Positions 1 to 64,000 of a stretch of 64,000 nucleotides of DNA are shown here, piece by piece. This DNA comes from Acidobacteriota bacterium (GTDB lineage Bacteria > Acidobacteriota > Blastocatellia > Pyrinomonadales > Pyrinomonadaceae). How positions within the stretch are numbered: the stretch's first letter is position 1; every line of letters starts with the position of its first letter. A program made the translations under genes and the position numbers. The notes beneath the pieces were generated by a model. The model saw only the letters and a list, made by a program, of their open reading frames with translations, made no database searches and was not told the origin of the DNA. The stretch spans positions 100,412-164,411 of the forward strand of contig JAFDVJ010000018.1 in the NCBI GenBank assembly GCA_018269075.1. Direction: 5' to 3'.

Positions 1-24
1 GTTCGATTCCGATCGCCGCCTCCA
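1..24 (+). tRNA. 3' end of a tRNA, probably tRNA-Cys (cut by window edge)
   Basis: The first 24 bases read as the last part of a tRNA: T-loop TTCGATT, 3' strand of the T-stem CCGAT, 3' acceptor strand CGCCGCC, discriminator T and an encoded CCA. The missing 5' acceptor strand would therefore be GGCGGCG. A U at position 73 together with a GGCGGCG acceptor is typical of bacterial tRNA-Cys, but the anticodon lies outside the window, so Gly or Thr cannot be excluded. A slightly degenerate copy of the same bases recurs at 2160-2183, which marks this tRNA end as the integration target of the adjoining island. Confidence 0.75.
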
Positions 25-176
25 CATAACTCTTTTTTTTCACTTCTGTTGAAGTCTTTATAAAGTATAATTCAAACCAATTCAAAAAAGTGGCAGTAGG
101 GGAAAACGTAGGGACTTTTGGATATACTATTTAAGCCCGTTATGAATTTTAGTTATTAAATGAACACCCACTAATA

Positions 177-1094
177 ATGGATATAATAAAACTCATTCCT
201 CAAATTTCTGCACTAAAATATTACCTTACTTTCAAAGACGGAAAACGCGTAAAAAATGGTATGTCTACTGAAGAAAGTATTGAGACATTTAATACCATGA
301 AATCAAAATCAATGGCATTAGAACAGTTGCCTTACTTCCTAAATGCTTCTTACTTTTTCGTTTTACAGATAATAAAACTGCAACACAATCTTATTGAAAC
401 AAAAGGTAAGAATATCTCATCGGGTCTGCAAAATCTTACAGAAGTTGAACTCAATCCAATTGCATTCCTAACCGATAGTTTTTTTAATTCTGCTAGAAGA
501 GCTCAAGATTCAATAATTCCTTATATAAGTCGTTCCTTTTCACTTTCATTACCTAATAGTATGAATGATTTAATGAAAAAACTTCAAAAGAATGAAATTT
601 CCCTACCCTCACATATTAAAACGGAATTTGAGTTTTATTGGAATAATAATGGTAAAAAATTAAAGGATTATAGAGATTTAGGACAACATCATGCCTTGCT
701 TTCTTCAGAAGGATGGATTGCAAAAAACGATGATGAAACTCTTCTTATCAGTATTTTATTACCAAACAACCCTGAAGAAAAAAGTGGTTCTCGTTTAAGT
801 TATAATAATCCAGAAGTTCTTGCTCTACCCTATATAACTATGGAATTTCTGCATCTTATAGGATTCATGTTTAAAGTAACATTGATGCTTCTTCCAGAAG
901 AAATTAATCCTAATAGGAACGCCCAAGTTGTGATTTTCAGAAATCCAAAAATTGGAAATCCTTTGATGCATCCTATTCAGGACGAAAAGCCATTCCAGAA
1001 CCAAGTTGAAAATTATATCCAACAACTTTCAACTTGGTTTTCTAGCGAAAATTCAATTGAACGTCCCGCTTTAGACCCCAATTTTAAATATTAA
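177..1094 (+). CDS. island cargo protein with HEPN-like Rx4H motif
   Basis: A 305-residue, AT-rich gene with no family I can name securely. It is predicted to be mostly helical (residues about 40-75, 92-135 and 215-240). After the long helical stretch comes KDYRDLGQHH, with R166, D167 and H171, which fits the R-[NDH]-x3-5-H signature of HEPN-domain RNases. HEPN proteins are common in toxin-antitoxin and defence systems, and small integrase-borne islands often carry such cargo, so an RNase or defence role is plausible but inferred. No Shine-Dalgarno sequence precedes the ATG; the start is simply the first in-frame ATG. No antitoxin-like partner gene lies next to it. Alternatively the motif is fortuitous and this is a sensor or structural protein. 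Confidence 0.6.
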   Translation: MDIIKLIPQISALKYYLTFKDGKRVKNGMSTEESIETFNTMKSKSMALEQLPYFLNASYFFVLQIIKLQHNLIETKGKNISSGLQNLTEVELNPIAFLTDSFFNSARRAQDSIIPYISRSFSLSLPNSMNDLMKKLQKNEISLPSHIKTEFEFYWNNNGKKLKDYRDLGQHHALLSSEGWIAKNDDETLLISILLPNNPEEKSGSRLSYNNPEVLALPYITMEFLHLIGFMFKVTLMLLPEEINPNRNAQVVIFRNPKIGNPLMHPIQDEKPFQNQVENYIQQLSTWFSSENSIERPALDPNFKY

Positions 1095-1121
1095 TATTGT
1101 TTAATTATCGTATTTTTTTCT

Positions 1122-1598
1122 CTATCCTAGATTTCTATATGCCTCAATCTTTTTAATTGCATCAAATCGGTGTTTTTCTGTTGGATGAGAATAACGCAAC
1201 ACCATTTCCAACCGTGAATGTCCAAGCAAGTCTTTGAGCGTTACAAGGTCAATGCCAGCTTCACAAGCCCATGTTGCAAACGTATGACGTAAATCATAAA
1301 GCCGGAATGATTTCAATTTTGTGCGTTAAATTGCGCCGTGGTGGGCGTTAGTCAATTTAATAAGCGGTTGTTCACCATTTCCCTTTTTGCCGCCCGCAAA
1401 AAGCAAATCATTTGGAGTTTTATCAAACCGTGCTTTCAACACTTTCCAAGCCGTTTCTGTCATCGGAATTTTGCGCCGTGCCGATTTGGTTTTGCCGGAT
1501 GCAATACTGATATAGGCTTGCTCAAAATTGACATCCGATTTTTTCAAATTGCAGACTTCGGACGGACGCATACCAGTTTCGATACCAACCTTTTTAGC
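1122..1598 (-). pseudogene. tyrosine recombinase/integrase, C-terminal remnant with internal stop
   Basis: The catalytic half of a phage-type tyrosine integrase is readable on the minus strand. Box I is present as ETGMRPSEV (the first catalytic Arg), box II as LYDLRHTFAT (second Arg, with Tyr at the usual His position, a common variant), then LLGHS and the nucleophile region RYSHP. The core-binding N-terminal domain is absent. An in-frame TAA at 1326-1328 separates box I from box II; the frame is otherwise continuous across it, so this is a nonsense mutation and not a frameshift. The remnant faces away from the HTH reading frame's promoter region. It explains how the island entered the tRNA and suggests it is now fixed. 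Re-sequencing could show whether the stop is real. Confidence 0.85.
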
Positions 1599-1600
1599 CT

Positions 1601-1696
1601 TTAATTTTTTCTTTGGATTTCGAGCCGAATAAAAGATTTTGATAGGTTTGTTGCGTCGCTTGCTTCTGAAATTGAATAAGAAAGTTTATCGTTCAT
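1601..1696 (-). CDS. 31-residue HTH (excisionase-like) reading frame, probably truncated
   Basis: A short reading frame begins at an ATG at 1696 that has a strong ribosome binding site (AAGGAG, 1703-1708, five to six bases upstream). The peptide contains YSISEASDATNLSKSFIRLEI, which resembles the first two helices of excisionase/MerR-type HTH_17 DNA-binding domains (pattern Y-S-x-x-EA-A-x-x-x-x-LSK-S). It stops after QRKN, before the domain would normally end, just where the integrase remnant begins in another frame. I infer that a deletion joined the front of an excisionase-like gene to the back of the integrase gene. The peptide alone is unlikely to fold as a full DNA-binding domain. Confidence 0.45.
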   Translation of the reverse strand: MNDKLSYSISEASDATNLSKSFIRLEIQRKN

Positions 1697-1788
1697 TTTT
1701 CACTCCTTAATAGATTTTGTTTTTGTCTTTTCCTAACACTCACAGGCTATCCAAAATATTTGGTAAAATCAAGCGTCAAAAATCGCTA

Positions 1789-1848
1789 ACTTGCTTATTT
1801 GCAAGTATTTAGCTTGCCTTTTCGCAAGTTTATTCTTGCACTTTGCAA
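1789..1848. repeat. three phased TTGC/GCAA palindromes upstream of the HTH frame
   Basis: Three short inverted repeats follow each other at about 23-bp spacing: ACTTGC-6-GCAAGT (1789-1806), CTTGC-6-GCAAG (1813-1828) and TTGC-5-GCAA (1836-1848). They lie 90-150 bp upstream of the HTH frame. Their regular phasing suggests a protein-binding array, for example recombinase/excisionase arm sites or an operator. Function is inferred. Confidence 0.5.
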
Positions 1849-2159
1849 AGTTAGTTTTTGAATTTTTAAATGCTAAATTTCAGTAAAAAAAGCATTTATA
1901 AATTACGCGATTTAGGGTTAATTTTTTTCAACAAAAACCGGAAACGAATGGTTTCCGGCTTTGGATTCGATATTTTGGCTTTATCTACCGTAGTGAAAAA
2001 CGTAGGGACTTGGTGCAGTTATGGAGTGTTAAGCAAGAAATTTTATGCCCAGCCATTCCCGAAATATTGCTTTCTTTTCTTGCACTTGATACCCCTTAAC
2101 ACTCTGTAAGATGAAACTTCAAGTATTAACTTTTAGAACTGCAATACCTTTATTCATCG

Positions 2160-2183
2160 GTTCGATTTCGATCGCCGCCTTCA
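2160..2183 (+). repeat. attR-like copy of the tRNA 3' end
   Basis: Repeats the 24 bases at 1-24 with two C-to-T changes (one in the T-stem, one in the CCA, which reads TCA). The preceding bases ATCGG could still pair as the T-stem, but no tRNA body lies upstream, so this is the displaced end created by island integration. Bases 2184-2383, between it and the next gene, show nothing else I can recognise. Confidence 0.75.
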
Positions 2184-2383
2184 ACAAAATCAAGCCACAT
2201 TAATTTTCGATTTGCAAGCCAGTCTGATTTTGCGGGACGGCGTTTTTTTCCTGAATCCCCTTTCTTTTGCGGAATTACTCACAGCGGGGTGCGCCGGCTC
2301 CAAACCGACCGAGCCTGCGGTGAACCAATTTGGTCAACCGATTCTCCCGTATCCTTAACTCAGGTTAATTTCCCCTGAAATTT

Positions 2384-3511
2384 CTAACGATCATGGGCGG
2401 TTCCCCGACATTTCGGACAAAATCGCGGAAAACAGACGCGGCAGTAGGATTTTTCGCACTGCGGGCAGGGCCCCTGTGCCGACGGGTGTGTGATGTGAGA
2501 GGCGTCGTCGCAAACGAGACGAACGGTGTCGACGGCGTAACTCCATTCGTCGGGCGGCGGTTCAAGACGGCGCGTTAAGACGTTCCAATCGATCGTGATC
2601 CGGCGCTCGGCCTTACGGCGTTTGACAATCAGATGAACGCGCTGGACGGGGGCTATTAATTCCAGTTTTTGAACGAGCTCGACCTCGGCCTGCAAGGCGT
2701 ATTTTTGACGCAAATCGGCTATTTTAGATTCGTATTCGCGGCCGGCCGCTTCGATTCGCAGGCGGTCGCGGGCCGCCTCCTGCTTTTGCAGACGGGCCGC
2801 GGCCTCCCGGCGCAGGCCTTCGTAATAATCGCGGAGCCGGGCTAAATCGCGGTCGAGACGTTTCTGCGTGCCCTGCAGAAATTTGGCGATGTGATTTTGA
2901 ATGCGGTCGGGCAGGGCGCGTTCGAAAAACGCGCCGAGGCGTTTTTCGCTCCAATCCGGCGGCAACGAGAGATGCGGCGGCGGAACGGAATCCCCTTCCG
3001 CGCCAAGAACCGCGTCGAGCAACACGCCGCAGAAGGCGTCGATTGCGCTCCCGCTCGACAAATTCAGGCCGAGCGAGATGACCCCCTCGCGTTTTTCGTC
3101 CGAGACGGCGCTGAAGCGATACAGAAAAATCAGATACCGGGTCCAGGCGCGTTCGATCTTTTCAGCTCGATAGACCGCATTTTGCAGCGTCGGACCATGC
3201 GCGAGAATTTTTTCCGGGTCCGAAAGAGGAGGCGGCTCAAGCGACAAAAAATAACGCAGCCGCTGCCCGCGACCGTCGAGCAGGCGCTCGAATTTTTCGA
3301 GCCAATCCGATTCGAGACTGACTTTCTGGACGGCGGGCGGCGTTTCGGCGGCGAAGCCGAAGCGAACGATTTCCGGCGCTCCAAGAGCGGCTTGCAGCGG
3401 GGCGGGCAGCAAAGCCTCAATCCCGGACGACTCGGACGGCTCGACCAGCGCGCCTTCAAACTCCAATAGACGCGTCGTAAATTGCCGCAAATATTCAGCC
3501 GAATCATTCAT
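2384..3511 (-). CDS. coiled-coil protein with C-terminal zinc-ribbon cysteines
   Basis: A 375-residue protein, third gene of an operon with an SNF2 helicase and a small membrane protein. The ATG at 3511 is preferred over an upstream CTG/TTG-type start because it overlaps the stop of the preceding gene (ATGAATGA), which suggests translational coupling. The N-terminal half shows no known domain. Residues about 225-290 are Arg/Glu/Lys-rich and predicted coiled coil. The C-terminus has CPQC, CRVC and CPKC, three CxxC pairs in 20 residues, so it probably binds zinc. No signal peptide. Its constant partner here is the SNF2 ATPase, so it may be an adaptor or nucleic-acid-binding subunit. I do not recognise a named family. 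Confidence 0.75.
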   Translation of the reverse strand: MNDSAEYLRQFTTRLLEFEGALVEPSESSGIEALLPAPLQAALGAPEIVRFGFAAETPPAVQKVSLESDWLEKFERLLDGRGQRLRYFLSLEPPPLSDPEKILAHGPTLQNAVYRAEKIERAWTRYLIFLYRFSAVSDEKREGVISLGLNLSSGSAIDAFCGVLLDAVLGAEGDSVPPPHLSLPPDWSEKRLGAFFERALPDRIQNHIAKFLQGTQKRLDRDLARLRDYYEGLRREAAARLQKQEAARDRLRIEAAGREYESKIADLRQKYALQAEVELVQKLELIAPVQRVHLIVKRRKAERRITIDWNVLTRRLEPPPDEWSYAVDTVRLVCDDASHITHPSAQGPCPQCEKSYCRVCFPRFCPKCRGTAHDR

Positions 3512-3833
3512 CAAACTTTTTCCTGCGCGAAGGGCGAGCAGCACTGGCGAGTTTTTCCTTCCTGACGGCGGCCGGGCTGGATAATTTTTCAGACAATTCC
3601 TCTAAATCCGAGAGCATCCATCTTTCTTCGATTTCTTCTCGAAATTCTGCGGAATAGGAAAGGATCTTCGCGGTAAAGAATGCGGCGGCGGCCCCGGCGA
3701 AAACGCCGATGAAAATCCCGATCCCGAGTTCGACCGACGGAAAAAGCCAATTCAGCAAAAACCCGATTCCGAGACCAACGCCCAGAAGATACAACAGAAT
3801 AATCAACAGAATTAACAGAACGGTTAAAATCAT
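3504..3833 (-). CDS. small two-helix membrane protein
   Basis: A 109-residue protein. It begins with two hydrophobic segments (about residues 2-32 and 38-62, Leu/Ile/Gly-rich), followed by a charged cytoplasmic tail (EFREEIEERWMLSDLEEL, then a Lys/Arg-rich end). It starts four bases inside the end of the SNF2 helicase gene and its stop overlaps the next gene's start, so the three genes are almost certainly co-translated. No family recognised. The topology suggests it could tether the soluble partners to the inner membrane; this is inference. Confidence 0.75.
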   Translation of the reverse strand: MILTVLLILLIILLYLLGVGLGIGFLLNWLFPSVELGIGIFIGVFAGAAAAFFTAKILSYSAEFREEIEERWMLSDLEELSEKLSSPAAVRKEKLASAARPSRRKKFDE

Positions 3834-6220
3834 AATTTCAAGTGCGTTTTCAACGAAACCAAGTCGTCTCGCCTTTCGGAATCAAATAATACCACGCCCT
3901 CCGGTAAATCCTCTGTTATCCGGCAATGAATTCTTCGCCGAACAATTCGTCGTCGAGCGCCTTGACTTCCGTGTATTGTTTTTTTCGCGGCCAGCAGACG
4001 CGCGCCCAACTCCTCGAAAGCCTGTTCCCGGTCGGCGGCTTCGAGCCAGGCGTCGAAGACGAGTTCCGAAAAATCCTGTTCTTCGTCCATTTCGCCCAAA
4101 ATCGCGTCGATTTCGCCGACGACCAGCTCGAACATATTTATTTTTTCGTCCAGGATTCGCAAAATATGATCTTCGAGCGTGCCGTGCGCCGCGAGGTTGA
4201 AAACGAAAACCTCGCGGGTTTGCCCGATGCGGTGCAGCCGCCCGATGCGCTGTTCGATTGACATCGGATTCCAGGGCAGGTCGAAATTAATGAGCGTCCG
4301 GCAAAACTGCAGATTGCGCCCTTCCCCGCCCGATTCCGTGCAGAGCAGAATCGGAACCTCCGTCCGAAACAGTTCGACGGCGCGGTCTTTTTCCGGGCCG
4401 CTCATCGAGCCTTCAAAAACCGCAAAGGGGATGTTTTCCGCCTGCGCCAAATCCGCCAGCCTTTCAAGCGTGGTCCGGTGATGCACGAAAACCATCTTTT
4501 TTTCTTCGGGGCTGCGGAGCAAAAGATCGAGCAGCGATTTTTCCTTCGCCGTCCGTTCGATGGCAGCGTAGCGGCCGGCGAGTTTTTTCCAATCTTTGCC
4601 CGCGCGTTTGTTTTCGACAAAGCGATTGATGCTGGCGGCGGCGGTCGCGGCGGTCGAGCCGGCCGCCGACAGCAGATGGCGAAGCGATAAACGGACATTT
4701 CCGGGCGCGCCAATCGAGGCGAGCCGAATCAGACGGTTCAGTTCGCCGTAGCATTCGGCTTCTTCGGCGGTCGGTTCCAGCTTGAGCGTGGCGGCGTGGC
4801 GCGGCGGCAGACGCACGTCAACCAGCGAACGCGTGTTGCGAATCATCACGTCCCGCATCAGCTCGCGCATTTTTTCGCGGTTCGCCGGAACGCGCGATTT
4901 GCCGCCCGTCATAAAGCGAGTGCGAAATTCTTTTTCGGTTTTGAAAATTCCGGGTTTGAGCAGAGTCAGCAAATTATAGAGCTCGACCAGCGAATTCTGG
5001 ACCGGGGTCGCCGACAAAAGCAGCAAAAACCGCTTGGTCAGCGAATTGACCAAATTCCAATTCGCCGTCCGCCGGTTTTTCAGGTGATGCGCTTCGTCCA
5101 CGACGACCAGATCGTAATTCTGCCGTGCCAGAAACGAAGAATGTTCGCTGCGGCGGGCGGCCGCAATCGAAGCGATGACGCGCGGCTGCGCCCAGAATCG
5201 TTCGGCGTCCTGCCGCAGAAGCGCGTCGTAGCTGGTCGCAAAATCGAGCTCGAATTTCACGGCCATTTCTTCGCGCCATTGCCCGACGAGCGTGGCCGGC
5301 GTCAGGATCAGGATTTTCCGCGCCATTCCCCTTAAAACATATTCCTTCAAAACCATTCCGGCTTCGATTGTTTTGCCCAGACCGACCTCGTCGGCCAGCA
5401 GCACGCGCCCGCGAAATTGTTTCAAAACCTTGCGCACGGCTTCGGTCTGATACCAAAAGGTTTCGACGCCGCGCAGGGTCGGCAGACATAATAGCTCGTC
5501 AAAACCCTTCAAAAGACTGAGCTGACCCAGTTCGTAGCGCAGGCGAAAGGCCTCTATGCTTCCGTCGTTTTCCGTTTCCGCAGCGATGGAGGCGAGCAGG
5601 TTTTCCGGCAGATTCAATTTCACGGGAATCCGCATCTCGTATCGCGGCAGCGGCGGAATCTCAATGGCGCCGACCGATTCCGCGACGGGTTTCGATTCTT
5701 CTTTTTTGGCAATTTCCGGCCGGGCCGTTTTGCCGCGTTTGCGCTGCCCGTCTTTGAGAGCGGCGGCGGTTTGTCGTTTCGCTTCGCGCTCGATTTTTCG
5801 GGTCCAGCCGAGAAAGAAAACACGCAGGTTCCAGGCGCCGGGCAAATGTATGAACGAGCGATTGATCTCCCCCTCGCCGTATTTTTCGATGATTTGCCGC
5901 GCCTGGATCCAGCGTCCCTGCTGCGCGAGCGCGATGGCGTTCAGCAATTTGTCCTCGTGTTCGAAAGGCACGAAGCGTTTCCTGAAACGCTGAATGTAAA
6001 TCTGGCTTTGAGCGGGCTTATTGTCGAGCAGGGCGGCAACAGCCGCCATCAAAATCAGATTCCCGTCGCCCGGATAAGCCGTCAGCGCCGGTAAAACCGC
6101 CGCCAGCAATTCCGGCTCTTTTCGAGCCAGCCGGTCACGCAATTCCGCCATCCATTCATTTAGGGGGCGATGTTCGGATGCGGTGTTTTCGGTTTCTTTT
6201 TGAAATCGGCGTTTGCTCAT
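3830..6220 (-). CDS. SNF2/RapA-like DEAD/H-box ATPase
   Basis: A 796-residue superfamily-2 helicase-like ATPase. The first about 250 residues are a poorly conserved, charged N-terminal region. Walker A is DEVGLGKT (about residue 275), motif Ia is TPATLVGQW, motif II is DEAHHLKN (about 372), motif III is LSATPVQN (about 400), and motifs V and VI are GGEGRNLQ and QRIGRLHRIGQ (about 640-665). This order and the RIGRLHRIGQ box are diagnostic of the SNF2 family, which translocates on double-stranded DNA to remodel protein-DNA complexes such as stalled RNA polymerase (RapA). First gene of a three-gene operon with a membrane protein and a zinc-ribbon protein. Its start lies 59 bp from the divergent gene at 6280. 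RapA proper is longer and has Tudor-like N-terminal domains not evident here, so I do not assign that name. Confidence 0.9.
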   Translation of the reverse strand: MSKRRFQKETENTASEHRPLNEWMAELRDRLARKEPELLAAVLPALTAYPGDGNLILMAAVAALLDNKPAQSQIYIQRFRKRFVPFEHEDKLLNAIALAQQGRWIQARQIIEKYGEGEINRSFIHLPGAWNLRVFFLGWTRKIEREAKRQTAAALKDGQRKRGKTARPEIAKKEESKPVAESVGAIEIPPLPRYEMRIPVKLNLPENLLASIAAETENDGSIEAFRLRYELGQLSLLKGFDELLCLPTLRGVETFWYQTEAVRKVLKQFRGRVLLADEVGLGKTIEAGMVLKEYVLRGMARKILILTPATLVGQWREEMAVKFELDFATSYDALLRQDAERFWAQPRVIASIAAARRSEHSSFLARQNYDLVVVDEAHHLKNRRTANWNLVNSLTKRFLLLLSATPVQNSLVELYNLLTLLKPGIFKTEKEFRTRFMTGGKSRVPANREKMRELMRDVMIRNTRSLVDVRLPPRHAATLKLEPTAEEAECYGELNRLIRLASIGAPGNVRLSLRHLLSAAGSTAATAAASINRFVENKRAGKDWKKLAGRYAAIERTAKEKSLLDLLLRSPEEKKMVFVHHRTTLERLADLAQAENIPFAVFEGSMSGPEKDRAVELFRTEVPILLCTESGGEGRNLQFCRTLINFDLPWNPMSIEQRIGRLHRIGQTREVFVFNLAAHGTLEDHILRILDEKINMFELVVGEIDAILGEMDEEQDFSELVFDAWLEAADREQAFEELGARLLAAKKTIHGSQGARRRIVRRRIHCRITEDLPEGVVLFDSERRDDLVSLKTHLKL

Positions 6221-6279
6221 CGATAATGAAATATATACCTTTAAATAAAGATAATTTCTTTGGGAGATTGAGGCAAAAT

Positions 6280-7524
6280 ATGAAAGCCGCTTTTTCGCCC
6301 GCCGCCGGGAAACTTCTGCGCCACCAAACCATTGACGAAAACCAGCCGGGCAGCATTCTGCGCGATTTCGGGATATTTCTGAATTTCGTTCGCGAGCGCG
6401 AACTGAAGGCGAGCGGCATCAATCACCTGCTGCCGATGGATTCGCTCGGCGAACTGAACGCGCAGCTTGCGAAACCGGTCGAAATTGCCCTCAAGAGACC
6501 CCAGCAGAAATCTTATCCTAATATCAATGGGTTGTTTCTGCTTGGACGCGCCCTCGGTTTGATCGGACTGCAAAATCGAGGCCGGGATAAGATTTTTGTT
6601 TTAGAGACCGAGGCTTTGAGCGCCTGGCACGAACTGAACGCAACCGAGCGGTATTTTACTTTACTCGAAGGGTGGATCGTCCGCGGCTCGCCGGAGATCC
6701 TGGGCGAACGGGGTGGCGGCGGCTGGTATCACCACACGCTTTCTAATCTCGTCCGCCTGTTTGAACAAATCCCGGCCGAAGGCCTGCAAATCGAAGGCAA
6801 CCCGAAATTCCGCGATTACGGGCTGTCCTTTTTCGGTCTCCACAACATCGCTCTGGCCGAAATGTTCGGCTGGCTCGAAATCGAAAGCGGCGCCGGGCAA
6901 CAGGGCCGAAGCTGGATTATCGAGAAAATCGGTGGCACGGGTTTCGGCAGCGCCGTCGTGGCTCAGCTCCTGCTGACGTTTGAGGCTCTCGATTTCAACT
7001 GGGGTAACGAGGAATTTTTCGGCGAACACGACCGATTGGCATTTGATACCCTAAAACCTTCCTTTGGATCATATTTTCCCGAATGGCGGGGCTGTTTTCG
7101 CCTGTCGCCGGCGGAAACCATCCCGGGCGTTTACATTTTCAAAGTCTCGCTCGGAAAAAAAACGTGGCGCCGGATCGCCGTCTCGTTCGACGACTCGCTC
7201 GATGTTTTAAGCGAGGCGATTCTGGCCGCTTTTCAGTTTGACAACGATCATTTACACGAATTTTCCTTCCGCGATCGTTTCGGGATCAGAGAAAGAATCG
7301 GACATCCATATCTTGATAAACGGCCCTCGACCGACGAATTCACGATCGGCGAATTGCCGCTGCAAAAAGGCGAAGTGATGGAATACCTGTTCGACTTCGG
7401 CGACTCGTGGCGATTTGACGTCGAGTTTGAAAATATCGAGCCGCAGAGCGCCGGGCGCAAAACCCCGCAGATTTTAGAAACGCACGGTAAAGCGCCGCCC
7501 CAATATCCCGATTGGGAAGATTAA
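6280..7524 (+). CDS. plasmid pRiA4b ORF-3-like (IS1096_TnpR) domain protein
   Basis: A 414-residue protein. The ATG at 6280 is chosen because GAGG lies six bases upstream; a longer frame begins inside the divergent helicase gene. Residues about 1-285 are an uncharacterised helical region. The last about 125 residues match the pRiA4b ORF-3/IS1096 TnpR-type domain: a strand VYIFKVSLGKKTWRRIAV, then FDDSLDVLSEAILAAF, DNDHLHEF and the closing YLFDFGDSWRFDVEFE. Such domains are found in mobile-element proteins and as stand-alone chromosomal genes of unknown role. It is not next to a transposase here. No signal peptide or membrane segment. Confidence 0.8.
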   Translation: MKAAFSPAAGKLLRHQTIDENQPGSILRDFGIFLNFVRERELKASGINHLLPMDSLGELNAQLAKPVEIALKRPQQKSYPNINGLFLLGRALGLIGLQNRGRDKIFVLETEALSAWHELNATERYFTLLEGWIVRGSPEILGERGGGGWYHHTLSNLVRLFEQIPAEGLQIEGNPKFRDYGLSFFGLHNIALAEMFGWLEIESGAGQQGRSWIIEKIGGTGFGSAVVAQLLLTFEALDFNWGNEEFFGEHDRLAFDTLKPSFGSYFPEWRGCFRLSPAETIPGVYIFKVSLGKKTWRRIAVSFDDSLDVLSEAILAAFQFDNDHLHEFSFRDRFGIRERIGHPYLDKRPSTDEFTIGELPLQKGEVMEYLFDFGDSWRFDVEFENIEPQSAGRKTPQILETHGKAPPQYPDWED

Positions 7525-7625
7525 TCGTTTTGCAATCGAAAAAGCAGATCTTAACGCCTGCCCCTTCCCTTTTGTGACACTCTTGTTTGCCGACCCCGAG
7601 CTATGATTTTGAATCGGCGCACTGT

Positions 7626-8384
7626 TTATTTGCAGGTCGTGTCGTCGAGCGGGATCTCGCCCGCGGTCCAGTCGTTCCCGACTTTGGCTTTGACGGTGAT
7701 GATGCCCTGATTCATCGGGGCGTCGCTCACCCGAAGCGGCGTTCCTTTTTTAAGCTTGACAGTTTTTTCGGTCGCCGAGACGAAAAATTCGGCGTCGTCC
7801 TTTTTGATTTCGCAGTCCGCTTTCTCTTCCGACGCGGCGGCCGGCTTGACCGCGCCGGTCGCTTTCGTCAGCTTGCTGGTCCCGCCTTTCTGATCGTAAT
7901 AGGTGAGGGTTTTTCCGTCGTCGGAAACGGAAACCTTGATGAGCGGGTATTCCTTGCCCTCCTCATTGTAGAACTTGATCATCTTGTCGCCGGAGACGAC
8001 GTATTTGGCGGGCGGCTCGCTCGTGTCGTCGTTGACGATGAATTTATAAGTTCCGACGAAAGTGTCGCCCTCTTTTTTCGGCTGACCGAAATCGAACGCG
8101 ATCTTGTCGTCCAAAGCGGTGGTCGTTTCCCATTTGCCGACGATGACGTTCGCCTTTTGCTCGATCGGCGACGCGGCGGAAGCCGGGGAAGCCGCCGCCG
8201 AATTGGCCGGCGTCGAAGCGGGTTTGTCGGCGTTGGCATTGACGGCGGTATTGCCGTTCGCCGCCGTATTGGCGTTCGCGGGATTGTTCGTCCGCCCGCA
8301 TCCGATTGCCAAAAAGACCGTCAGGGCGGCGATTCCCAGACCGCATAACCGCCGCGAAAAATTGTTGTTTTTTGATTGTTTCAT
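7626..8384 (-). CDS. lipoprotein with Asn/Ala linker and C-terminal SH3-like domain
   Basis: A 252-residue predicted lipoprotein. The signal peptide ends in the lipobox LAIGC, followed by a low-complexity linker rich in Asn, Ala and Thr (residues about 30-75), a pattern repeated in the gene at 8807. The middle (about 80-170) has GKWETTT and repeated beta strands like a lipocalin-type or TIGR-type small sensor domain. The last about 60 residues (CEIKKDDAEFFV ... DDTTCK) closely resemble the neighbouring 95-residue protein at 8466, with a conserved Cys at each end that could form a disulfide. Function unknown; it probably sits in the periplasm attached to a membrane. The convergent neighbour ends at 7524. 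Confidence 0.85.
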   Translation of the reverse strand: MKQSKNNNFSRRLCGLGIAALTVFLAIGCGRTNNPANANTAANGNTAVNANADKPASTPANSAAASPASAASPIEQKANVIVGKWETTTALDDKIAFDFGQPKKEGDTFVGTYKFIVNDDTSEPPAKYVVSGDKMIKFYNEEGKEYPLIKVSVSDDGKTLTYYDQKGGTSKLTKATGAVKPAAASEEKADCEIKKDDAEFFVSATEKTVKLKKGTPLRVSDAPMNQGIITVKAKVGNDWTAGEIPLDDTTCK

Positions 8385-8465
8385 ATGTTTTCAATTAGCG
8401 GATGCGGTCCCTGAAATCGTCGACCGCATCCAGTTCGCATTTTTTTTTGTTTTGATCGCGATCGC

Positions 8466-8753
8466 CTACCGGCAGGACGTATCTTCCATCAGGATTTCGC
8501 CGCGCGTCCATTTGCCGCCGATTTTCGTTTCGACGACGATCAGGCCCTGCTGCATATCGAAGATCGACCACTTGAGAACCGTTCCTCTTTTCAGCTTGAC
8601 GGTTTTCTCGGTCGCCTCGATAAAGAAACCGGCGTTGTTTTTTGTGACCTTGCACAGGACCGGCTTGGCCAGCGCCTCGGCCGGCCGGCTGAAAAATGCC
8701 GAAACCGAAAGCACGGCGGTTAAAGTTAATGCGATAAAAGTAAAGTTTTTCAT
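8466..8753 (-). CDS. secreted SH3-like small protein, paralogue of the 7626 C-terminus
   Basis: A 95-residue protein. The start at 8753 is favoured by GGGAG 8-12 bases upstream; an earlier ATG lies over that site. A signal peptide (about residues 1-27) precedes a single domain whose sequence ATEKTVKLKRGT is almost identical to ATEKTVKLKKGT in the protein at 7626, followed in both by an acidic end with a terminal Cys pair. It therefore looks like a stand-alone version of that domain, likely from tandem duplication. Exported, function unknown. Confidence 0.8.
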   Translation of the reverse strand: MKNFTFIALTLTAVLSVSAFFSRPAEALAKPVLCKVTKNNAGFFIEATEKTVKLKRGTVLKWSIFDMQQGLIVVETKIGGKWTRGEILMEDTSCR

Positions 8754-8806
8754 TTCGTTTTCTCCCGGCAATCGTCCGTTTGGCGGACAAATTACCCTAA
8801 TCGTCC

Positions 8807-9409
8807 TTACGGTTTGGCGGCTTCGCGTTTATATGTGAAATCGCCCATCTTATCCTGCCATCTGAGTGTCGTGTTGTTATCTTCAAAAGTCATTGTCGCC
8901 TTTGATTTCTGACCCTTTTCATCGGTAATTTCAACTGTTTTCGCGTCCACGGCGTTATATTTCCACGTAAGAAACGGCGATGTAGAGCCCTGTTTATCGT
9001 AAAATTTTAATTCGTCTTTACTGAAAACCACCCTTTCGTTGTCGCTGGCCCAGCTTCCGTTGAGATTGCTTTCGAAAGCCTTGACCTCGGGCGGTTTCGG
9101 CGTGCCGGCCGGTTCGGGCGCCGCGTTCGTGTTCTCGACCTTCGCGTTGGAGTTCTTGTTATCGGTGTTGGCGCTGGCGCTGGGGTTGGCGTTCGTATTG
9201 GCCGCCGCATTGGCGTTCGCGCTGCCGGCGGCGTTCGTGTTGGCCGCCGCGTTCGTGTTGGCCGCCGTATTTGCATGCCCGGCTTTGCTGCTGTTGACCA
9301 TATCGTTGACCTGCGAGCAGCCGGTCAGCCAGACGACGCATAAACCGGCCGTCATCAATAACACGGCGATCCTGTTTTCGGGGCTTTTCTTAACTGATGT
9401 TTCTTTCAT
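8807..9409 (-). CDS. lipoprotein with long Asn/Ala repeat linker
   Basis: A 200-residue predicted lipoprotein with lipobox LTGC at about residues 28-31. It is followed by a long linker of short repeats (NTNAA, NANAA, NTNAN; about residues 45-95). The C-terminal about 90 residues contain NGSWASDNERVVFS, KFYDKQG and TLRWQDKMGDFTYKR, a beta-rich lipocalin-like fold also hinted at in the protein at 7626. The linker probably lets the domain reach across the periplasm or outside the outer membrane. First or second gene of a minus-strand run of small exported proteins. Function unknown. Confidence 0.85.
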   Translation of the reverse strand: MKETSVKKSPENRIAVLLMTAGLCVVWLTGCSQVNDMVNSSKAGHANTAANTNAAANTNAAGSANANAAANTNANPSASANTDNKNSNAKVENTNAAPEPAGTPKPPEVKAFESNLNGSWASDNERVVFSKDELKFYDKQGSTSPFLTWKYNAVDAKTVEITDEKGQKSKATMTFEDNNTTLRWQDKMGDFTYKREAAKP

Positions 9410-9419
9410 TGTTGTTTTT

Positions 9420-9626
9420 CTAACTTTCGTTAATCTCCTCTATTTTTTTTTCGTTTCCGTCCGCCTCGATTTCCTGCATCCAGCGGCTCGCTTCTTCAAG
9501 GCTCGAAACGCGCTGGCGGCCGCCGCTCTGGATATGCTCGATATCGATCACGGACTTCTCGACCTGTCGGTCTTCTTCATTGCGATATAAAAGCCACCGG
9601 ATAAAGAAGGATTTGCGCGTTATCAT
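9420..9626 (-). CDS. small charged hypothetical protein
   Basis: A 68-residue, highly charged reading frame ending 10 bp before the lipoprotein gene at 9409 starts. It contains ITRKSFFIRWLLY near the N-terminus and SLEEASRWMQEIEADG, probably helical. A weak ribosome site (AAAAGG) lies about 10 bases upstream of the ATG. No family recognised. Its position, between a terminator and a co-oriented gene, makes it a plausible first cistron of the lipoprotein run, but it could be spurious. Confidence 0.45.
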   Translation of the reverse strand: MITRKSFFIRWLLYRNEEDRQVEKSVIDIEHIQSGGRQRVSSLEEASRWMQEIEADGNEKKIEEINES

Positions 9627-9680
9627 AAATAATTGCCTTTTCTAAGAACGATTCGAGAATAACCGCCGAAACTTCCAAAA

Positions 9681-9721
9681 AACTTCCAAAAACCGGGCCT
9701 TTCGGAAGTTTTTTTTTTTTT
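9681..9721 (-). terminator. hairpin terminator, possibly bidirectional
   Basis: AACTTCC (9681-9687) pairs with GGAAGTT (9704-9710) around a 16-base loop. A T-run follows on the plus strand (9711-9721), and on the minus strand the stem is followed by T's too. It sits just after the stop of the 9739-12192 gene, so its main job is probably to end that transcript. Confidence 0.65.
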
Positions 9722-9738
9722 TGAAAATTCGGGAAAAA

Positions 9739-12192
9739 TTATCTTAAATTTTCGAGGAGATAGAGATCGGAGGATTCGCGCAGGTAGCAATAGGCGCAGG
9801 TCCGGCCGTCGGGCGTGAGTTTGATCGCCCCGATTTGAGAAAAGCCGGCCGCGTCTTTCGGCATCAGCCGCCGCCACTCTTCTTTTGTTCCGCTTCGGAG
9901 ATCGTATTTGTAGACGACGGCCGGAATTTCGCCGCGCCGCCAGACGAAAATTTGTTCGCCACCGGCGGCCCAGCGGATCAGCCAGAAATCCTTTTCGAGA
10001 CCTCGAAGCGGCGCCGTCCCGCCGTCCGAAATCCGGTAGAGCGTCAGCCGGTTTTCCCGATCGGTGAAGATCGAATATCGGCCGTCAGGCGAGAACGGCC
10101 GGGAGGAGATCATCTTGAGGCCTTTTTCGGCGGCCGCGAACGGGACGGGTTTTCCGCCGCCGAGGTCCTGAACAAAAATCATCTTCCGCCCGCCGGGATC
10201 GGTCGCGGTGAACAGGATTTGTTTGCCGTCCGGCGAAAAGCAGGCGTAAACGTCGTATTCGAGCGGCGCGGCCGGATCGGATTCCAGCTCCACGGTCTCG
10301 CCCGCGCCGGTCGGGACCAGCGCGAGGCGGTTCGGGCCGTATAATCGGAGCAGCGCGTATTTTCCGTCGGGCGAGAGCGCGAGCGCCGAGCCGTCGCCGA
10401 TCTTTTTGACGCCGGAACCGTCGGTTTTCCGCGTGTAAGCGGCGAATTTATCGCCGCCGCTCAAACCGCCTTCCTCGAACAAAAGCGTTTCGCCGTCGTC
10501 GGTCAGATCCCTCGGCAAAGTCCAGTCGTGCCACGAAAGATCGCGCTCGTTTTCCTCGTCCGCCCGCCGCGCGACGAGCGGCACGCGGGTCTTGTCGTCC
10601 GTCACCAGAACCCGTCCGTCGGCCGAAACGTCGTGCAGCGTCAGGTTTCCGGTCGCCCGATAAACGGTCCGCGTTTCGCCTTTGAGATCGACCGCTTTGA
10701 TCGACCGGCCGCTGCCCTGCCGCGAAGCCGAGAACCAAATCTCATCCGTCGACCACGCCGCGCCCTGGATGCTTGAATACAAACGGGTCAAAATCCTCTT
10801 CTCCGCATTTTTGCCGCTCTCCAAATCGACAAGGGCAACGAATCCGCGGTCGTCGCCGACAAACGGATGTTCGATAAAAGCAATTTTTTTTCCGTCCGCC
10901 GAAAAACGCGGATGCCCGAACCAGCCTTCGGTTTCGCAGATCACGCGGCCGACCGGAAATTCGAGACGATTTTTCCCTTTTCCGTCGCGCACGACGGCGA
11001 GCTTTTCGGCGTCTTTCAGCCGGGGATCGCGGCTTTTCAAAGGATGCCAGTCGGCCCAGTGGACGTCCTCCAGAATCTCGACCGCCGAACCGCCCGTCGC
11101 CGGCACTTTCGCCAAAGTTCCGACCCTGTAAAATCCGATCGGTCTGGCGTTCAGGAGCACCGCCGCCGCGCCCTCCGCCGAAACCGCTAGAACCGCCGCG
11201 TCGGTTATTCCCAAAGGCCGGTTTTCTCCGGCTCCGAGCTCCAGCGTGTAAAGCTCGCGAACCGCCCCGTTCCAGGCCGCGCCCAGAAGGATCGTTTGGC
11301 CACCCGGTAAAAATTTCGCTGATTTGATCCGGCCGTTTTGAAAGGTCAGCGGCGTGACGCGCGGCGTTGAACCGGCCGCCGGCGGGATGAAACGGTCCTG
11401 ACCGGTCGGGGTCGGCACGATCCCGCCGTGTTTGATCTGCTCGGCGAGCTCGGCGGTTTCGGTTTCCGGATTCAGGCCGAGATTTCGGAGGGCCGCGCGG
11501 CACTGCTCGAATTGCTTGGCGGCCTGAAATTTACTGCCCGTTTCCGCGTAAATCCGCATCAACAGGCGCTGTCCGTATTCGTCAGTCGGATCCTCGGCGA
11601 CGAGCTTTTTCAAAATCTGGACGCCGGCCTGTGATTCGCCCGCGGCGGCATAGAGCTCGGCCGTTTTGGTCGCGATTTTGCGAAACAGGATCCGCGCCGA
11701 TTCGCGGCGCGTGTAAATCCAGTCTTCGTAGATGTCTTCGATGAGCAGATCGCCGCAATAGGCTTCGACGGCTTTTTGTCCGGCCCGCAGATCGCCGTTC
11801 AGGAGCGCATAATTAGCGAGTTTTTCGAATTCGTCGAGATCGACAACCAGCATTCCGGGCGAATCGAGAATGATCTGCTGGCTCTGCGTCAGAATGAAAC
11901 CGGAATGCGCGCCTTTCGCCAGACCGGGCTCGAGCGCCCGGCGCGCTCCGTAGATCGCCTTATTCAAACTGTTCAGGGCCGTTTCCGCCGGCTCTTCCGA
12001 CCACAGCAAATCCATTATCTGCTCGCGGTGAAGGGCGTGATGCGGTTTGAGAGCCAGCAATTTCACCAGCGATTTGGCCGACCGGCGTCCCCACCGCTTT
12101 TCATCGACCGGGTCGCCGTCGATCTTCACCCGAAATCTGCCAAGCACGCAAATTTCCAGTTTCGGGCGAGATGGTTCTTTTTCGTCGCTCAT
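9739..12192 (-). CDS. BTAD-type (SARP-like) regulator fused to a TolB/WD40-like propeller
   Basis: An 817-residue protein. The ATG at 12192 is preferred to a TTG nine codons upstream. Residues about 10-105 form an OmpR/SARP-type winged helix (LEICVLGRFRVKIDG, WGRRSAKSLVKLLAL). Residues about 110-255 are a bacterial transcriptional activator domain made of TPR-like helices (ALYAAAGE, DPTDEYGQRLLMRIY). The rest (about 270-815) has repeated SPDGKY, SPDGKQILF and TPDGRT motifs typical of TolB/PD40 propeller blades. No membrane segment is evident, so it is a cytoplasmic DNA-binding protein with a large propeller that could sense a ligand or partner. It is divergent from the GNAT gene at 12333, which may be its target. 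BTAD-propeller fusions are known from Acidobacteriota; specific targets are unknown. Confidence 0.88.
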   Translation of the reverse strand: MSDEKEPSRPKLEICVLGRFRVKIDGDPVDEKRWGRRSAKSLVKLLALKPHHALHREQIMDLLWSEEPAETALNSLNKAIYGARRALEPGLAKGAHSGFILTQSQQIILDSPGMLVVDLDEFEKLANYALLNGDLRAGQKAVEAYCGDLLIEDIYEDWIYTRRESARILFRKIATKTAELYAAAGESQAGVQILKKLVAEDPTDEYGQRLLMRIYAETGSKFQAAKQFEQCRAALRNLGLNPETETAELAEQIKHGGIVPTPTGQDRFIPPAAGSTPRVTPLTFQNGRIKSAKFLPGGQTILLGAAWNGAVRELYTLELGAGENRPLGITDAAVLAVSAEGAAAVLLNARPIGFYRVGTLAKVPATGGSAVEILEDVHWADWHPLKSRDPRLKDAEKLAVVRDGKGKNRLEFPVGRVICETEGWFGHPRFSADGKKIAFIEHPFVGDDRGFVALVDLESGKNAEKRILTRLYSSIQGAAWSTDEIWFSASRQGSGRSIKAVDLKGETRTVYRATGNLTLHDVSADGRVLVTDDKTRVPLVARRADEENERDLSWHDWTLPRDLTDDGETLLFEEGGLSGGDKFAAYTRKTDGSGVKKIGDGSALALSPDGKYALLRLYGPNRLALVPTGAGETVELESDPAAPLEYDVYACFSPDGKQILFTATDPGGRKMIFVQDLGGGKPVPFAAAEKGLKMISSRPFSPDGRYSIFTDRENRLTLYRISDGGTAPLRGLEKDFWLIRWAAGGEQIFVWRRGEIPAVVYKYDLRSGTKEEWRRLMPKDAAGFSQIGAIKLTPDGRTCAYCYLRESSDLYLLENLR

Positions 12193-12332
12193 CAGTTCTT
12201 CAAATATTGTCAGCAAACGAGCTACCCGTCAATGCCCCTGACAGTTTACGATTTGTCTGCTTCGAAGACCGGAATTCCGTTTTTGAAAAGATCGATTTGA
12301 CAGTTTCGTCGCTTTCAACAAATATTTGAAAC

Positions 12333-12797
12333 GTGGATAATCTTTTGCTCAGAACGGCGACGCCGGCCGATGAAGCCTTTCTTCAGGAGTTGTTTTTCGA
12401 TGTCCGGGGCGATGAATTTTTGATGGCCGGCCTCTCTGCGGAACAGCTAAAGCCTTTGTTGACAATGCAGTATATGGCCCAAAAGCAGTCCTATGGCGGG
12501 CGCTTCCCGGGCGCCGAACATTCGATCATCGAACTGGCCGGCGACCGGGTCGGACGATTGCTGATCGACCGCCATGAAAATAATATTCATCTGATCGATA
12601 TCGCGATCCTGCGCGCCTCGCGCGGCCGGGGCATCGGCGGTTTTATTTTGGAAAAGCTCAAAGCCGAAAGCGAGACCGTCTCGTTGATGGTTTTCACGAC
12701 CAATCACGGCGCGATTCGTCTTTACCGGCGTCAGGGTTTCACGATCGTCAACGACACCGGCAGTTATCTCGAAATGGAATGGAAAAATGCTCGATAA
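12333..12797 (+). CDS. GNAT-family N-acetyltransferase
   Basis: A 154-residue acetyltransferase with a GTG start. The acetyl-CoA-binding loop is SRGRGIGGFILEKL (about residues 99-112, the R/Q-x-x-G-x-G/A signature), followed by VFTTNHGAIRLYRRQGF, the usual motif B region. The gene overlaps the next one by 11 bases. It resembles the GNAT at 13625 in layout (same start TxxDExFL and EL.GdRVGRL) and so is a paralogue. Its substrate is unknown; the linkage to DUF6916-like and tail-collar genes suggests it modifies one of those proteins or acts in the same pathway. Confidence 0.9.
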   Translation: MDNLLLRTATPADEAFLQELFFDVRGDEFLMAGLSAEQLKPLLTMQYMAQKQSYGGRFPGAEHSIIELAGDRVGRLLIDRHENNIHLIDIAILRASRGRGIGGFILEKLKAESETVSLMVFTTNHGAIRLYRRQGFTIVNDTGSYLEMEWKNAR

Positions 12798-13074
12798 ACT
12801 AAATTACGAAGATTACGCGACCCAGACAAATACCAAATTTTTGCTGACCGATTTTAATTTGGAGCTCGAACTGAGGGATGTCGTCAGAAAAACCGGCGGC
12901 CCGAATCAGGATATGTTTTCGCTGGTTTTCCGCGGTCCGAAAGAAAATTATTTGGGCCAGGGCATTTTTCAGCTGCGTCACGAAAAGCTGGGCGACGGCG
13001 AGTTGTTTCTGGTTCCGATCGGCGTCGATCAGGAAGGATATCAATATGAAGCCGGCTTTAACCGGATCATTTAG
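12787..13074 (+). CDS. DUF6916-like small protein
   Basis: A 95-residue cytoplasmic protein that starts inside the end of the GNAT gene (11-bp overlap), so the two are probably translationally coupled. It contains MFSLVFRGP, GQGIFQLRHEKLG and ELFLVPIG, ending in GFNRII. The same pattern (FALIFEVP, ATYYVSHPEIG, ELFLTEG, ATFNRI) is in the Tat-exported protein at 13084 on the other strand. The DUF6916 assignment is from recall of tail-collar clusters and is moderately sure. Function unknown. Confidence 0.7.
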   Translation: MLDKLNYEDYATQTNTKFLLTDFNLELELRDVVRKTGGPNQDMFSLVFRGPKENYLGQGIFQLRHEKLGDGELFLVPIGVDQEGYQYEAGFNRII

Positions 13075-13083
13075 TTTGAACCG

Positions 13084-13470
13084 CTAAATCCGGTTGAACG
13101 TGGCAATCAGCGCCCTTCGCCGGCCGTTCAGGCCTTCGGTCAGAAACAGCTCGAAATTGCCGATTTCCGGATGGCTGACATAATATGTCGCCTGTTCGAT
13201 CTGTTTGACCGGCACCTCGAAAATCAGCGCAAAGCATTCCCCGTTCGGAGCCGATTTCGAAAATTCCTGTAATTTCACGAGCCTGGCGGAAGTCGCAAAA
13301 TTTTCGCGCCAGATGTAAAAATCCGTCCCGATCAGCCGCCGGAAAGACTTGGAGCTTTGGACGGCCAGCGAATCTTCCCCGATTCCGGCGAAAGCCCTGC
13401 CCGACAGACCAAAACCGGCAAGAGCCGATATACCGCTGATTTTGACAAAATCTCTTCTCGTTAATTTCAT
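13084..13470 (-). CDS. Tat-signal DUF6916-like protein
   Basis: A 128-residue protein with a clear twin-arginine signal (TRRDFVKISGISALAGFG) ending near GRAFA, so it is predicted to be exported folded. The mature part shares its last about 70 residues' pattern with the cytoplasmic neighbour at 12787 (see the closing ATFNRI versus GFNRII). It is transcribed toward that neighbour, ending 9 bp from it. A cytoplasmic and an exported version of the same domain side by side is unusual and suggests a chaperone/cargo or sensor pair. Function unknown. Confidence 0.75.
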   Translation of the reverse strand: MKLTRRDFVKISGISALAGFGLSGRAFAGIGEDSLAVQSSKSFRRLIGTDFYIWRENFATSARLVKLQEFSKSAPNGECFALIFEVPVKQIEQATYYVSHPEIGNFELFLTEGLNGRRRALIATFNRI

Positions 13471-13624
13471 TTGTATAATTTTGTATCCTATTGGAATTTT
13501 GCGGAGTCTTTAGAAAAAGTAACCGAGTTTTTACTTACAATGCAAGACAAATTTGCATTTTTTTCCAAAATGACAGAATATGTCTAAGTCAAGTTAAAGT
13601 TTAGTTTATAATCCAAATTTATCG

Positions 13625-14110
13625 ATGAGATTGAGTTTCAGCCCCATCACTCGCTCTGATGAACCTTTTTTGTTGGCACTTTACGCTTCCACGCGTGCTG
13701 ATGAAATGGCGCTTGTGCCCTGGAACGACGAACAGAAAAACGCTTTCATCAAATTTCAGTTCGAGGCCCAGCACCAGCATTACACATCGAAATATCCTCC
13801 CGATTCTTTCAAAATTATCGAGCTGGAGGGCGAACGGGTCGGACGCCTCTACCTTTCCGAATTGGCGGACGAAGTTCGAATCATCGATTTGACAATTTTA
13901 CCGGAACGGCGCGGCAAGGGACTCGGAAAGCGAATAATTACGGATATCCTGAAGCAGGCGACCAAGCCGGTCCGAATTTATCTGGAAAGCTTTAATCGAT
14001 CGGTCGGTTTATTTAATGAATTGGGTTTTGAGATCATCGACGACGAGGGCGTGTACCAGCTTTGGGAATGCCGCCGGATCGGAACCCGGGATTTAACCGC
14101 AACAGTTTAG
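13625..14110 (+). CDS. GNAT-family N-acetyltransferase, upstream of tail-collar genes
   Basis: A 161-residue GNAT protein. The acetyl-CoA loop is ERRGKGLGKRIITDIL (about residues 98-113), followed by ESFNRSVGLFNELGF. It is a paralogue of the protein at 12333. No good ribosome site is visible upstream; a TATAAT hexamer at 13607-13612 lies only 12 bp before the ATG and may be the -10 of a nearly leaderless transcript. It is followed after 23 bp by the first of three tail-collar genes, which does have a strong ribosome site, so the four genes likely form an operon. Possible target: N-termini or side chains of the tail-collar proteins (inference). Confidence 0.88.
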   Translation: MRLSFSPITRSDEPFLLALYASTRADEMALVPWNDEQKNAFIKFQFEAQHQHYTSKYPPDSFKIIELEGERVGRLYLSELADEVRIIDLTILPERRGKGLGKRIITDILKQATKPVRIYLESFNRSVGLFNELGFEIIDDEGVYQLWECRRIGTRDLTATV

Positions 14111-14133
14111 ATAAATAAAGTAAGGAGAAATTT

Positions 14134-14655
14134 ATGGGACTACCTTATGTGGGTGAAATCAGGATGTTTGCCGGTAACTTTGCGCCGGCCGGCTGGATGT
14201 TTTGCGAAGGCCAGCTGATCCCCATATCCGAATATGAAACGCTGTTCAACTTAATCGGAACGACTTACGGCGGCGACGGGCAAAGCACTTTTGCGCTGCC
14301 CGACCTCCGCGGCCGGGTGCCGATTCATCAGGGCACCGGGCCCGGTCTGCCGACCTATATTATCGGCGAAGCGGCCGGGGTCGAACAGGTCACGCTGACC
14401 GTTCAGCAAATTCCCGCGCATAGTCATCCGGCCGGCTGCAGCTCGAATCCGGGCAATAATTCGTCGCCGCTCAACGCCGTTCCGGCCGCCAACACGACGG
14501 CGCTGGTCTATGTCAACGTGGCCGCTCCGCTCCAACCTATGAATGCGGCATCGATTCAGTCGACGGGCGGCAATCAGCCGCACGAAAATCTGCAGCCGTA
14601 TCTCTGCGTGGATTTTATTATTTCAATGTTCGGGGTTTTTCCGTCCCCGACCTAA
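14134..14655 (+). CDS. tail-collar (microcystin-dependent protein-like) protein, copy 1
   Basis: A 173-residue protein preceded by AAGGAG. It opens with the phage tail collar domain pattern: GEIRMFAGNFAPAGWMFCEG, then GTTYGGDGQSTFALPDLRGR, followed by IPAHSH and a variable Asn/Pro/Ala-rich stretch, and closes with ENLQPYLCVDFIISMFG. COG4675 (MdpB-type) proteins have this architecture. In phages the domain lies in tail fibres; chromosomal trios without other phage genes have no known function. No signal peptide is seen. Copies 2 and 3 follow within 16 bp, and all keep the two ends while differing in the middle, as expected for tandem duplicates whose central loops vary. Confidence 0.9.
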   Translation: MGLPYVGEIRMFAGNFAPAGWMFCEGQLIPISEYETLFNLIGTTYGGDGQSTFALPDLRGRVPIHQGTGPGLPTYIIGEAAGVEQVTLTVQQIPAHSHPAGCSSNPGNNSSPLNAVPAANTTALVYVNVAAPLQPMNAASIQSTGGNQPHENLQPYLCVDFIISMFGVFPSPT

Positions 14656-14670
14656 TCAAAGGAGTTATTC

Positions 14671-15180
14671 ATGGCAAATCCGTTTTTAGGCGAAATCAGA
14701 TTGATGAGTTTTGTTTTTGCGCCCCGGGGTTGGGCGTTATGCAACGGCCAGCTGCTGCCGATCAACCAGAATCAGGCCCTTTTTTCTCTGTTCGGAACCA
14801 CTTACGGCGGCAACGGCCAGATAAATTTTGCGCTCCCCGATTTACGAGGCCGGGTACCGATGCATTTCGGGAACGGTCATACGCAGGGCGAAAGAGCCGG
14901 TGAAGTCGCGCATACGTTAACTATTTCCGAATTGCCGGCCCATAATCACGCGATTCAGGTTTCGACCGGCGACACCAACAACGCCGCGACCGCCGGCCCC
15001 AATAATTACTGGGGCCAATCGGCCGACAACAGCACTGTTTACAATACCAGCGCCAATGCGGCGATGGCCGCCGGGGTCATCACCAACCAGGGCGGCAGTC
15101 AGGCTCATGCCAATATGCAGCCATATCTGGTTTTGAGTTTTTGCGTCGCGTTACAGGGAATATTTCCTTCCCAGAGTTAG
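14671..15180 (+). CDS. tail-collar (MdpB-like) protein, copy 2
   Basis: A 169-residue paralogue of the preceding gene with its own AAAGGAG site. Conserved ends: GEIRLMSFVFAPRGWALCNG, GTTYGGNGQINFALPDLRGR and ANMQPYLVLSFCVALQGIFP. The middle (about residues 95-140) is Asn/Ala/Thr-rich and unlike copy 1. Spacing of 15 bp to copy 1 and 13 bp to copy 3 indicates one operon. The three products may assemble into a mixed trimer like phage fibre tips; this is inference. Confidence 0.9.
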   Translation: MANPFLGEIRLMSFVFAPRGWALCNGQLLPINQNQALFSLFGTTYGGNGQINFALPDLRGRVPMHFGNGHTQGERAGEVAHTLTISELPAHNHAIQVSTGDTNNAATAGPNNYWGQSADNSTVYNTSANAAMAAGVITNQGGSQAHANMQPYLVLSFCVALQGIFPSQS

Positions 15181-15193
15181 TTCAGGAGAAAAT

Positions 15194-15718
15194 ATGTCAG
15201 ACCAATTTGTAGCAGAAATCAGAATTGTCGGTTTTAACTTTGCTCCGACCGGCTGGGCATTTTGTAATGGCCAGATTTTACCGCTTTCCCAGAACACCGC
15301 CCTTTTCTCTTTGCTGGGAACGACCTACGGCGGAAACGGCAAATCTAACTTTGCCCTGCCCGATCTTCAGGGGCGGGTTCCGATGCATCCGGGACAGGGC
15401 CCCGGTTTATCGCTTCACGATCTCGGTGAAGAAGGCGGCGTCGAAACCGTCACGCTTCTGCAAAGCGAAATTCCCGCTCACAATCACAACTATCAGGCGC
15501 GTCCGACGGCGCTGGCCGCGGGACAGAAGGACACGCCCGTCAGCAACTACCCCGGCCGTTCCAATTCCCGGCCTTACAACTCGGGCCCTCCGAATCAATT
15601 GATGGGAGCCCTGGGCACTTATCCGACCGGCGGCGATTTTCCCCATAACAATATGCAGCCTTATCTGACGATGAATTTCATCATTGCACTGCAGGGCATT
15701 TTTCCGCCGAGAAACTGA
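15194..15718 (+). CDS. tail-collar (MdpB-like) protein, copy 3
   Basis: A 174-residue paralogue with an AGGAG site. It keeps GWAFCNGQILPLS, GTTYGGNGKSNFALPDLQGR, IPAHNHNYQ and NNMQPYLTMNFIIALQG. The central part is rich in Pro, Arg and Gly. It is followed after 69 bp by the very long secreted-protein gene at 15788, also with a ribosome site and on the same strand, so the trio and the giant protein may share a transcript. Confidence 0.9.
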   Translation: MSDQFVAEIRIVGFNFAPTGWAFCNGQILPLSQNTALFSLLGTTYGGNGKSNFALPDLQGRVPMHPGQGPGLSLHDLGEEGGVETVTLLQSEIPAHNHNYQARPTALAAGQKDTPVSNYPGRSNSRPYNSGPPNQLMGALGTYPTGGDFPHNNMQPYLTMNFIIALQGIFPPRN

Positions 15719-15787
15719 TTTTCCGGATTTCGGTTTCGTTTTACTTAATCAGACCTTTATTTTTCCGTTTTCCAAAAGGAGCTCAGA

Positions 15788-18700
15788 ATGAATCTTCAGT
15801 TTATCCCCAAGAATTTCGTCTACGGTTTGGCCGTCGCGCTGCTTTGCACCGGCCTTTGTATTTCAGCCGACACAGTAAACTCCGAAAGCCCGGGCGAATT
15901 ATTAAAAAGCAGACCGCAAGGCAGCGAGACATTCCGGCTCAACGGAACTTTTGCGATCCCCGGCGACGACAGTCTGGCCAATTCCGAAGCCCGCACGATG
16001 ACCGTCGCGGACATCGACGGCGACGGAATCAACGATCTGCTGATCGGCCGGCAGGGCTCGGTTTCCCTGCAGATGGGCGACATCAACGCGTTCGCGCCGC
16101 AAACCCAGGAAGCCTGGGAAGCGATCCGCGATCTGCGCTTTCTTTCGCCCTTCCGCCGGGAGGCGAGAATTTTCCCGCTGCCGGTTTCGGCCGATTACGT
16201 GGTGACCGGCGACTTTACGCGGGACGGCCGGGTCGACATTCTCGCGGCCGCCGCCGGCGGTCACGAGCTTTATCTTCTGGAAGGGGACGGAAAAGGAAAT
16301 TTCGCCGCGCCGCGCACGATCGCGGTCGAGGGCAGCATCAGCGCGCTGGCGACGGGCGACGTCGATCATCCCGACGGTCTGCCGGACGTCGTCGTCGCCG
16401 CGGCCGGCGACGGTCTGTCGAATCTCTACGTTTACGAGAGCATCGGCGACATCTTCAATGCCGAACCGCGTGTCAGGCAAATTTCAGGCGATATCCGCAC
16501 GATCTCGGTCGGTCAGCTCGACGATAACGATTTCGGCGACATCGCCGTTTCGACCCCGAACGAGATCGTGATCTTTTCGGGCAGCGAAGATAAGGACTCG
16601 CAACCCGAACCGCTTCGCCTGCCGCTGAGCTACGGCGTCCGCTCGGTGATCCTCGGCGATTTTATTCCCGATCGCGATTACCGGAGCGAGCTCGCCGTTT
16701 TGAGCGACGACGGCACCGTCCATATTCTGCAGCGCGGCGAGCTCGACACCCGGCCGGTCACCAAATACGAGCTCTGGGGAATGGAAGCCTATGAAAAGAT
16801 GCAGAAAGGAATGCGGATACCGAAACGCATCAGGAATCTGATCCCGAAGGAATTCATCCGCGAGACGCCGCAGAAAATGGCGTTGAGCCGGACAAGCTGG
16901 ACCGAAGCCGATTCGTTTTACGGCGCCAACCCGGGAGCACTGGCGAATTCGAAGGCCGTTCTGACGAGCGGCAAGGTCGCCGACATCGCGGGCGACGATC
17001 TGATTCTGCTCGATCCCGACAGCAATCAGGTCGTCGTGATGCCGATAGTCTTTCAACAGGATCTCAACCAGAAATACCCGCAGGCGGTCGATTACCGCGG
17101 CCTGCGTCAAACCTACTCGTTCAACGCCGACACGGCGCCGATCGCCGTCACTTCCGGCCGGTTTAATTTCGATACCGGCAAGGATCTCCTGATTTTGGGT
17201 CAGGACGGAAACGTCCGGACGCTGGTGACGGCCCCGCAGGCCAGTTTTACGGTCAACAGCAACGGCGACGCGGTCGACTCCAATCCGGGCAACGGCGTCT
17301 GCGCGACCGCCGGCGCGGTCTGCACGCTGCGCGCCGCGATTATGGAAGCCAACCGCCTGAGCGGCGCTGATTCGATCGTCATCAACAGCGGCATCAACAT
17401 CACGCTCAACACCGGAAACCCGGACGACGATTCGCTCGGGACGAACGATCATGCGAGCGGCGACCTCGATATTTCCTGCACTTTGACTGCGGGTCAGGAT
17501 TGCACGACCCCGCTTGGCTCCAATTCGAGCGGCCTGACGATCACCGGCGCGGTCGGCGGCAACACCATTTCCGGCGGAACCTTTACGGCCGACCCGAACG
17601 GCGGCGGCGCGACGACCGACCGGATCTTCGACATCGGGATGGACGGAATTTTCGGCGGCGGCTTCGGCGGCAGCGTCAAGGTCGACGTCTCGATGTCGAA
17701 TCTGATCATCCAGAACGGCAACGTCCGCGAGGACAACAATACCGGCACGGGCGCCGGCAATTTCGCGCGCGGCGGCGCGATCCGCTACGACGGCTTCGGC
17801 CAATCCGGCACGCGGGCGACGTTTTCCTGCACGACCTGCACGTTCAACGGCAATCAGGCCGACCACGATACCGGCGGAGTTTTCGACCAGTACGCCTCGA
17901 TTTCCTACAGCGGCGTGACGAACACGAACAACATCGGCAAAGCCGGTCCGGGCGGCGCGCTCCAGTTTCTGGCGAGCACGCCGGCGACGCTGACCGTTTC
18001 GGCCTCGTCGTTCACCGGCAACGAAGCCCGCACCGGCAGCGTTTTCTCGGGGACGGCGACCGACGTCGACGGCGGCGCGATCGCGGCGAACTTCGACAAC
18101 AACACCGGCACGATCACCAACACGAATTTTACGAACAATATCTCGCACGACGACGGCGGCGCGTTAAAAGCCTTTAACGGCGCGGTGACGGTGACCGGCG
18201 GCACGATGTCCGGCAATTCCGCGCGCGACGACGGCGGCGCGGTCTGGGGCGACAACGATACGGTCAACGTCGGCCGGTTCCTGACCCTGAGCGGCGTCGT
18301 CATTCAGGGCAACACCGCCAACAGCGACAACTCGGGCGGCGGCGACGGCGGCGGCATCTTCCGCGACCGCGGGACGACCAACGTCACCAACTGCACGGTC
18401 GGCGGAACCGGCGGCGGTCAATTGAACGTCGGCGTCAACGGCGGCGGCATCGCCCACGCTTTCCGGGCGGCGGTCACGCCGAGCAACGTCGCCGCGATCA
18501 ACATCGACAACGGATCGGTGAGCGGCAACACGGCGACCACCACCGGCGGCGGCATCTACTACAACGATACCAACTTCGGAACGGCCGGAACGCTGGTCAT
18601 CGGCTCGACGACCAGCGTCACGGTCAATGAAAACAATGCCAATCTTCACGGCGGCGGCCTGGCGGTGCTGGGCGGCGCGACCGACACGCTGACCCGGGCC

Positions 18701-21346
18701 GCGTTCAACGGCAACGACGCCGACGCCGACAACAACGCGAGCGGCGACGGCGGCGGGCTTTATCACAACAATGCCGGCGGCACGACGACGGTCGCCTCGA
18801 CGGTTTCGTTCACCAATAACGGCAACGGCACGACGACCACCGAAAACGGCGGCGCGATCCATCACTCGAACGGCACTTTGACCTTGAACACTCCGACCAT
18901 CTCGGGCAACGACGCCGACGTGCAGGGCGGCGGTTTGTTCGTTTCGGGCGGGATCGTCAACGTCAACGGCATCACGTTCAGCGGCGACACTTTCCCGGCC
19001 AACGCGGCGGAAGTCCGGCTGACCGGCGGAACGACCAACTTCAGCGGCACCGTGACGATTCCGGGCGAGCTGAGCATCGCCGGCGGCACGCTGTCGGCCG
19101 GTTCCTCGACCGTCAATCTCGGCGAGGACTTCCATTTTTCGAGCGGCACGTTCACGGCCGGCACCAGTTCCTTTGATTTCGGCGGAGCCGGCACCCAGCA
19201 GATCTACGGTGGTTCAGTCCCGACGTTCAATAATTTGACCGTTTCGAATACGTCGCAGCCGCTGAACATTCAAAATAACATCAACGTCAACGGAAACCTG
19301 ACCGTCAATGCCAACGCCACTTCGAATCCGTTAGCGGCAATCGTCGTGGGCGGAACCGGCACCCTGACCGGCAACGGGACTATCAGGGTTACCAAGGTCA
19401 GCGGAACCAACGACTTTTTGACTCAATATACGATTACCAATAAAACATTGACCAATTTGCTGGTCGATTATGTCGGAGGATCGCTCCAGGGGTTCAGCGG
19501 AACGACTTATGGAAGCGCCCGTTTGAATAATTCCAACGGCGCCACGTTAAGCGGAGCGGCCATCATCAACGGCACGCTGACCCTGCAAAACGGCACTTTC
19601 AATGTTTCGACGAACACCCTGACGCTGAACAGCGTTATCACCGGGACCGGCGGCGGAGTCTTAACCAGCAGCCCCACGGGAACGGTTATCTACAATCAGG
19701 GCTCGAACGGACAGGCCGTTTACGCGGGCAATTACGGCAATCTGACCTTCAGCAATTTCAACAAGGTTCTGCCCACGTCGACCGTCGGTATATCCGGCAC
19801 GTTTACGCCCGGAAGCGCGGGCGGTCACACGGTGACGGGCAGCAACATCAATTTCAACGGCACCACGGCCCAAACCGTGCCGGTCTTCCCCTATGAAGGA
19901 CTGACGATCGCCAATTCGGCCGGCGCGTCGCTCGGCGGCAGCGTCACCGTCAACGGCACTCTGGGCCTGGCCGCCGGAACGCTGGCGGTCGGCACCAACA
20001 CGCTGACCCTCAACGGCCCGGCCACGGCGACCGCCGGGACGCTTTCGAGCGCCGCCACCGGAACGGTCAATTACAACCAGGCTTCGAACGGGCAGACCGT
20101 GTTGGCCGCCAACTACGGCAACCTGACCTTCAGCAACTTTAACAAAGTGCTGCCGGCCGGCACCGTCGGCATCGCCTCGGTCTTCACGACCGGTTCGGCG
20201 ACCGGCCACACGATCACCGGCAACACCGTCAATTTCAACGGCGCCGGGGCGCAGACCATTCCGGTCTTCACCTACAACAACCTGACGACGAGCAACGCCG
20301 CGAAAACGCTCGGCGGAAACGTGACGGCCAACGGCGACGTGACGATCGGCGTCGGTTCTTCGCTGATCCTGAGCGGCAATGTTCTGACGGTCAAAGGCAA
20401 CTTCACCGATAACGGAACCTTAAACGGCAGCTTCGCCGAAGCCGTCAACAGTCCGGCGGCCGGCGGTCAGGTGCTCTTTAACGGCGCGGCCAATCAAACC
20501 GTCGGCGGCACTGCCGTCCCGACGTTCAACGATCTGACGATCAATAACGCCGCCGGCGTGACGTTCAACACGACCGCCAACGTCAACGGCATTCTGACCC
20601 TGACGAACGGCAACGTCTCGATGGGCGCGAACACGCTGGCGCTCGGCACGACCGGCACCGTTTCGCGCACCAGCGGCCACGTGATCGGCAAGATCGCCAA
20701 GACCTTTACCGGGCTCGGTTCGTTCACTTACGACGTCGGAACGGCCAACGGCTATTCGCCGGTCAATGTCAACGTCACGGCCGGAACCGGCACCCTGACG
20801 ATCAGCGCCGTGCAGGGCCTTCATCCGAACGTCCCCGATCCGATGTCGGCGATCGCGCGTTACTGGACCCTGAGCGGCAGCGGACTGACCACCGAACTGA
20901 CGTTCCATTATCTGCAGGGCGACGTGATCGGCGACGAAAACACGTTCAACCTGATCAAGATCAACGGCGGCGTGGTGACGGACGTCTACGGGCCGCAGTT
21001 CGTCACCTTCGACCGCACGCTGAACACCGCGCTGATCCACGGCATCCGCTCCTTCTCGGATTGGACGCTCGGCACGGCGCTTCCGACGGCCGCCAACGCT
21101 TCGATCAGCGGCCGGGTGCTCGCGCCAAACGGCACCGGCGTTTACCGCGCCCGGGTTTCGATCACCAGTTCGAACGGCCAGACCCGTTCGGTGAGAACCG
21201 GTATTATGGGCAATTATCAGATCGACAATGTCAATGTCGGCGAGACCTACACGATCAATGTCGACGATAAGGCCTACCGTTTCACCCCGCGGCTGGTGAC
21301 GGTGTCCGACAGCATTTCCGATCTGGATTTCGTCGGGACGCCGTAA
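15788..21346 (+). CDS. giant secreted FG-GAP / CSLREA / beta-helix protein with regulatory-like C-terminal domain
   Basis: An 1852-residue predicted exported protein. AGGAG precedes the ATG. A signal peptide (about 1-27) is followed by FG-GAP/VCBS-type blades (VADIDGDGINDLLIG, GDFTRDGRVDILAAA; about 60-480), a CSLREA-type element (FTVNSNGDAVDSNPGNG then CTLRAAIMEAN; about 486-521), and then a long Gly/Asn/Thr-rich region with GGGI, NNT and GNTA repeats that fit a right-handed beta-helix (about 530-1080). A second repeated region (about 1090-1750) has blocks such as GNLTFSNFNKVLP that occur at least twice. The end (about 1770-1852) is a carboxypeptidase-regulatory-like Ig fold (SGRVLAPNGTGVYRARVSI). 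Probably a cell-surface adhesin or stalk. A terminator follows at 21373. No sorting motif is obvious. Confidence 0.9.
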   Translation: MNLQFIPKNFVYGLAVALLCTGLCISADTVNSESPGELLKSRPQGSETFRLNGTFAIPGDDSLANSEARTMTVADIDGDGINDLLIGRQGSVSLQMGDINAFAPQTQEAWEAIRDLRFLSPFRREARIFPLPVSADYVVTGDFTRDGRVDILAAAAGGHELYLLEGDGKGNFAAPRTIAVEGSISALATGDVDHPDGLPDVVVAAAGDGLSNLYVYESIGDIFNAEPRVRQISGDIRTISVGQLDDNDFGDIAVSTPNEIVIFSGSEDKDSQPEPLRLPLSYGVRSVILGDFIPDRDYRSELAVLSDDGTVHILQRGELDTRPVTKYELWGMEAYEKMQKGMRIPKRIRNLIPKEFIRETPQKMALSRTSWTEADSFYGANPGALANSKAVLTSGKVADIAGDDLILLDPDSNQVVVMPIVFQQDLNQKYPQAVDYRGLRQTYSFNADTAPIAVTSGRFNFDTGKDLLILGQDGNVRTLVTAPQASFTVNSNGDAVDSNPGNGVCATAGAVCTLRAAIMEANRLSGADSIVINSGINITLNTGNPDDDSLGTNDHASGDLDISCTLTAGQDCTTPLGSNSSGLTITGAVGGNTISGGTFTADPNGGGATTDRIFDIGMDGIFGGGFGGSVKVDVSMSNLIIQNGNVREDNNTGTGAGNFARGGAIRYDGFGQSGTRATFSCTTCTFNGNQADHDTGGVFDQYASISYSGVTNTNNIGKAGPGGALQFLASTPATLTVSASSFTGNEARTGSVFSGTATDVDGGAIAANFDNNTGTITNTNFTNNISHDDGGALKAFNGAVTVTGGTMSGNSARDDGGAVWGDNDTVNVGRFLTLSGVVIQGNTANSDNSGGGDGGGIFRDRGTTNVTNCTVGGTGGGQLNVGVNGGGIAHAFRAAVTPSNVAAINIDNGSVSGNTATTTGGGIYYNDTNFGTAGTLVIGSTTSVTVNENNANLHGGGLAVLGGATDTLTRAAFNGNDADADNNASGDGGGLYHNNAGGTTTVASTVSFTNNGNGTTTTENGGAIHHSNGTLTLNTPTISGNDADVQGGGLFVSGGIVNVNGITFSGDTFPANAAEVRLTGGTTNFSGTVTIPGELSIAGGTLSAGSSTVNLGEDFHFSSGTFTAGTSSFDFGGAGTQQIYGGSVPTFNNLTVSNTSQPLNIQNNINVNGNLTVNANATSNPLAAIVVGGTGTLTGNGTIRVTKVSGTNDFLTQYTITNKTLTNLLVDYVGGSLQGFSGTTYGSARLNNSNGATLSGAAIINGTLTLQNGTFNVSTNTLTLNSVITGTGGGVLTSSPTGTVIYNQGSNGQAVYAGNYGNLTFSNFNKVLPTSTVGISGTFTPGSAGGHTVTGSNINFNGTTAQTVPVFPYEGLTIANSAGASLGGSVTVNGTLGLAAGTLAVGTNTLTLNGPATATAGTLSSAATGTVNYNQASNGQTVLAANYGNLTFSNFNKVLPAGTVGIASVFTTGSATGHTITGNTVNFNGAGAQTIPVFTYNNLTTSNAAKTLGGNVTANGDVTIGVGSSLILSGNVLTVKGNFTDNGTLNGSFAEAVNSPAAGGQVLFNGAANQTVGGTAVPTFNDLTINNAAGVTFNTTANVNGILTLTNGNVSMGANTLALGTTGTVSRTSGHVIGKIAKTFTGLGSFTYDVGTANGYSPVNVNVTAGTGTLTISAVQGLHPNVPDPMSAIARYWTLSGSGLTTELTFHYLQGDVIGDENTFNLIKINGGVVTDVYGPQFVTFDRTLNTALIHGIRSFSDWTLGTALPTAANASISGRVLAPNGTGVYRARVSITSSNGQTRSVRTGIMGNYQIDNVNVGETYTINVDDKAYRFTPRLVTVSDSISDLDFVGTP

Positions 21347-21372
21347 ATTCTTCGGCAAACGGTAAAATGATG

Positions 21373-21406
21373 AAAAAGGTTGTGCTTCCAACACAACCTT
21401 TTTCTT
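21373..21406. terminator. strong hairpin terminator
   Basis: AAAAAGGTTGTG (21373-21384) pairs perfectly with CACAACCTTTTT (21392-21403) around a 7-base loop, and T's follow. It lies 27 bp after the giant secreted-protein gene. The A-run on the other side allows function in both directions, including for the minus-strand cupin gene region. Confidence 0.85.
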
Positions 21407-21501
21407 TTGGTGCGGCTTTATCGAGACAAATCTGATCCGACTTTGCGGTTCGCTTCGGATATAGTGACCGGTAATTGGGATTTTTTTTATCAAATCGGGG
21501 C

Positions 21502-21837
21502 TCAGTCCAGAAAGTCTTCGCGGATCGGCGAAAAGATGTCGATCAGGATCACTTCCTCTTCGAGCATCGTCGCGCCGTGCCAGAAATTCGACGGGAAATG
21601 GAGCACGTCGCCGGGGCCGAAGATTTTCTGCTCTTCGCCGAGCGTGAACCGGACGCGGCCCTTTTCGATGATCGTCATCTGCTCGTGCGGATGTTCGTGC
21701 GCGGGCGTCACCGTCAGCGGCGCGAACCGCAGCCGGCAGATCATCATTCGCTCGCCGACGATCATCTGCCGTTCGATGCCCGCACCGACATTTTCAAAGG
21801 GCATTTCGTCCCAGTTATATTGCAGTCCTTCGATCAT
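21502..21837 (-). CDS. single-domain cupin
   Basis: A 111-residue cupin. Metal-binding motif 1 is HEHPHEQM (H47, H49 and Gln53 or a nearby Glu as ligands), followed by EKGRVRF, and motif 2 is PGDVLHFPSNFWHG. The fold is a small beta barrel found in enzymes and metabolite sensors. No signal peptide, so cytoplasmic. No neighbour points to a pathway. The annotation as a cupin is secure; the substrate is unknown. Confidence 0.9.
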   Translation of the reverse strand: MIEGLQYNWDEMPFENVGAGIERQMIVGERMMICRLRFAPLTVTPAHEHPHEQMTIIEKGRVRFTLGEEQKIFGPGDVLHFPSNFWHGATMLEEEVILIDIFSPIREDFLD

Positions 21838-21949
21838 TATTTTCGCCTCCGGGCATCCGCCGCGGGTCGTAAAAGGCCGCGCGGATTGCTTGGGTAATCG
21901 ATTAATCTGTTTAGTTTAGGCCGAAAACGTTTGAGATTCAACCCGCCGT

Positions 21950-22486
21950 TCAGCCGGTCTTTTCGGCCGACAAAAGAACCTTTCCGATCAGCTGATAATA
22001 ATAGACGCGGTATTCGCCCGGCGCGAACGACAGATAGGCTTCTTTGGTGAGCAGAAACTCCGCGCCGCCGATCCGCAGGCTGTAGACCGGGGCTTCGCCG
22101 GTCGTCGAAACCGATAAACTCAGCTCGGCCTTTCCCTCGACGGTTTTGACGCCCGAACCGCGCCGGACGCGCCGGCCGAGCTTGAGGCCGAGCGTCACGG
22201 CGAACATCGAAACCGCGAAAACGATCAGGCTGATGATCTTGAGCGCCGTCATCGTCGCCACATCGTTGGCGAGGTAAAACAGGATCGTCGCCAGACAAAA
22301 ACTCATAAACGCCGCCAGTACGCCGAGCGCCGTGTAGAGATCGGTTTTGGCCTTGAGTTCCGTTATCTGACGCGCCGACAGAAAGCCCTCGTCGTTGGCG
22401 TCGAGGTCCTCAATCGTGAACGGGATTCCCCGCATCAGGTTCCGCATCTCGGGCGTGTTGATTTTGGCGAGCGTCAGGTCGGACAT
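21950..22486 (-). CDS. two-helix membrane protein of unknown function
   Basis: A 178-residue protein with a cytoplasmic N-terminal segment (about 1-48), two hydrophobic helices (about 50-72, TDLYTALGVLAAFMSFCLATILFYL region, and 80-105, IISLIVFAVSMFAVTLGLKLG region), and a beta-rich C-terminal part (about 118-178) ending in YRVYYYQLIGKVLLSAEK. No recognised family. Monocistronic, flanked by hairpins. Confidence 0.7.
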   Translation of the reverse strand: MSDLTLAKINTPEMRNLMRGIPFTIEDLDANDEGFLSARQITELKAKTDLYTALGVLAAFMSFCLATILFYLANDVATMTALKIISLIVFAVSMFAVTLGLKLGRRVRRGSGVKTVEGKAELSLSVSTTGEAPVYSLRIGGAEFLLTKEAYLSFAPGEYRVYYYQLIGKVLLSAEKTG

Positions 22487-22582
22487 CGTGTCGGTTCGTC
22501 GTTCGTTGACTTTACTATAAACTCCGGGGCCGGATCAAACCTTTCATCGGGAAAGGGCGGCAAATCGCGAACCGTGACAAAC

Positions 22583-22627
22583 GAAACCGCCCGCGCGGAT
22601 TGCCTTGCGGGGCGCGCGGGCGGTTTC
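22583..22627. terminator. long GC-rich hairpin between minus-strand genes
   Basis: GAAACCGCCCGCGC (22583-22596) pairs perfectly with its complement at 22614-22627. On the minus strand the stem is followed by GTTTGT, so it could terminate the 22874-23239 transcript, though it sits about 250 bp downstream of that stop. Part of a set of long GC-rich hairpins in this window. Confidence 0.55.
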
Positions 22628-22840
22628 TCTTCAGTTGTATTTTACTGGCGGCTTCGGTTATCGACGGTTCGACAATTCAATGTTCGTCTTGTGAATTGCA
22701 CTCAAAAGGGTTTTTCGTGGAAAATCCGAGTTCCAAACCCCGGCCGCTTTTATAATGCCCTTTCAGATTCAGACCTCGGATCTCGAAACTGTTCTCATCC
22801 GTCAACCGTCGCGATCGGTTAAACGGAAGCTGTTCGAACA

Positions 22841-22873
22841 ATCCGAAATCCGAAATCCGAAATCCGAAATCCG
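22841..22873. repeat. heptanucleotide tandem repeat ATCCGAA (4.7 units)
   Basis: Perfect head-to-tail copies of ATCCGAA (complement GGATTTC), ending one base before the stop codon of the gene at 22874. The same heptamer recurs at 28647, 33052 and 46865. Confidence 0.9.
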
Positions 22874-23239
22874 TTATTTCGTTTCTTCCGGCTTGCGCTT
22901 CTTCCGCGTGAGGCCCGATTTGCGCTGCGATTTGCGGACGTAACCGAGCGCTTCGTAAAGCGCCGAGTCGTCGCCGAAATCCTCGTGGCCGACGACGCCG
23001 TCGACGATGTCGGCGAGCATCGCAAGGGTTTTCAGGTCCTCGTTCTCGCGATTCGTCAATTCCCGGATCGTCTCGTCGTCGAGATCGCGCAGCCGCCGGC
23101 GCGAACCCATACTGCGTTCGACCTGCGCCGCGAAATCCGCGACCGAGATGCCCTTGAATTTGGCGTCGCCGGCCATATTCCTCAAAGCGCTGAGCGCGCG
23201 TTCGAACACGTCTTCGTAATGTTTGGGATACTTGTGCAT
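22874..23239 (-). CDS. hypothetical helical protein with basic C-terminus
   Basis: A 121-residue soluble protein. Mostly predicted helical (YEDVFERALSALRNMAG, SVADFAAQVERSM, DETIRELTNRENEDLKTL). The last 20 residues are very basic (SQRKSGLTRKKRK), which could bind nucleic acid or be a disordered tail. A heptamer repeat abuts its stop codon. No family recognised, and no operon partner. Confidence 0.65.
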   Translation of the reverse strand: MHKYPKHYEDVFERALSALRNMAGDAKFKGISVADFAAQVERSMGSRRRLRDLDDETIRELTNRENEDLKTLAMLADIVDGVVGHEDFGDDSALYEALGYVRKSQRKSGLTRKKRKPEETK

Positions 23240-23798
23240 CCTTTTATTCTCCGATTTTTTTTCTTAAATTCGGTCGGACGTTCGTCCGAACCGGAGCGCA
23301 ATTCGGTTTCGTCGAGGGCCTTTTGCCGCCGGGTTTTGATGATCCCGCCGACGACCTGCCCGTTTTCGAATCGACATTCGCTCTACTATATAAGACGGAT
23401 TTTTTGGCGGCCTTTGCGGACCAAAACCCGGCCGCGGCGAAAATAATTTGCAGTTTTTTTTCACGGCAGCCGCAAAACATTTATTTACAACGGATTAAAT
23501 AAAAATATTTTTTTTTGAAAATCCCGGCCGGCGGATCGAATTCGGCTGATATTCCGTCGCCCGGACGGCGTTTGCGGCGCGCGCCGGCCGCCGGTCGGGA
23601 ACGGTCGAACCGTCAGCGATATCGATCCGACGCTTCGAAACCAGGCTGACGGCCCCGCGCACCGGAGCCGCCGCCCCGGCCGGAATGATCCGTCTTTCGC
23701 GACTTTCGAGATGTCCGGCCGTCGATTCGATTTCTCCGCCGGGCGATCCGACGGTCCCGCGACAACGGCCGCGTTTCGATTCCCGGACAACGACTCCG

Positions 23799-24106
23799 GC
23801 GTCCCGAAGGATGACTTCCGGCCCGCACCAGAACGACTTTCTGCCCGCACCAGAACGACTTTCTGCCCGCACCAGAACGACTTTCTGCCCACGGTGGTCC
23901 AAGTCTCTGCCCACGGTGGTCCAACCTTCTGCCCGCACCAGTATAAGTCTCTGCCCGCACCAGTATAAGTCTCTGCCCGCACCAGTATAACCTTATGCCC
24001 GCACCAGTATGACTATCTGCCCGCACCAGTATGACTTTCTGCCCGCACCAGTATGACTTTCTGCCCGCGGTGGTCCAGGTCATTGCCCGCGGTGGTCCAA
24101 AGCTTA
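23799..24106. repeat. 22-bp tandem array, 13 regular units in two core variants
   Basis: Thirteen consecutive units of exactly 22 bp run from 23821 to 24106 (one degenerate unit before, 23799-23820). Each begins GCCCGC or GCCCAC and ends around CTTTCT or GTCTCT. The core is ACCAG plus AACG or TATR in units 1-3 and 6-11, but GGTGGTCC in units 4, 5, 12 and 13. There are no spacers, so it is not CRISPR. The unit is not a multiple of three, and reading frames through it are chance openings. Two helical turns per unit suggest a phased protein-binding array. The rest of 23240-23798 shows no gene. Confidence 0.9.
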
Positions 24107-24225
24107 TTTCAAGCGGAAAAGGCCGGCTTTTAAGACGGATCGATCGGAACAGAGATCATCAATCGAATTTCAGCCGCCGGGCTAAATATCAATAACTAAC
24201 CTTACGCGGTAATTGATTTTCCTGA

Positions 24226-24449
24226 GTCACCGAAGGTGACAAACTGCATAGCCCGGGGTAGAGCGAGCAAAGCGAGCGGCACCCTGGGTCTGTGCGTCAT
24301 TCAATCGCTCACTGAAGGTGAGCAACAATGCACACAGTTTGTTCGTCGCCTTCAGCGACGGATCATTTTCTCCGGCGAACCCGGGGTTTCGCACACTCCG
24401 TTCGCGGTACCCCGGGCGGCGAAGCGAGTTGGTTGTCACCTTCGGTGAC
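24226..24449. mobile_element. MITE-like element with 17-bp terminal inverted repeats
   Basis: GTCACCGAAGGTGACAA (24226-24242) is repeated in inverse orientation at 24433-24449, and each end is itself palindromic (GTCACC-GAA-GGTGAC). Inside are further hairpins with the same loop (CTCACTGAAGGTGAG; GTCGCCTTCAGCGAC). It is 224 bp with no coding capacity and an AT-richer surround, which fits a non-autonomous or REP-type repeat. No target-site duplication is obvious. Confidence 0.6.
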
Positions 24450-24499
24450 TTTAGAGTCTGTTTAAATTTATGGTTTGAGGCCACGAACGATTTTTAATC

Positions 24500-24561
24500 G
24501 ATCCACTAAAAACACTAAAAACACGAAATAATTTTAGTGTTTTTAGTGTTTTTAGTGGATC
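24500..24561. repeat. perfect 25-bp inverted repeat (hairpin)
   Basis: The stem GATCCACTAAAAACAC... (24500-24524) is exactly complementary to 24537-24561 around a 12-base loop. It contains a doubled CACTAAAAA unit. A decayed look-alike lies at about 28410-28470. It could end transcription in either direction, but no gene ends close to it; 24562-24727 shows nothing else. Confidence 0.8.
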
Positions 24562-24727
24562 AAAAAGCAGCCGCTCGCCGTTCGGGCGGTTGATTGTTTC
24601 AACCAATTTTGTCGTCAACGACGCCTTTTCAGCCGTTATTTCGAAAATTTAAACACACTCTAGAAATTTACAATGTGCGTCAGGTGATTTTACACGTTTT
24701 AAAACTAAAGCAGTAAAACTTGTAAAA

Positions 24728-25582
24728 TCATTTTGCATTTAACTGGACCGCGATTTCAGGGCAATTATTTTGAAGCCCGAGTTTATTCGCAAATTCCGAA
24801 GGAAGATATCCGTCCCGGTCGGGCATTTTTAATAAATCCCGGTTACGGGCCAGCAGCATTTTGAACTTGTTTGGCTGGCAGCGTTCGATCGCGTAAAAAA
24901 TTGCGGTCCTTCCATTCTGATCACGGATCATTACGTTTGCCCGGGCCAACAGAGTCAGAATTTTCTGGTTATCAGTTGAGGTCATCAGGGCCGTCGCGCC
25001 TTTTCCATTCGTAATGTTCAGATTGGCCCCGTTGTCGATTAGCAGTTTGACGTACTCATATCTGCCCAACCGGGCGTTTTCGATTAGCGCCGTTTCTCCC
25101 CATTTGTCGATGGCGTCGATGTCCGCTCCTTTTTTGATCAGAAAATCCATAATCTGCAAATAGGCCGAATCTGTTGTGTACGGAGGTTGGATCATCGTAC
25201 TCGCCCAGCGAAGCGGGGTTTTCTCAAAAACGACATCTTTTATCTCCAAATCGGAATTGTATCCATATAGTAAGTTGACAATTTCCAGACGGCCGGAAAG
25301 AACGGCGTTTATGATCGGAATGGCGGCGGGCGGATAGGTTTTTGTTTGAATATACGGCACACCCTCGCGGTCGGCGATTTGTTTGACGCAAGGATAACTG
25401 CCACTGGCAATCGCATAATTCAGCGGGCAGGAAAAAAGCGAAACATCGCATTCCAGACCGGTGAAGACCTTTGCACATTCATCGATTTTATTCGCCGAAC
25501 CGGCATCGTTTTTTATCTGCGAAAAAGAAATGATGCTGCATTGAATCAAAAGAAATCCTAGCAATATTAATCTTTTATTCAT
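24728..25582 (-). CDS. secreted ankyrin-repeat protein
   Basis: A 284-residue protein with an N-terminal signal peptide (about 1-21, LILLGFLLIQCSIISFS). At least four ankyrin-type units follow: PIINAVLSGRLEIVNLLYG, ETALIENARLGRYEYVKLLI, DNGANLNITNGKGATALM and DQNGRTAIFYAIERC. Ankyrin repeats mediate protein-protein contact; a periplasmic location is predicted. Its base composition is lower in GC than that of most neighbours, and it lies next to repeats and a MITE-like element, so it may have been acquired. Partner unknown. Confidence 0.85.
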   Translation of the reverse strand: MNKRLILLGFLLIQCSIISFSQIKNDAGSANKIDECAKVFTGLECDVSLFSCPLNYAIASGSYPCVKQIADREGVPYIQTKTYPPAAIPIINAVLSGRLEIVNLLYGYNSDLEIKDVVFEKTPLRWASTMIQPPYTTDSAYLQIMDFLIKKGADIDAIDKWGETALIENARLGRYEYVKLLIDNGANLNITNGKGATALMTSTDNQKILTLLARANVMIRDQNGRTAIFYAIERCQPNKFKMLLARNRDLLKMPDRDGYLPSEFANKLGLQNNCPEIAVQLNAK

Positions 25583-26067
25583 TTACTCGTTTTTAATTTC
25601 TCCTTTTGCGGAAATATTTCATAAAAACAAACTAACAGTTCTTAACTGAATCCCGGGGTTCTCTGAAAAGACGTATCGGTCTCATTTTACCTCAAGATCC
25701 GCCACAAATTTATTGCAGCTGTGAAAACTCGCCTGAAATGTCATTAAATTATTTTATTTTGTGATGCAATAACGGCCGTGAATAAGCCGCCAACCGGTCT
25801 TCGGCACGACATTCGGAGGGCCTGCCTTTATTCGCATCAATTCCCAGCCCGACTTTCAACGACTGACCGGTCTGATTTTCCCGCTTTCGGGTATGGCGCT
25901 TAATTTTTGGGCGGATTTATTTTGTTTTGTCGATCTGTCAACGGTTTTGCGTTTGTCTAACCGAGAATTGCCGCAAAGCTCAAAGATCAAATTGAAAAAC
26001 ATTGACCTCTCGTGCCAGATGGTTTATGTTGAACAAAGAAAACCCGTTTCGAAAGGAGTTTTGACCG
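25583..26067. other. 485-bp intergenic region, no gene seen
   Basis: The stretch between the divergent ankyrin gene and the gene at 26068 has no convincing reading frame on either strand; a 96-codon frame at 25893 overlaps the real gene's start in another frame and has no ribosome site. It probably holds two divergent promoters, but no consensus pair is clear enough to place. GAAAGGAG just before 26068 is the ribosome site of the next gene. Confidence 0.5.
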
Positions 26068-26547
26068 ATGAAGCCTTCAGGTGTTTTTCTTGTTTTGCTG
26101 ATTGCGCTGGCCTTCTTCACGATCACTCGCGCGCAGCCGCCCTGCCCGTCGAGCACTGCGGAAAGCTCCGCGGATCCCCGTGACCCGTACCCGAACGAGC
26201 TCGACGGTTATCGTTTTTTCAGGGACGGAAAGCTCAAAAACATCCGGCTCCGCGTTTCGACGCGCGCCGATGTCGAAAAGATCTTCGGGCCGGCGCGCGA
26301 ACCGGGAAAAGATTTTCTCACCTATCAATACGATGGCGATTGGGACATTACCGTGGGTTATTATTCGCCGGAACATTCGATTCTCAGCTATCAGCGGGAG
26401 ATAGACGGGGTCACCGTCAATTACCGCCGCCTGCCGAAACTCGAAACCATCGGCAAAGTCCAGCAGATTTCGCTGAATCCCAAATTATACAGAGTAACTC
26501 CAACAAATCAAGGACGGCGAATTTACGAAACTACGACAAATCCATGA
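26068..26547 (+). CDS. exported protein of unknown function
   Basis: A 159-residue protein with a strong GAAAGGAG ribosome site. Signal peptide about 1-22 (LVLLIALAFFTITRAQ). The mature part holds DGYRFFRDGKLKNIRLRVSTRADVEKIFG, which resembles a SmpA/BamE-like motif in which a small alpha-beta domain tests an initial condition (pattern TRADVEKIFGPA), then several beta strands. The stop overlaps the ATG of the next gene by four bases (ATGA). No named family. Confidence 0.75.
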   Translation: MKPSGVFLVLLIALAFFTITRAQPPCPSSTAESSADPRDPYPNELDGYRFFRDGKLKNIRLRVSTRADVEKIFGPAREPGKDFLTYQYDGDWDITVGYYSPEHSILSYQREIDGVTVNYRRLPKLETIGKVQQISLNPKLYRVTPTNQGRRIYETTTNP

Positions 26548-27044
26548 GAAAAAAATTGGTTATTTTACCGTTTTTATTGTGTCTACTTACGAGTTTGGCA
26601 AATGCACAGAAACCAAAAGAAGAAGTTCAGGTAGTCGAAGCAGTCGCTCCTATCTATCCTGCTACTGCAATAGTAGCTGCTCAAGAAGGAAGAACATGGG
26701 TTGAGGTTATCATTACGAAAAGCGGTGCTGTGAAGTCTGTCAGTGCAATTGAAGCTCCTCCTCTTCTTCGGGAAGTAATAAAAATAGTCGCCTCACGCTG
26801 GCGGTTTGCACCCGCAGAAGATAAAAGCGATGACCGAAAGGCGCGATTGGTTTTCATATTTACTCGTGTTCCGTCCGATACAAAGTCGGTGGAGCTTCTA
26901 CCGATGTTCAGACCGCCATATGAAGTTGAAGTCAAGGCCCGTGTGCCGATTATCTCAAAAGATGCAAAGATGATTCGGCGAAAGAAACAGGGCAAACGTA
27001 TCTTAATTTTGCATAGAACAAAAAGCAGAGCATTCTCGAAATAA
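26544..27044 (+). CDS. exported TonB C-terminal-domain-like protein
   Basis: A 166-residue protein coupled to the preceding gene through ATGA. A signal peptide (about 1-22) leads to a domain with APIYPATAIVAAQEGRTWVEVII, TKSGAVKSVSAIEAPPLL and ASRWRFAPAED, the P-x-YP-x(5)-G-x-V and W-x-F-x-P marks of the TonB C-terminal domain. It lacks the N-terminal membrane anchor and Pro-rich linker of true TonB, so it is a soluble periplasmic relative. The C-terminus is basic (IRRKKQGKR). Codon use is more AT-rich than in neighbours. It does not by itself show an energy-transducing role. Confidence 0.8.
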   Translation: MRKKLVILPFLLCLLTSLANAQKPKEEVQVVEAVAPIYPATAIVAAQEGRTWVEVIITKSGAVKSVSAIEAPPLLREVIKIVASRWRFAPAEDKSDDRKARLVFIFTRVPSDTKSVELLPMFRPPYEVEVKARVPIISKDAKMIRRKKQGKRILILHRTKSRAFSK

Positions 27045-27629
27045 GTGGGGGGGAGGGAAATAAATAATATTCATATAAAATTCAAACCGGTCGCCAATAT
27101 CCGAATCCTCGGCTTCGGTCTGGTTCTAACCCTTTTCGGGCTCGCAGCCTGCGCCGGTTCGATCAACGATGGCGCCGTTCATTCGAACATCGGCGATGGC
27201 TCGAAAGCGACAGTATCCGATTCCCCGATGAATACGCCCTCAAGAAAAATCGTCGATTCCGCCCTCGAACGAAACCGGCGCTTGTGGGAATCGAAACAGA
27301 TTGCGGATTACGACTACGTCGTGGAAAAAAGGGGTATGATGAACAGCTGGATTCCGTTTTCGATCAGGGTCCGGGACGCTCGCGCCGTCGCGATGGAACC
27401 GGTTCGTGAAGCAATGGTACTCGAACACGCCGACGGCTATGAGGAATACGATACGTTCGAGAAGATCTTCGATCTTTTGCAGCAGGCTTATGAACGAAAA
27501 TATCCGGTCAGGGTAAAATACAACAAGGAATACGGTTATCCCGAAAATATGACGATTCAGCCGATGGAGGCGACCGATCTGACATACTGGCTCGAGATCA
27601 CCCGGTTCGAGAAAGCCGGTTCTGAATGA
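27045..27629 (+). CDS. DUF6174-like lipoprotein
   Basis: A 194-residue frame that begins with GTG directly after the previous stop codon. A lipobox-like LAAC follows a hydrophobic stretch at about residues 24-36. The domain (about 70-190) has YDYVVEKRG, VRVKYNKEYGYPENMTIQP and TYWLEITRF, the pattern of DUF6174. The start is uncertain: a GGGGGAGGG run at 27046-27056 looks like a ribosome site, but no ATG or GTG lies at the right distance after it in this frame. Function unknown; probably membrane-anchored in the periplasm. Confidence 0.7.
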   Translation: MGGREINNIHIKFKPVANIRILGFGLVLTLFGLAACAGSINDGAVHSNIGDGSKATVSDSPMNTPSRKIVDSALERNRRLWESKQIADYDYVVEKRGMMNSWIPFSIRVRDARAVAMEPVREAMVLEHADGYEEYDTFEKIFDLLQQAYERKYPVRVKYNKEYGYPENMTIQPMEATDLTYWLEITRFEKAGSE

Positions 27630-27707
27630 AGTTATTTTAGCGCAGCCATAAAAAGCGCGGCCGGTTATTGCATCGACGGGTTCGATAAACGGTCGATTGA
27701 GAAACAG

Positions 27708-28319
27708 ATGAAAAAATCTCTTTACCTTTTATTAATAACGATCTTTCTCCAAACGCTGGCCGCCGGAACGCAGCTTCACGCTCAGGAACGGCGTCCGAAT
27801 GAACCCGCCGGACGTCCCAGCGCCCGGCTCGAAGTCGAGTTGATCACGGAATCAGATAATCCGGTCTTGAAAAAGGGCCGGCCGTTCCCGCTCGTCGTCA
27901 GGGTCACGAATACTTCCGGTGAAAAGATCGAATTGTCCGAACCGCCTTATTTATGGATCGCCCGGGTCGGAATAAAAAAAGGCGCGGTATCAAGTCTCAA
28001 CAATGTGTTTACCGCGCAATTGAAGGATAACCGGCAAACGAAGAAGTCGGTTCTGGAAAAGGGAGAATCGATCGAATTCCGAACCGATCTCGGCGAAACG
28101 GAACTGCGGAACGTGCTGAATTGCCCCTGTCGGACGATAAATATTTTCGATGCTTTGAAAAAGGGAAAATACAATATAAATGCCCGCGTCGTCACGGTTG
28201 CCGCGGACCCGGCAAAATCACAATCAGACGTTTTCGAATCGAACACGATCACGATTTCATTTGGTCTCGATGAAAACCTCTGCCCGCCCGGGATACCGTC
28301 AACCGGGTTGCGACCGTGA
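27708..28319 (+). CDS. exported protein with Ig-like fold
   Basis: A 203-residue protein with a signal peptide (about 1-26, ending near HAQ). The mature part has PLVVRVTNTSGEKIELSEPPYLWIARV and later GKYNINARVVTV, an alternating beta pattern like intracellular proteinase inhibitor (BsuPI) or Ig-like domains. Two Cys (CPC) lie at about residue 138. No family can be named with certainty. Last gene of the plus-strand run of small exported proteins. Confidence 0.7.
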   Translation: MKKSLYLLLITIFLQTLAAGTQLHAQERRPNEPAGRPSARLEVELITESDNPVLKKGRPFPLVVRVTNTSGEKIELSEPPYLWIARVGIKKGAVSSLNNVFTAQLKDNRQTKKSVLEKGESIEFRTDLGETELRNVLNCPCRTINIFDALKKGKYNINARVVTVAADPAKSQSDVFESNTITISFGLDENLCPPGIPSTGLRP

Positions 28320-28793
28320 AATCTAAATAAAGCGTTTATTTCAATTTATTGTTGGTGAAAGAGCTATTGAAAAAAGCGGCGATTCCGGTCGCGGTTGCTT
28401 TTTTGATCTTCCACAAAAAAAAACTAATAACACTAAATTTCTTTCGTGTTTTTTTCGTGGTTTTAGTGGATATTTCAACAACCGCTCGCGGGTTTAACGT
28501 TCATTATTCCAACAGGTTTTGTCTCAAAATATTATAATAATCCGGGCTTTGGTCTGTGATCTTCGGCCTTTGAATATCGTGCAAAAATCAAAAACCGATC
28601 ACTCTCTGTTACTCTCAATGGCCCAATCAATCCCCGCCCCAAACCAATCCGAAATCCGAAATCCGAAATCCGAAATCCAAAATGGTTTTGTCTTTTTCAC
28701 GTTTCCGTATATTATATTGAATGGCCTTCAGCGGGCCCGTGTTTTTCCCGCGCTTTCCGGTTTTCGTCAAATCAACTAAATCCTGAGGTCCTG
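28320..28793. other. 474-bp intergenic region with repeats
   Basis: No convincing gene. It contains a decayed copy of the CACTAAAAA hairpin (about 28410-28470) and the ATCCGAA heptamer array (28647-28680). A 62-codon frame at 28349 runs through this repeat and is rejected. TGAGGTCC just before 28794 is the ribosome site of the prepilin peptidase. Confidence 0.6.
28647..28680. repeat. heptanucleotide tandem repeat ATCCGAA (4 units plus)
   Basis: Four perfect ATCCGAA units followed by a partial one with a C-to-A change. Same heptamer and same orientation as at 22841. Confidence 0.9.
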
Positions 28794-29690
28794 ATGAGTT
28801 TTCTTTTCGCTTCGTTTGAAACGGTGACGGGGATGCCCGAAGTTCTCGGTTATGTCTTTATATTTATCTTCGGCGCGATCGTCGGCAGTTTTTTAAACGT
28901 CGTCATCCACCGCGTCCCGCGCGAGGAATCGATCGTCTTTCCGAATTCGGCCTGCCCGAAATGCAAGACGGCGATCAAGCCCTACGATAATCTGCCGATA
29001 TTGAGCTGGCTGCTGCTCGGCGGCAAATGCCGGAGCTGCAAGGAAAAGATCGCGGCGCGCTACCCGGCGGTCGAGCTGCTGACGGCGCTGCTTTTTACGG
29101 CGACGTTCTGGGCCGTCGGCTTCAACGCCTTTCTGCCGATTGTCTTGATCTTCGTCGCTTCGACCGTCGCGCTGATCTTTATCGACGCCGAACATATGAT
29201 TCTGCCGGACGTCATCAACTTCCCGCTTTTGGGGCTGGCGCTCGCGGTTCGCGTTTTGTACCCGATTTTATTGAGCCCGGTCTATTTCACGGACATCCGG
29301 TTTGCGCCGCTGACGATGCTGGCGGGCTGGCCGGTCTGGCTCGTTTCGCTGGCCGGCGCATTGCTCGGCGCGCTCGCCGGCGGCGGGTCGCTGTGGCTCG
29401 TCGGCAAGATCTGGGAAAAGCTGCGCGGCGTCGAGGCGATGGGACTCGGCGACGTCAAGATGATGTTCGCGTTCGGCGCGCTGCTGGGCTGGCGGCTGAC
29501 GCTGCTGACGATCTTTCTCGGCGCGTTTTCGGGCGCGCTGATCGGCGTTTTTATGATCTCGAAGGAACGGGACAAAAATATGCAGACGCAGATCCCGTTC
29601 GGGATCTTTCTCGGGATCGGCGCGATTCTCGCGATGCTCTTCGGCGACCAGCTGATCGGCTGGTATGTCAAAACCTTTATTCCGGCCTGA
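28794..29690 (+). CDS. pilD: type IV prepilin peptidase / N-methyltransferase (A24 family)
   Basis: A 298-residue polytopic inner-membrane protein. The N-terminal part starts GAIVGSFLNVVIHR, typical of PilD/GspO, and holds the zinc-binding cysteines C54/C57 (CPKC) and C79/C82 (CRSC) of the methyltransferase domain. The aspartic protease residues are D131 (IDAEHMILPD) and D220 in GLGDVKM. Seven or eight hydrophobic helices are visible. It cleaves type IV pilin-like leader peptides and methylates the new N-terminus, serving type IV pili or type II secretion. No pilin genes are adjacent. Its 3' end overlaps the convergent gene at 29677 by 14 bp. Confidence 0.95.
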   Translation: MSFLFASFETVTGMPEVLGYVFIFIFGAIVGSFLNVVIHRVPREESIVFPNSACPKCKTAIKPYDNLPILSWLLLGGKCRSCKEKIAARYPAVELLTALLFTATFWAVGFNAFLPIVLIFVASTVALIFIDAEHMILPDVINFPLLGLALAVRVLYPILLSPVYFTDIRFAPLTMLAGWPVWLVSLAGALLGALAGGGSLWLVGKIWEKLRGVEAMGLGDVKMMFAFGALLGWRLTLLTIFLGAFSGALIGVFMISKERDKNMQTQIPFGIFLGIGAILAMLFGDQLIGWYVKTFIPA

Positions 29691-29982
29691 CGACGGCTTG
29701 TTCGAGACAGTTCGACGAACAGTAATAAGAATTTCCGCCTAATTTGAGCGCATTCGAGCGCGGCGTCCAGCTGCCGCATTTGAGGCAGCGGACGAGCTCG
29801 ACGTCGCCGGCGTTGGTCTTCGTCTCGATCTGTTTTTCGTTCGTCTCCGCGCGGATCATCTGGCGCATCTTGCGAAACATCCGGAAAACGTAGACGGCGG
29901 TCTCGATCTGCCGCCGGTAACGCCGCCAGATAAAGAGAAAGAGAATCGCGAAGAGGGCGAGAATTATTAAAAACTTCATCAT
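29677..29982 (-). CDS. PP0621-like small zinc-binding membrane protein
   Basis: A 101-residue protein. One N-terminal membrane helix (about 3-20) is followed by a basic segment and a compact motif VRCLKCGSWTPRSNALKLGG...YYCSSNCLEQ, that is C-x2-C plus C-x3-C, as in the PP0621 family of unknown function. It is coupled to the TPR gene upstream (four-base overlap) and overlaps prepilin peptidase at its other end. A role in metal or protein handling at the membrane is inferred only. Confidence 0.75.
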   Translation of the reverse strand: MMKFLIILALFAILFLFIWRRYRRQIETAVYVFRMFRKMRQMIRAETNEKQIETKTNAGDVELVRCLKCGSWTPRSNALKLGGNSYYCSSNCLEQAVVRPE

Positions 29983-30719
29983 TTCTGGTTGGACGCGCCG
30001 CCCGCGAGCCCGGTTTCGAATTCGGGAATCATCGGGTTCTGGCGGTTGACCGTCTTCAACTGTTCGAGATATTTCTTCGCCTCGTCCTTTTTGCCGAGCT
30101 TGAGCATCGTCTCGGTCGCGAACTGGAGCGCGCGCTCGTTTTTCGGGTTGGTCTGCAGCGCTTTCAGCAGTTCGGGCGCGGCCTTTTCCGGTTCGGCCGG
30201 TTCCGAAAACAGATAGGTCGAGCCGTAATCGGCGCGAACGTTGGCGTCGTCGGGCTTGATTTCGAGCGCCTTCGCGTAAAAATCACGGGCTTTCTTAAAG
30301 CCGTCGGCGGTTTTGTTGAGCGACGCGAGATCGTAATGCGCGTTGCCGAGCGTCACGAGCACGTCGAAATCCTTCGGGTCGTGATCGTAGACGCGCTGGA
30401 GCAGCCGCGCCGATTCCGAGATCAATTCCTGATTCTGCTTCATCGCGCCGTAGCTGAAGAGCGCGACGCCGAGCTTTTTCTGGAAATCGAAGTTCGTCGG
30501 GTCCTTGTCGGCCTCGGCGATCTTGGCGCGGATCTCGTCGTCCGACAGGTTGGTCGACGGATCGGCGGCCGGTTTCTGGGTATTTGATTTTTTCAGGTTC
30601 TCGTTTTCGCCGCGAAGCATCATCAGCTCGTTGCGGTTGAGCTGGTTGGCGATGTAAAACCCGGCCGCGAAACTCAGAATGACGGCGACGAGCGCGAGCG
30701 CGAAAAATTTTGTGTTCAT
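29979..30719 (-). CDS. membrane-anchored TPR protein
   Basis: A 246-residue protein. The ATG at 30719 is chosen because a typical N-terminal anchor starts there (MNTKFFALALVAVILSFAAG); an upstream frame reads through repeat sequence. After a short coiled-coil (MLRGENENLKKS) come three or four TPR units (DPKDFDVLVTLGNAHYDLA, FYAKALEIKPDDANVRADYG, ALQTNPKNERALQFATETML). The domain probably faces the periplasm. It resembles the CcmI/CycH type of TPR protein in outline but no cytochrome genes are near. The last four bases overlap the next gene. Confidence 0.8.
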   Translation of the reverse strand: MNTKFFALALVAVILSFAAGFYIANQLNRNELMMLRGENENLKKSNTQKPAADPSTNLSDDEIRAKIAEADKDPTNFDFQKKLGVALFSYGAMKQNQELISESARLLQRVYDHDPKDFDVLVTLGNAHYDLASLNKTADGFKKARDFYAKALEIKPDDANVRADYGSTYLFSEPAEPEKAAPELLKALQTNPKNERALQFATETMLKLGKKDEAKKYLEQLKTVNRQNPMIPEFETGLAGGASNQK

Positions 30720-30768
30720 TGGCGTAATTCGAAAAATCGTTTCCGGTGTGATGGATTTTTGTTTTATT

Positions 30769-30795
30769 GATCTTTGATCTTTGATTTTGGATCTT
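30769..30795. repeat. short heptamer repeat GATCTTT
   Basis: GATCTTT occurs twice in tandem (30769-30782), followed by degenerate units, with complementary AAAGATC near 30853, so a loose hairpin can form. The 30720-30982 gap otherwise holds only the terminator at 30921-30958. Confidence 0.55.
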
Positions 30796-30920
30796 CGGAC
30801 GGCCTTTGGTTTCGATTTTATCAATCCACCATCATCGCCAAAGACCGAAAACCAAAGATCAAAAAATACAAATCACTCCGAAAGCACAATTTACACAATA
30901 CCAAATCCGGCCCGAAAATA

Positions 30921-30958
30921 GAAAAGCGCCGACGGCCGGCGGCCGGTCGGTGCTTTTC
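30921..30958 (-). terminator. hairpin terminator downstream of the RHH gene
   Basis: GAAAAGCGCCGAC (30921-30933) pairs with GTCGGTGCTTTTC (30946-30958), with GC-rich inner bases. It lies 24 bp beyond the stop of the minus-strand gene at 30983 and ends in T's in that direction. Confidence 0.75.
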
Positions 30959-30982
30959 CTGATTCTAATTTTGAACGAACGG

Positions 30983-31252
30983 TTATTTCTTGTTTTCTTC
31001 TGAGGGGATAAACGGAAGATCGTCGGCGCGGCGGCGCGGCAGCGGATCGGTCGAGCGGCGGCGCGGCATCGAGTTGTTGCCGCGGCGGTCGACGGACCCG
31101 ACCGGCAAGCCCTTGCCGTGGACGGCCTCGACGAGAATTCTCGTGATTTCCTGTGAAAGCGTGCGATGTTCGAGGGCGGCGCGGCGGCGCAGCGATTCTT
31201 TCAATTCATTGGGCACATAAGCTCCGATAAAGACGCCTTTGCGATTAGCCAT
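30983..31252 (-). CDS. ribbon-helix-helix (Arc-like) protein
   Basis: An 89-residue protein. Residues about 6-45 (GVFIGAYVPNELKESLRRRA, LEHRTLSQEITRILVEAV) form the strand-helix-helix pattern of Arc/MetJ-type DNA-binding proteins; the strand VFIGAYV would contact DNA in a dimer. The C-terminal half is basic and disordered with a doubled PRRRSTD/PRRRADD motif. No toxin gene is next to it, so it is more likely a stand-alone regulator than an antitoxin. It lies just downstream of rnpB on the same strand. Confidence 0.8.
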   Translation of the reverse strand: MANRKGVFIGAYVPNELKESLRRRAALEHRTLSQEITRILVEAVHGKGLPVGSVDRRGNNSMPRRRSTDPLPRRRADDLPFIPSEENKK

Positions 31253-31287
31253 AAAATAACAAAAAGACTCCTATTTAATTAATGTTG

Positions 31288-31304
31288 GAAAAACGCCCTG
31301 CGTT
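31288..31304 (-). terminator. rnpB terminator
   Basis: On the minus strand AACGC and GCGTT flank a 3-base loop and are followed by T's, directly after the RNase P RNA 3' end. Confidence 0.6.
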
Positions 31305-31307
31305 CGA

Positions 31308-31740
31308 AAACAAGCCTGTAAGCCGAATTTTGTCTTCGCCCGGAGGCGATGGGCAATCATTCATCTAGGCTGTCCGTTGCCGGAGAGCTCAAGCGACCTA
31401 CCCGAAAACGCCCCCGATCCGCGGATCGGTTTTTGAACGGGCCGTTCAAGAATCGTTTTCCTATTTGGTCTTGCACCACGAGGAGTTTACCCAGCCGCGA
31501 CTGTTACCAGCCGCGCTGACGCGCTCTTACCGCGTCGTTTCACACATCACCGCTCGGAGATCCCGAAAATCCGGAAACCGGCTCCGAGATCCTTGATCGA
31601 ACGGCTGTTCTGTTTTCTGTTGCACTTGTCGTCGCCCGCCTCGGCGGACGCCCGGACGTTATCCGGCTCGCTGCCCTATGGTGTTCGGACTTTCCTCTTA
31701 TAATTTCTTACAAGCGACTGCCCGGCTTGTCATCGAATGC
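31308..31740 (-). ncRNA. rnpB: RNase P RNA, bacterial class A
   Basis: The minus strand carries the highly conserved marks of RNase P RNA. Near the 5' end are GAGGAAAGTCCGAACACC and AGGGCAGC, the P4/J-region bases are present, and the 3' end reads AAATTCGGCTTACAGGCTTG. The 5' segment ACAAGCC (complement of 31724-31730) pairs with the 3' GGCTTGT to close helix P1, which sets the ends to within about ten bases. It is the catalytic RNA that matures tRNA 5' ends. A TTGTAT / TAAGAT promoter-like pair with 18-bp spacing lies just upstream (complement of about 31752-31782). Confidence 0.95.
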
Positions 31741-31827
31741 AAGGCTTAGTTATCTTAGCAAAATTTGTTGAACAAATACAATTTTAGTTGTTTCGAATTT
31801 ATTAAAATGTTTGCCGGCCGCTGAACT

Positions 31828-32874
31828 TTAATCGCCGACCTCGACCGTATCGCCCGCCATCAGAACCGGATCGGGCGCTTTGCCGTCCTTGATCTGCTTG
31901 AGATTGTATTCGCTCGAAACGAGCATCCCGTCGGCGTTTTTGCGGCGGATGACGACCTTTTTGACGCCGCTCCGCTTGAGCCCGCCCGACACGAGAATCG
32001 CCTGCGTCAGCGTCAGGCCCTCGTGAAAATCCTTCTGGCCGCCGGCGACGACTTCCCCGCCGATGTAGAAATACTGCGCCGCCGGATTGGCGGCCGTCGT
32101 GTCGGCCTGAAATTCGACGATGTCGTTCGGCAGCACGAGCACCTCGTCGGTCTTCTCGTCCTTGAGCTCGTAGGTTTCGGCCGTCGCGTCGCCGCGGCGG
32201 ATGACGACCCGGACGGCGTTCGGCGAAACGACCGCTTCGGCGCGGACGACGAAGAGCGGAACGGCCTCGCGCTGGATAAATTTGTCGCCCGATTTTTCGA
32301 CGAGGCCGAGCACCGAGATCTTGTGGCTCGCGTAATCGCGAATCTTGACCGAGACCTGCGGGTTTTCGTAAAGCCGGATCTTCTCGCGGAGAAGGTCCTC
32401 GATCTCGTCGGTGTTCAGCCCGGCGACCGAAACCATCTGGCCGGCCAGCGGGTAATCGATCGTGCCGTCGTTGAGCACCGTGTAATAGGTCGAGCCTTTC
32501 GCGTTGTTCTGAAGGTTGATGAACAGGACGTCGCCGACGCCGACCTTGTAGTTCTGGGTCGGCGCGACCGCTTTTTTATTGGCGTTTTTGACGACTTCGA
32601 GCGTCTTTTTGGCGATCGTGTCGTTGCTGGCGGTCGTTTCCGGAACATTCGCCGGCACGGTTTCGGCCGTCACGGTCGAATTCTGCTTGTTCGCGGCATT
32701 GTTCGGCTCTTTGCCGGTCCGGGTTTTCGGATTCTGCGAATAACCGAAATTGACCTTTTTGGCCGGCGTGTTTTCGGGCGTTTGAGCGACGGCGGCACCC
32801 GTCAGACCCAGCACGGCCAGAATCGCGGTCAAGCTAATTTTTTTCAGAGAAGTCGTCTTCATAACACAAACCAT
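31828..32874 (-). CDS. polysaccharide export protein (Wza-like, Poly_export + SLBB)
   Basis: A 348-residue exported protein. A signal peptide (about 1-30, ending AAVAQ) precedes a low-complexity Thr/Asn region, then the Poly_export domain (YKVGVGDVLFINL, DGTIDYPLAGQMVSVAGLNTDEIEDLLREKI; about 108-180), and one or two SLBB domains (IGGEVVAGGQKDFHEGLTLTQAILVSGG, RKNADGM; about 270-345). No lipobox is seen. Wza-type proteins form the periplasmic or outer-membrane exit of capsule/exopolysaccharide machines. No glycosyltransferase, Wzx or Wzy gene lies nearby, so it is an orphan copy. An alternative ATG four codons downstream (32862) is possible; AGCAGG before 32874 favours the longer form. Confidence 0.88.
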   Translation of the reverse strand: MVCVMKTTSLKKISLTAILAVLGLTGAAVAQTPENTPAKKVNFGYSQNPKTRTGKEPNNAANKQNSTVTAETVPANVPETTASNDTIAKKTLEVVKNANKKAVAPTQNYKVGVGDVLFINLQNNAKGSTYYTVLNDGTIDYPLAGQMVSVAGLNTDEIEDLLREKIRLYENPQVSVKIRDYASHKISVLGLVEKSGDKFIQREAVPLFVVRAEAVVSPNAVRVVIRRGDATAETYELKDEKTDEVLVLPNDIVEFQADTTAANPAAQYFYIGGEVVAGGQKDFHEGLTLTQAILVSGGLKRSGVKKVVIRRKNADGMLVSSEYNLKQIKDGKAPDPVLMAGDTVEVGD

Positions 32875-33197
32875 CGGGCAAACCTGCTTTGTCCGGTCTG
32901 CCTGACTCTCGCGTAAACCTATCGGGTTATCTTAAGATAAACCAGAAAACGGTTTTGAGCAAGCAATTCGATCGAGAGCCGACCGGCAAACCCACTCTTT
33001 ATAAAATGTCAAAGGCGGCGGATTTTTAGGAAAAAATGCGAAACGAGTGAGGGATTTCGGATTTCGGATTTCGGATTTCGGATTTCGGATTTCGGATTTC
33101 TTTTGGCGGATGGGCCTGTTATTTTCGGTAATGCCTTATGGATAAGGGCTTAATGATTGGGTTTGAAAAGGCAGGAAAAAGGCGCGGGATTCTATTT
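32875..33197. other. intergenic region with heptamer array
   Basis: 323 bp with no gene. It holds the GGATTTC array at 33052-33100 between the polysaccharide export gene and the end of the enzyme I gene. Nothing else recognised. Confidence 0.6.
33052..33100. repeat. heptanucleotide tandem repeat GGATTTC (7 perfect units)
   Basis: Seven perfect head-to-tail copies, the longest heptamer array here, in the opposite orientation to those at 22841 and 28647. Confidence 0.95.
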
Positions 33198-35036
33198 TCA
33201 GTCGCGGATTCTGAGTTTTCCTTTTTTGGTTTTGACGGCCGGCAGAATTTCGCGTGAGAACAGGTGCGACCATTTGCGGAGAAAACTTTCGCGGACGAAA
33301 TACTCGATCTCGTCGGAGGTCGAAAATTCGGTGATCCGTTCGGTGATCTCGCGGGCTTCTTCGTAGGCGATGTTCGAGATCGTCCGGCGGACGCGGGCGA
33401 TCGAGTTGACGTTCATACTGAGCTCGGTCGCGCCGAGCCCGATCAGGATCGCGACGTATACCGGCGAGCCGGCCATCTCGCCGCAGACGAGAACCGGTTT
33501 CTGATTTTTGGCGGCCGTCACGAGCACGGTTTTGATCGAGCGCAGAACGGCCGGATGAAGCGTTTTGTACCAGTCGGCGACGAACTCGTTGTCGCGGTCG
33601 ACGGCCAGCACGTACTGCACGAGATCGTTCGTCCCGAGACAGAAGAATTCGACCTCGCGGGCGATGTCGGCGGCGATCAGCACGGCGGCCGGCGTTTCGA
33701 TCATCGCCCCGAGCCGCGGCTCGCCGTGTTCGATTCCCCGCTGCCGCAGCCGTTCCTTTTCGGCATCGAGCATTTTCCGGGCGGCGACGATCTCGGCGAC
33801 GTCGGTGACCATCGGCAGCACGATATCGATCCGGTGCTGGGCGGCGGCCTGCAGCAATGCGCGAAGCTGCGTCCGGAACTGCTTTTTATGGGTCATCATC
33901 AGCCGGATCGCCCGGAGGCCGAGCGCCGGGTTCTTTTCCTTTTCCTCGTTGACCGGGCCCAACTGTTCGGCGCTCAGATCGAATGTTCTGATCCTTACGC
34001 CCTCGTCGCCCGAGAGCGCGGCGATCTTCCGGTAGGCCTTGATCTGTTCCTGCTCGGACGGAAAGCCGCGAAACTGATTGAAGAGAAACTCCGAGCGGTA
34101 CAGCCCGATGCCGCGCGCTCCGAGGCGGCGGGCTTTGGCATATCCCTGCGGCAGATCGAGATTGGCGCGCAGCGTAATCTCGCAGCCGTCGAGCGTTTTC
34201 AGCTTTTCGCCGACCGGTTCGCTTTCGCGGTTCGTGTTTTCCTGAAAATTTTCGACGGCGATCCGGTATTTGGCGAGGCTCTTGTCCGACGGATGGAGCA
34301 CGACCTGACCGTTAAAACCGTCGACGATCACGTGATCGCCGGTTTTGACGCGCCGCAAAATTCCCTTCATCCCGGTGACCGCCGGCAGATTCTGTTCGCG
34401 AGCGAGGATAAAGGTGTGCGAGGTCCAGCCGCCGTGTTCGGTGATGACCGCCTTCGGCTCGCTTTCCATCAGCTCGATCAGCGTCGACGGCTTGACCTCG
34501 CGGGCGACGATGATCGAGTTTTTTTCGAGTTTGATGCCGGATTTTCCGCCGCCGCCGAGCGCGCCGAGAATCCGTTCGGCGACGTCCTCGACATCGATGT
34601 ATTTTTCGCGCAGGTGTTCGTCGGCAATCGCCTTGTAGTTGCCGATGTAGACCTCGGAAACGATCTTGACGGCCCATTCGGCGTTGACCTTTTCGCGGCC
34701 GATCTGGTTCTCGATCTTGTCGAGGAAAGACCGGTCTTCGAGGATCAGCAGGTGGGAATCGAAGATGTTCGATTTCTTCAACTGCCCGTCGGCGGGCGGC
34801 AGCGCGATCTTTTTGAGCTGCCGCCGGGCGAGCCTGACCGCCGCCCGGAAACGACGGATTTCGCGCTCGATCTGGCTGTCTTCGAGCGAGATCCGGTAAA
34901 ACTGCCGCTGCCGTCCGTGAAGACAGACGACGTGCCCGATGGCGACCCCGCGCGCGACGGCCCGGGCTTTGAGTCTCAATTCGGGGAGTCTGGTTTTTGC
35001 TCCGTTATTTTTCGTGGTCTTTTCCGAAAAGTTCAT
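33198..35036 (-). CDS. ptsI: phosphoenolpyruvate-protein phosphotransferase (PTS enzyme I)
   Basis: A 612-residue enzyme I. The phospho-accepting His is H207 in EHGGWTSHTFILARE, matching the GGxTSHxxIxAR signature. The PEP-binding barrel shows GIGLYRSEFLF, AMIETPAA, FCLGTNDLVQYVLAVDRDN and the VCGEMAG loop with its catalytic Cys. It takes phosphate from PEP and passes it to HPr. It is the third gene of a minus-strand run with AIM24 (8 bp away) and LOG-family genes. No HPr, EIIA or transport components are near, so it may feed a regulatory (nitrogen-type or HPr-kinase) branch instead of sugar uptake. It has no N-terminal GAF domain, so it is EI-type and not PtsP. Confidence 0.93.
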   Translation of the reverse strand: MNFSEKTTKNNGAKTRLPELRLKARAVARGVAIGHVVCLHGRQRQFYRISLEDSQIEREIRRFRAAVRLARRQLKKIALPPADGQLKKSNIFDSHLLILEDRSFLDKIENQIGREKVNAEWAVKIVSEVYIGNYKAIADEHLREKYIDVEDVAERILGALGGGGKSGIKLEKNSIIVAREVKPSTLIELMESEPKAVITEHGGWTSHTFILAREQNLPAVTGMKGILRRVKTGDHVIVDGFNGQVVLHPSDKSLAKYRIAVENFQENTNRESEPVGEKLKTLDGCEITLRANLDLPQGYAKARRLGARGIGLYRSEFLFNQFRGFPSEQEQIKAYRKIAALSGDEGVRIRTFDLSAEQLGPVNEEKEKNPALGLRAIRLMMTHKKQFRTQLRALLQAAAQHRIDIVLPMVTDVAEIVAARKMLDAEKERLRQRGIEHGEPRLGAMIETPAAVLIAADIAREVEFFCLGTNDLVQYVLAVDRDNEFVADWYKTLHPAVLRSIKTVLVTAAKNQKPVLVCGEMAGSPVYVAILIGLGATELSMNVNSIARVRRTISNIAYEEAREITERITEFSTSDEIEYFVRESFLRKWSHLFSREILPAVKTKKGKLRIRD

Positions 35037-35044
35037 TCAAACAA

Positions 35045-36007
35045 CTAGCTGCCGAAACTGAAACCGCCGCCGCCGCCGCTGCCGCCCTGACTCGGGAAAA
35101 ACGGCTTCAGCAAACCGGCGAACGCCGCCAGATTGCGGGTCTGGATCAGGATCTCGCCCGGCCCGTTGAACTCGGCGACCATTCCCTCGCCCGATAAGAA
35201 GCTCCGGAAAAATCCGCTTTTCGCCGCTTTTCGGAGGTTGTACTGCATATGTCCCTCCCACGCGACGAGATGGCCGGTATCGACGACGTACTGCTCGCCC
35301 GGCCTGAGCGTCTTGCGGTGGATCGCCCCGAACGACGACACCAGCAGCAGGCCGGTTCCCGACACCTGCAGCACGAACAGGCCCTCGCCGCCGAAAAACG
35401 ATTTCGCGCCGCCGAATTTCGTATCGACGACGAGGCTCGTGTCGCCCGCGAGATACGAGCTCGACTGGACCATAAAGGTCTGGTTCTGCATCTCGATGCC
35501 GGCGACGTCGCCCGGCGCGCCCGGCGCGAAGGTCACTTCGCCCGGTCCGCCGCGGGCCGTAAAGGTCGAGACGAAGGCCGATTCCCCGCCGACGGCCCGT
35601 TTGAGCGCGCCGAAGATGCCGCCCTTCATTTCCGAATGCAGATCGATGTTGGCCGACATCGAAACCATCGCGCCGGCCTCGGCGGCGATCGCCTGTTCGG
35701 CCTGCAGGTTGACGACGGCGAGCGCGAAAGCGCCCTGATGTTCGATCGCCCAGGTATATCCGCGGCCCTGGCCCCGCCCGTCGGCGTCGAAATTGAAGGC
35801 TCCGGAAGCCGGCGGCGGCGCGCCGTAACCCGGCGGCGGCTGTTGTCCGCCGACATTTTGCGGCTGCCCGCCGTAGTTCGGCGTCGGCGCCGGCGGCGGA
35901 TTGTAGGGCGGCGGCGCGGCGGCCGGCTGATTTTGAAGCGTAAAGCCGCAGCCGCCGCAAAACTTGGCGTTCGGCAGCAACGGCGCGTTGCATTTCGGGC
36001 AGTTCAT
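35045..36007 (-). CDS. AIM24 family protein with N-terminal zinc ribbon
   Basis: A 320-residue protein starting at the ATG at 36007, preceded by TTGGAGTAAC. The N-terminus is a zinc ribbon (CPKCNAPLLPNAKFCGGCG, two CxxC pairs), followed by a Pro/Gly/Asn-rich linker (about 25-70) and a beta-rich AIM24/TIGR00266 domain (about 85-310), with AEAGAMVSMSANIDL, GGESAFVSTFTARGGPGEV and GEGLFVLQVSGTGLLLVSSFG. It ends in a Gly/Ser-rich tail. AIM24 proteins are widespread; eukaryotic ones affect mitochondrial inner-membrane organisation, bacterial ones have no fixed role. Its start overlaps the end of the LOG-family gene by four bases. Confidence 0.9.
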   Translation of the reverse strand: MNCPKCNAPLLPNAKFCGGCGFTLQNQPAAAPPPYNPPPAPTPNYGGQPQNVGGQQPPPGYGAPPPASGAFNFDADGRGQGRGYTWAIEHQGAFALAVVNLQAEQAIAAEAGAMVSMSANIDLHSEMKGGIFGALKRAVGGESAFVSTFTARGGPGEVTFAPGAPGDVAGIEMQNQTFMVQSSSYLAGDTSLVVDTKFGGAKSFFGGEGLFVLQVSGTGLLLVSSFGAIHRKTLRPGEQYVVDTGHLVAWEGHMQYNLRKAAKSGFFRSFLSGEGMVAEFNGPGEILIQTRNLAAFAGLLKPFFPSQGGSGGGGGFSFGS

Positions 36008-36558
36008 ATTGTTACTCCAATTGATTTTTGAACGATGATTCGACAGGCTTCGTCGGCGTCGGCGGCGAAATCGAGCAGGCTCACGTCGCGGTCGCTGACG
36101 ACGAGATTGTCCTGCCACGCCTTGACGACTTCCTTCCAGCATTCGCCGAGCAGCACGAGCGGGCGTTTATCGAGCACGCCGGTCTGCAGTTTGTTCCAGA
36201 CCAGCGAGATCTCGGTGACCGTCCCCATTCCGCCGCGAAGCGCGACGAATCCGACCGAACGGGTGATCAGATTCTGCAGTCGGCCGTAAAAATGATCGGT
36301 CGCGACCTTATCGGTCAGATACCGGTTGGGTTCGCCCTTGAACTGATTCATCACGATCCCGAAAACCCGGCCGCCCTTTTCGCGGGCGCCCCGCGAAGCG
36401 GCCTCCATCACGCCGAGATAGCCGCCGGTACAGATCGTAAAACCGGCTTCGGCGAGCTTTCCGCCGAGCTCTCTGGCCTGCCGGTATTCGATCGAATTTT
36501 CGGAACATTTCGAACCGCCGAAAATCGTCACAATCTTGTCGCTTAGAAGTTCATTCAT
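36004..36558 (-). CDS. LOG-family (lysine decarboxylase-like) protein
   Basis: A 184-residue Rossmann-like protein. The signature is RGGMGTVTEISLVWNKLQ (residues about 108-125), a variant of PGGxGTxxE with Arg in place of Pro. Other family marks are VTIFGGSKCSEN and CTGGYLGVMEAASRGA. LOG proteins are nucleotide 5'-monophosphate phosphoribohydrolases (cytokinin-type or purine nucleotidases). The substrate in this organism is unknown. It leads the AIM24-ptsI run and is followed without a gap by AIM24. Confidence 0.9.
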   Translation of the reverse strand: MNELLSDKIVTIFGGSKCSENSIEYRQARELGGKLAEAGFTICTGGYLGVMEAASRGAREKGGRVFGIVMNQFKGEPNRYLTDKVATDHFYGRLQNLITRSVGFVALRGGMGTVTEISLVWNKLQTGVLDKRPLVLLGECWKEVVKAWQDNLVVSDRDVSLLDFAADADEACRIIVQKSIGVTI

Positions 36559-36629
36559 TGGTCTATGTCACAGATAAACGAAATTTTTCTAACCGTTATT
36601 TTATAACCAATGGTAATTTTAGACAAACA

Positions 36630-38006
36630 TTAATTTTGAGCCGCGGCTTCTTCCGGCGTATGCTGGCCGGCCTCGTGGATGGCTTTCGCCGTATTATTGA
36701 AAAACAGGATCAGCATTCCGACGATGAAAAAGACGATCAGCGTCAGAATCGCCGGGCGATAGGAATTCGTCAGCTGCGCGACCAGCCCGAAAACGATCGG
36801 CCCGAGCCACGACGTGCCGCGCTCCGAGATCGCGTAGATGCCGAAAAAGGCCGCTTCCCGGCCGGCCGGGATCATCTGCGAGAAAAGCGAACGCGAAAGC
36901 GCCTGCGAGCCGCCGAGGACGAACCCGATCGCCCCGCTCATCACGTAGGCCTCGGTCAGCGTCTGCAAAAAGCCGTAGGCGTAGATGACGATCGCCGACC
37001 AGATTACCAGCGAGATGATGATCGCGGTTTTGGTGTTGGTGAAATGGGCGATCCGTTCGAAAGCGAGCGAGCCGATCATCCCGACGAGCTGCGCGATCGC
37101 AAAGGAAATGATCAGCACCGAGCTGTCGACTTCGAGCCCTTTCGCGACGAACAGCTCCTGCGAGATGAACAGGGCCGAACTCGTGATGACGGTCTGAATC
37201 CCGTCGTTGTAAAGGAGATAGGCGATCAGAAAATGAAGCGTGTGTTTGAGCTTGAACAACTCGCGGAAAGTATCGATCAGCTCGCCGAAACCGGCCGCGA
37301 TGTAGTTTTTACCCTCGGGCGCGGAGCGCAGGGGCTGCCGGCTTTTCACTAAAAAGAAGGTGATGATCGAAAATCCGGCCCACCAGATTCCGCCGCCGAG
37401 CAGACAAATCCGGACCGCGAGCCCGGTCGGAATGCCGATGGCCTCACTGTTTTTTAAGAAGATAAAGCTTAAGACCAGGGTCACGAACCCGCCCGCGTAA
37501 CCGGTCGCGAAGCTCCAGCTCGAAACCTTGTCGCGTTTATCCTCGGTCGTGATATCGGTCAGAAACGAGTTGAAAAAGACGATCGACGCCCCGGCGCTTA
37601 AATTGGCGACGATAAACAGCAGCGAGCCCATCAGATACAGATTGCCCTGCACGAAGAACATCAGCATACAGCCGAACGCCCCGAGAAAGCAGAAAAACCC
37701 CATAAAGGTTTTCTTGAGGTGCGTATAATCGGCGATCGCTCCGAGAACCGGCAGAAAAAAGATCTGCAGAAAAACGGAAAGGCCCACCGAATAGTTGAAC
37801 ATCGATTTGGCCGTCACCAGATCATACCCGCCGAGCGAGAGGACCGCGCCGTTCTCGCCGACCGCCTGCTGCGCCAGCCGGGTCAGATACTCACCGATCA
37901 AAACACCTAAAATGAGCGTAAAAAAAGCGTGATTCGCCCAGTCGAAGGCGACCCAGCCGAAAATTTCTTTCGGATCGTTCTTTTTCAGATTGATGTTGTT
38001 CGTCAT
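36630..38006 (-). CDS. MFS transporter of the UMF1 (Atg22-like) family
   Basis: A 458-residue inner-membrane transporter with about 12 hydrophobic helices. It starts EIFGWVAFDWANHAFFTLI, close to the FDWANSAY pattern that marks UMF1/Atg22-like carriers. An inner motif LGAIADYTHLKK after helix 2-3 matches the G-x-x-A-D MFS loop. UMF1 members include amino-acid effluxers in fungi, but bacterial substrates are mostly unknown. It is coupled to the metalloenzyme gene upstream by a four-base overlap (38003-38006), so the two may act on one metabolite. Cytoplasmic tail of about 15 residues. Confidence 0.88.
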   Translation of the reverse strand: MTNNINLKKNDPKEIFGWVAFDWANHAFFTLILGVLIGEYLTRLAQQAVGENGAVLSLGGYDLVTAKSMFNYSVGLSVFLQIFFLPVLGAIADYTHLKKTFMGFFCFLGAFGCMLMFFVQGNLYLMGSLLFIVANLSAGASIVFFNSFLTDITTEDKRDKVSSWSFATGYAGGFVTLVLSFIFLKNSEAIGIPTGLAVRICLLGGGIWWAGFSIITFFLVKSRQPLRSAPEGKNYIAAGFGELIDTFRELFKLKHTLHFLIAYLLYNDGIQTVITSSALFISQELFVAKGLEVDSSVLIISFAIAQLVGMIGSLAFERIAHFTNTKTAIIISLVIWSAIVIYAYGFLQTLTEAYVMSGAIGFVLGGSQALSRSLFSQMIPAGREAAFFGIYAISERGTSWLGPIVFGLVAQLTNSYRPAILTLIVFFIVGMLILFFNNTAKAIHEAGQHTPEEAAAQN

Positions 38007-38899
38007 TTCGTCAATAAGTCAATAATTGCCGGCGCAATATCGGTCAAATCCGCGATCCGGGCCGCGGTTTCCATTTTTCCTCGTCCCCAGATAACGGTCG
38101 GAACGTCATTCAGCGTGTGATTGCGAACTGACAAATCTTCTATGTTTCCGTGGTCGCTTGTCAAGATAAAAGTCGTCTTTTCCAAATCGATCAGCTTTAA
38201 AGTCTCGCGGATAAATTCGGCGAGCGGCGGCAAATGGATTCCGGCGGCCGTAAAATCCTGGGCGTGGCCGATCTTGTCGGTTATGAAATATTCGTAAAGC
38301 GTGAACCGGCAGCGACGCGAAAAATCGGCGAGCACGGCGGCCGCCCCGGCCGGCGAAAAAAGCGGGACGTCGAACCCGCGCTCCCGCAGGCTTTGGTTGG
38401 TAAAATCGTGAAACAGGGCCTTCCGGCCGATCAGATCGGGCAGTTTCCGAAACGGCAGTCCGGCGGCCTCGACCGCGCAGGTCGTCGCCGACTTCCACCG
38501 CTGCGGCTCGGTAAAAAAACCGGGCGTGTAGGCGTTGGCGAATACCGCCGGCCCGACGCCGGCCGCTGACAGGCGGAGAAAGATCGAGTTTTCGGAGATT
38601 ATCTCACGGAGCTCGCCGTTGGGGAAGCCCTGTTTATGATAGCCCAGCCGCTGCGGAGCGTTGACGCCGGTCAGAATGGCGGTCTGGCCCGAGGCGCTTT
38701 GCGGACGGCCGTCGACCCCGAGCCGCGGATCGGTCGGCTTCATAACGCCGTCGAGGTACGGTTCGGCCGGTCGCCCCTTAAAGTAAGCCAGCGGTTCCAT
38801 TCCCGAAAACCGGGCCAGAGGGTTCTGAGGATCATCATCGCCGATCCCCAGACCGTCGATAAAGAAAAGAATCACGCTCGAACCTTCGATCACTTCCAT
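38003..38899 (-). CDS. alkaline phosphatase-superfamily metalloenzyme
   Basis: A 298-residue enzyme of the phosphopentomutase/phosphoglycerate mutase (iPGM) metalloenzyme fold. Metal and active-site motifs: FFIDGLGIGDDD (D14), SASGQTAILTG (the Ser/Thr nucleophile region), EYFITDKIGHAQD, TSDHGNIED and NHTLNDVPTVIWG. The order D, S/T, D-x3-H, D-H, H is as expected. It is shorter than iPGM (about 510) and phosphopentomutase (about 400), so its substrate is uncertain. No signal peptide, thus cytoplasmic. The gene overlaps the following MFS transporter and is divergent from the VCBS gene at 39161. Confidence 0.88.
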   Translation of the reverse strand: MEVIEGSSVILFFIDGLGIGDDDPQNPLARFSGMEPLAYFKGRPAEPYLDGVMKPTDPRLGVDGRPQSASGQTAILTGVNAPQRLGYHKQGFPNGELREIISENSIFLRLSAAGVGPAVFANAYTPGFFTEPQRWKSATTCAVEAAGLPFRKLPDLIGRKALFHDFTNQSLRERGFDVPLFSPAGAAAVLADFSRRCRFTLYEYFITDKIGHAQDFTAAGIHLPPLAEFIRETLKLIDLEKTTFILTSDHGNIEDLSVRNHTLNDVPTVIWGRGKMETAARIADLTDIAPAIIDLLTK

Positions 38900-39013
38900 A
38901 ACATAAAAAATACCAATTCCCGATCAAAATCGAAATCCGAAATGACAAAACCGGCTAAGCCGTCCTTTTCCGGCAAATAGTTTGATTTTCATTGATTTGT
39001 TTCGCAAAAAACC

Positions 39014-39042
39014 TTGACATTCGGCCCCGAAATGAGTTAAAT
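39014..39042 (+). promoter_or_regulatory. sigma-70-like promoter of the VCBS gene
   Basis: TTGACA (39014-39019), a 17-bp spacer and TTAAAT (39037-39042) lie in the correct orientation about 120 bp upstream of the ATG at 39161. GAGGAGGG at about 39146-39153 is the ribosome site. The long untranslated leader between them is T-rich. Confidence 0.6.
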
Positions 39043-39160
39043 TTCAGTCACAAATTCTGTTTTTTTTCTACTTTGTTTTTTTCATTCGAAATGTACTGCA
39101 TTAGTGAATAAAACCAAGTTAATTGTTAATTTTTTTTTCAGTTTAGAGGAGGGAAATTTT

Positions 39161-41437
39161 ATGTCTTGGACTAATTTCAGTCAGTCCACGCGCACTTTGA
39201 TTTATGCCGTTGCGGTTATCTCCCTGGCCGCCTTCGGTCTTTGGATCGGTGTCAATAACAACAAGGTCGAGGCCAACACGACGGCTGCCAATCTGGTGCC
39301 GGCCGCCACATTTGCCGCCAACGCCGGATCACTCGGCGCGATCGCCGACGGCGGCTCGACCTGCAGCCCGAGCCCGGGCGCGGCGCGCGACGTTACTTTT
39401 ACGGTGGCCGGTGTTAACGGCTCGGTTTCGGCCGTCGACGTCGGGATGACCTTCGGCTCGCCGAACCATACGTTCATCGGCGACATCGTGGCCGTCCTGA
39501 TCGCCCCCAACGGCGCTTCGCATAACGTTTTCGGCCGGACCCTCGCGACCACCGCGACCTCGTTCGGCGACGCTTCCGACCTCGGCGGAACCTATACGTT
39601 CTCCGATACCGCGGCGGCTCCCCCGTCGGGCGGCTGGTGGCAGGAAGCGAACATCCGCGGCACCGCCGAAGTGATGACCAGCGGAACCTACCGGACGACC
39701 GCTTCGGGCGGCGCCGGCGCGACCATCCCGATGCCGCCGACGACGATGAACACGTCCTTCACCGGCGTCACCAACGCCAACGGTACCTGGACGCTGCGGA
39801 TCACCGACGGCTGTTCGGGCGACACCGGCGCCGTCACGGCGGCGACCCTTTCGGTCACCGGCGCGGCCGCTCCGCTCGATGCCAACGCCGACTTTAACGG
39901 CGACGGCAAAACCGACTATACGGTCGCCCGCGGAACCTCGACCCCGTTTGCCGAAGTTCCGAATTCGCTCGGCATCAGCAAGATGGCCCGCAATCAGGAA
40001 GTCAAAGGCCGTCCGCGTTCGGCCGGCAAATCCGACAACCTGTTTGCGCCGCCGATTTACTGGTACGTCAGCCTGAACGGTCCGGGCACGACCGGCGTCG
40101 CCCAGCTCGGCGATGCGGCGACCGACTTTATCACGCCCGAAGATTTCGACGGCGACGGTAAGGACGATCTCGCGGTCTGGACGGAAGCGGCGGCGACGGT
40201 TGCCAACTTCAAGATCCTGCAGAGCTCGAACAACACGGTTCGGGTCGAAACTTTCGGTCAGACCGGTGACGACCCGGCGGTCGTCGGCGACTACGACGGC
40301 GACGGCAAAGCCGACCCGGCCGTTTACCGCTGCCCGCCCTTCACCGATCCCGACGGTCAGTGCTACTTCTTCTACCGCGGCAGCCTGAATAACCCGAGCG
40401 GCGCGGTCACTTACGTTCCGTGGGGCTTCGGCGTCGACGGCGACTTCTTCCCGTATGTCGGCGATTTCGACGGCGACGGCAAGAACGATTTCTGCGTTCA
40501 GAGAGCGGATCCCGTAACCCCCGCTCAGGGTCAGTTCGTCCTTCTGAAATCCAACGGTCTCGGCGTCGAATACATCAGCTGGGGCAAATCGAGCGACTTC
40601 CTGATCCCGGGCGATTACGACGGCGACGGCAAGACCGACCTCTGCGTCCGCCGTTCCAACGATCCGACTACGGGTCTGAGAACTTACTATCTGCTGACCC
40701 GCACCGGCGCGACCAGCCAGATCCAGTGGGGCATCACGGGCGACGTTTCGGTGCCCGGCGATTATGACGGCGACGGCAAAATCGATGCGGCCGTCTTTCG
40801 TCCTTCGAACGGCGTCTGGTACATTAACGGCTCGACCGCCGGTTTCCGCGCCTTTCAATGGGGACTCGCCGGCGACATTCCGGTCCAGGCCGATTACGAC
40901 GGCGACGGCAAAACCGACATCGCCGTATTTCGCGCGGGCGTCTGGTATGTCTTCAATTCGACGCAGGGTTATACGGGCGCGTTTACGCTCGGGACGGCAC
41001 TTGATCGGCCCGTTCCGGCCGATTACGACGGCGATCTGAAGGCCGATCCGGCGGTTTTCAACAACGGAAGCTGGACGATCAACCGCTCGTCGCTCGGACC
41101 GACGGCCTTTCAGTTCGGGGTGGCCGCCGACGTTCCGGTGCCGGGCGATTACAACGGCGACGGTCTCGACAATCCGGCGGTCTTTCGGCCGTCGAACGGA
41201 ACCTGGTATATCTCGAAGCCGACCGGCGGTTATGACGCCCAGCCGTTCGGGCTTTCGACCGATAAACTGATTCCGGCCGATTACGACGGCGACGGCCGGA
41301 CCGATATCGCCGTTTGGCGGGCCAATACTACGAGCGGTCGCGGCGAATGGTACATCCTTCAATCGCGCGACGGGTTCACGGTCGCCAATTTCGGATTTTC
41401 GACCGATACGCCGGTCGCCAATTCGCTGATTCACTGA
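39161..41437 (+). CDS. secreted P-domain protein with ten VCBS/FG-GAP repeats
   Basis: A 758-residue exported protein. The ATG at 39161 follows GAGGAGGG; an earlier in-frame ATG at 39104 is rejected. A signal segment (about 10-30) is followed by a proprotein-convertase P-domain-like region (about 45-240, with TFIGDIVAVLIAPNGASHNVFG and NGTWTLRITDGCSGDTG), then about ten repeats of the D-Y/F-DGDGK-x-D type (for example DYDGDGKTDIAVFRAGVWYV), likely a calcium-binding propeller. The segment resembles a cell-surface or extracellular adhesin. The repeats are close paralogues of those in the gene at 41746. Confidence 0.9.
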   Translation: MSWTNFSQSTRTLIYAVAVISLAAFGLWIGVNNNKVEANTTAANLVPAATFAANAGSLGAIADGGSTCSPSPGAARDVTFTVAGVNGSVSAVDVGMTFGSPNHTFIGDIVAVLIAPNGASHNVFGRTLATTATSFGDASDLGGTYTFSDTAAAPPSGGWWQEANIRGTAEVMTSGTYRTTASGGAGATIPMPPTTMNTSFTGVTNANGTWTLRITDGCSGDTGAVTAATLSVTGAAAPLDANADFNGDGKTDYTVARGTSTPFAEVPNSLGISKMARNQEVKGRPRSAGKSDNLFAPPIYWYVSLNGPGTTGVAQLGDAATDFITPEDFDGDGKDDLAVWTEAAATVANFKILQSSNNTVRVETFGQTGDDPAVVGDYDGDGKADPAVYRCPPFTDPDGQCYFFYRGSLNNPSGAVTYVPWGFGVDGDFFPYVGDFDGDGKNDFCVQRADPVTPAQGQFVLLKSNGLGVEYISWGKSSDFLIPGDYDGDGKTDLCVRRSNDPTTGLRTYYLLTRTGATSQIQWGITGDVSVPGDYDGDGKIDAAVFRPSNGVWYINGSTAGFRAFQWGLAGDIPVQADYDGDGKTDIAVFRAGVWYVFNSTQGYTGAFTLGTALDRPVPADYDGDLKADPAVFNNGSWTINRSSLGPTAFQFGVAADVPVPGDYNGDGLDNPAVFRPSNGTWYISKPTGGYDAQPFGLSTDKLIPADYDGDGRTDIAVWRANTTSGRGEWYILQSRDGFTVANFGFSTDTPVANSLIH

Positions 41438-41466
41438 CGAAAATCGGGTCGAAACGCGAGTTGTTC

Positions 41467-41505
41467 AAAATGCGGGTCTTTCCGGGGCCCGCATTATTAT
41501 TTTTC
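41467..41505 (+). terminator. hairpin terminator of the VCBS gene
   Basis: AATGCGGG (41469-41476) pairs with CCCGCATT (41488-41495); TTATTATTTTTC follows. The rest of 41506-41745 contains no gene; GGAGG just before 41746 is the next ribosome site. Confidence 0.8.
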
Positions 41506-41745
41506 ATTTTTTTTTCGCTGATTTATTTTCGGGAGTCCGGCCGGCGCGGCATCAAGGGCGAGAATTTCAACCGGCGGAGAACCAATGTCGATCTTCCAAG
41601 CCCTTTATTTATGTATATTTTTCGTCGTTCACAAGATGGTTGCCATTTTTTTTCGCGATTACTGCAAGAAACAAAAAACCGCTGCGTTCCATAGTTGCTC
41701 AGCACAAAAAAGTAGTCTGAAACTACAAAAATAACTGGAGGAAAT

Positions 41746-43680
41746 ATGAAAATTTACGGATGGGCGTTTGCCGTTCGCTCGGCAAACGCGAAACTAGAAG
41801 TGTATTCAAAATTGAAAAAATCCCTGCTGACCGGGCTTTCGCTGCTTTATCTGACGGCCGGACTGGCGGCATTCGCCGATTCGGCGCGGGCGGCGACCTT
41901 TACGGTCGTCAACACCAACGATTCCGGGGCCGGAAGCCTGCGGCAGGCGGTTCTCGACGCCAACGCGGCGGCCGGCGCCGATACGATCGAATTCGCTTTT
42001 TCGGGGCCGCAGACGATCGTTCTGACGAGCGGCGAGCTGGCGATTCCGGGCACCGTCACCGTCAACGGCAGCCCGCAGTTTCCGATCACGATTTCCGGCA
42101 ACAACAACAGCCGGATTTTTAACGGAAATTCGTCGAACTCGAACATCACGCTGAATTATCTGAACATCACCGGCGGCCGCGTCGCGCTCCCCTCGGGATC
42201 GAGCTTCGGCGGCGGCATCAGCAGCTTCGGCCCGCTCGTCGTCAACAACTGCGCGATTTACGGAAACACGGTTCTGAACGGTCCCGGCGGCGGCATTTAT
42301 TTCAACGACACGCTGGTGATGACGCGGTCGACCGTCAGCGGCAACACGGCGTCGGCCGGCGGCGGCGGCATCACTTCCGAATTCAACACCTCGGTCGGCG
42401 ACATCATCGATTCGACGGTCGCTTTCAACACCGCCGGCACGCTCGGCGGCGGCGTCCAGAACCAGACCGGGATTATGCGTGCCCGCAATTCGATCATCGC
42501 CTCGAATACCGGGACCGGCAGCCGGCCCGATTTCAGCGGCACGCTGACCTCGCAGGGCTACAACCTGATCGGAAATTCCACCGGCGCGAACATCATCGGG
42601 ACGATTCTCGGCAATCAATTGAACGTCGATCCGCTCCTGTCGCCGCTCGCCCTGAACGGCGGCGCGACGATGAACCACGCGCTCCCGCGCAACAGCCCGG
42701 CGATCGATGCGGGCGATCCGAACCGCCTGCAGTTCGCCGATCAGCGCGACACCGTGCGCGGTTCCGACGGCAATTCCGACGGGACGCGCGGCGGCGATGT
42801 CGGGGCCTACGAAAAGCTTAAAACCGCGCTCGATTTCAACGGCGACGAATTATCGGACATCGCGGTTCTGCGAAACGGCTCGATCAATTCGCTGGCCGGC
42901 GAAACGCCGAACGGGATCTCGAATCCGGTTTACTGGTTTTTCCAGACTTCGCCGACGACCTACAACTTCTCGGCCTTCGGCTTTACCGACGACAAGCAGG
43001 TCCCGGCCGATTACGACGGCGACGGCAAAACCGACATCGCCGTTTACCGGCCGTCCAACGGTACGTGGTATATTCTGGGCTCGCAGAACGGGATTTTCGG
43101 TTTTCGCTGGGGAATTTCGACCGACATTCCGGTGCCGGCCGATTACGACGGCGACGGCAAGGCGGACGTCGCCGTCTTTCGCGCCGGCGTCTGGTACATC
43201 CTGAAATCGCAGCAGGGCTACACCGGAACGGTTTCGCTCGGGCAGGCGGCCGACAAACCGGTGCCGGCCGATTACGACGGCGACGGCAAAGCGGACGTCG
43301 CCGTCTTTACGGGAACGAACTGGTCGATCATCAAAAGCGGATCAGGCCTGACCAACGACCTTTTCGGACTCTCCGGCGATATTCCCGTGGCCGCCGATTA
43401 CGACGGCGACGGCAAGGCCAACCTGGCCGTCTTCCGGCCGTCGAACCGGACCTGGTATTATGCCCGAAATTCCGGGGTTCCCGCCCAGAATTTTGAATCG
43501 CTGGCGTTCGGTTTGTCAACCGACGCGCCCGCGCCGGCCGACTACGACGGCGACGGCAAGACCGATATCGCGGTCTTCCGCAACGGCGTCTGGTATCTCA
43601 ACGAAACGCACCGCGGACTGCAAATCGCCTATTTCGGCGTCGTCGGCGACGTTCCGATCGCCAACCTGTACGCCCGCTGA
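41746..43680 (+). CDS. secreted choice-of-anchor Q beta-helix protein with VCBS repeats
   Basis: A 644-residue exported protein preceded by TGGAGGAAAT. A signal segment lies at about residues 25-50 (LTGLSLLYLTAGLAAFADSARA), so the translated start may be somewhat further in. Then comes a CSLREA-like opening (FTVVNTNDSGAGSLRQAVLDANAAAG; about 51-78), a parallel beta-helix with GGGI, NNCAIYGNT and STVSGNTAS (about 80-350), the DAGDPNRLQF...GDVGAYE end of choice-of-anchor Q proteins (about 330-365), and six VCBS blades (DYDGDGKTDIAVYRPSNGTW). It combines the two architectures of its neighbours at 15788 and 39161. Likely extracellular or outer-membrane anchored. Confidence 0.9.
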   Translation: MKIYGWAFAVRSANAKLEVYSKLKKSLLTGLSLLYLTAGLAAFADSARAATFTVVNTNDSGAGSLRQAVLDANAAAGADTIEFAFSGPQTIVLTSGELAIPGTVTVNGSPQFPITISGNNNSRIFNGNSSNSNITLNYLNITGGRVALPSGSSFGGGISSFGPLVVNNCAIYGNTVLNGPGGGIYFNDTLVMTRSTVSGNTASAGGGGITSEFNTSVGDIIDSTVAFNTAGTLGGGVQNQTGIMRARNSIIASNTGTGSRPDFSGTLTSQGYNLIGNSTGANIIGTILGNQLNVDPLLSPLALNGGATMNHALPRNSPAIDAGDPNRLQFADQRDTVRGSDGNSDGTRGGDVGAYEKLKTALDFNGDELSDIAVLRNGSINSLAGETPNGISNPVYWFFQTSPTTYNFSAFGFTDDKQVPADYDGDGKTDIAVYRPSNGTWYILGSQNGIFGFRWGISTDIPVPADYDGDGKADVAVFRAGVWYILKSQQGYTGTVSLGQAADKPVPADYDGDGKADVAVFTGTNWSIIKSGSGLTNDLFGLSGDIPVAADYDGDGKANLAVFRPSNRTWYYARNSGVPAQNFESLAFGLSTDAPAPADYDGDGKTDIAVFRNGVWYLNETHRGLQIAYFGVVGDVPIANLYAR

Positions 43681-43706
43681 CCCGAATCGGACGGGCTGAC
43701 GCATCG

Positions 43707-43812
43707 ATGGTTCGGGCCTTCCGGCCAACACCCGGGAGCCGGGGAAAATCCGCGGGAGTTCACGGTTTCCCGGCTCCGTTATTCGGGGTTGCGGCCGGAG
43801 CGCCCGAACCAT
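43707..43812. repeat. compound hairpin (nested inverted repeats)
   Basis: ATGGTTCGGGCCTTCCGGCC (43707-43726) is repeated inversely at the right end (to 43812) with two mismatches; inside, GGGAGCCGGGGAAA pairs with TTTCCCGGCTCC. It lies directly downstream of the VCBS gene and probably terminates it, but its nested form resembles REP/BIME elements. Confidence 0.65.
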
Positions 43813-43847
43813 TGGATTTTACGGGCGAATTGCAGTAATTTGTTGAT

Positions 43848-45080
43848 ATGAATATTATTGTTCGTTTCCTGCTGCTGGCGATTTTTTTGTTTCCCGTTCT
43901 TGCCCAGAAGCCCGTCAACGATCTGAAGCCGACCGTCATTCTGATTTCGCTCGACGGTTTCCGCTACGACTACGTCGATAAATTCGACACGCCGGCGATG
44001 AAGGCGCTCGCGCGCGACGGCGTCCGCGCGAAATGGATGATCCCGTCCTTTCCGACCAAGACGTTTCCCAATCACTACACGATCGCGACCGGGCTCTATC
44101 CGGCGCATCACGGCATCGTCGAAAACAACGTCTACGATTTCGGCACCGTCTTTTCGATGTCCAAACGCGAGGAGGTCCAGAACCCGCGCTGGTGGCTCGG
44201 CGAACCCGTCTGGGTGACGGCCGAGAAGCAGGGCCAGATCGCGGCCTCGTTCTTCTTTCCCGGTTCGGAAACGCCGATCGGCGGTCTGCGTCCGCATTTC
44301 TGGCGCACTTACAACGGCAGGGTTCCGCCCGAGATGCGCGTCGACAAGGTGCTCGGCTGGCTCGATCTGCCGGCCGACCGGCGGCCGACGATGATCACGC
44401 TTTATTTCAGCGACACCGACGACGCCGGTCACGAATTTTCGCCCGACGCCGAGGAAACCCGCTACGCCGCGCTCAACGCCGACCGCTATATCGAACGGCT
44501 GGTGAACGGCCTCAAAGCGCGCGGCATCGACGAAAAGGTCAACGTCATCATCGTCTCCGACCACGGGATGGCCGCCGTCGACCTGCGCAAAACGACCTTT
44601 CTCGACGATTATTTCGATTTCGAGCTGACCGAGCGGATGCTCTGGACGAGCGAGATCGTCCAGATCTTTCCGAAGCCGGGCAAGGAAGACGAAATTTTTT
44701 CCAAGATCGGGAAACTCGACCACGCGACCTGCTGGAAGAAGGCCGATATTCCCGACCGGCTGCATTACAAGGACGGCCCGCGCGTCGCGCCGATCGTCTG
44801 TTCGTCCGAGGAAGGCTGGCAGACGACGAGCCATAAACGCTACACCGATTACATCAGGGACATCGACGACCTGAGCCAGCCGCGCGGCGCGCACGGTTAC
44901 GACAACCGCTACCAGTCGATGCAGGCGACCTTTATCGCCCACGGCCCGGCCTTCAAACGCGGCTACGTCGCCGAACCCTTTGAAAACATCCAGGTTTACA
45001 ACATTATGTGCCGGGTTCTCGGCCTCACGCCCGCAAAAAATGATGGTCAGCTCGACCTCGTTCGTGATATGTTGAAATAG
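43848..45080 (+). CDS. nucleotide pyrophosphatase/phosphodiesterase (NPP family)
   Basis: A 410-residue alkaline-phosphatase-superfamily enzyme with a signal peptide (about 1-19, ending VLAQ). Metal ligand D36 is in SLDGFRYDY, the nucleophile is T72 in FPTKTFPNHYT, and the remaining ligands are in YFSDTDDAGHEFSP, VSDHGM and GAHGYDN. These are the NPP marks. It would act in the periplasm or outside the cell, cutting pyrophosphate or phosphodiester bonds in nucleotides or lipids. It starts 36 bp after the compound hairpin. The next gene is 46 bp downstream and likely co-transcribed. Confidence 0.94.
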   Translation: MNIIVRFLLLAIFLFPVLAQKPVNDLKPTVILISLDGFRYDYVDKFDTPAMKALARDGVRAKWMIPSFPTKTFPNHYTIATGLYPAHHGIVENNVYDFGTVFSMSKREEVQNPRWWLGEPVWVTAEKQGQIAASFFFPGSETPIGGLRPHFWRTYNGRVPPEMRVDKVLGWLDLPADRRPTMITLYFSDTDDAGHEFSPDAEETRYAALNADRYIERLVNGLKARGIDEKVNVIIVSDHGMAAVDLRKTTFLDDYFDFELTERMLWTSEIVQIFPKPGKEDEIFSKIGKLDHATCWKKADIPDRLHYKDGPRVAPIVCSSEEGWQTTSHKRYTDYIRDIDDLSQPRGAHGYDNRYQSMQATFIAHGPAFKRGYVAEPFENIQVYNIMCRVLGLTPAKNDGQLDLVRDMLK

Positions 45081-45126
45081 ACGCGGTCGGGTCTTCGGGC
45101 CCGATCCGGCATTTCCGAGCGACAGC

Positions 45127-45834
45127 ATGAGAGTATTTTTGATATTGATGACGATCGTCGCGGCCGCCGGCGCCGCCTTTGACGCCCGCGGCCAGATCAC
45201 CGCTTCCGGCGACGGACGCGTGACCGGCACGGTCACCGGCAAAAACCTGCCGCCTAATCCCCAGGTCAGCGACATCACGTCGGTCGATTTCCGGAACCTG
45301 ACCTATCCCAACCCGCTGGCGGTCGCCGGCGGCGCGGTGCTGACGCTGAAAAACGGCATCTCCAGCGGTGCGAAACCGAACCCGCTGATGACCTTCAAAC
45401 TCCGGAAAACCTATTTCTTCGACCTCACGGGCGACGGCCGCGAGGAAGCCGTCACGCATATTCTGGCCGACAGCTGCGGCGAGGGCTGCGATTCGCACAG
45501 CCTTTTTTTCATCCATACGGTCGAAAACAAGGAACTCAAGCTGCTCTGGCAGTTCGCGACCGGCGCGGAGGCACTCGGCGGGCTCAAGTCGATCAATTTC
45601 GACGAGGACACGATCACCGTCGAAACCTTCGGCCGCTGCGCGATGAAAAACGCGCTCGTGACGGCCGAATACGACGGCAAAAAACCGAAACAGGTGATTC
45701 CGGTCAACTACACGCGGTTCGAGTTCCGGCGCGGCGACTCGGGCTTTCTCCCCTTTTCTCAGGAAGTCCTGCCCTTTACCGAAAAAACGATCGCCGGCTA
45801 CCGCGCCCAGATCAGTTTCGGGACTCAGAATTAA
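45127..45834 (+). CDS. exported protein of unknown function
   Basis: A 235-residue protein with a signal peptide (about 1-22). Mature part: YFFDLTGDGREEAVTHILADSCGEGCDSHSLFF and TAEYDGKKPKQVIPVNYTRFEF, with a short VCBS-like DLTGDG loop and two Cys (CGEGC). It resembles the many small repeat-associated exported proteins here and may bind calcium. No family named. It is close behind the NPP gene. Confidence 0.7.
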   Translation: MRVFLILMTIVAAAGAAFDARGQITASGDGRVTGTVTGKNLPPNPQVSDITSVDFRNLTYPNPLAVAGGAVLTLKNGISSGAKPNPLMTFKLRKTYFFDLTGDGREEAVTHILADSCGEGCDSHSLFFIHTVENKELKLLWQFATGAEALGGLKSINFDEDTITVETFGRCAMKNALVTAEYDGKKPKQVIPVNYTRFEFRRGDSGFLPFSQEVLPFTEKTIAGYRAQISFGTQN

Positions 45835-45861
45835 GCTGACAGACCGCGCCGGCCGCGCCGC

Positions 45862-46752
45862 TTATTCGGCGTTGATCGTCAGGACGGCGATCTCCGGCGG
45901 CATCATAAAGCGGATCGGGAGGATGCTCGTCCCGACGCCGCTCGTGATGAAGATGTCCATATCGTGCTCGCGAACGTGGCCGTAGGAATATTTCTGGCCG
46001 TAGCTTGACGGGACGATCGGCGTGCCGATCAGCGGGAACCAGACCTGGCCGCCGTGCGTGTGGCCGGCGATCATCAGTTTGAAGTCGCTGCCGAGCGTTT
46101 TGTGATAGGCGAGCACTTCGAGGATGTCGGGGCTGTGCTCGAGGACGATGAAATCGCCCGCCGGTTCGTTTTCGGCGACCACTTTGCGGATGTCGGAGTC
46201 GAAGGTGAACCACGAATTGAGCTTGAGATGGTCCTTGAGGCCGAGGAGCCGGAATTTGACGCCGTCTTTTTCGATGACTTTGATCTGATTTTCGAGAACG
46301 ATGATCCCGGCCCGCTGGAGCTCGGGCCGTACGAGATCGTCGCCCCAGCCGCCGTCGTGATTGCCGAGCACCGCGTAGACGCCGTATTTCGCCCGAAATC
46401 CCCTGAGGTTATCGGCGATCGTCGGCATCGCCATCTTGAGCTGCGTGCGGTCGAATGTCGCCTTCGAGACGTAATCGCCGAGCAGCACGATCAGATCGGG
46501 ATCCTGCGCGTTGGCCGCCGCCACGAGCTGGCGGATCTTCTCTTCGGTAACGCCGCGCGAACCGCCGTGGATGTCGCTGATCGCGACGATCTTGAGACCG
46601 TTGAGCCGCGGATTCCAATTTTTGACCCGGACTTCCTGCTGATTGACGACGAGCGTGAAGGGCTCGATAAAATAGGCATAGGAAAGACAGATCACCCCGA
46701 CGATAAAAACCGGGATCGACCCGTATTTAACAAATTTCCAAAGTCTGCTCAT
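45862..46752 (-). CDS. membrane-anchored calcineurin-like metallophosphoesterase (YaeI-like)
   Basis: A 296-residue protein. The start at 46752 puts a transmembrane helix (about 8-30) at the N-terminus, preceded by a weak GAGAGGGACGGAAG site. The two-metal motifs are [24 protein letters not shown] and the closing GHTHGGQ. The family hydrolyses phosphoesters, including UDP-sugar and lipid A-precursor diesters (LpxH-related members). The anchor faces the periplasm, so the active site is probably external. A longer reading frame (46815) is possible but begins in sequence without anchor features. Confidence 0.9.
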
Positions 46753-46864
46753 CGATACTTCCGTCCCTCTCAGTTCATTCCCCATCCAGAAACCGACCCG
46801 ACCGCCCGATTTCATTCACTTCGCCCAAACGCCCCGCGTTCTCCCCAGGCCCTTCACAACGAAC

Positions 46865-46897
46865 AATCCGAAATCCGCAATCCGAAATCCGAAATCG
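46865..46897. repeat. heptanucleotide repeat ATCCGAA (one variant unit)
   Basis: Four to five ATCCGAA units with one ATCCGCA variant, 19 bp upstream of the UbiD gene's stop. Fourth member of this array family. Confidence 0.85.
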
Positions 46898-46916
46898 CCC
46901 CCCTTCTGCTCCCGCC

Positions 46917-48674
46917 CTATTTCAATCCGAAATATTCCTTCCAACGGCTGTCGACCAGCCGGACGACGTCGGGGCGCGGTTCGACCGTCTTCGGATACCA
47001 GCTCTTCATCCGCGCGTCGATCAGGATCGGCGCGGTGTAGGCGATGTGGTTATGGACGACCTTCGCGCCCCGCGCGTAGATGTCGGTCGAGGGATTGAAA
47101 CGCGTCCACGTCGCCCACAGAAACTGCTCGGTCGACACGGCGTACTCGATCGAATCGTGAAGCACGACGACCTCGAAATCGTTGAAGTTGTTGTCCTTCG
47201 AGATCCGCTCGGCGAGCGATTTGTCCTTCTCGTACTCGGTTCCCTCAAGCACCAGACAGCCGCCGCAGAAGACTTTCGCCGCCTTGACGCCGACCGGCAG
47301 CGCGCCGTGAAACTCGCGCGCGAGCTCGCGCTTCTTTTCGCCGACGCCGACGAGCATCGCCTTCGACCCGTGGTTGATCTTTCCCGACGCATAATCGAGC
47401 GTGTCGAACGAAGTCCGGTCGAAGACGAAAAAGTCGCTCTCCCATTCGACGCGTTCGAGAATATATTCGAACAAAGTCTTGAAATCACGCAGGTTCTGCG
47501 CCTTATCGGTGAGCAGCAGGAATTTCGTCAGACTGAGCTGGCCCTCGCCGAGAATTCGAAAGCCCGCGCCGAGCGCCTCGCGCGCGTAACGTTCGCGGAC
47601 GACGGCCGCGGCGAGCGAGTGAAAGCCGGTCTCGCCGTAGCTCCAGAGATCGCGGACGGCCGGCATCACGAGCGGAAAGAGCGGCGACAGCAGTTCCTGC
47701 AGATAGTCGCCGATAAAGAAATCCTCCTGCCGCGGCTTGCCGACGACGGTCGCCGGATAGATCGCGTCCTTCCGGTGAAAGACCGCTTCGGCCTCGAAGA
47801 CCGGGTAATCGTGGACGAGCGAGTAATACCCGTAATGGTCGCCGAACGGGCCTTCAGGCCGCCTCATCTTTGGCGCGACGCGGCCGCAGATCGCGAACTC
47901 GGCCTCGGCGATCAGCCGGTGATGATGGCCGAGCGGGTTGGCGATCGTTTCGATCTTGCCGTCGGCGAGCACCGACGCGAGCACCAATTCCGGCACGTCT
48001 TCGGGGAGCGGCGCGATCGCCGCGAGGATCATCGCCGGCGGGCCGCCGAGAAAGATCGTCACCGGCAGGCTCTCGCCGCGCTGTTCGGCCTCGTAATAAT
48101 GAAAGCCGCCGCCCTTGCCGATCTGCCAGTGAATCCCGGTCGTCGTTTGGTCGTAGCGCTGGATGCGGTACATCCCGAGATTATGCTTGCCCGACGTCGG
48201 GCTTTCCGTGTAGACGAGCGGGAGCGTCACGAAATGGCCGCCGTCCTCGTGCCAGAGCTGCAGGAGCGGCAGCTCTTCGAGATTCGCCGGCCGGTCGCAG
48301 ACCTCGGCGACCGGGCCGCGCCGGACCTTTTTCGTGCCGAGCTTTAACGCCGAAAAGGCGAGGTCGCGGTAATTCCAGAGCTCTTTGGGTTTCGGCGGCA
48401 GCAGCACTTCGACCGCTTCGACCGCTTTTTTGACGAGCTCCTGCGGTTTTTTGCCGAACGCGAGGTCGATCCGTTTGGCGGTCCCGAAAAGATTCGTGAC
48501 GACCGGGTATTTCGAGCCCTTGACCCGTTTGAAAAGCAAGGCTTTTCCCTGTTCGTCGATGACGCGCCGGTGGATCTCGGCGATCTCCAGATAAGGATCT
48601 ACTTCGGCCTCGATCTCGACCAGATCGTGCTCGCGCCTGAGCAGTTCGATAAACGAGCGTAAGTTTCTGTGCAT
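46917..48674 (-). CDS. UbiD-family (prenyl-FMN) decarboxylase
   Basis: A 585-residue decarboxylase of the UbiD family. Supporting segments are the N-terminal FIELLRREHDLVEIEAEVDPYLEIAEIHRR, KHNLGMYRIQRYDQTTTGIHWQ (substrate/cofactor domain), EGPFGDHYGYYS (with the catalytic acid region), and KVVHNHIAYTAPILIDAR. UbiD enzymes use a prenylated FMN made by UbiX; no ubiX is in the window. Possible roles are the menaquinone (futalosine) or ubiquinone pathway or aromatic acid decarboxylation; context does not choose. The length is at the upper end of the family, with an extended C-terminal half. Confidence 0.93.
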   Translation of the reverse strand: MHRNLRSFIELLRREHDLVEIEAEVDPYLEIAEIHRRVIDEQGKALLFKRVKGSKYPVVTNLFGTAKRIDLAFGKKPQELVKKAVEAVEVLLPPKPKELWNYRDLAFSALKLGTKKVRRGPVAEVCDRPANLEELPLLQLWHEDGGHFVTLPLVYTESPTSGKHNLGMYRIQRYDQTTTGIHWQIGKGGGFHYYEAEQRGESLPVTIFLGGPPAMILAAIAPLPEDVPELVLASVLADGKIETIANPLGHHHRLIAEAEFAICGRVAPKMRRPEGPFGDHYGYYSLVHDYPVFEAEAVFHRKDAIYPATVVGKPRQEDFFIGDYLQELLSPLFPLVMPAVRDLWSYGETGFHSLAAAVVRERYAREALGAGFRILGEGQLSLTKFLLLTDKAQNLRDFKTLFEYILERVEWESDFFVFDRTSFDTLDYASGKINHGSKAMLVGVGEKKRELAREFHGALPVGVKAAKVFCGGCLVLEGTEYEKDKSLAERISKDNNFNDFEVVVLHDSIEYAVSTEQFLWATWTRFNPSTDIYARGAKVVHNHIAYTAPILIDARMKSWYPKTVEPRPDVVRLVDSRWKEYFGLK

Positions 48675-48735
48675 AAGTCGTTTCGTAAACTTCTATTCAA
48701 GCAAAGCGGCGGCCAAGTTACAAGTAGAAACGACC

Positions 48736-48766
48736 GGATGTCGGAAGCCGGATGTCGGATGTCGGA
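48736..48766. repeat. heptanucleotide repeat GGATGTC (four units, one variant)
   Basis: GGATGTC, GGAAGCC, GGATGTC, GGATGTC and a partial unit in tandem. Related in pattern (GGATxxC) to the GGATTTC arrays and the two GGATGGC units at 54928-54941. Confidence 0.75.
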
Positions 48767-48787
48767 GTTTTGAGGGGAGCGATGTTC

Positions 48788-48873
48788 TGAGTTCCGCCTT
48801 CAGGCGGCCCCGCGCCGCGCCCTGAAAAACGATTGAGGGCGCGGGAAAAAGGGCCGCCTGAAGGCGGAACTCA
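48788..48873. repeat. 86-bp element with 23-bp perfect inverted ends
   Basis: The two ends (48788-48810 and 48851-48873) are perfect complements and each is internally palindromic around TTCA (CCGCC-TTCA-GGCGG). A second inner stem (CCGCGCCCT / AGGGCGCGGG) closes the middle. It lies 6 bp before the 3' end of the M16 gene at 48879, so it can serve as its terminator. Confidence 0.8.
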
Positions 48874-48878
48874 AAACT

Positions 48879-50315
48879 TTATTTCCAGTCGGCGGCTTTG
48901 ACGACCTCGATCTTCATATTCGGAAAGCGTTTCGCGAGATCGTCCTTGAAGATTTTATAGTCGCCGACGATGATCATATCGCCGCCCTTGAGATAATCGC
49001 CCGCGAACTTTTTGATCTGCGTGGCCGTGACGGCGTTGACGCCGGGGATAAAATCGTTGAGCTCGGTCGTCGACAGTCCGAACGTGTAAAGCTCGGCGAC
49101 GCGGTCGGCGATGCCGGCGGTCGTTTCGAGATCGCGGCCGAAATCGCCGTTGAGCACCAGTTTGCGCGGGCCGAGCTCGTCCGCTTTGACGTCGTCTTTG
49201 ATCAGCCGTTTGATTTCCTCCTCGACCAATTGCGCGACCTCGGCGGCCGATTCGTTCTTGGTCTGCGTCCGGGTGGAAAAGTTCGACTGCGCCGAATGCC
49301 AGAGGAAAACGCTGCCGGCGCCGTAAGAGAGGCCGCGTTTGATCCGGATTTCCTGGTTGAGCCGCGACGAATAGCCGCCGCCGAGGACGGAATTGAGCAC
49401 GCTCGCCGGGAAATAAACCGTTTTGTCCCGGCGGTAGAGCGCTTCGAGCCGCCGCACGTAGTTGACCGACGCCTGACCCGAATCGGGCAGATCGACGACC
49501 AGCAGCCGGTTGATGATCTTCGAGCCGTCGGCCGGCTGCGGGACATAAGTTGAGTCACCGACCATACTCGACAGTGTCTTGTTCCAGCGCCCGAAATACT
49601 TTTGGGCCAGCGTTCCCGCCCGCGCGGGCGTGACGTCGCCGCTGAAGATCAGGGTCGAAAACATCGGGTAGTAGTTCTTCTTGTGAAAATCGACGACGTC
49701 CGCCCTCGTCAGGCCCTTCAGGCTGTCGGGCGTGCCGCCGGCCGGATGCTCGCCGAGGCTGTAGGTCGATGCGACGTAGTTCGCCAGAAATCCGGGCTGT
49801 TTGAGATTGTAGGTCAGACCGTCGAGCGTCTGCGATTTAAGGAGATCGAGCTCGTCCTGTTTGAACGATGGATTCAGAACGACGTCCGCGAGGATCGCCA
49901 TCGCGGCGTCGAGCTTGTCGCTCATCACGGTGATCGTGACGAACGAATTGTTCCAGCCGGCGGCGGCGTTGATCGACCCGCCGAGAAACTCCATCGCCTC
50001 GGCGATCTGGCTCGCCGATTTCGTCTTCGTGCCCTTGGTCAGCATCGAGGCGGTCAGGTTGGCAAGCCCCGCCTTTTCCTTTGCTTCCACATTCGCGCCG
50101 TCGTTCAACAGAAACTGCACCGTCACGAGCGGGACGTTTTTGCGTTCGACGGTCGCGACCCGCAAACCGGTCGGCAGCCTCTTCTCGACGATCAACGGGA
50201 TCTTCGTCTCGCGCGGCGCGGCCGGCGCGGGCGGTTTTTCGGTCTGCGCGAAAACGGCCCCGAACGACAGGCTCAACAGGCCGAGCAGCATCATAATTCT
50301 CTCAACTTTTATCAT
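48879..50315 (-). CDS. M16-family peptidase-like protein without the zinc motif
   Basis: A 478-residue exported M16 homologue (signal peptide about 1-23). The place of the zinc motif HxxEH reads GLANLTASML, so the metal site is missing. The C-terminal half keeps the R/Y substrate-gate pair, SSRLNQEIRIKRGLSYGAGS. It directly abuts the active M16 gene upstream (stop codon and ATG touch), and the two probably form the heterodimer seen in mitochondrial processing peptidase-type and PqqG/pitrilysin-like bacterial pairs. It binds substrate or completes the active-site chamber. Confidence 0.92.
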   Translation of the reverse strand: MIKVERIMMLLGLLSLSFGAVFAQTEKPPAPAAPRETKIPLIVEKRLPTGLRVATVERKNVPLVTVQFLLNDGANVEAKEKAGLANLTASMLTKGTKTKSASQIAEAMEFLGGSINAAAGWNNSFVTITVMSDKLDAAMAILADVVLNPSFKQDELDLLKSQTLDGLTYNLKQPGFLANYVASTYSLGEHPAGGTPDSLKGLTRADVVDFHKKNYYPMFSTLIFSGDVTPARAGTLAQKYFGRWNKTLSSMVGDSTYVPQPADGSKIINRLLVVDLPDSGQASVNYVRRLEALYRRDKTVYFPASVLNSVLGGGYSSRLNQEIRIKRGLSYGAGSVFLWHSAQSNFSTRTQTKNESAAEVAQLVEEEIKRLIKDDVKADELGPRKLVLNGDFGRDLETTAGIADRVAELYTFGLSTTELNDFIPGVNAVTATQIKKFAGDYLKGGDMIIVGDYKIFKDDLAKRFPNMKIEVVKAADWK

Positions 50316-51662
50316 TTATTTGTCTTCGCCTCCGTTCTGGTAGTAGATCACGACCCGGTTTTTCGGGGTGAAGTATTTTTGCATCACGCGCCGGACGTCG
50401 GCGACGGTGACGGCCTGCAGTTTTTGAATGTCGGTGTTGACGGCGGCCGCGCTGCCCTCGTAGGCGACGGCGCGCTCGATCGCGCTGGCCTTGCCGTCGT
50501 TCTGCTCGCGCTCCTGCAAAGTGCGCGTGATCAGCTGATTCTTGGCCTTGGCGAGCTCGTTCGCCGTGACCGGCTTCGTCTGGATCTTCGCGAGCTCCGC
50601 GAGCAGCGATTTTTCGAGCGCCTCGGGCGTTTTGCCCTCCGAGGCGACCGCGTAGAAATACAAGAGGCCGCGGTCGGCCCGCAGGTCGGCGTTAAATCCG
50701 GCTTCCTGCGCCAATTGCTGCGAATAGACGAGCGACTGGTAAAGCCGCGAGCTTTCGCCGCCGGCGAGGATCGATTCGACGATCTTCAGCGCGGCCGCGT
50801 CGGCGCTTTTTGACTCGGGCGCGAGATACGTGATCGCGACCGCCGGAAACGGGACGTTCGGCGCGGTCTTGACATAGCGTTTTTCCGCGGTTCGCTCGGG
50901 CTCGACCGCCGTCACGCGCGGGATCGCCATCTTGTTCTGTTTGATCCGGCCGAAATACTTGTCGACCCAGCCGTCGAACTGCGCCTGATCGAAGTCGCCG
51001 ACGACGATCAGATAAGCGTTGTCGGGCCGGTAAAAGGTCTTGTAGAAGGCGCGGACGTCGTCGATCGTCGCCGCGTTGAGCTCGTCGAGATTTCCGATGC
51101 CGGGCCGCTTGTACGGGTGCGTCGTAAAGGACAGCTTTTCGATATACTGGCCGAACAGCCGGCCGTAGGGCTGCGACAGGATGCGGAACCGGAACTCTTC
51201 CTTGACGACGTCGCGCTCGGATTTAAAATTGTCCTCGTCGACGTTGAGATTGACCATCCGTTCGGCTTCCGCCCAGAGCAGCGATTCGAGATAGTTCGAC
51301 GGCACGACCTCGTAGTAGTTGGTAAAGTCGTCGTAGGTCGAAGCGTTGTTGAACCCGCCGACGTCCTCGGTCAGCCGGTCGAACGTCTCGCTCTTCATAT
51401 TCTTCGTCGACTTGAACATCATATGTTCGAACAGATGCGCGAAGCCCGAACGGCCGTCGGGGTCGTCCTTCGAGCCGACGTTGTACCAGACGTGGATCGA
51501 GACGGTCGGGCTCGAATTGTCCTGCAGCGAGACGACGTGCAGCCCGTTCGGCAGCGTCCGCTCTTTGATGTTCATCGGCGGGATCTTCGCCTGTCCGAAG
51601 GCCGTCAGGCCGAGCGTCAAAGCGAGCGCCAGCATCGAAATCAATGCGTAGTGTATTTTCAT
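50316..51662 (-). CDS. M16-family zinc peptidase, catalytic subunit
   Basis: A 448-residue exported protein. The ATG at 51662 gives a signal peptide (about 1-23, ending AFGQA). The zinc motif HLFEH is at residues 76-80, and the distal ligand Glu is in the SERDVVKEEF segment (about 150). It is an active insulinase/processing-peptidase fold. The following gene, abutting its stop, encodes the partner lacking the zinc motif. In the periplasm the pair may degrade or trim peptides. Alternative upstream starts add a charged, non-signal N-terminus and are unlikely. Confidence 0.93.
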   Translation of the reverse strand: MKIHYALISMLALALTLGLTAFGQAKIPPMNIKERTLPNGLHVVSLQDNSSPTVSIHVWYNVGSKDDPDGRSGFAHLFEHMMFKSTKNMKSETFDRLTEDVGGFNNASTYDDFTNYYEVVPSNYLESLLWAEAERMVNLNVDEDNFKSERDVVKEEFRFRILSQPYGRLFGQYIEKLSFTTHPYKRPGIGNLDELNAATIDDVRAFYKTFYRPDNAYLIVVGDFDQAQFDGWVDKYFGRIKQNKMAIPRVTAVEPERTAEKRYVKTAPNVPFPAVAITYLAPESKSADAAALKIVESILAGGESSRLYQSLVYSQQLAQEAGFNADLRADRGLLYFYAVASEGKTPEALEKSLLAELAKIQTKPVTANELAKAKNQLITRTLQEREQNDGKASAIERAVAYEGSAAAVNTDIQKLQAVTVADVRRVMQKYFTPKNRVVIYYQNGGEDK

Positions 51663-51765
51663 AAGTTTACTCAAATCTGTTTGAATTGCCGTTTCATTAT
51701 ACGCAGCCGGCGGCCGCAAAGTTATCCGTTGACGAATCTATTCGCCGGCTGTGACGCCCACAAAC

Positions 51766-51894
51766 GGAGCGCCGGCATCTCGGCCGGCAATGCGTTTGAA
51801 AAACGCACCGACGCCCCGCCGGGCTTGAATGTCGCAGAAAGCGAAACGTTTGTTCGCGCTTTCGCGCTCATTGCCGGCAGGATGCCGGCGCTCC
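51766..51894. repeat. 129-bp element with 26-bp inverted ends
   Basis: GGAGCGCCGGCATC... (51766-51792) is repeated inversely at 51869-51894, differing by one small insertion. Two internal hairpins (GCGTTT / AAACGC and GCGAAA / TTTCGC) lie inside. A REP/BIME-like repeat, possibly ending the M16 promoter region. The 51895-52116 stretch shows no gene. Confidence 0.7.
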
Positions 51895-52116
51895 GGTCGG
51901 CGGCCGCGAATCTTTCGCCAACAGCTTACCAAAACTCTTAAACTATTGAAAGCAATCTGCCGCGAGCCGCCGGTTTTCCGTGACATACGGCATTTTCGAA
52001 GTGCCGGCCGGTGTTCACGCGTCGTCAAAACGCGAATCGGGTCGGACACCCGCCGATTTCCTCCCGGCCGGGGTTATTTCGGTATCTTCCGGAGCTGTTT
52101 CGCGCCGGACCAGCCC

Positions 52117-52376
52117 TTGACTGTAAAATAGATTGTGTAATCGAAGGGAAAAGCGGCGACAGGCGCGCTCTTGTCAGTAGCGTCGGCGGCAGCCGATGCA
52201 CCGCCGCGCCGGTGTGACTTGACGGGAAAGCTAAAACCCTTGTTGTTTAACGGTTTGAGATGCAGGGGCCCGGCCGGCGGACGGTGCATCGGCTATCGCC
52301 GACGCTACTGACCTCGGCACGGCTGCGCCGCTTTTTCGGGTTTCGTCGAGAACGGATAGCACAATTAACTTTGACA
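52117..52376. mobile_element. palindromic element, copy 1 (about 260 bp)
   Basis: Bounded by degenerate inverted ends (ATTGTGTAATC at 52132-52142; its counterpart GATAGCACAAT at 52355-52365). Its two arms hold a long inverted repeat around GTCAGTAGCGTCGGCG and GCCGATGCACCG. It is nearly identical over about 175 bp of its interior to copy 2 (52876-53138). No coding capacity. It is followed at 52388 by the 21-bp array. Confidence 0.8.
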
Positions 52377-52387
52377 TTCCCGCCGAC

Positions 52388-52870
52388 CCCGGTCCAGCCC
52401 GATCCGACGGTACTTCAGCGTGAGCCGGAGGTACTTCCGGCTGATCCGAAGCTACTTCCGGCTGATCCGGAGGTACTTCAGACCGATCCGAAGCTACTTC
52501 CGGCTGATCCGGAGGTACTTCCGGCTGATTCGGAGGTACTTCCGCGTGAACCGGCGGTACTTCAGACCGATCCGAAGCTGCTTCCGCGTGAACCGCTGCT
52601 GCTTCAGCGCAATCCGACGGTACTTCAAGGCCGACCGGCACTGCTTCGGCTCAATCCGATGGTACTTCAAGGCCGACCGACGCTGTTTCGGGCCTGACAA
52701 AGGGAGCTTCCGGCCGGTCAGGTAGCGTTGACGGCCGGTCACAAGACCGTTCAAGCCGGTCGGCAGGCAGTTTCGGCCGACTGGAAGGTCGTGCCGTCCC
52801 GATCGGAGATGGTTACGCCCCGTCAAGTGGCAGTTACCGGCTGTCAGCGGGCAGCTTCGCGCCGTCAAGG
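52388..52870. repeat. 21-bp tandem array, about 22 in-phase units
   Basis: From 52409 to 52870, units stay exactly 21 bp apart. The first are highly alike (GGTACTTCCGGCTGATCCGGA type); later ones decay to a pattern like GGCAGTTnnnGGCCGTCAnn but keep phase up to the left end of element copy 2. The 21-bp unit equals two helical turns. Reading frames open on both strands only because 21 is a multiple of three. Confidence 0.85.
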
Positions 52871-52875
52871 GGCGC

Positions 52876-53138
52876 GAGACAGTCAAACAAATTGTGTAAT
52901 CGAAGGGAAAAAGCGGCATAGCCGCACGAGGTCAGTAGCGTCGGCGGCAGCCGATGCACCGCCGCGCCGATGTGACTTGACGGGAAACCAAAACCTCGGG
53001 TATTGAACGGTTTGAGATGCAAGAGCCCGGCCGGCGGACGGTGCATCGGCTATCGCCGACGCTACTGACCTCGGCACGGCTGCGCCGCTTTTTTCGGGTT
53101 TCGTCGATCAGGGATTACACAATTTGTTTGACAGTCTC
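52876..53138. mobile_element. palindromic element, copy 2 with 26-bp terminal inverted repeats
   Basis: The ends GAGACAGTCAAACAAATTGT... (52876-52901) and the inverse at 53113-53138 match at 25 of 26 positions. Interior arms pair with each other over about 75 bp on each side, so the whole 263-bp element folds into one long hairpin. Non-coding, MITE-like. A different 21-bp array begins on the very next base. Confidence 0.85.
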
Positions 53139-53369
53139 CAATATCGCGGAATTAAAGTTCAATATCGCGATATTAAAGTTTAATATCGCGATATTAAACT
53201 TTAGAATCGCGATATTAAACTTTAGAATCGCGATATTAAACTTTAGAATCGCGATATTAAACTTTAGAATCGCGGTTCCAAGCTTTAGAATCGCGATTCT
53301 AAGCTTTAGAATCGCGGTTCCAAGCTTTAGAATCGCGGTTCTAAGCTTTAGAATCGCGGTTCCCGAAAC
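53139..53369. repeat. 21-bp tandem array of palindromic units (11 copies)
   Basis: Eleven units of exactly 21 bp. Each holds a palindrome such as AATATCGCGATATT or AGAATCGCGATTCT, plus a 7-bp AAACTTT/AAGCTTT spacer. The first unit directly abuts the right end of element copy 2. The units drift from AATATCGCG... to AGAATCGCG... along the array. The 53370-53541 stretch upstream of the cysteine gene has no further gene. Confidence 0.95.
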
Positions 53370-53541
53370 GGACGGTGCGAATGCCGGTTTGTGTTTTTCG
53401 GAGGATGAACTGTGCGCCCGAGCGCCGGACGCCGCGGCCCGGGAATCGAAATTATTTCGCAAGTTGCGATTTTGCGCGGATCGAAATCAAGGCTAAAATT
53501 ATCCTGTCATAACCAATATTTTCTGGAAAAACTTTATCGAA

Positions 53542-54909
53542 ATGAAATTTTACGACAACGTTTTAGGGCTCATCGGCAATACGCCGCTCGTCCGCATCAA
53601 CAATATCGCGCGCCAGCACGGCATCCGGGCGCAGGTCTTCGCAAAGCTCGAAAGTCTCAATCCGGGCTATTCCGTCAAGGACCGGATCGGCGTCTCGATG
53701 ATCGACGACGCCGAGGAAAAAGGCATCTTGAAACCCGGCGGCACATTGATCGAGGCGACTTCGGGCAACACCGGCATCGGGATGGCGCTCGTCGCGGCGG
53801 TCCGCGGCTATAAATGCGTCTTCGTGATGACCGACAAGGTCTCGGTCGAAAAGCGCCGCTATCTGAAAGCGCTCGGGGCCGACGTCGTGATCCGGCCGGC
53901 CGCCGCGAAATACGGCTCGCCCGAGCATTACGTCGAGACCGCCAAACGGATCGCGCAGGAAACGCCGAATTCGTTCTATCCCGACCAGTACAATCATCCG
54001 GCCAACCCGCTCGCGCATTACCGGACGACCGGCCCGGAGATCTGGCGCGACACCGACGGCAAAGTGACGCATTTCGTCGCCTCGCTCGGCACCGGCGGCA
54101 CGATCACCGGGACGGCGCGCTATCTGAAGGAGATGAACCCGAACATCCGCATCATCGGCGCCGACCCGTACGGCTCGATCTTCAAGCAGTACAAGGAAAC
54201 CGGAATGGTGCCGGAAGCGACGCCGTACCTCGTCGAGGGAATCGGGCAGAACATCCCGGTCGGCAACGCCGACGTCAAGATCGTCGACGAGATCATCAAC
54301 GTCACCGACCGCGAATCGTTCGAGCTGTCGCGCCAATTGGGCAAGCAGGAAGGCATTTTCTGCGGCGGCTCGACCGGCACGATCCTCGCCGGCGCGCTCA
54401 AGGTCGCGAAGAATCTCGACGAATCGGCGGTCGTCGTCTTCATCGTCTGCGACACCGGCGAGCATTACCTGTCGAAGCATCACTCGGACGAGTGGATGAA
54501 GGAAAAACTGCTGCTCGAACCGCAGAAGATCACGGCCGGGCTGATCCACGAGACGAAATCGAACGGCGCGCCGCCGGAATTGATCTTCGTCGGGCCGGAC
54601 GAAACGGTCGGCGCGGCGCTCGCGCGGATGAGCGAGGCGGGCGTCACGCAGATCCCGGTGCTCGAAGACAGCCGTTCGGTCGGATCGCTGCGCGAAAGCC
54701 AGGTGCTGACGAAGCTGCTCAAAGACCGCGACCTGCTCGACGCGCGCGTCGCCGACGTGATGGACAAGAGCTTCCCGATCGTCGACACCGACACCGGTTC
54801 GGACGAGATCAAGGCCAAGCTCCAGAAATCGCCGGCCGTCCTGATCGAGGACTTCAAGCGCATCACCGGCATCATCACGCGCTCGGACGTGCTCGATCTG
54901 CCGAAGTAA
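53542..54909 (+). CDS. cbs: cystathionine beta-synthase
   Basis: A 455-residue PLP enzyme. The PLP lysine is K46 in GYSVKDRIG, the phosphate loop is TSGNTGIG (about 73-80), and GTGGTITG (about 185) is the second PLP loop. The C-terminal about 125 residues form two CBS domains ([38 protein letters not shown]) that bind adenosyl ligands. It joins serine (or O-acetylserine-type donors) and homocysteine to make cystathionine. The length matches CBS with regulatory domains. It follows 172 bp after the repeat block and has its own terminator, so it is probably monocistronic. O-acetylserine sulfhydrylase is the closest alternative. Confidence 0.93.
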
Positions 54910-54990
54910 AGCGACCGTAGCGATATCGGATGGCGGATGGCCCGAAAGCGGCGCGAATCGGCTTTCCGTCACGGACGGTTGTTAATGCAA

Positions 54991-55045
54991 AATCCGGGGC
55001 CTCGCATCGCCGAACGGCGGCGCGAGGCCCCGGATTCGTCTTTTC
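54991..55045. terminator. strong GC-rich terminator
   Basis: AATCCGGGGCCTCGC (54991-55005) pairs perfectly with 55022-55036; CGTCTTTTC follows. It ends the cystathionine beta-synthase transcript. Two GGATGGC heptamers lie just before it (54928-54941). Confidence 0.85.
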
Positions 55046-55214
55046 CCGCGCCGGCAAATCGCAATTAAATCGCGCAAATCGGCGGCCGGCGTCGAAGCGG
55101 GTTTGAAACGAATAAAAATACGGGTAAAATATAGGCGAAATCGAAAATCAGATCGCTCCCGCCGGTTTGTTTTTCCGTATTTCCGATGGCCCGAATTTCC
55201 TGGAGGAAGACGAG

Positions 55215-56732
55215 ATGAGCGATAACCCGAAAGACGACGATTGGGGAATGACGATGCCGAACCTGCGGCTCGACGACGACCGGAAAAAGGACGTTTCGCC
55301 CGGCTTTCAGCCGAAGGCGGAAGCGGTCCCGAGCCCGCCGCCCGAGGACGATTGGGGAATGACGACGCCGAACGTCAAGGTTCCGCCGGGCGCCGCGCCG
55401 CCCGCGGCGAGCGAGCCGTTTTCGGATTTCGACAAGACCGCGCCGAACATCAATCTGCCGTCGCCCGCGTCCGAAACGCCGAAAGCGGCCGCGCCGCCGC
55501 CCGTCGACGACTGGGGGATGACGACGCCGAACGTCGAGATTCCGAAAGCGTCGAAAAAGGACGACTGGCAGATGCCCGAGCCGACGTTCCGCGTCTCGGA
55601 AGGCGCGAAGCCGAGCTTCGACAAGCTCTCGCCGCCCAGAGATATCGGCTCGTTCGACGATGAAGACGAGGGCCACAAAACGACGCCCTACTACCGCCTG
55701 CCCGAAAATCAGGCCGAACCGGCCGCCGCCGCCGCGCCGCCGCGCGAAGAATCTGCGCCGCCGCCGTCCCGGCCGAAACCCGCGCCCGCCAAAAGCGGAA
55801 ACGCCAAGTGGATCCTGATGCTCGGCGGACTGTTCGTCTTTTTCCTGCTCGTCACGGCCGGTCTGGTCGCCGCGTATTTTCTATATTTCAGCACTTCGAA
55901 CACCGTCAAGAGCGTGACCAACGCGAAGTCGCCGGAGACCGCGCCCTCGGTCGCGCCGACCGCCGCCCCGGCCGCCGCGCTGCCGGCGAGCATCGATTAC
56001 AAGGGCCGGATGGTGCTCGTCAAGGCGGGCGAGTTCACGATGGGCAGCGACACCGCCGGCGACGAGTCGAAACCCGCGCACAAGGTCACCGTGCCGGGCT
56101 TTTACATCGACCGCACGGAAGTCACCAACGCGCAGTACAAAGAATTCTGCACGGCGACCGGCAAACAGCCGCCGCCCGACCCGTTATGGGACAAGGGCTA
56201 TTTCGAAAAACGGCCGAACGCGCCGGTCTTCGGCGTCTCGTTCGACGATGCGAAAGCCTTCGCGGCGTGGGCCGGCAAACGTCTGCCGACCGAGGAGGAA
56301 TGGGAAAAGGCCGCGTCGTGGAACGAGGCGACGCAGACCAAGACGGATTATCCGTGGGGCGCGGCGTTCGAAGCCGGCAAGGCCGCCTTCGGGCTCGACG
56401 CGCCGAAGGACGTCGGCGCGTATCCGGCGGGCGCGAGTCCGGCGGGCGTGCTCGATATGGCCGGCAACGTCGCCGAATGGGTCGACGCGTACTTTCAGCC
56501 GTATCCCGGCAACACGGCTTCGAATCAGAATTTCGGGGAAAACAACCGCGTCGTCCGCGGCGGGCATTTCGGATCGAAAACCAACGATCTGCTGAAAACC
56601 ACGAAACGAATTTACGTCCCGCCGAACGTCGCGTCGGGCGAGGACGAGAAAACGCTGTTCGCCGCCGCGATCGGTTTTCGGTGCGCGGTTTCGGCCGACG
56701 ACGCGCGGCTGCAGGACGCTTTAAAAAAATAG
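55215..56732 (+). CDS. SUMF1/FGE-domain membrane protein with repeated WGMTTPN motifs
   Basis: A 505-residue protein, ATG preceded by TGGAGGAAGA. The cytoplasmic N-terminal half (1-190) is Pro/Ala/Asp-rich and repeats a short motif: DDDWGMTMPN (7-16), EDDWGMTTPN (about 45), DDWGMTTPN (about 97), with weaker relatives DDWQMPEPT and FDKTAPNINL. A helix (about 195-225) leads to a periplasmic SUMF1/formylglycine-enzyme-like domain (about 260-500, MVLVKAGEFTMGSD, DRTEVTNAQYKEFC, RLPTEEEWEKAA, GNVAEWVDAY, IGFRCAV). SUMF1 domains accompany some kinase and secretion systems. The Thr motif could be a phosphorylated docking site for the three FHA proteins that follow (inference). Whether the oxygenase is active is not shown. 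Confidence 0.88.
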   Translation: MSDNPKDDDWGMTMPNLRLDDDRKKDVSPGFQPKAEAVPSPPPEDDWGMTTPNVKVPPGAAPPAASEPFSDFDKTAPNINLPSPASETPKAAAPPPVDDWGMTTPNVEIPKASKKDDWQMPEPTFRVSEGAKPSFDKLSPPRDIGSFDDEDEGHKTTPYYRLPENQAEPAAAAAPPREESAPPPSRPKPAPAKSGNAKWILMLGGLFVFFLLVTAGLVAAYFLYFSTSNTVKSVTNAKSPETAPSVAPTAAPAAALPASIDYKGRMVLVKAGEFTMGSDTAGDESKPAHKVTVPGFYIDRTEVTNAQYKEFCTATGKQPPPDPLWDKGYFEKRPNAPVFGVSFDDAKAFAAWAGKRLPTEEEWEKAASWNEATQTKTDYPWGAAFEAGKAAFGLDAPKDVGAYPAGASPAGVLDMAGNVAEWVDAYFQPYPGNTASNQNFGENNRVVRGGHFGSKTNDLLKTTKRIYVPPNVASGEDEKTLFAAAIGFRCAVSADDARLQDALKK

Positions 56733-56787
56733 CTTAGGCAAATTTTCCGCGCCCCGAACGTCAGAAGACTTGCAAGGACTTTGACAA

Positions 56788-57669
56788 ATGAAACCAGAAA
56801 AAACAACAAATTCAAAGCGCTTAAAACTCAAGTTTATCATCTTCGGCTTCGGGATTTTGACGCTCTTCGCCGGCGCGGCGAGCGTCGCCGCGCAGGTCGA
56901 CGACGTGATGATCGTCAGGCAGAAGGCAAAGACGACGATCCGGCCGAAAGCCAAGCCGGTCGCCAAAAAGGTCAACATCACGCGGAAGGTGACGATCGTC
57001 CGCGTCGAGAAGAAAAGCCGGACGAATTATAAGAAATCGACCCCGAAACCGACCGTCAAAAAGGTCGTCAGAACCGTTCAGGTCCCGCTGCTCGCGGCGC
57101 AGCTCCGCCTGCTGACGGTCGACAAGGAAGGCAAGGAGACCGAGGTCAATCCGGCCGCCGCCTTTATGCCGAACGACCGTCTGCGGATGTCGATCAAGGC
57201 CAACCAGACCGGTTATCTCTACGTCATCCGGCAGGCCGCGCCCGAAGCCGACGGCGAGATCATCTTTCCGACGACGCTCGTCAACAACGGCAGCAATCTC
57301 GTCAAGGCGAACGTCGAATACGTGATCCCGCGCAACTGCCCGGCGGAATACGCGCCCGAGCCGCGCGACTGCGCGCTCCAGCTCTTTCCCTACGCCGACG
57401 CGCCGCAGGAATATTTCACGCTGATCTTCATGCGCGACAGTCTGGTCGATCTGCCGAACGACGTCAAAAACACGCGCGTCAGCCTGCAGAACCTGATGAG
57501 CGCCGGCAAGATCGGCGCGAAGACGCTGATCGACCTGATCGAGGATTCGGGCCAGGACCTCGTGTCGCAGCCGGGCGATACGCCGTTCGCGGTGCGGATC
57601 GTGAACATCAACCCGAAGGACAACGAGGAGATCATCGAAACCTTCGTTCTCGGCAAAATGAAGAAATAA
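56788..57669 (+). CDS. DUF4384 secreted protein
   Basis: A 293-residue protein with a basic N-terminus and signal segment (about 15-35, IFGFGILTLFAGAASVAAQ), then a very basic Lys/Pro linker (VRQKAKTTIRPKAKPVAKK). The DUF4384 domain (about 105-220) shows MPNDRLRMSIKANQTGYLYVIRQ, typical of the family. DUF4384 often pairs with kinase or secretion-related genes. It lies 55 bp after the SUMF1 gene and 79 bp before the first FHA gene, on the same strand. Probably periplasmic. Confidence 0.88.
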   Translation: MKPEKTTNSKRLKLKFIIFGFGILTLFAGAASVAAQVDDVMIVRQKAKTTIRPKAKPVAKKVNITRKVTIVRVEKKSRTNYKKSTPKPTVKKVVRTVQVPLLAAQLRLLTVDKEGKETEVNPAAAFMPNDRLRMSIKANQTGYLYVIRQAAPEADGEIIFPTTLVNNGSNLVKANVEYVIPRNCPAEYAPEPRDCALQLFPYADAPQEYFTLIFMRDSLVDLPNDVKNTRVSLQNLMSAGKIGAKTLIDLIEDSGQDLVSQPGDTPFAVRIVNINPKDNEEIIETFVLGKMKK

Positions 57670-57748
57670 CCGACCGGGAAAAGTTTGGGAAAGTGCGAAA
57701 ACCGGAGCGTGATTTTCTCAAATCTTTTCCCTCTTTTTATCGAAAAAA

Positions 57749-59260
57749 ATGGCGCGGGCAATCTTAAAATTCGACGACAGGGAAATGGCGATCGGCGAGG
57801 ACGCGACGAGCTTCGGCCGGACGGCTGAGAACACGGTCGCGTTTCCCGACAATACGAACATCTCGCGCCGGCACGCCGAGATCGAGTTCAAAGACGGCCG
57901 GTTCGTCGTCACCGACCTCGGCAGCAGCAACGGCACGACCATCAACGGCCAGCCGATCAGCGGCGAGACCGAACTCAACGACGGCGACTTCATCACGCTC
58001 GGCAATTCCGTGATCGTCGAATTCGTGCTCGAGGACGAAACGCCCGACGACGCCGAAGACGACGCCGCCGGCGCCGCTCAGAGCGAATCCGTCGCCGAGG
58101 CGAAAACGGCCGAAAGCGCCGGCAAATCGTCGCGGATGCCCGTCATTCTCGGCCTCACCGGCGCGGCCTGCGGCCTCGCGATCGTCTTCGCGGCGGCGGC
58201 GAGCTACGTTTACTTTTCCGGCGGCGGCAGCACGGGCTGCGACGCGACCGCGCGGATCGTCAGCCCGCTCAACGGCGACGTCATCTCCGAAACGACCGAG
58301 ATCCGTGTCGAAGTCAAAAATTCGGCCTGCGTGAGCGTCGTCCGCGTGATGCTCGAAGGGCAGGAAATCGCCCAGCTCCGGAGCGAGCCGTACACCGCGC
58401 AGATCGATCCGAAGGAGCATCCCGACTGGGCCAACGGCCGTCTTTACGGGCTTTCGGTCGTGCTCGAGGACGCGGCCGGCAACAAGCTCCCGCAGTCGTC
58501 GCGCGACATCGCCCTGCAGTTCGAGACGAAAAAAGTCGCGACGCCGACGCCGACCGCGACCGCCGAGATCTCGCCGACGCCGACGATCGGCCCCGGCCCG
58601 CAGGTGACGCTCATCGACATCCAGACGATGACGGCCCGAACGGTCGGCAAATTCACCGGCGCGAGCTTCAAATACAATCTTTCGAATCCCGAATTTCTGA
58701 AGGAAGTCCAGAAAAAAACCGGCGAATATTCGGCGGCCGGAGGCTATTTCGAGCGCGCCGCCGTCTATCGCGACACGATCAACAACGCGTTCGTCCGCGA
58801 CAAGAATCTCGACCCCTCGCTCGGCTTCCTGCTGGCAATGAGCCGCAGCAAGTTCAATCCCGAAAAACAGGGCGCGAACGAAGGGCTCTGGCAGATGTCC
58901 GGCGATTTCGCGACGGCCAACGCCTACAACGTCGTCTGCCCGGCGTTCAACCTGTCGGAAACCACGCAGGAATGCGCGGCCAAGGTCGCGTCGTTCTACC
59001 TCGGCGACCTGATGACGGCCTTCGACGGCGACATCGTCTACGCGGTCGCCGCGTTCGGGAAAACGCCGCAGGAAGCCAATGAATGGAAGGCTTCGCTGCC
59101 GGCCGACCGCGCGGATTTCTGGAAGATCATCACGGATCAGGCGCAGCGCGAACAGGTCGTCCGCTTCTTCGCGGCCGCCGCCGTCGCGGAAAACCCGCCG
59201 AAATTCAAACTTAAAAAGGATCGGTCGATCTCGGAGCTGTACCCGACCGTCGGCAAATAG
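57749..59260 (+). CDS. FHA - TM - Ig-like - transglycosylase-fold protein (degenerate active site)
   Basis: A 503-residue protein. Residues 20-95 form an FHA phosphothreonine-binding domain with G23-R24, S39-R-R-H42 and SSNGTTING (59-67). An acidic linker leads to a transmembrane helix (about 131-155), an Ig-like region (about 166-250) and a C-terminal domain (about 300-495) with the lysozyme/SLT fold. In place of the catalytic Glu motif it reads LLAMSRSKFNPEKQGANEGLWQM, so Ser replaces Glu. The FHA domain faces the cytoplasm and the SLT-like part the periplasm. It is the first of three such paralogues before tssK, spaced 4 bp from the second. Confidence 0.85.
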   Translation: MARAILKFDDREMAIGEDATSFGRTAENTVAFPDNTNISRRHAEIEFKDGRFVVTDLGSSNGTTINGQPISGETELNDGDFITLGNSVIVEFVLEDETPDDAEDDAAGAAQSESVAEAKTAESAGKSSRMPVILGLTGAACGLAIVFAAAASYVYFSGGGSTGCDATARIVSPLNGDVISETTEIRVEVKNSACVSVVRVMLEGQEIAQLRSEPYTAQIDPKEHPDWANGRLYGLSVVLEDAAGNKLPQSSRDIALQFETKKVATPTPTATAEISPTPTIGPGPQVTLIDIQTMTARTVGKFTGASFKYNLSNPEFLKEVQKKTGEYSAAGGYFERAAVYRDTINNAFVRDKNLDPSLGFLLAMSRSKFNPEKQGANEGLWQMSGDFATANAYNVVCPAFNLSETTQECAAKVASFYLGDLMTAFDGDIVYAVAAFGKTPQEANEWKASLPADRADFWKIITDQAQREQVVRFFAAAAVAENPPKFKLKKDRSISELYPTVGK

Positions 59261-59264
59261 AAAG

Positions 59265-60695
59265 ATGATTGAAGCGATTCTGACATATTCGACCGATGAA
59301 GAAACCGGCGAGATTCCGCTCGGCGAGGGCAAGGTTTCTTTCGGGCGCGGCAGCGAGGCCGACCGCCGCTTCGCCGACGACGGGCTCTCGCGGCTTCACG
59401 CGACCGTCCACCGCGAGGGCGACAACATCTGGATCCTCGACGAGAATTCGACTAACGGCAGCTTCGTCAACGGCGAGCCCGTCCGGCCGAACGGGACGAT
59501 CCTCTACGACGGCGACCGGATCAAAATCGGCAACCACACGACGCTGACGGTCCGGATCGGCGGCAAAAAGGCGGCGGCGGCCGACAAACCGGCGACGGTC
59601 GCCGTTTCCGGCGCGTCCGAAACGCCCGGCTTCCCGCTGCTGATCCCGGTCGCGCTCGCCGGTTTCGCGGTGCTCGTGATCGGCATCTCGATCGCCTTCA
59701 TCGGCTACCGGGCCTTCGGCGGCGGCGGCCCCGAGATCGCCGACGAGACGCCCTACGAAACCGAAACGCCGGACGATTCGAACAATCGCAGCGAGAACCG
59801 GAATGCGAGCAAAACGCCGAAGCCGTCGCCGTCGGCGAGCGAATCGACGAACGGCAACGCCAACACCGAGACGATCTCGAACACGACCGTCGAGACGAAC
59901 AACAACGGCCAGACCGTGACGCTGCCGAAAGGCCGCTACCAGGATATGTCGGAAGACGACAAGAACCGCTACGTCGCCGTCAAGGCCGAGAAGATCGCGC
60001 GGATCATCGGCAACCAGACGAGCGACCCGATCCCGCCGGAGGCCGTTCAGGAGATCAAGCGGTTTCTCGGCGGCTACGTCAGCCGGCTGAACAAGTCCAA
60101 AAAGGACACCTGCGATCAGGGCAGCTGGGTTTCGAGCGATTTCACGAGCGTCCTCAACCGCGCCACGCGGACGAGCCCGTTCATCGTCCGCAGTTTTCGC
60201 GCGAAGGGGATCGAGCCGCAGATCGGGCTCTACGTGGCGATGATCGAGAGCGAGCACTGCGCGTGTCTGACGAGCTCGACCGGCGCGAAGGGGATGTTCC
60301 AGTTTCTCGCCTCGTCGTCGGGCGATTACGGGCTCGATCCGGCCCAGCGCTGCGATCCGGAGCAGTCCGCGAGAGCCGGCGCGCAGTATCTGACGTCGCT
60401 GATCACCCGTTTCGGGACCGCGCCCGACAGCGTGCCGCTGGCGATCGCCAGCTTCAACAGCGGGCAGGGCAATCTGAGCAAGAATCTCGACACGCTGTTC
60501 TCCGGCTCGGGCGGGCAGAACCGCAGTTTCTGGACGCTCGCGGCCAACAAGGGGATGCTGCAGGGCAAGGCCGGCAAGCAGTTCAACGACGAGAACATCA
60601 AGTACGTCCCGAAGTTTTTCGCCGCCGCGATCATCGGCGAAAACCCCCGGGATTTCGGCGTCGACCTGGAGCCGTTATCGACCTATACGAAATGA
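59265..60695 (+). CDS. FHA - TM - lytic transglycosylase protein (active-site Glu present)
   Basis: A 476-residue paralogue of the preceding gene. The true start is the ATG at 59265, four bases after the previous stop. FHA: G27-R28, SRLH (42-45), STNGSFVNG (62-70). Transmembrane helix about 122-150, then an Asn/Ser/Thr-rich linker (about 160-220). The C-terminal SLT domain (about 310-430) has the catalytic E328 in AMIESEH and the downstream SSTGAKGMFQF and SFNSGQGNL, as in active family-1 lytic transglycosylases that cleave peptidoglycan. It may open the wall for the type VI machine. Cys pair at E328 region (CAC) is unusual. Confidence 0.9.
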   Translation: MIEAILTYSTDEETGEIPLGEGKVSFGRGSEADRRFADDGLSRLHATVHREGDNIWILDENSTNGSFVNGEPVRPNGTILYDGDRIKIGNHTTLTVRIGGKKAAAADKPATVAVSGASETPGFPLLIPVALAGFAVLVIGISIAFIGYRAFGGGGPEIADETPYETETPDDSNNRSENRNASKTPKPSPSASESTNGNANTETISNTTVETNNNGQTVTLPKGRYQDMSEDDKNRYVAVKAEKIARIIGNQTSDPIPPEAVQEIKRFLGGYVSRLNKSKKDTCDQGSWVSSDFTSVLNRATRTSPFIVRSFRAKGIEPQIGLYVAMIESEHCACLTSSTGAKGMFQFLASSSGDYGLDPAQRCDPEQSARAGAQYLTSLITRFGTAPDSVPLAIASFNSGQGNLSKNLDTLFSGSGGQNRSFWTLAANKGMLQGKAGKQFNDENIKYVPKFFAAAIIGENPRDFGVDLEPLSTYTK

Positions 60696-60766
60696 AGTGG
60701 AGAGTGGAGAGTGGAGAGTGGAGAGAAATTTCCTGACTCTCCACTCTCCACTCTCCACTCTCCACT
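60696..60766. repeat. inverted heptamer repeats (4 x GTGGAGA / 4 x TCTCCAC), 30-bp perfect stem
   Basis: Four perfect GTGGAGA units (60697-60724) face four perfect TCTCCAC units (60738-60765), forming a 30-bp perfect stem with an 11-base loop. It starts one base after the stop of FHA gene 2 and ends 7 bp before the ATG of FHA gene 3, so it covers the third gene's ribosome site region. It could attenuate transcription or control translation. Confidence 0.95.
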
Positions 60767-60772
60767 CGAAAG

Positions 60773-62017
60773 ATGACCGAACTTTGGCTCAAATTCAAAG
60801 ACGAACGCGGCGCCGACCGGCGGGTTCCGGTCGGGGGCGGCCGGTTCATCGTCGGCCGTCACTCGGAAAGCGATCTCTGCATCCCGAGCAGTCAGCTGTC
60901 GCGCCGTCACATCCAGATCGAGGCGTTCGCCGAAGTCTTCGTCGTTTCCGACTGCGGTTCGAGCAACGGGACGACGCTCAACGACCGGCCGCTGACCGAG
61001 CCGGTCGCGCTCCGGGACGGCGACGTTCTGAATCTCGGTGGCGGCGTCGAGATCGCGGTCGAGCTGATCGCCGACCGGCCGCAGGCCCGGAAAAGAGAGG
61101 AAAAATCGCCGGGTGCGGCGGCTGTTGCGGGCGGCGGCGCGGCGGGCGGCGGCGATGCTTCGTCGATCCCGACGGCCGTTTTCCTGATCGCGCCGGCGCT
61201 CGTCCTCGTGATGCTCGTCTGCGGGGGCGGCGGGCTTTATTTTTACGGCGGACTCGGCGGCCCGAACACCGACGGGAACCGCGATGTCAGCTTTTCCCCG
61301 ACGCCGGACGAGACGCCCGTCAAGCCGAAAGACTCGCCGACGCCCGCGCCGACCGGCCCGGCCGGCAACGCGACGCCGGGCCCGACCGCCGCGCCCGAAG
61401 GCTCGGAGACGCCCGTCGAGTCGGACGAAAAAAGGTCGGTCGAGAAAAATGCCGCGCTCTTTCTGCAGCGCATCGCGCGCAAGGACCCGAACGCGTTTCT
61501 GACGACTTCGCAGGCCGAGCTCGTGAACTCGAAAATCGCGCCGCTCAAGGGTTCGGGCGCGCTTGCCGACAACCTTAAGGCCGTCAAAAGCAACGCCTCG
61601 CAGTTTCAGTCGCTCGCCCAGTCGAAGGGCCTGACGCCGATGTTTCTGGCGGCCGCCGCGCTCAACGAACTCGGCGCGAACCGCGGCAATCCGCTCGACA
61701 CGGCGAAGGCGATGCTGCCGGTGCTCGCCGAGCTGCGGCCGACGCTCGACAACACGCTCGCCGACGACAACCTGCTGATCATCGCCGCCTACGATCAGGG
61801 CAAGGCCGGCCAGTCGCGCAAGCTGCAGAACATCCTCGAAGCGCTCGGCAAAAAATCCGGCGTCAACCCGCGCGAGATCCGGACGATCTGGTTTCTTAAG
61901 GAGCAGGACAAAATCACGGACGCCGAATATCAGTACGCACTCCGTTTTCTGGCGATCGGCACGATTATGCAGAATCCGAAGGATTTCAACGTCGGCGCCG
62001 AGGCGGTCACTTTTTAA
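60773..62017 (+). CDS. FHA - TM - degenerate transglycosylase-fold protein
   Basis: A 414-residue third paralogue. FHA: G28-R29, SRRH (43-46), SSNGTTLN (63-70). Ala/Gly-rich stretch, transmembrane helix about 133-160, then a Pro/Thr/Glu-rich linker (about 165-220). The C-terminal part (about 225-414) keeps the helical layout of the SLT domain (MFLAAAALNELGANRGN) but lacks the Glu and the GAKGMFQF segment, so it is probably inactive. The long hairpin just before its start may uncouple its expression from genes 1 and 2. Only six bases separate it from the YkgJ-like gene. Confidence 0.85.
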   Translation: MTELWLKFKDERGADRRVPVGGGRFIVGRHSESDLCIPSSQLSRRHIQIEAFAEVFVVSDCGSSNGTTLNDRPLTEPVALRDGDVLNLGGGVEIAVELIADRPQARKREEKSPGAAAVAGGGAAGGGDASSIPTAVFLIAPALVLVMLVCGGGGLYFYGGLGGPNTDGNRDVSFSPTPDETPVKPKDSPTPAPTGPAGNATPGPTAAPEGSETPVESDEKRSVEKNAALFLQRIARKDPNAFLTTSQAELVNSKIAPLKGSGALADNLKAVKSNASQFQSLAQSKGLTPMFLAAAALNELGANRGNPLDTAKAMLPVLAELRPTLDNTLADDNLLIIAAYDQGKAGQSRKLQNILEALGKKSGVNPREIRTIWFLKEQDKITDAEYQYALRFLAIGTIMQNPKDFNVGAEAVTF

Positions 62018-62022
62018 AGCTT

Positions 62023-62808
62023 ATGGAAAAAGAAACGGAATGGATCACCGGCCAAATCAGACTGTCGATCGACGGCACGCCGCTTGAAATGGAGATGACC
62101 GTTCCGGCGCGGCCCGTCAAACCGCAGCGGATGCTGCCGATCTTTCAGCAAATGGCGGATTCGTTCGTCCAAATCGGGATCGACGCCGTCCAAAGTACGG
62201 GCCGGAAAATTTCCTGCGCGAAAGGCTGCGCGGCGTGCTGCCGGCAGCCGGTGCCGCTCGCCGAGATCGAAGCCTACCGGATCGCCGAAATCGTCGCCGA
62301 ACTTCCCGAACCGCGCCGCGCCGCGATCAAAAGCCGCTTCGACGAAGCGTGCCGGCGGCTCTACGCGATCGGCTGGTTCGAAAAGCTCGACCGCTGCGCG
62401 CATCTGCCGGCCGGCGAACGCGAAAAGGTCGTGCTCGAATATTTCGCCGAAAACGTGCCGTGCCCGTTTCTCGAAGACGGCGCGTGCTCGATCTACGCGG
62501 ACCGGCCGCTCGCCTGCCGCGAGTATCTGGTGACGTCGCCGGCCGCGAACTGTTCGGCGCCGTCGCGGGAAACCGTTCGCCTGATCGAGCTCCGGATCAG
62601 ATCGGCGGCGACGCTCCGGAGCCTCGGCGACAGCCGGAATCTGAACGCGGTCGTCAATTTTCTGCCGCTCGTGCTCGCGCTCAAATGGACGGAAGTCCAT
62701 CCGGACGATTTCCCGGAAAAGACCGGCGAGCAGTGGATGGCGGATTTTTTCCGGAAATTGACGAAGAACCCGATTCCGGCGGCGAAAAATAATCCGCCGA
62801 AATCCTGA
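62023..62808 (+). CDS. YkgJ-family cysteine-cluster protein
   Basis: A 261-residue cytoplasmic protein. Its conserved Cys set reads CAKGCAACCR (about 66-75), DRCAHLPAGE, PCPFLEDGACSIYADRPLACREY and later NCSAP, the pattern of the YkgJ zinc/iron-chelating domain (PF03692). Some members are thought to modify or chelate metals; function is mostly unknown. It lies 6 bp after FHA gene 3 and 107 bp before tssK, so it is probably part of this transcript. Alternative: a maturation factor for an iron-sulfur or metal protein. Confidence 0.88.
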   Translation: MEKETEWITGQIRLSIDGTPLEMEMTVPARPVKPQRMLPIFQQMADSFVQIGIDAVQSTGRKISCAKGCAACCRQPVPLAEIEAYRIAEIVAELPEPRRAAIKSRFDEACRRLYAIGWFEKLDRCAHLPAGEREKVVLEYFAENVPCPFLEDGACSIYADRPLACREYLVTSPAANCSAPSRETVRLIELRIRSAATLRSLGDSRNLNAVVNFLPLVLALKWTEVHPDDFPEKTGEQWMADFFRKLTKNPIPAAKNNPPKS

Positions 62809-62915
62809 AATGAGGTTTGGAAAACGTCTGACAGGGTATAAAATAATTTATAACTCGAAAAATAATTGTTGTTTACTATTTTGGCGTTAAGATTTACTAT
62901 AATTTTCAGCCACTT

Positions 62916-64000
62916 ATGAGCAAATATCGCAAAATTGTCTGGAACGAGGGAATGCTCCTGACGCCCCATCACTTTCAGCAGTGGGACAACTATCACGAAG
63001 AATTCTTAAATTCGCGGGTCCGCTCGCTGATGCCTTACGAGTACGGCATCCTCGATCTGCAGATCAACCGCGAGGCGATCGCCAACGGTAATTTCCAGAT
63101 CATCAACTGTCACGCCGTCCTGCCCGACGGGCTGATGATCAACGTTCCCGACGCCGAGGCCGTGCCCGATCTGCGGCCGGTCGGCAATCATTTTCATCCC
63201 GAAGCGGAAAAGCTCGGCGTTCATCTGGCGATCCCGGCCAAGAAGATGGGCGAGGCGAATTTTCAGGGAAACGGCGTCAAATCGGGCGGCAACCTGCGGT
63301 TTCTGCAGGAAGCGGCGCTCGTCAAGGACGAAACGAGCGGCACCAACGAACAGCCGCTCGCCTACGCGAAAAGCAATCTGCGTATCATTTTCGACGACGA
63401 GGTCCGCGACGGCTTCACGTCGATGAAGATCGCCGAGCTGGTGCGCACGCCGACCGGGCAGTTGATGATCAACGAGGACTACATCCCGCCGACGCTCAAG
63501 TCGTCGGCCTCGGTCTGGCTCGTCAATATGCTCCGGCAGCTGGTCGAAATCCTGAACACGAAATCGGGCAGCCTCGGCGAGCAGCGCCGCCAGCGCAACG
63601 CCAGTCTGGCGGATTTCACGACCTCGGAAGTCGCCGTTTTCTGGCTCCTGCACACGATCAACTCGTCGATCCCGACGATGGCGCATTTTTTCCGTTCGCC
63701 GCTGCTGCACCCCGAAAAACTGTATCTCGAAATGGCCGAAATCGTCGGAAAACTGATGACGTTTTCGACCGAACTCTACCCGCGCGACATCGTCAAGTAC
63801 GACCACGACGATCTGCATTTCACGTTTTTCAATCTTTCGACGCAGCTCAAGGAGCTGCTCGAAACGGTGATCCCGAGCCGCTGCGTGCCGATCCCGCTCG
63901 AAAAGACGCGCGAGACGCTGTATGTCGGCCGCGTCGAGGACGAGCGCCTGCTCAAGGAAGCCGGGTTCTATCTCGCGGTCCGCGCGCAGATGCCCGAATC
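62916..64000 (+). CDS. tssK: type VI secretion baseplate protein TssK (3' end outside window)
   Basis: The frame is open to the window edge for 361 codons. It begins SKYRKIVWNEGMLLTPHHFQQWDNYH, matching the W-x-EGMLL-x-PqHFQ opening of TssK/ImpJ-like proteins. Later MAHFFRSPLLHPEKLYLEM and LYPRDIVKYDHDDL are also typical. TssK is the trimeric baseplate subunit that connects the tail to the membrane complex (TssJLM). A TATAAT hexamer at 62898-62903 may be a -10 site, but no matching -35 is seen. Its presence next to three FHA proteins indicates a type VI gene cluster continuing to the right. Confidence 0.95.
   Translation, partial: MSKYRKIVWNEGMLLTPHHFQQWDNYHEEFLNSRVRSLMPYEYGILDLQINREAIANGNFQIINCHAVLPDGLMINVPDAEAVPDLRPVGNHFHPEAEKLGVHLAIPAKKMGEANFQGNGVKSGGNLRFLQEAALVKDETSGTNEQPLAYAKSNLRIIFDDEVRDGFTSMKIAELVRTPTGQLMINEDYIPPTLKSSASVWLVNMLRQLVEILNTKSGSLGEQRRQRNASLADFTTSEVAVFWLLHTINSSIPTMAHFFRSPLLHPEKLYLEMAEIVGKLMTFSTELYPRDIVKYDHDDLHFTFFNLSTQLKELLETVIPSRCVPIPLEKTRETLYVGRVEDERLLKEAGFYLAVRAQMPE

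Follow-up and report, generated by a model that had tools for sequence, protein, structure and literature searches.

The window, the whole 64,000-nucleotide stretch analysed, came from a 7.4 Mb genome, where it lay on the 190-kb contig C79. Judged by its relatives, the genome belongs to the Blastocatellia (Acidobacteriota), close to Pyrinomonadaceae MAGs. A type VI secretion system (T6SS) cluster extended from position 55215 past the end of the window, with every gene on the + strand. Its gene order was FGE membrane protein, DUF4384 protein, G1, G2, G3, CxxCxxCC protein, and tssK. The FGE-domain membrane protein (55215..56732; Pfam FGE 1.2e-51), encoded two genes upstream of G1, had a long cytoplasmic tail, one transmembrane (TM) segment at aa 195-228, and a periplasmic FGE-sulfatase (SUMF) domain. 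The DUF4384 protein (56788..57669; Pfam DUF4384 1.5e-7) had an N-terminal hydrophobic segment and was probably exported; its gene adjoined the FGE gene in relatives also. G1 (57749..59260, 503 aa) combined FHA, TM, Big_7, and a putative SLT-fold pseudoenzyme, G2 (59265..60695, 476 aa) combined FHA, TM, and a predicted SLT lytic transglycosylase, and G3 (60773..62017, 414 aa) combined FHA, TM, and a degenerate helical SLT/lysozyme-like domain. A longer G2 ORF from 59079 corresponded to an in-frame start upstream. The CxxCxxCC protein (62023..62808; Pfam PF03692 1.7e-8) was a putative metal-binding protein of the YkgJ type, and in most relatives its gene likewise separated G3 from tssK. The tssK gene (62916..64000, continuing beyond the window; Pfam T6SS_VasE 4.7e-100) began the tssK-L-M cluster. 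One operon was suggested by the close spacing: G1 and G2 are 4 bp apart, and the CxxCxxCC gene follows G3 after 5 bp. The preliminary description had placed three neighbouring FHA-TM-periplasmic genes here, followed by a YkgJ-like gene and tssK; this arrangement was confirmed by the ORFs, the Pfam FHA matches, the single hydrophobic segment of each protein, and the PF03692 and T6SS_VasE matches.

Past the window, tssK was followed by a small gene of the 23S-rRNA-IVP type, tssL, tssM, impE/tagJ, tssA, tssB, tssC, and hcp; then by tssE (ORF L009:13655-14140), tssF, tssG, clpV, a small SLT protein, and vgrG; and last by DUF4123, PAAR, WHH nuclease, and SUKH immunity-type genes. The core T6SS set (TssA, B, C, D, E, F, G, H, I, K, L, M, and PAAR) was present, and TssJ was not found in it. 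The TssL of this cluster had a DotU match only, with no wall-binding domain. The small gene, which encoded a protein of the 23S rRNA-intervening-sequence type (L009:3715-4140), was inserted between tssK and tssL. The small SLT-like protein between clpV and vgrG (167 aa, L010:1132-1635) was searched for a hydrophobic segment, and none was found. The DUF4123 adaptor, PAAR, WHH nuclease, and SUKH immunity genes formed an effector-like module 3' of vgrG (L010:4055-6566).

All three proteins of the triad had an FHA domain above the Pfam cut-off (1.6e-19 for G1, 3.6e-16 for G2, and 3.7e-17 for G3) with the motifs GR, SRRH/SRLH, and S-NG. Each had one strongly hydrophobic segment, at about 129-158 in G1, 120-154 in G2, and 128-161 in G3. 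By the usual logic, the FHA domains are cytoplasmic. G1 also carried the Big_7 (Ig-like) domain (Pfam 2.1e-7). The C-terminal domain of G2 matched SLT (PF01464) at 1e-14 and 54.5 bits, against a curated cut-off of 21.3, and G2 was identified from its sequence as a bona fide SLT fusion. The SLT match of G1 was under the curated cut-off (0.0028, 17.7 bits vs 21.3), and G3 had no Pfam SLT match. Profile-profile comparison by hhalign aligned G1 with G2 at probability 99 and E 9e-18, the AlphaFold model of G1 had a pLDDT of 94, and Foldseek matched it to MltD/Slt70 with probability 1.0; a predicted SLT fold of G1 is established by these three approaches. G3 aligned with the C-terminal half of G2 at probability 96 and E 4.5e-9 over about 105 columns, and its profile found nothing useful among PDB sequences. 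The AlphaFold model of G3 had a pLDDT of 95.8. Its best Foldseek matches included MltD, MltF, MltC, and goose lysozyme, and these were weak, with probability 0.80-0.85 but E>0.1 and a TM score of about 0.4-0.47. Homology of the three C-terminal domains is shown, most weakly for G3. The SLT-like fold proposed for the three C-terminal halves was thereby recovered by Pfam for G2, by AlphaFold and Foldseek for G1, and at low significance by the same two methods for G3. MltD, a family 1 lytic transglycosylase, was the nearest solved structure to the G2 SLT domain by sequence (2e-15) and to G1 by fold. The MltD protein carries LysM domains but lacks FHA, and G1 and G3, unlike MltD, were without the catalytic Glu.

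The catalytic Glu328 of G2 (codon 60246..60248, + strand) was kept in 54/54 sequences, as were each of the other SLT motif residues, Gln346, Asn398, and Tyr447. Of 47 G1 sequences, 44 had Arg at the equivalent position, 2 had Gln, and 1 had Glu; the residue in the present protein is Arg366. The lone Glu belonged to a deep-branching copy ('TSESKF' in L060), which suggested that G1 decayed from an active ancestor. In the alignment of G3, a far-diverged copy, the active-site region was gone. Judged by these residues, the triad is one candidate enzyme (G2) and two predicted pseudoenzymes (G1 and G3). The preliminary description had joined phosphothreonine (pThr) sensing and wall cutting in one protein, in triplicate. 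The first part stood, in that FHA and SLT are combined in one T6SS-tied inner-membrane protein; wall cutting by all three was rejected because only G2 keeps the Glu. In a FastTree tree, the G1 clade had a support of 0.997 and the G3 clade 0.995, and the G2 sequences grouped at 0.936 in a near-clade that took in one FHA-less copy. These clades indicated that the triplication is old and arose before the sampled families diverged.

Among 347 Acidobacteriota genomes, full-length FHA-SLT was confined to Blastocatellia, where it was present in 20/21 tssK+ genomes and 0/18 tssK- genomes (Fisher 3e-10, uncorrected for relatedness). FHA-SLT genes apart from a T6SS had been set beforehand as the observation that would count against the proposal, and the tssK- genomes of the class supplied none. 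Most members of genus g3 have the system; one of its genomes, G157, had neither tssK nor FHA-SLT. FHA-SLT2 was found in 53 of 80 named loci and the full triad in 42. Recurrence of G1-G2-G3 in order in these 42 loci, 39 of them with tssK in the stretch, showed that the arrangement is not due to chance. SLT relatives without FHA occupied 26 loci, none of which had tss genes. When tssK was missing from the stretch of an FHA-SLT genome, it was found elsewhere in 9/10 genomes tested; the tenth, where no tssK was found, was a 3.0 Mb MAG (L118). In genus g7, G2 and tssK were on different contigs, so linkage is not absolute, and co-occurrence holds. The triad is conserved and T6SS-bound, and FHA-SLT is a putative T6SS-dedicated wall enzyme in the sense of being encoded in and restricted to T6SS. 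Beyond Acidobacteriota, two peptide patterns were searched over 84,980 species, a scope within which unrelated FHA-SLT fusions may exist elsewhere.

Outside Blastocatellia, two T6SS+ Acidobacteriota (G125 and G269) had a canonical TagH, with FHA and T6SS_FHA_C, encoded directly before tssK. No TagH was above the curated cut-off in the nine T6SS+ Blastocatellia genomes tested. The FHA proteins G1-G3 scored 40-51 with TIGR03354, vs a cut-off of 120.25, and had no match to PF20232 (T6SS_FHA_C). TagH orthology of the triad was ruled out by these two models. Like TagH/Fha, the triad has an N-terminal FHA with the pThr-binding Arg/Ser/Asn, lies before tssK, and is T6SS-linked; unlike TagH/Fha, it lacks T6SS_FHA_C, has a TM segment and a periplasmic SLT domain, and is present in three copies. 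The triad occupies the slot held by TagH in other Acidobacteriota, and it most likely takes the TagH role.

The pThr-binding Arg/Ser/Asn were kept in 47/46/46 of 47 G1 sequences, 54/54/52 of 54 G2 sequences, and 47/47/43 of 48 G3 sequences, and were degenerate in some outer-branch members. A kinase inside the T6SS cluster was considered and rejected, since no kinase gene is encoded there. Of the 66 kinase-domain matches in the genome, the closest on the same contig lay at its 14-17 kb position, some 140 kb from the cluster. FHA without PpkA/PppA has a precedent in V. cholerae TagH (PMC10482370). In one relative (L109), a kinase gene ended about 2.5 kb upstream of G1. In another, a Ser/Thr kinase-FGE fusion (L131:2735-4867) lay at the equivalent place and was followed by DUF4384 and the FHA-SLT triad. 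The FGE fold is the fold of TagR, the activator of PpkA. The PpkA-PppA-TagQRST-Fha1 pathway of the P. aeruginosa H1-T6SS shares with the present locus an FHA output and an adjoining FGE-domain envelope protein; unlike in that pathway, the cluster is without a kinase gene and the output protein carries its own SLT domain.

The cytoplasmic tail of the FGE protein contained five T-x-P-N/Y motifs and one WxMPxPxF motif. The latter, in the form WxMPxPxF[RQ]x[TS]xG, was located at 55566-55589 of the window in a disordered part of the tail. Among relatives (L086-L124), a single-TM protein with the WxMPxPxF motif was encoded just upstream of G1 in 32/43 loci. In most of them, a tail-anchored protein of about 150 aa with WxMPxPxF[RQ] took the place of the FGE-protein tail. 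The upstream protein with WxMPxPxF[RQ] is a natural candidate for a partner of the FHA domains. The T-x-P-N repeats might serve as short pThr motifs; this is put forward as a hypothesis only, because the repeats, clear in close relatives, had shrunk to one TTP motif or were absent in the others.

The three kinds of SLT domain also occurred in natural fusions. FHA-SLT2-SLT3 fusions were found in L129 and L130, and a 1403-aa protein beside a kinase gene (L126:3240-7450) consisted of FGE, an active-type SLT2, and a dead-type SLT1. These fusions suggested that the SLT domains work jointly.

The best explanation, considered somewhat probable, is that the triad is a Blastocatellia T6SS envelope complex uniting the TagH role with a dedicated wall opener. 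G1, G2, and G3 likely form an inner-membrane hetero-oligomer. In the cytoplasm, the FHA domains would play the TagH/Fha role by docking on a phosphothreonine in a partner from the T6SS or from signalling; in the periplasm, the SLT domains would act on or bind peptidoglycan. G2, as a lytic transglycosylase, would open a local wall gap for TssM, and the dead paralogues G1 and G3 would hold, position, or restrain G2. Complex formation, the enzyme activity of G2, phospho-dependence, and action at the T6SS site are presumed here. A phospho-gated wall cutter is possible but doubtful; in it, the three FHA domains, by docking on pThr, would directly bring one active transglycosylase domain and two dead ones to the assembly site. 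If it were true, a single hetero-complex would combine the TagH switch with the opening of the wall in T6SS biogenesis.

The main rival, considered unlikely, is a sensor: binding or sensing of peptidoglycan or of envelope damage would be the chief task of the SLT domains, and wall cutting a minor one. The case for it comes from sister SLT domains, which form fusions with kinases encoded beside ECF sigma genes and with an M56 peptidase. In L136, L146, L148, and L155, a Ser/Thr kinase-TM-SLT gene was directly preceded by an ECF sigma gene, and further kinase-TM-SLT genes were found in L065 and L069. Kinase-TM-SLT loci also held a divergent SLT-only gene, and their genomes were without tssK, which was absent from the five genomes reached via kinase-SLT loci. 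Kinase-TM-SLT with ECF sigma is possibly a wall-sensing kinase-sigma system. A BlaR1-type M56 peptidase was fused to the SLT family of the triad in L138:8867-10729. These kinase-SLT and M56-SLT relatives suggest that the family is able to serve as a sensor too. Loss of the active site in two of the three SLT copies, the TagR fold of FGE, and the kinase-FGE fusion upstream of the L131 triad point the same way. The proposed route, in which FHA relays to the baseplate (TssK) or to a kinase as in the TagQRS-PpkA-Fha pathway, is unlikely to the same degree. Against a sensor, the four catalytic motif residues were invariant in G2 and would be needless in a pure binder.

An anchor is quite improbable. 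As a ring or clamp, the triad would then hold the membrane complex to the wall and stand in for TssJ or for a peptidoglycan-binding TssL/TagL. The DotU-only TssL of the host is in line with this, and TssJ was above the cut-off in 0/21 T6SS+ Blastocatellia genomes. The absence is unspecific, however, since TssJ was also undetected in 23/30 T6SS+ genomes searched outside the class. TssJ replacement was weakened as an explanation by this count, and for the same reason it is not claimed that the triad replaces TssJ. The FHA domains of the triad cross-matched the YscD cytoplasmic model, and the triad shares a cytoplasmic FHA, a single TM, and a periplasmic part with the T3SS ring proteins YscD/PrgH and with GltG (gliding). 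The periplasmic part has an SLT fold in the triad vs ring-building domains in those proteins. That the FHA domains make structural contacts only, as in YscD/PrgH-type ring proteins, is equally improbable, and the kept catalytic and pThr residues argue against an anchor. General cell-wall or envelope-stress proteins merely beside the T6SS are very improbable: the separate contigs of genus g7 would fit such a chance neighbourhood, but FHA-SLT presence tracks T6SS even when unlinked and the two are jointly absent in G157, a co-occurrence that contradicts this explanation and nearly refutes it.

Wall enzymes serving T6SS are known. MltE is recruited by TssM and required in the EAEC T6SS, and TagX opens the wall for T6SS in Acinetobacter (PMC10433429, PMC10482370, PMC10564176). 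Both resemble the role proposed for G2, a wall enzyme serving T6SS envelope assembly, but MltE is a separate housekeeping enzyme, TagX is a separate membrane enzyme, and neither is described with FHA (PMC10433429, PMC10564176). Phospho-dependent FHA binding is also known, as Agrobacterium Fha binds pThr-TssL (PMC10433429, PMC10482370). The ingredients are each known in T6SS; the fusion, the triad of one active and two dead copies, and the displacement of TagH are undescribed in the literature searched. No description of an FHA-transglycosylase fusion or of Blastocatellia/Acidobacteriota T6SS was found in the open-licence literature searched. Passage of T6SS through its own wall and phosphorylation control of its assembly have so far been separate questions with separate proteins. 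Here, a putative wall enzyme and a phospho-reader are covalently joined and conserved lineage-wide, so a link between phospho-control and wall opening is testable. The pattern of one active and two dead copies also offers a natural model of how pseudoenzymes control wall enzymes.

Elsewhere in the window, two arrays of 21-bp tandem repeats were observed at 52395-52691 (about 11 copies) and 53143-53358 (about 10 copies), both located ahead of a cysK/CBS-type gene.
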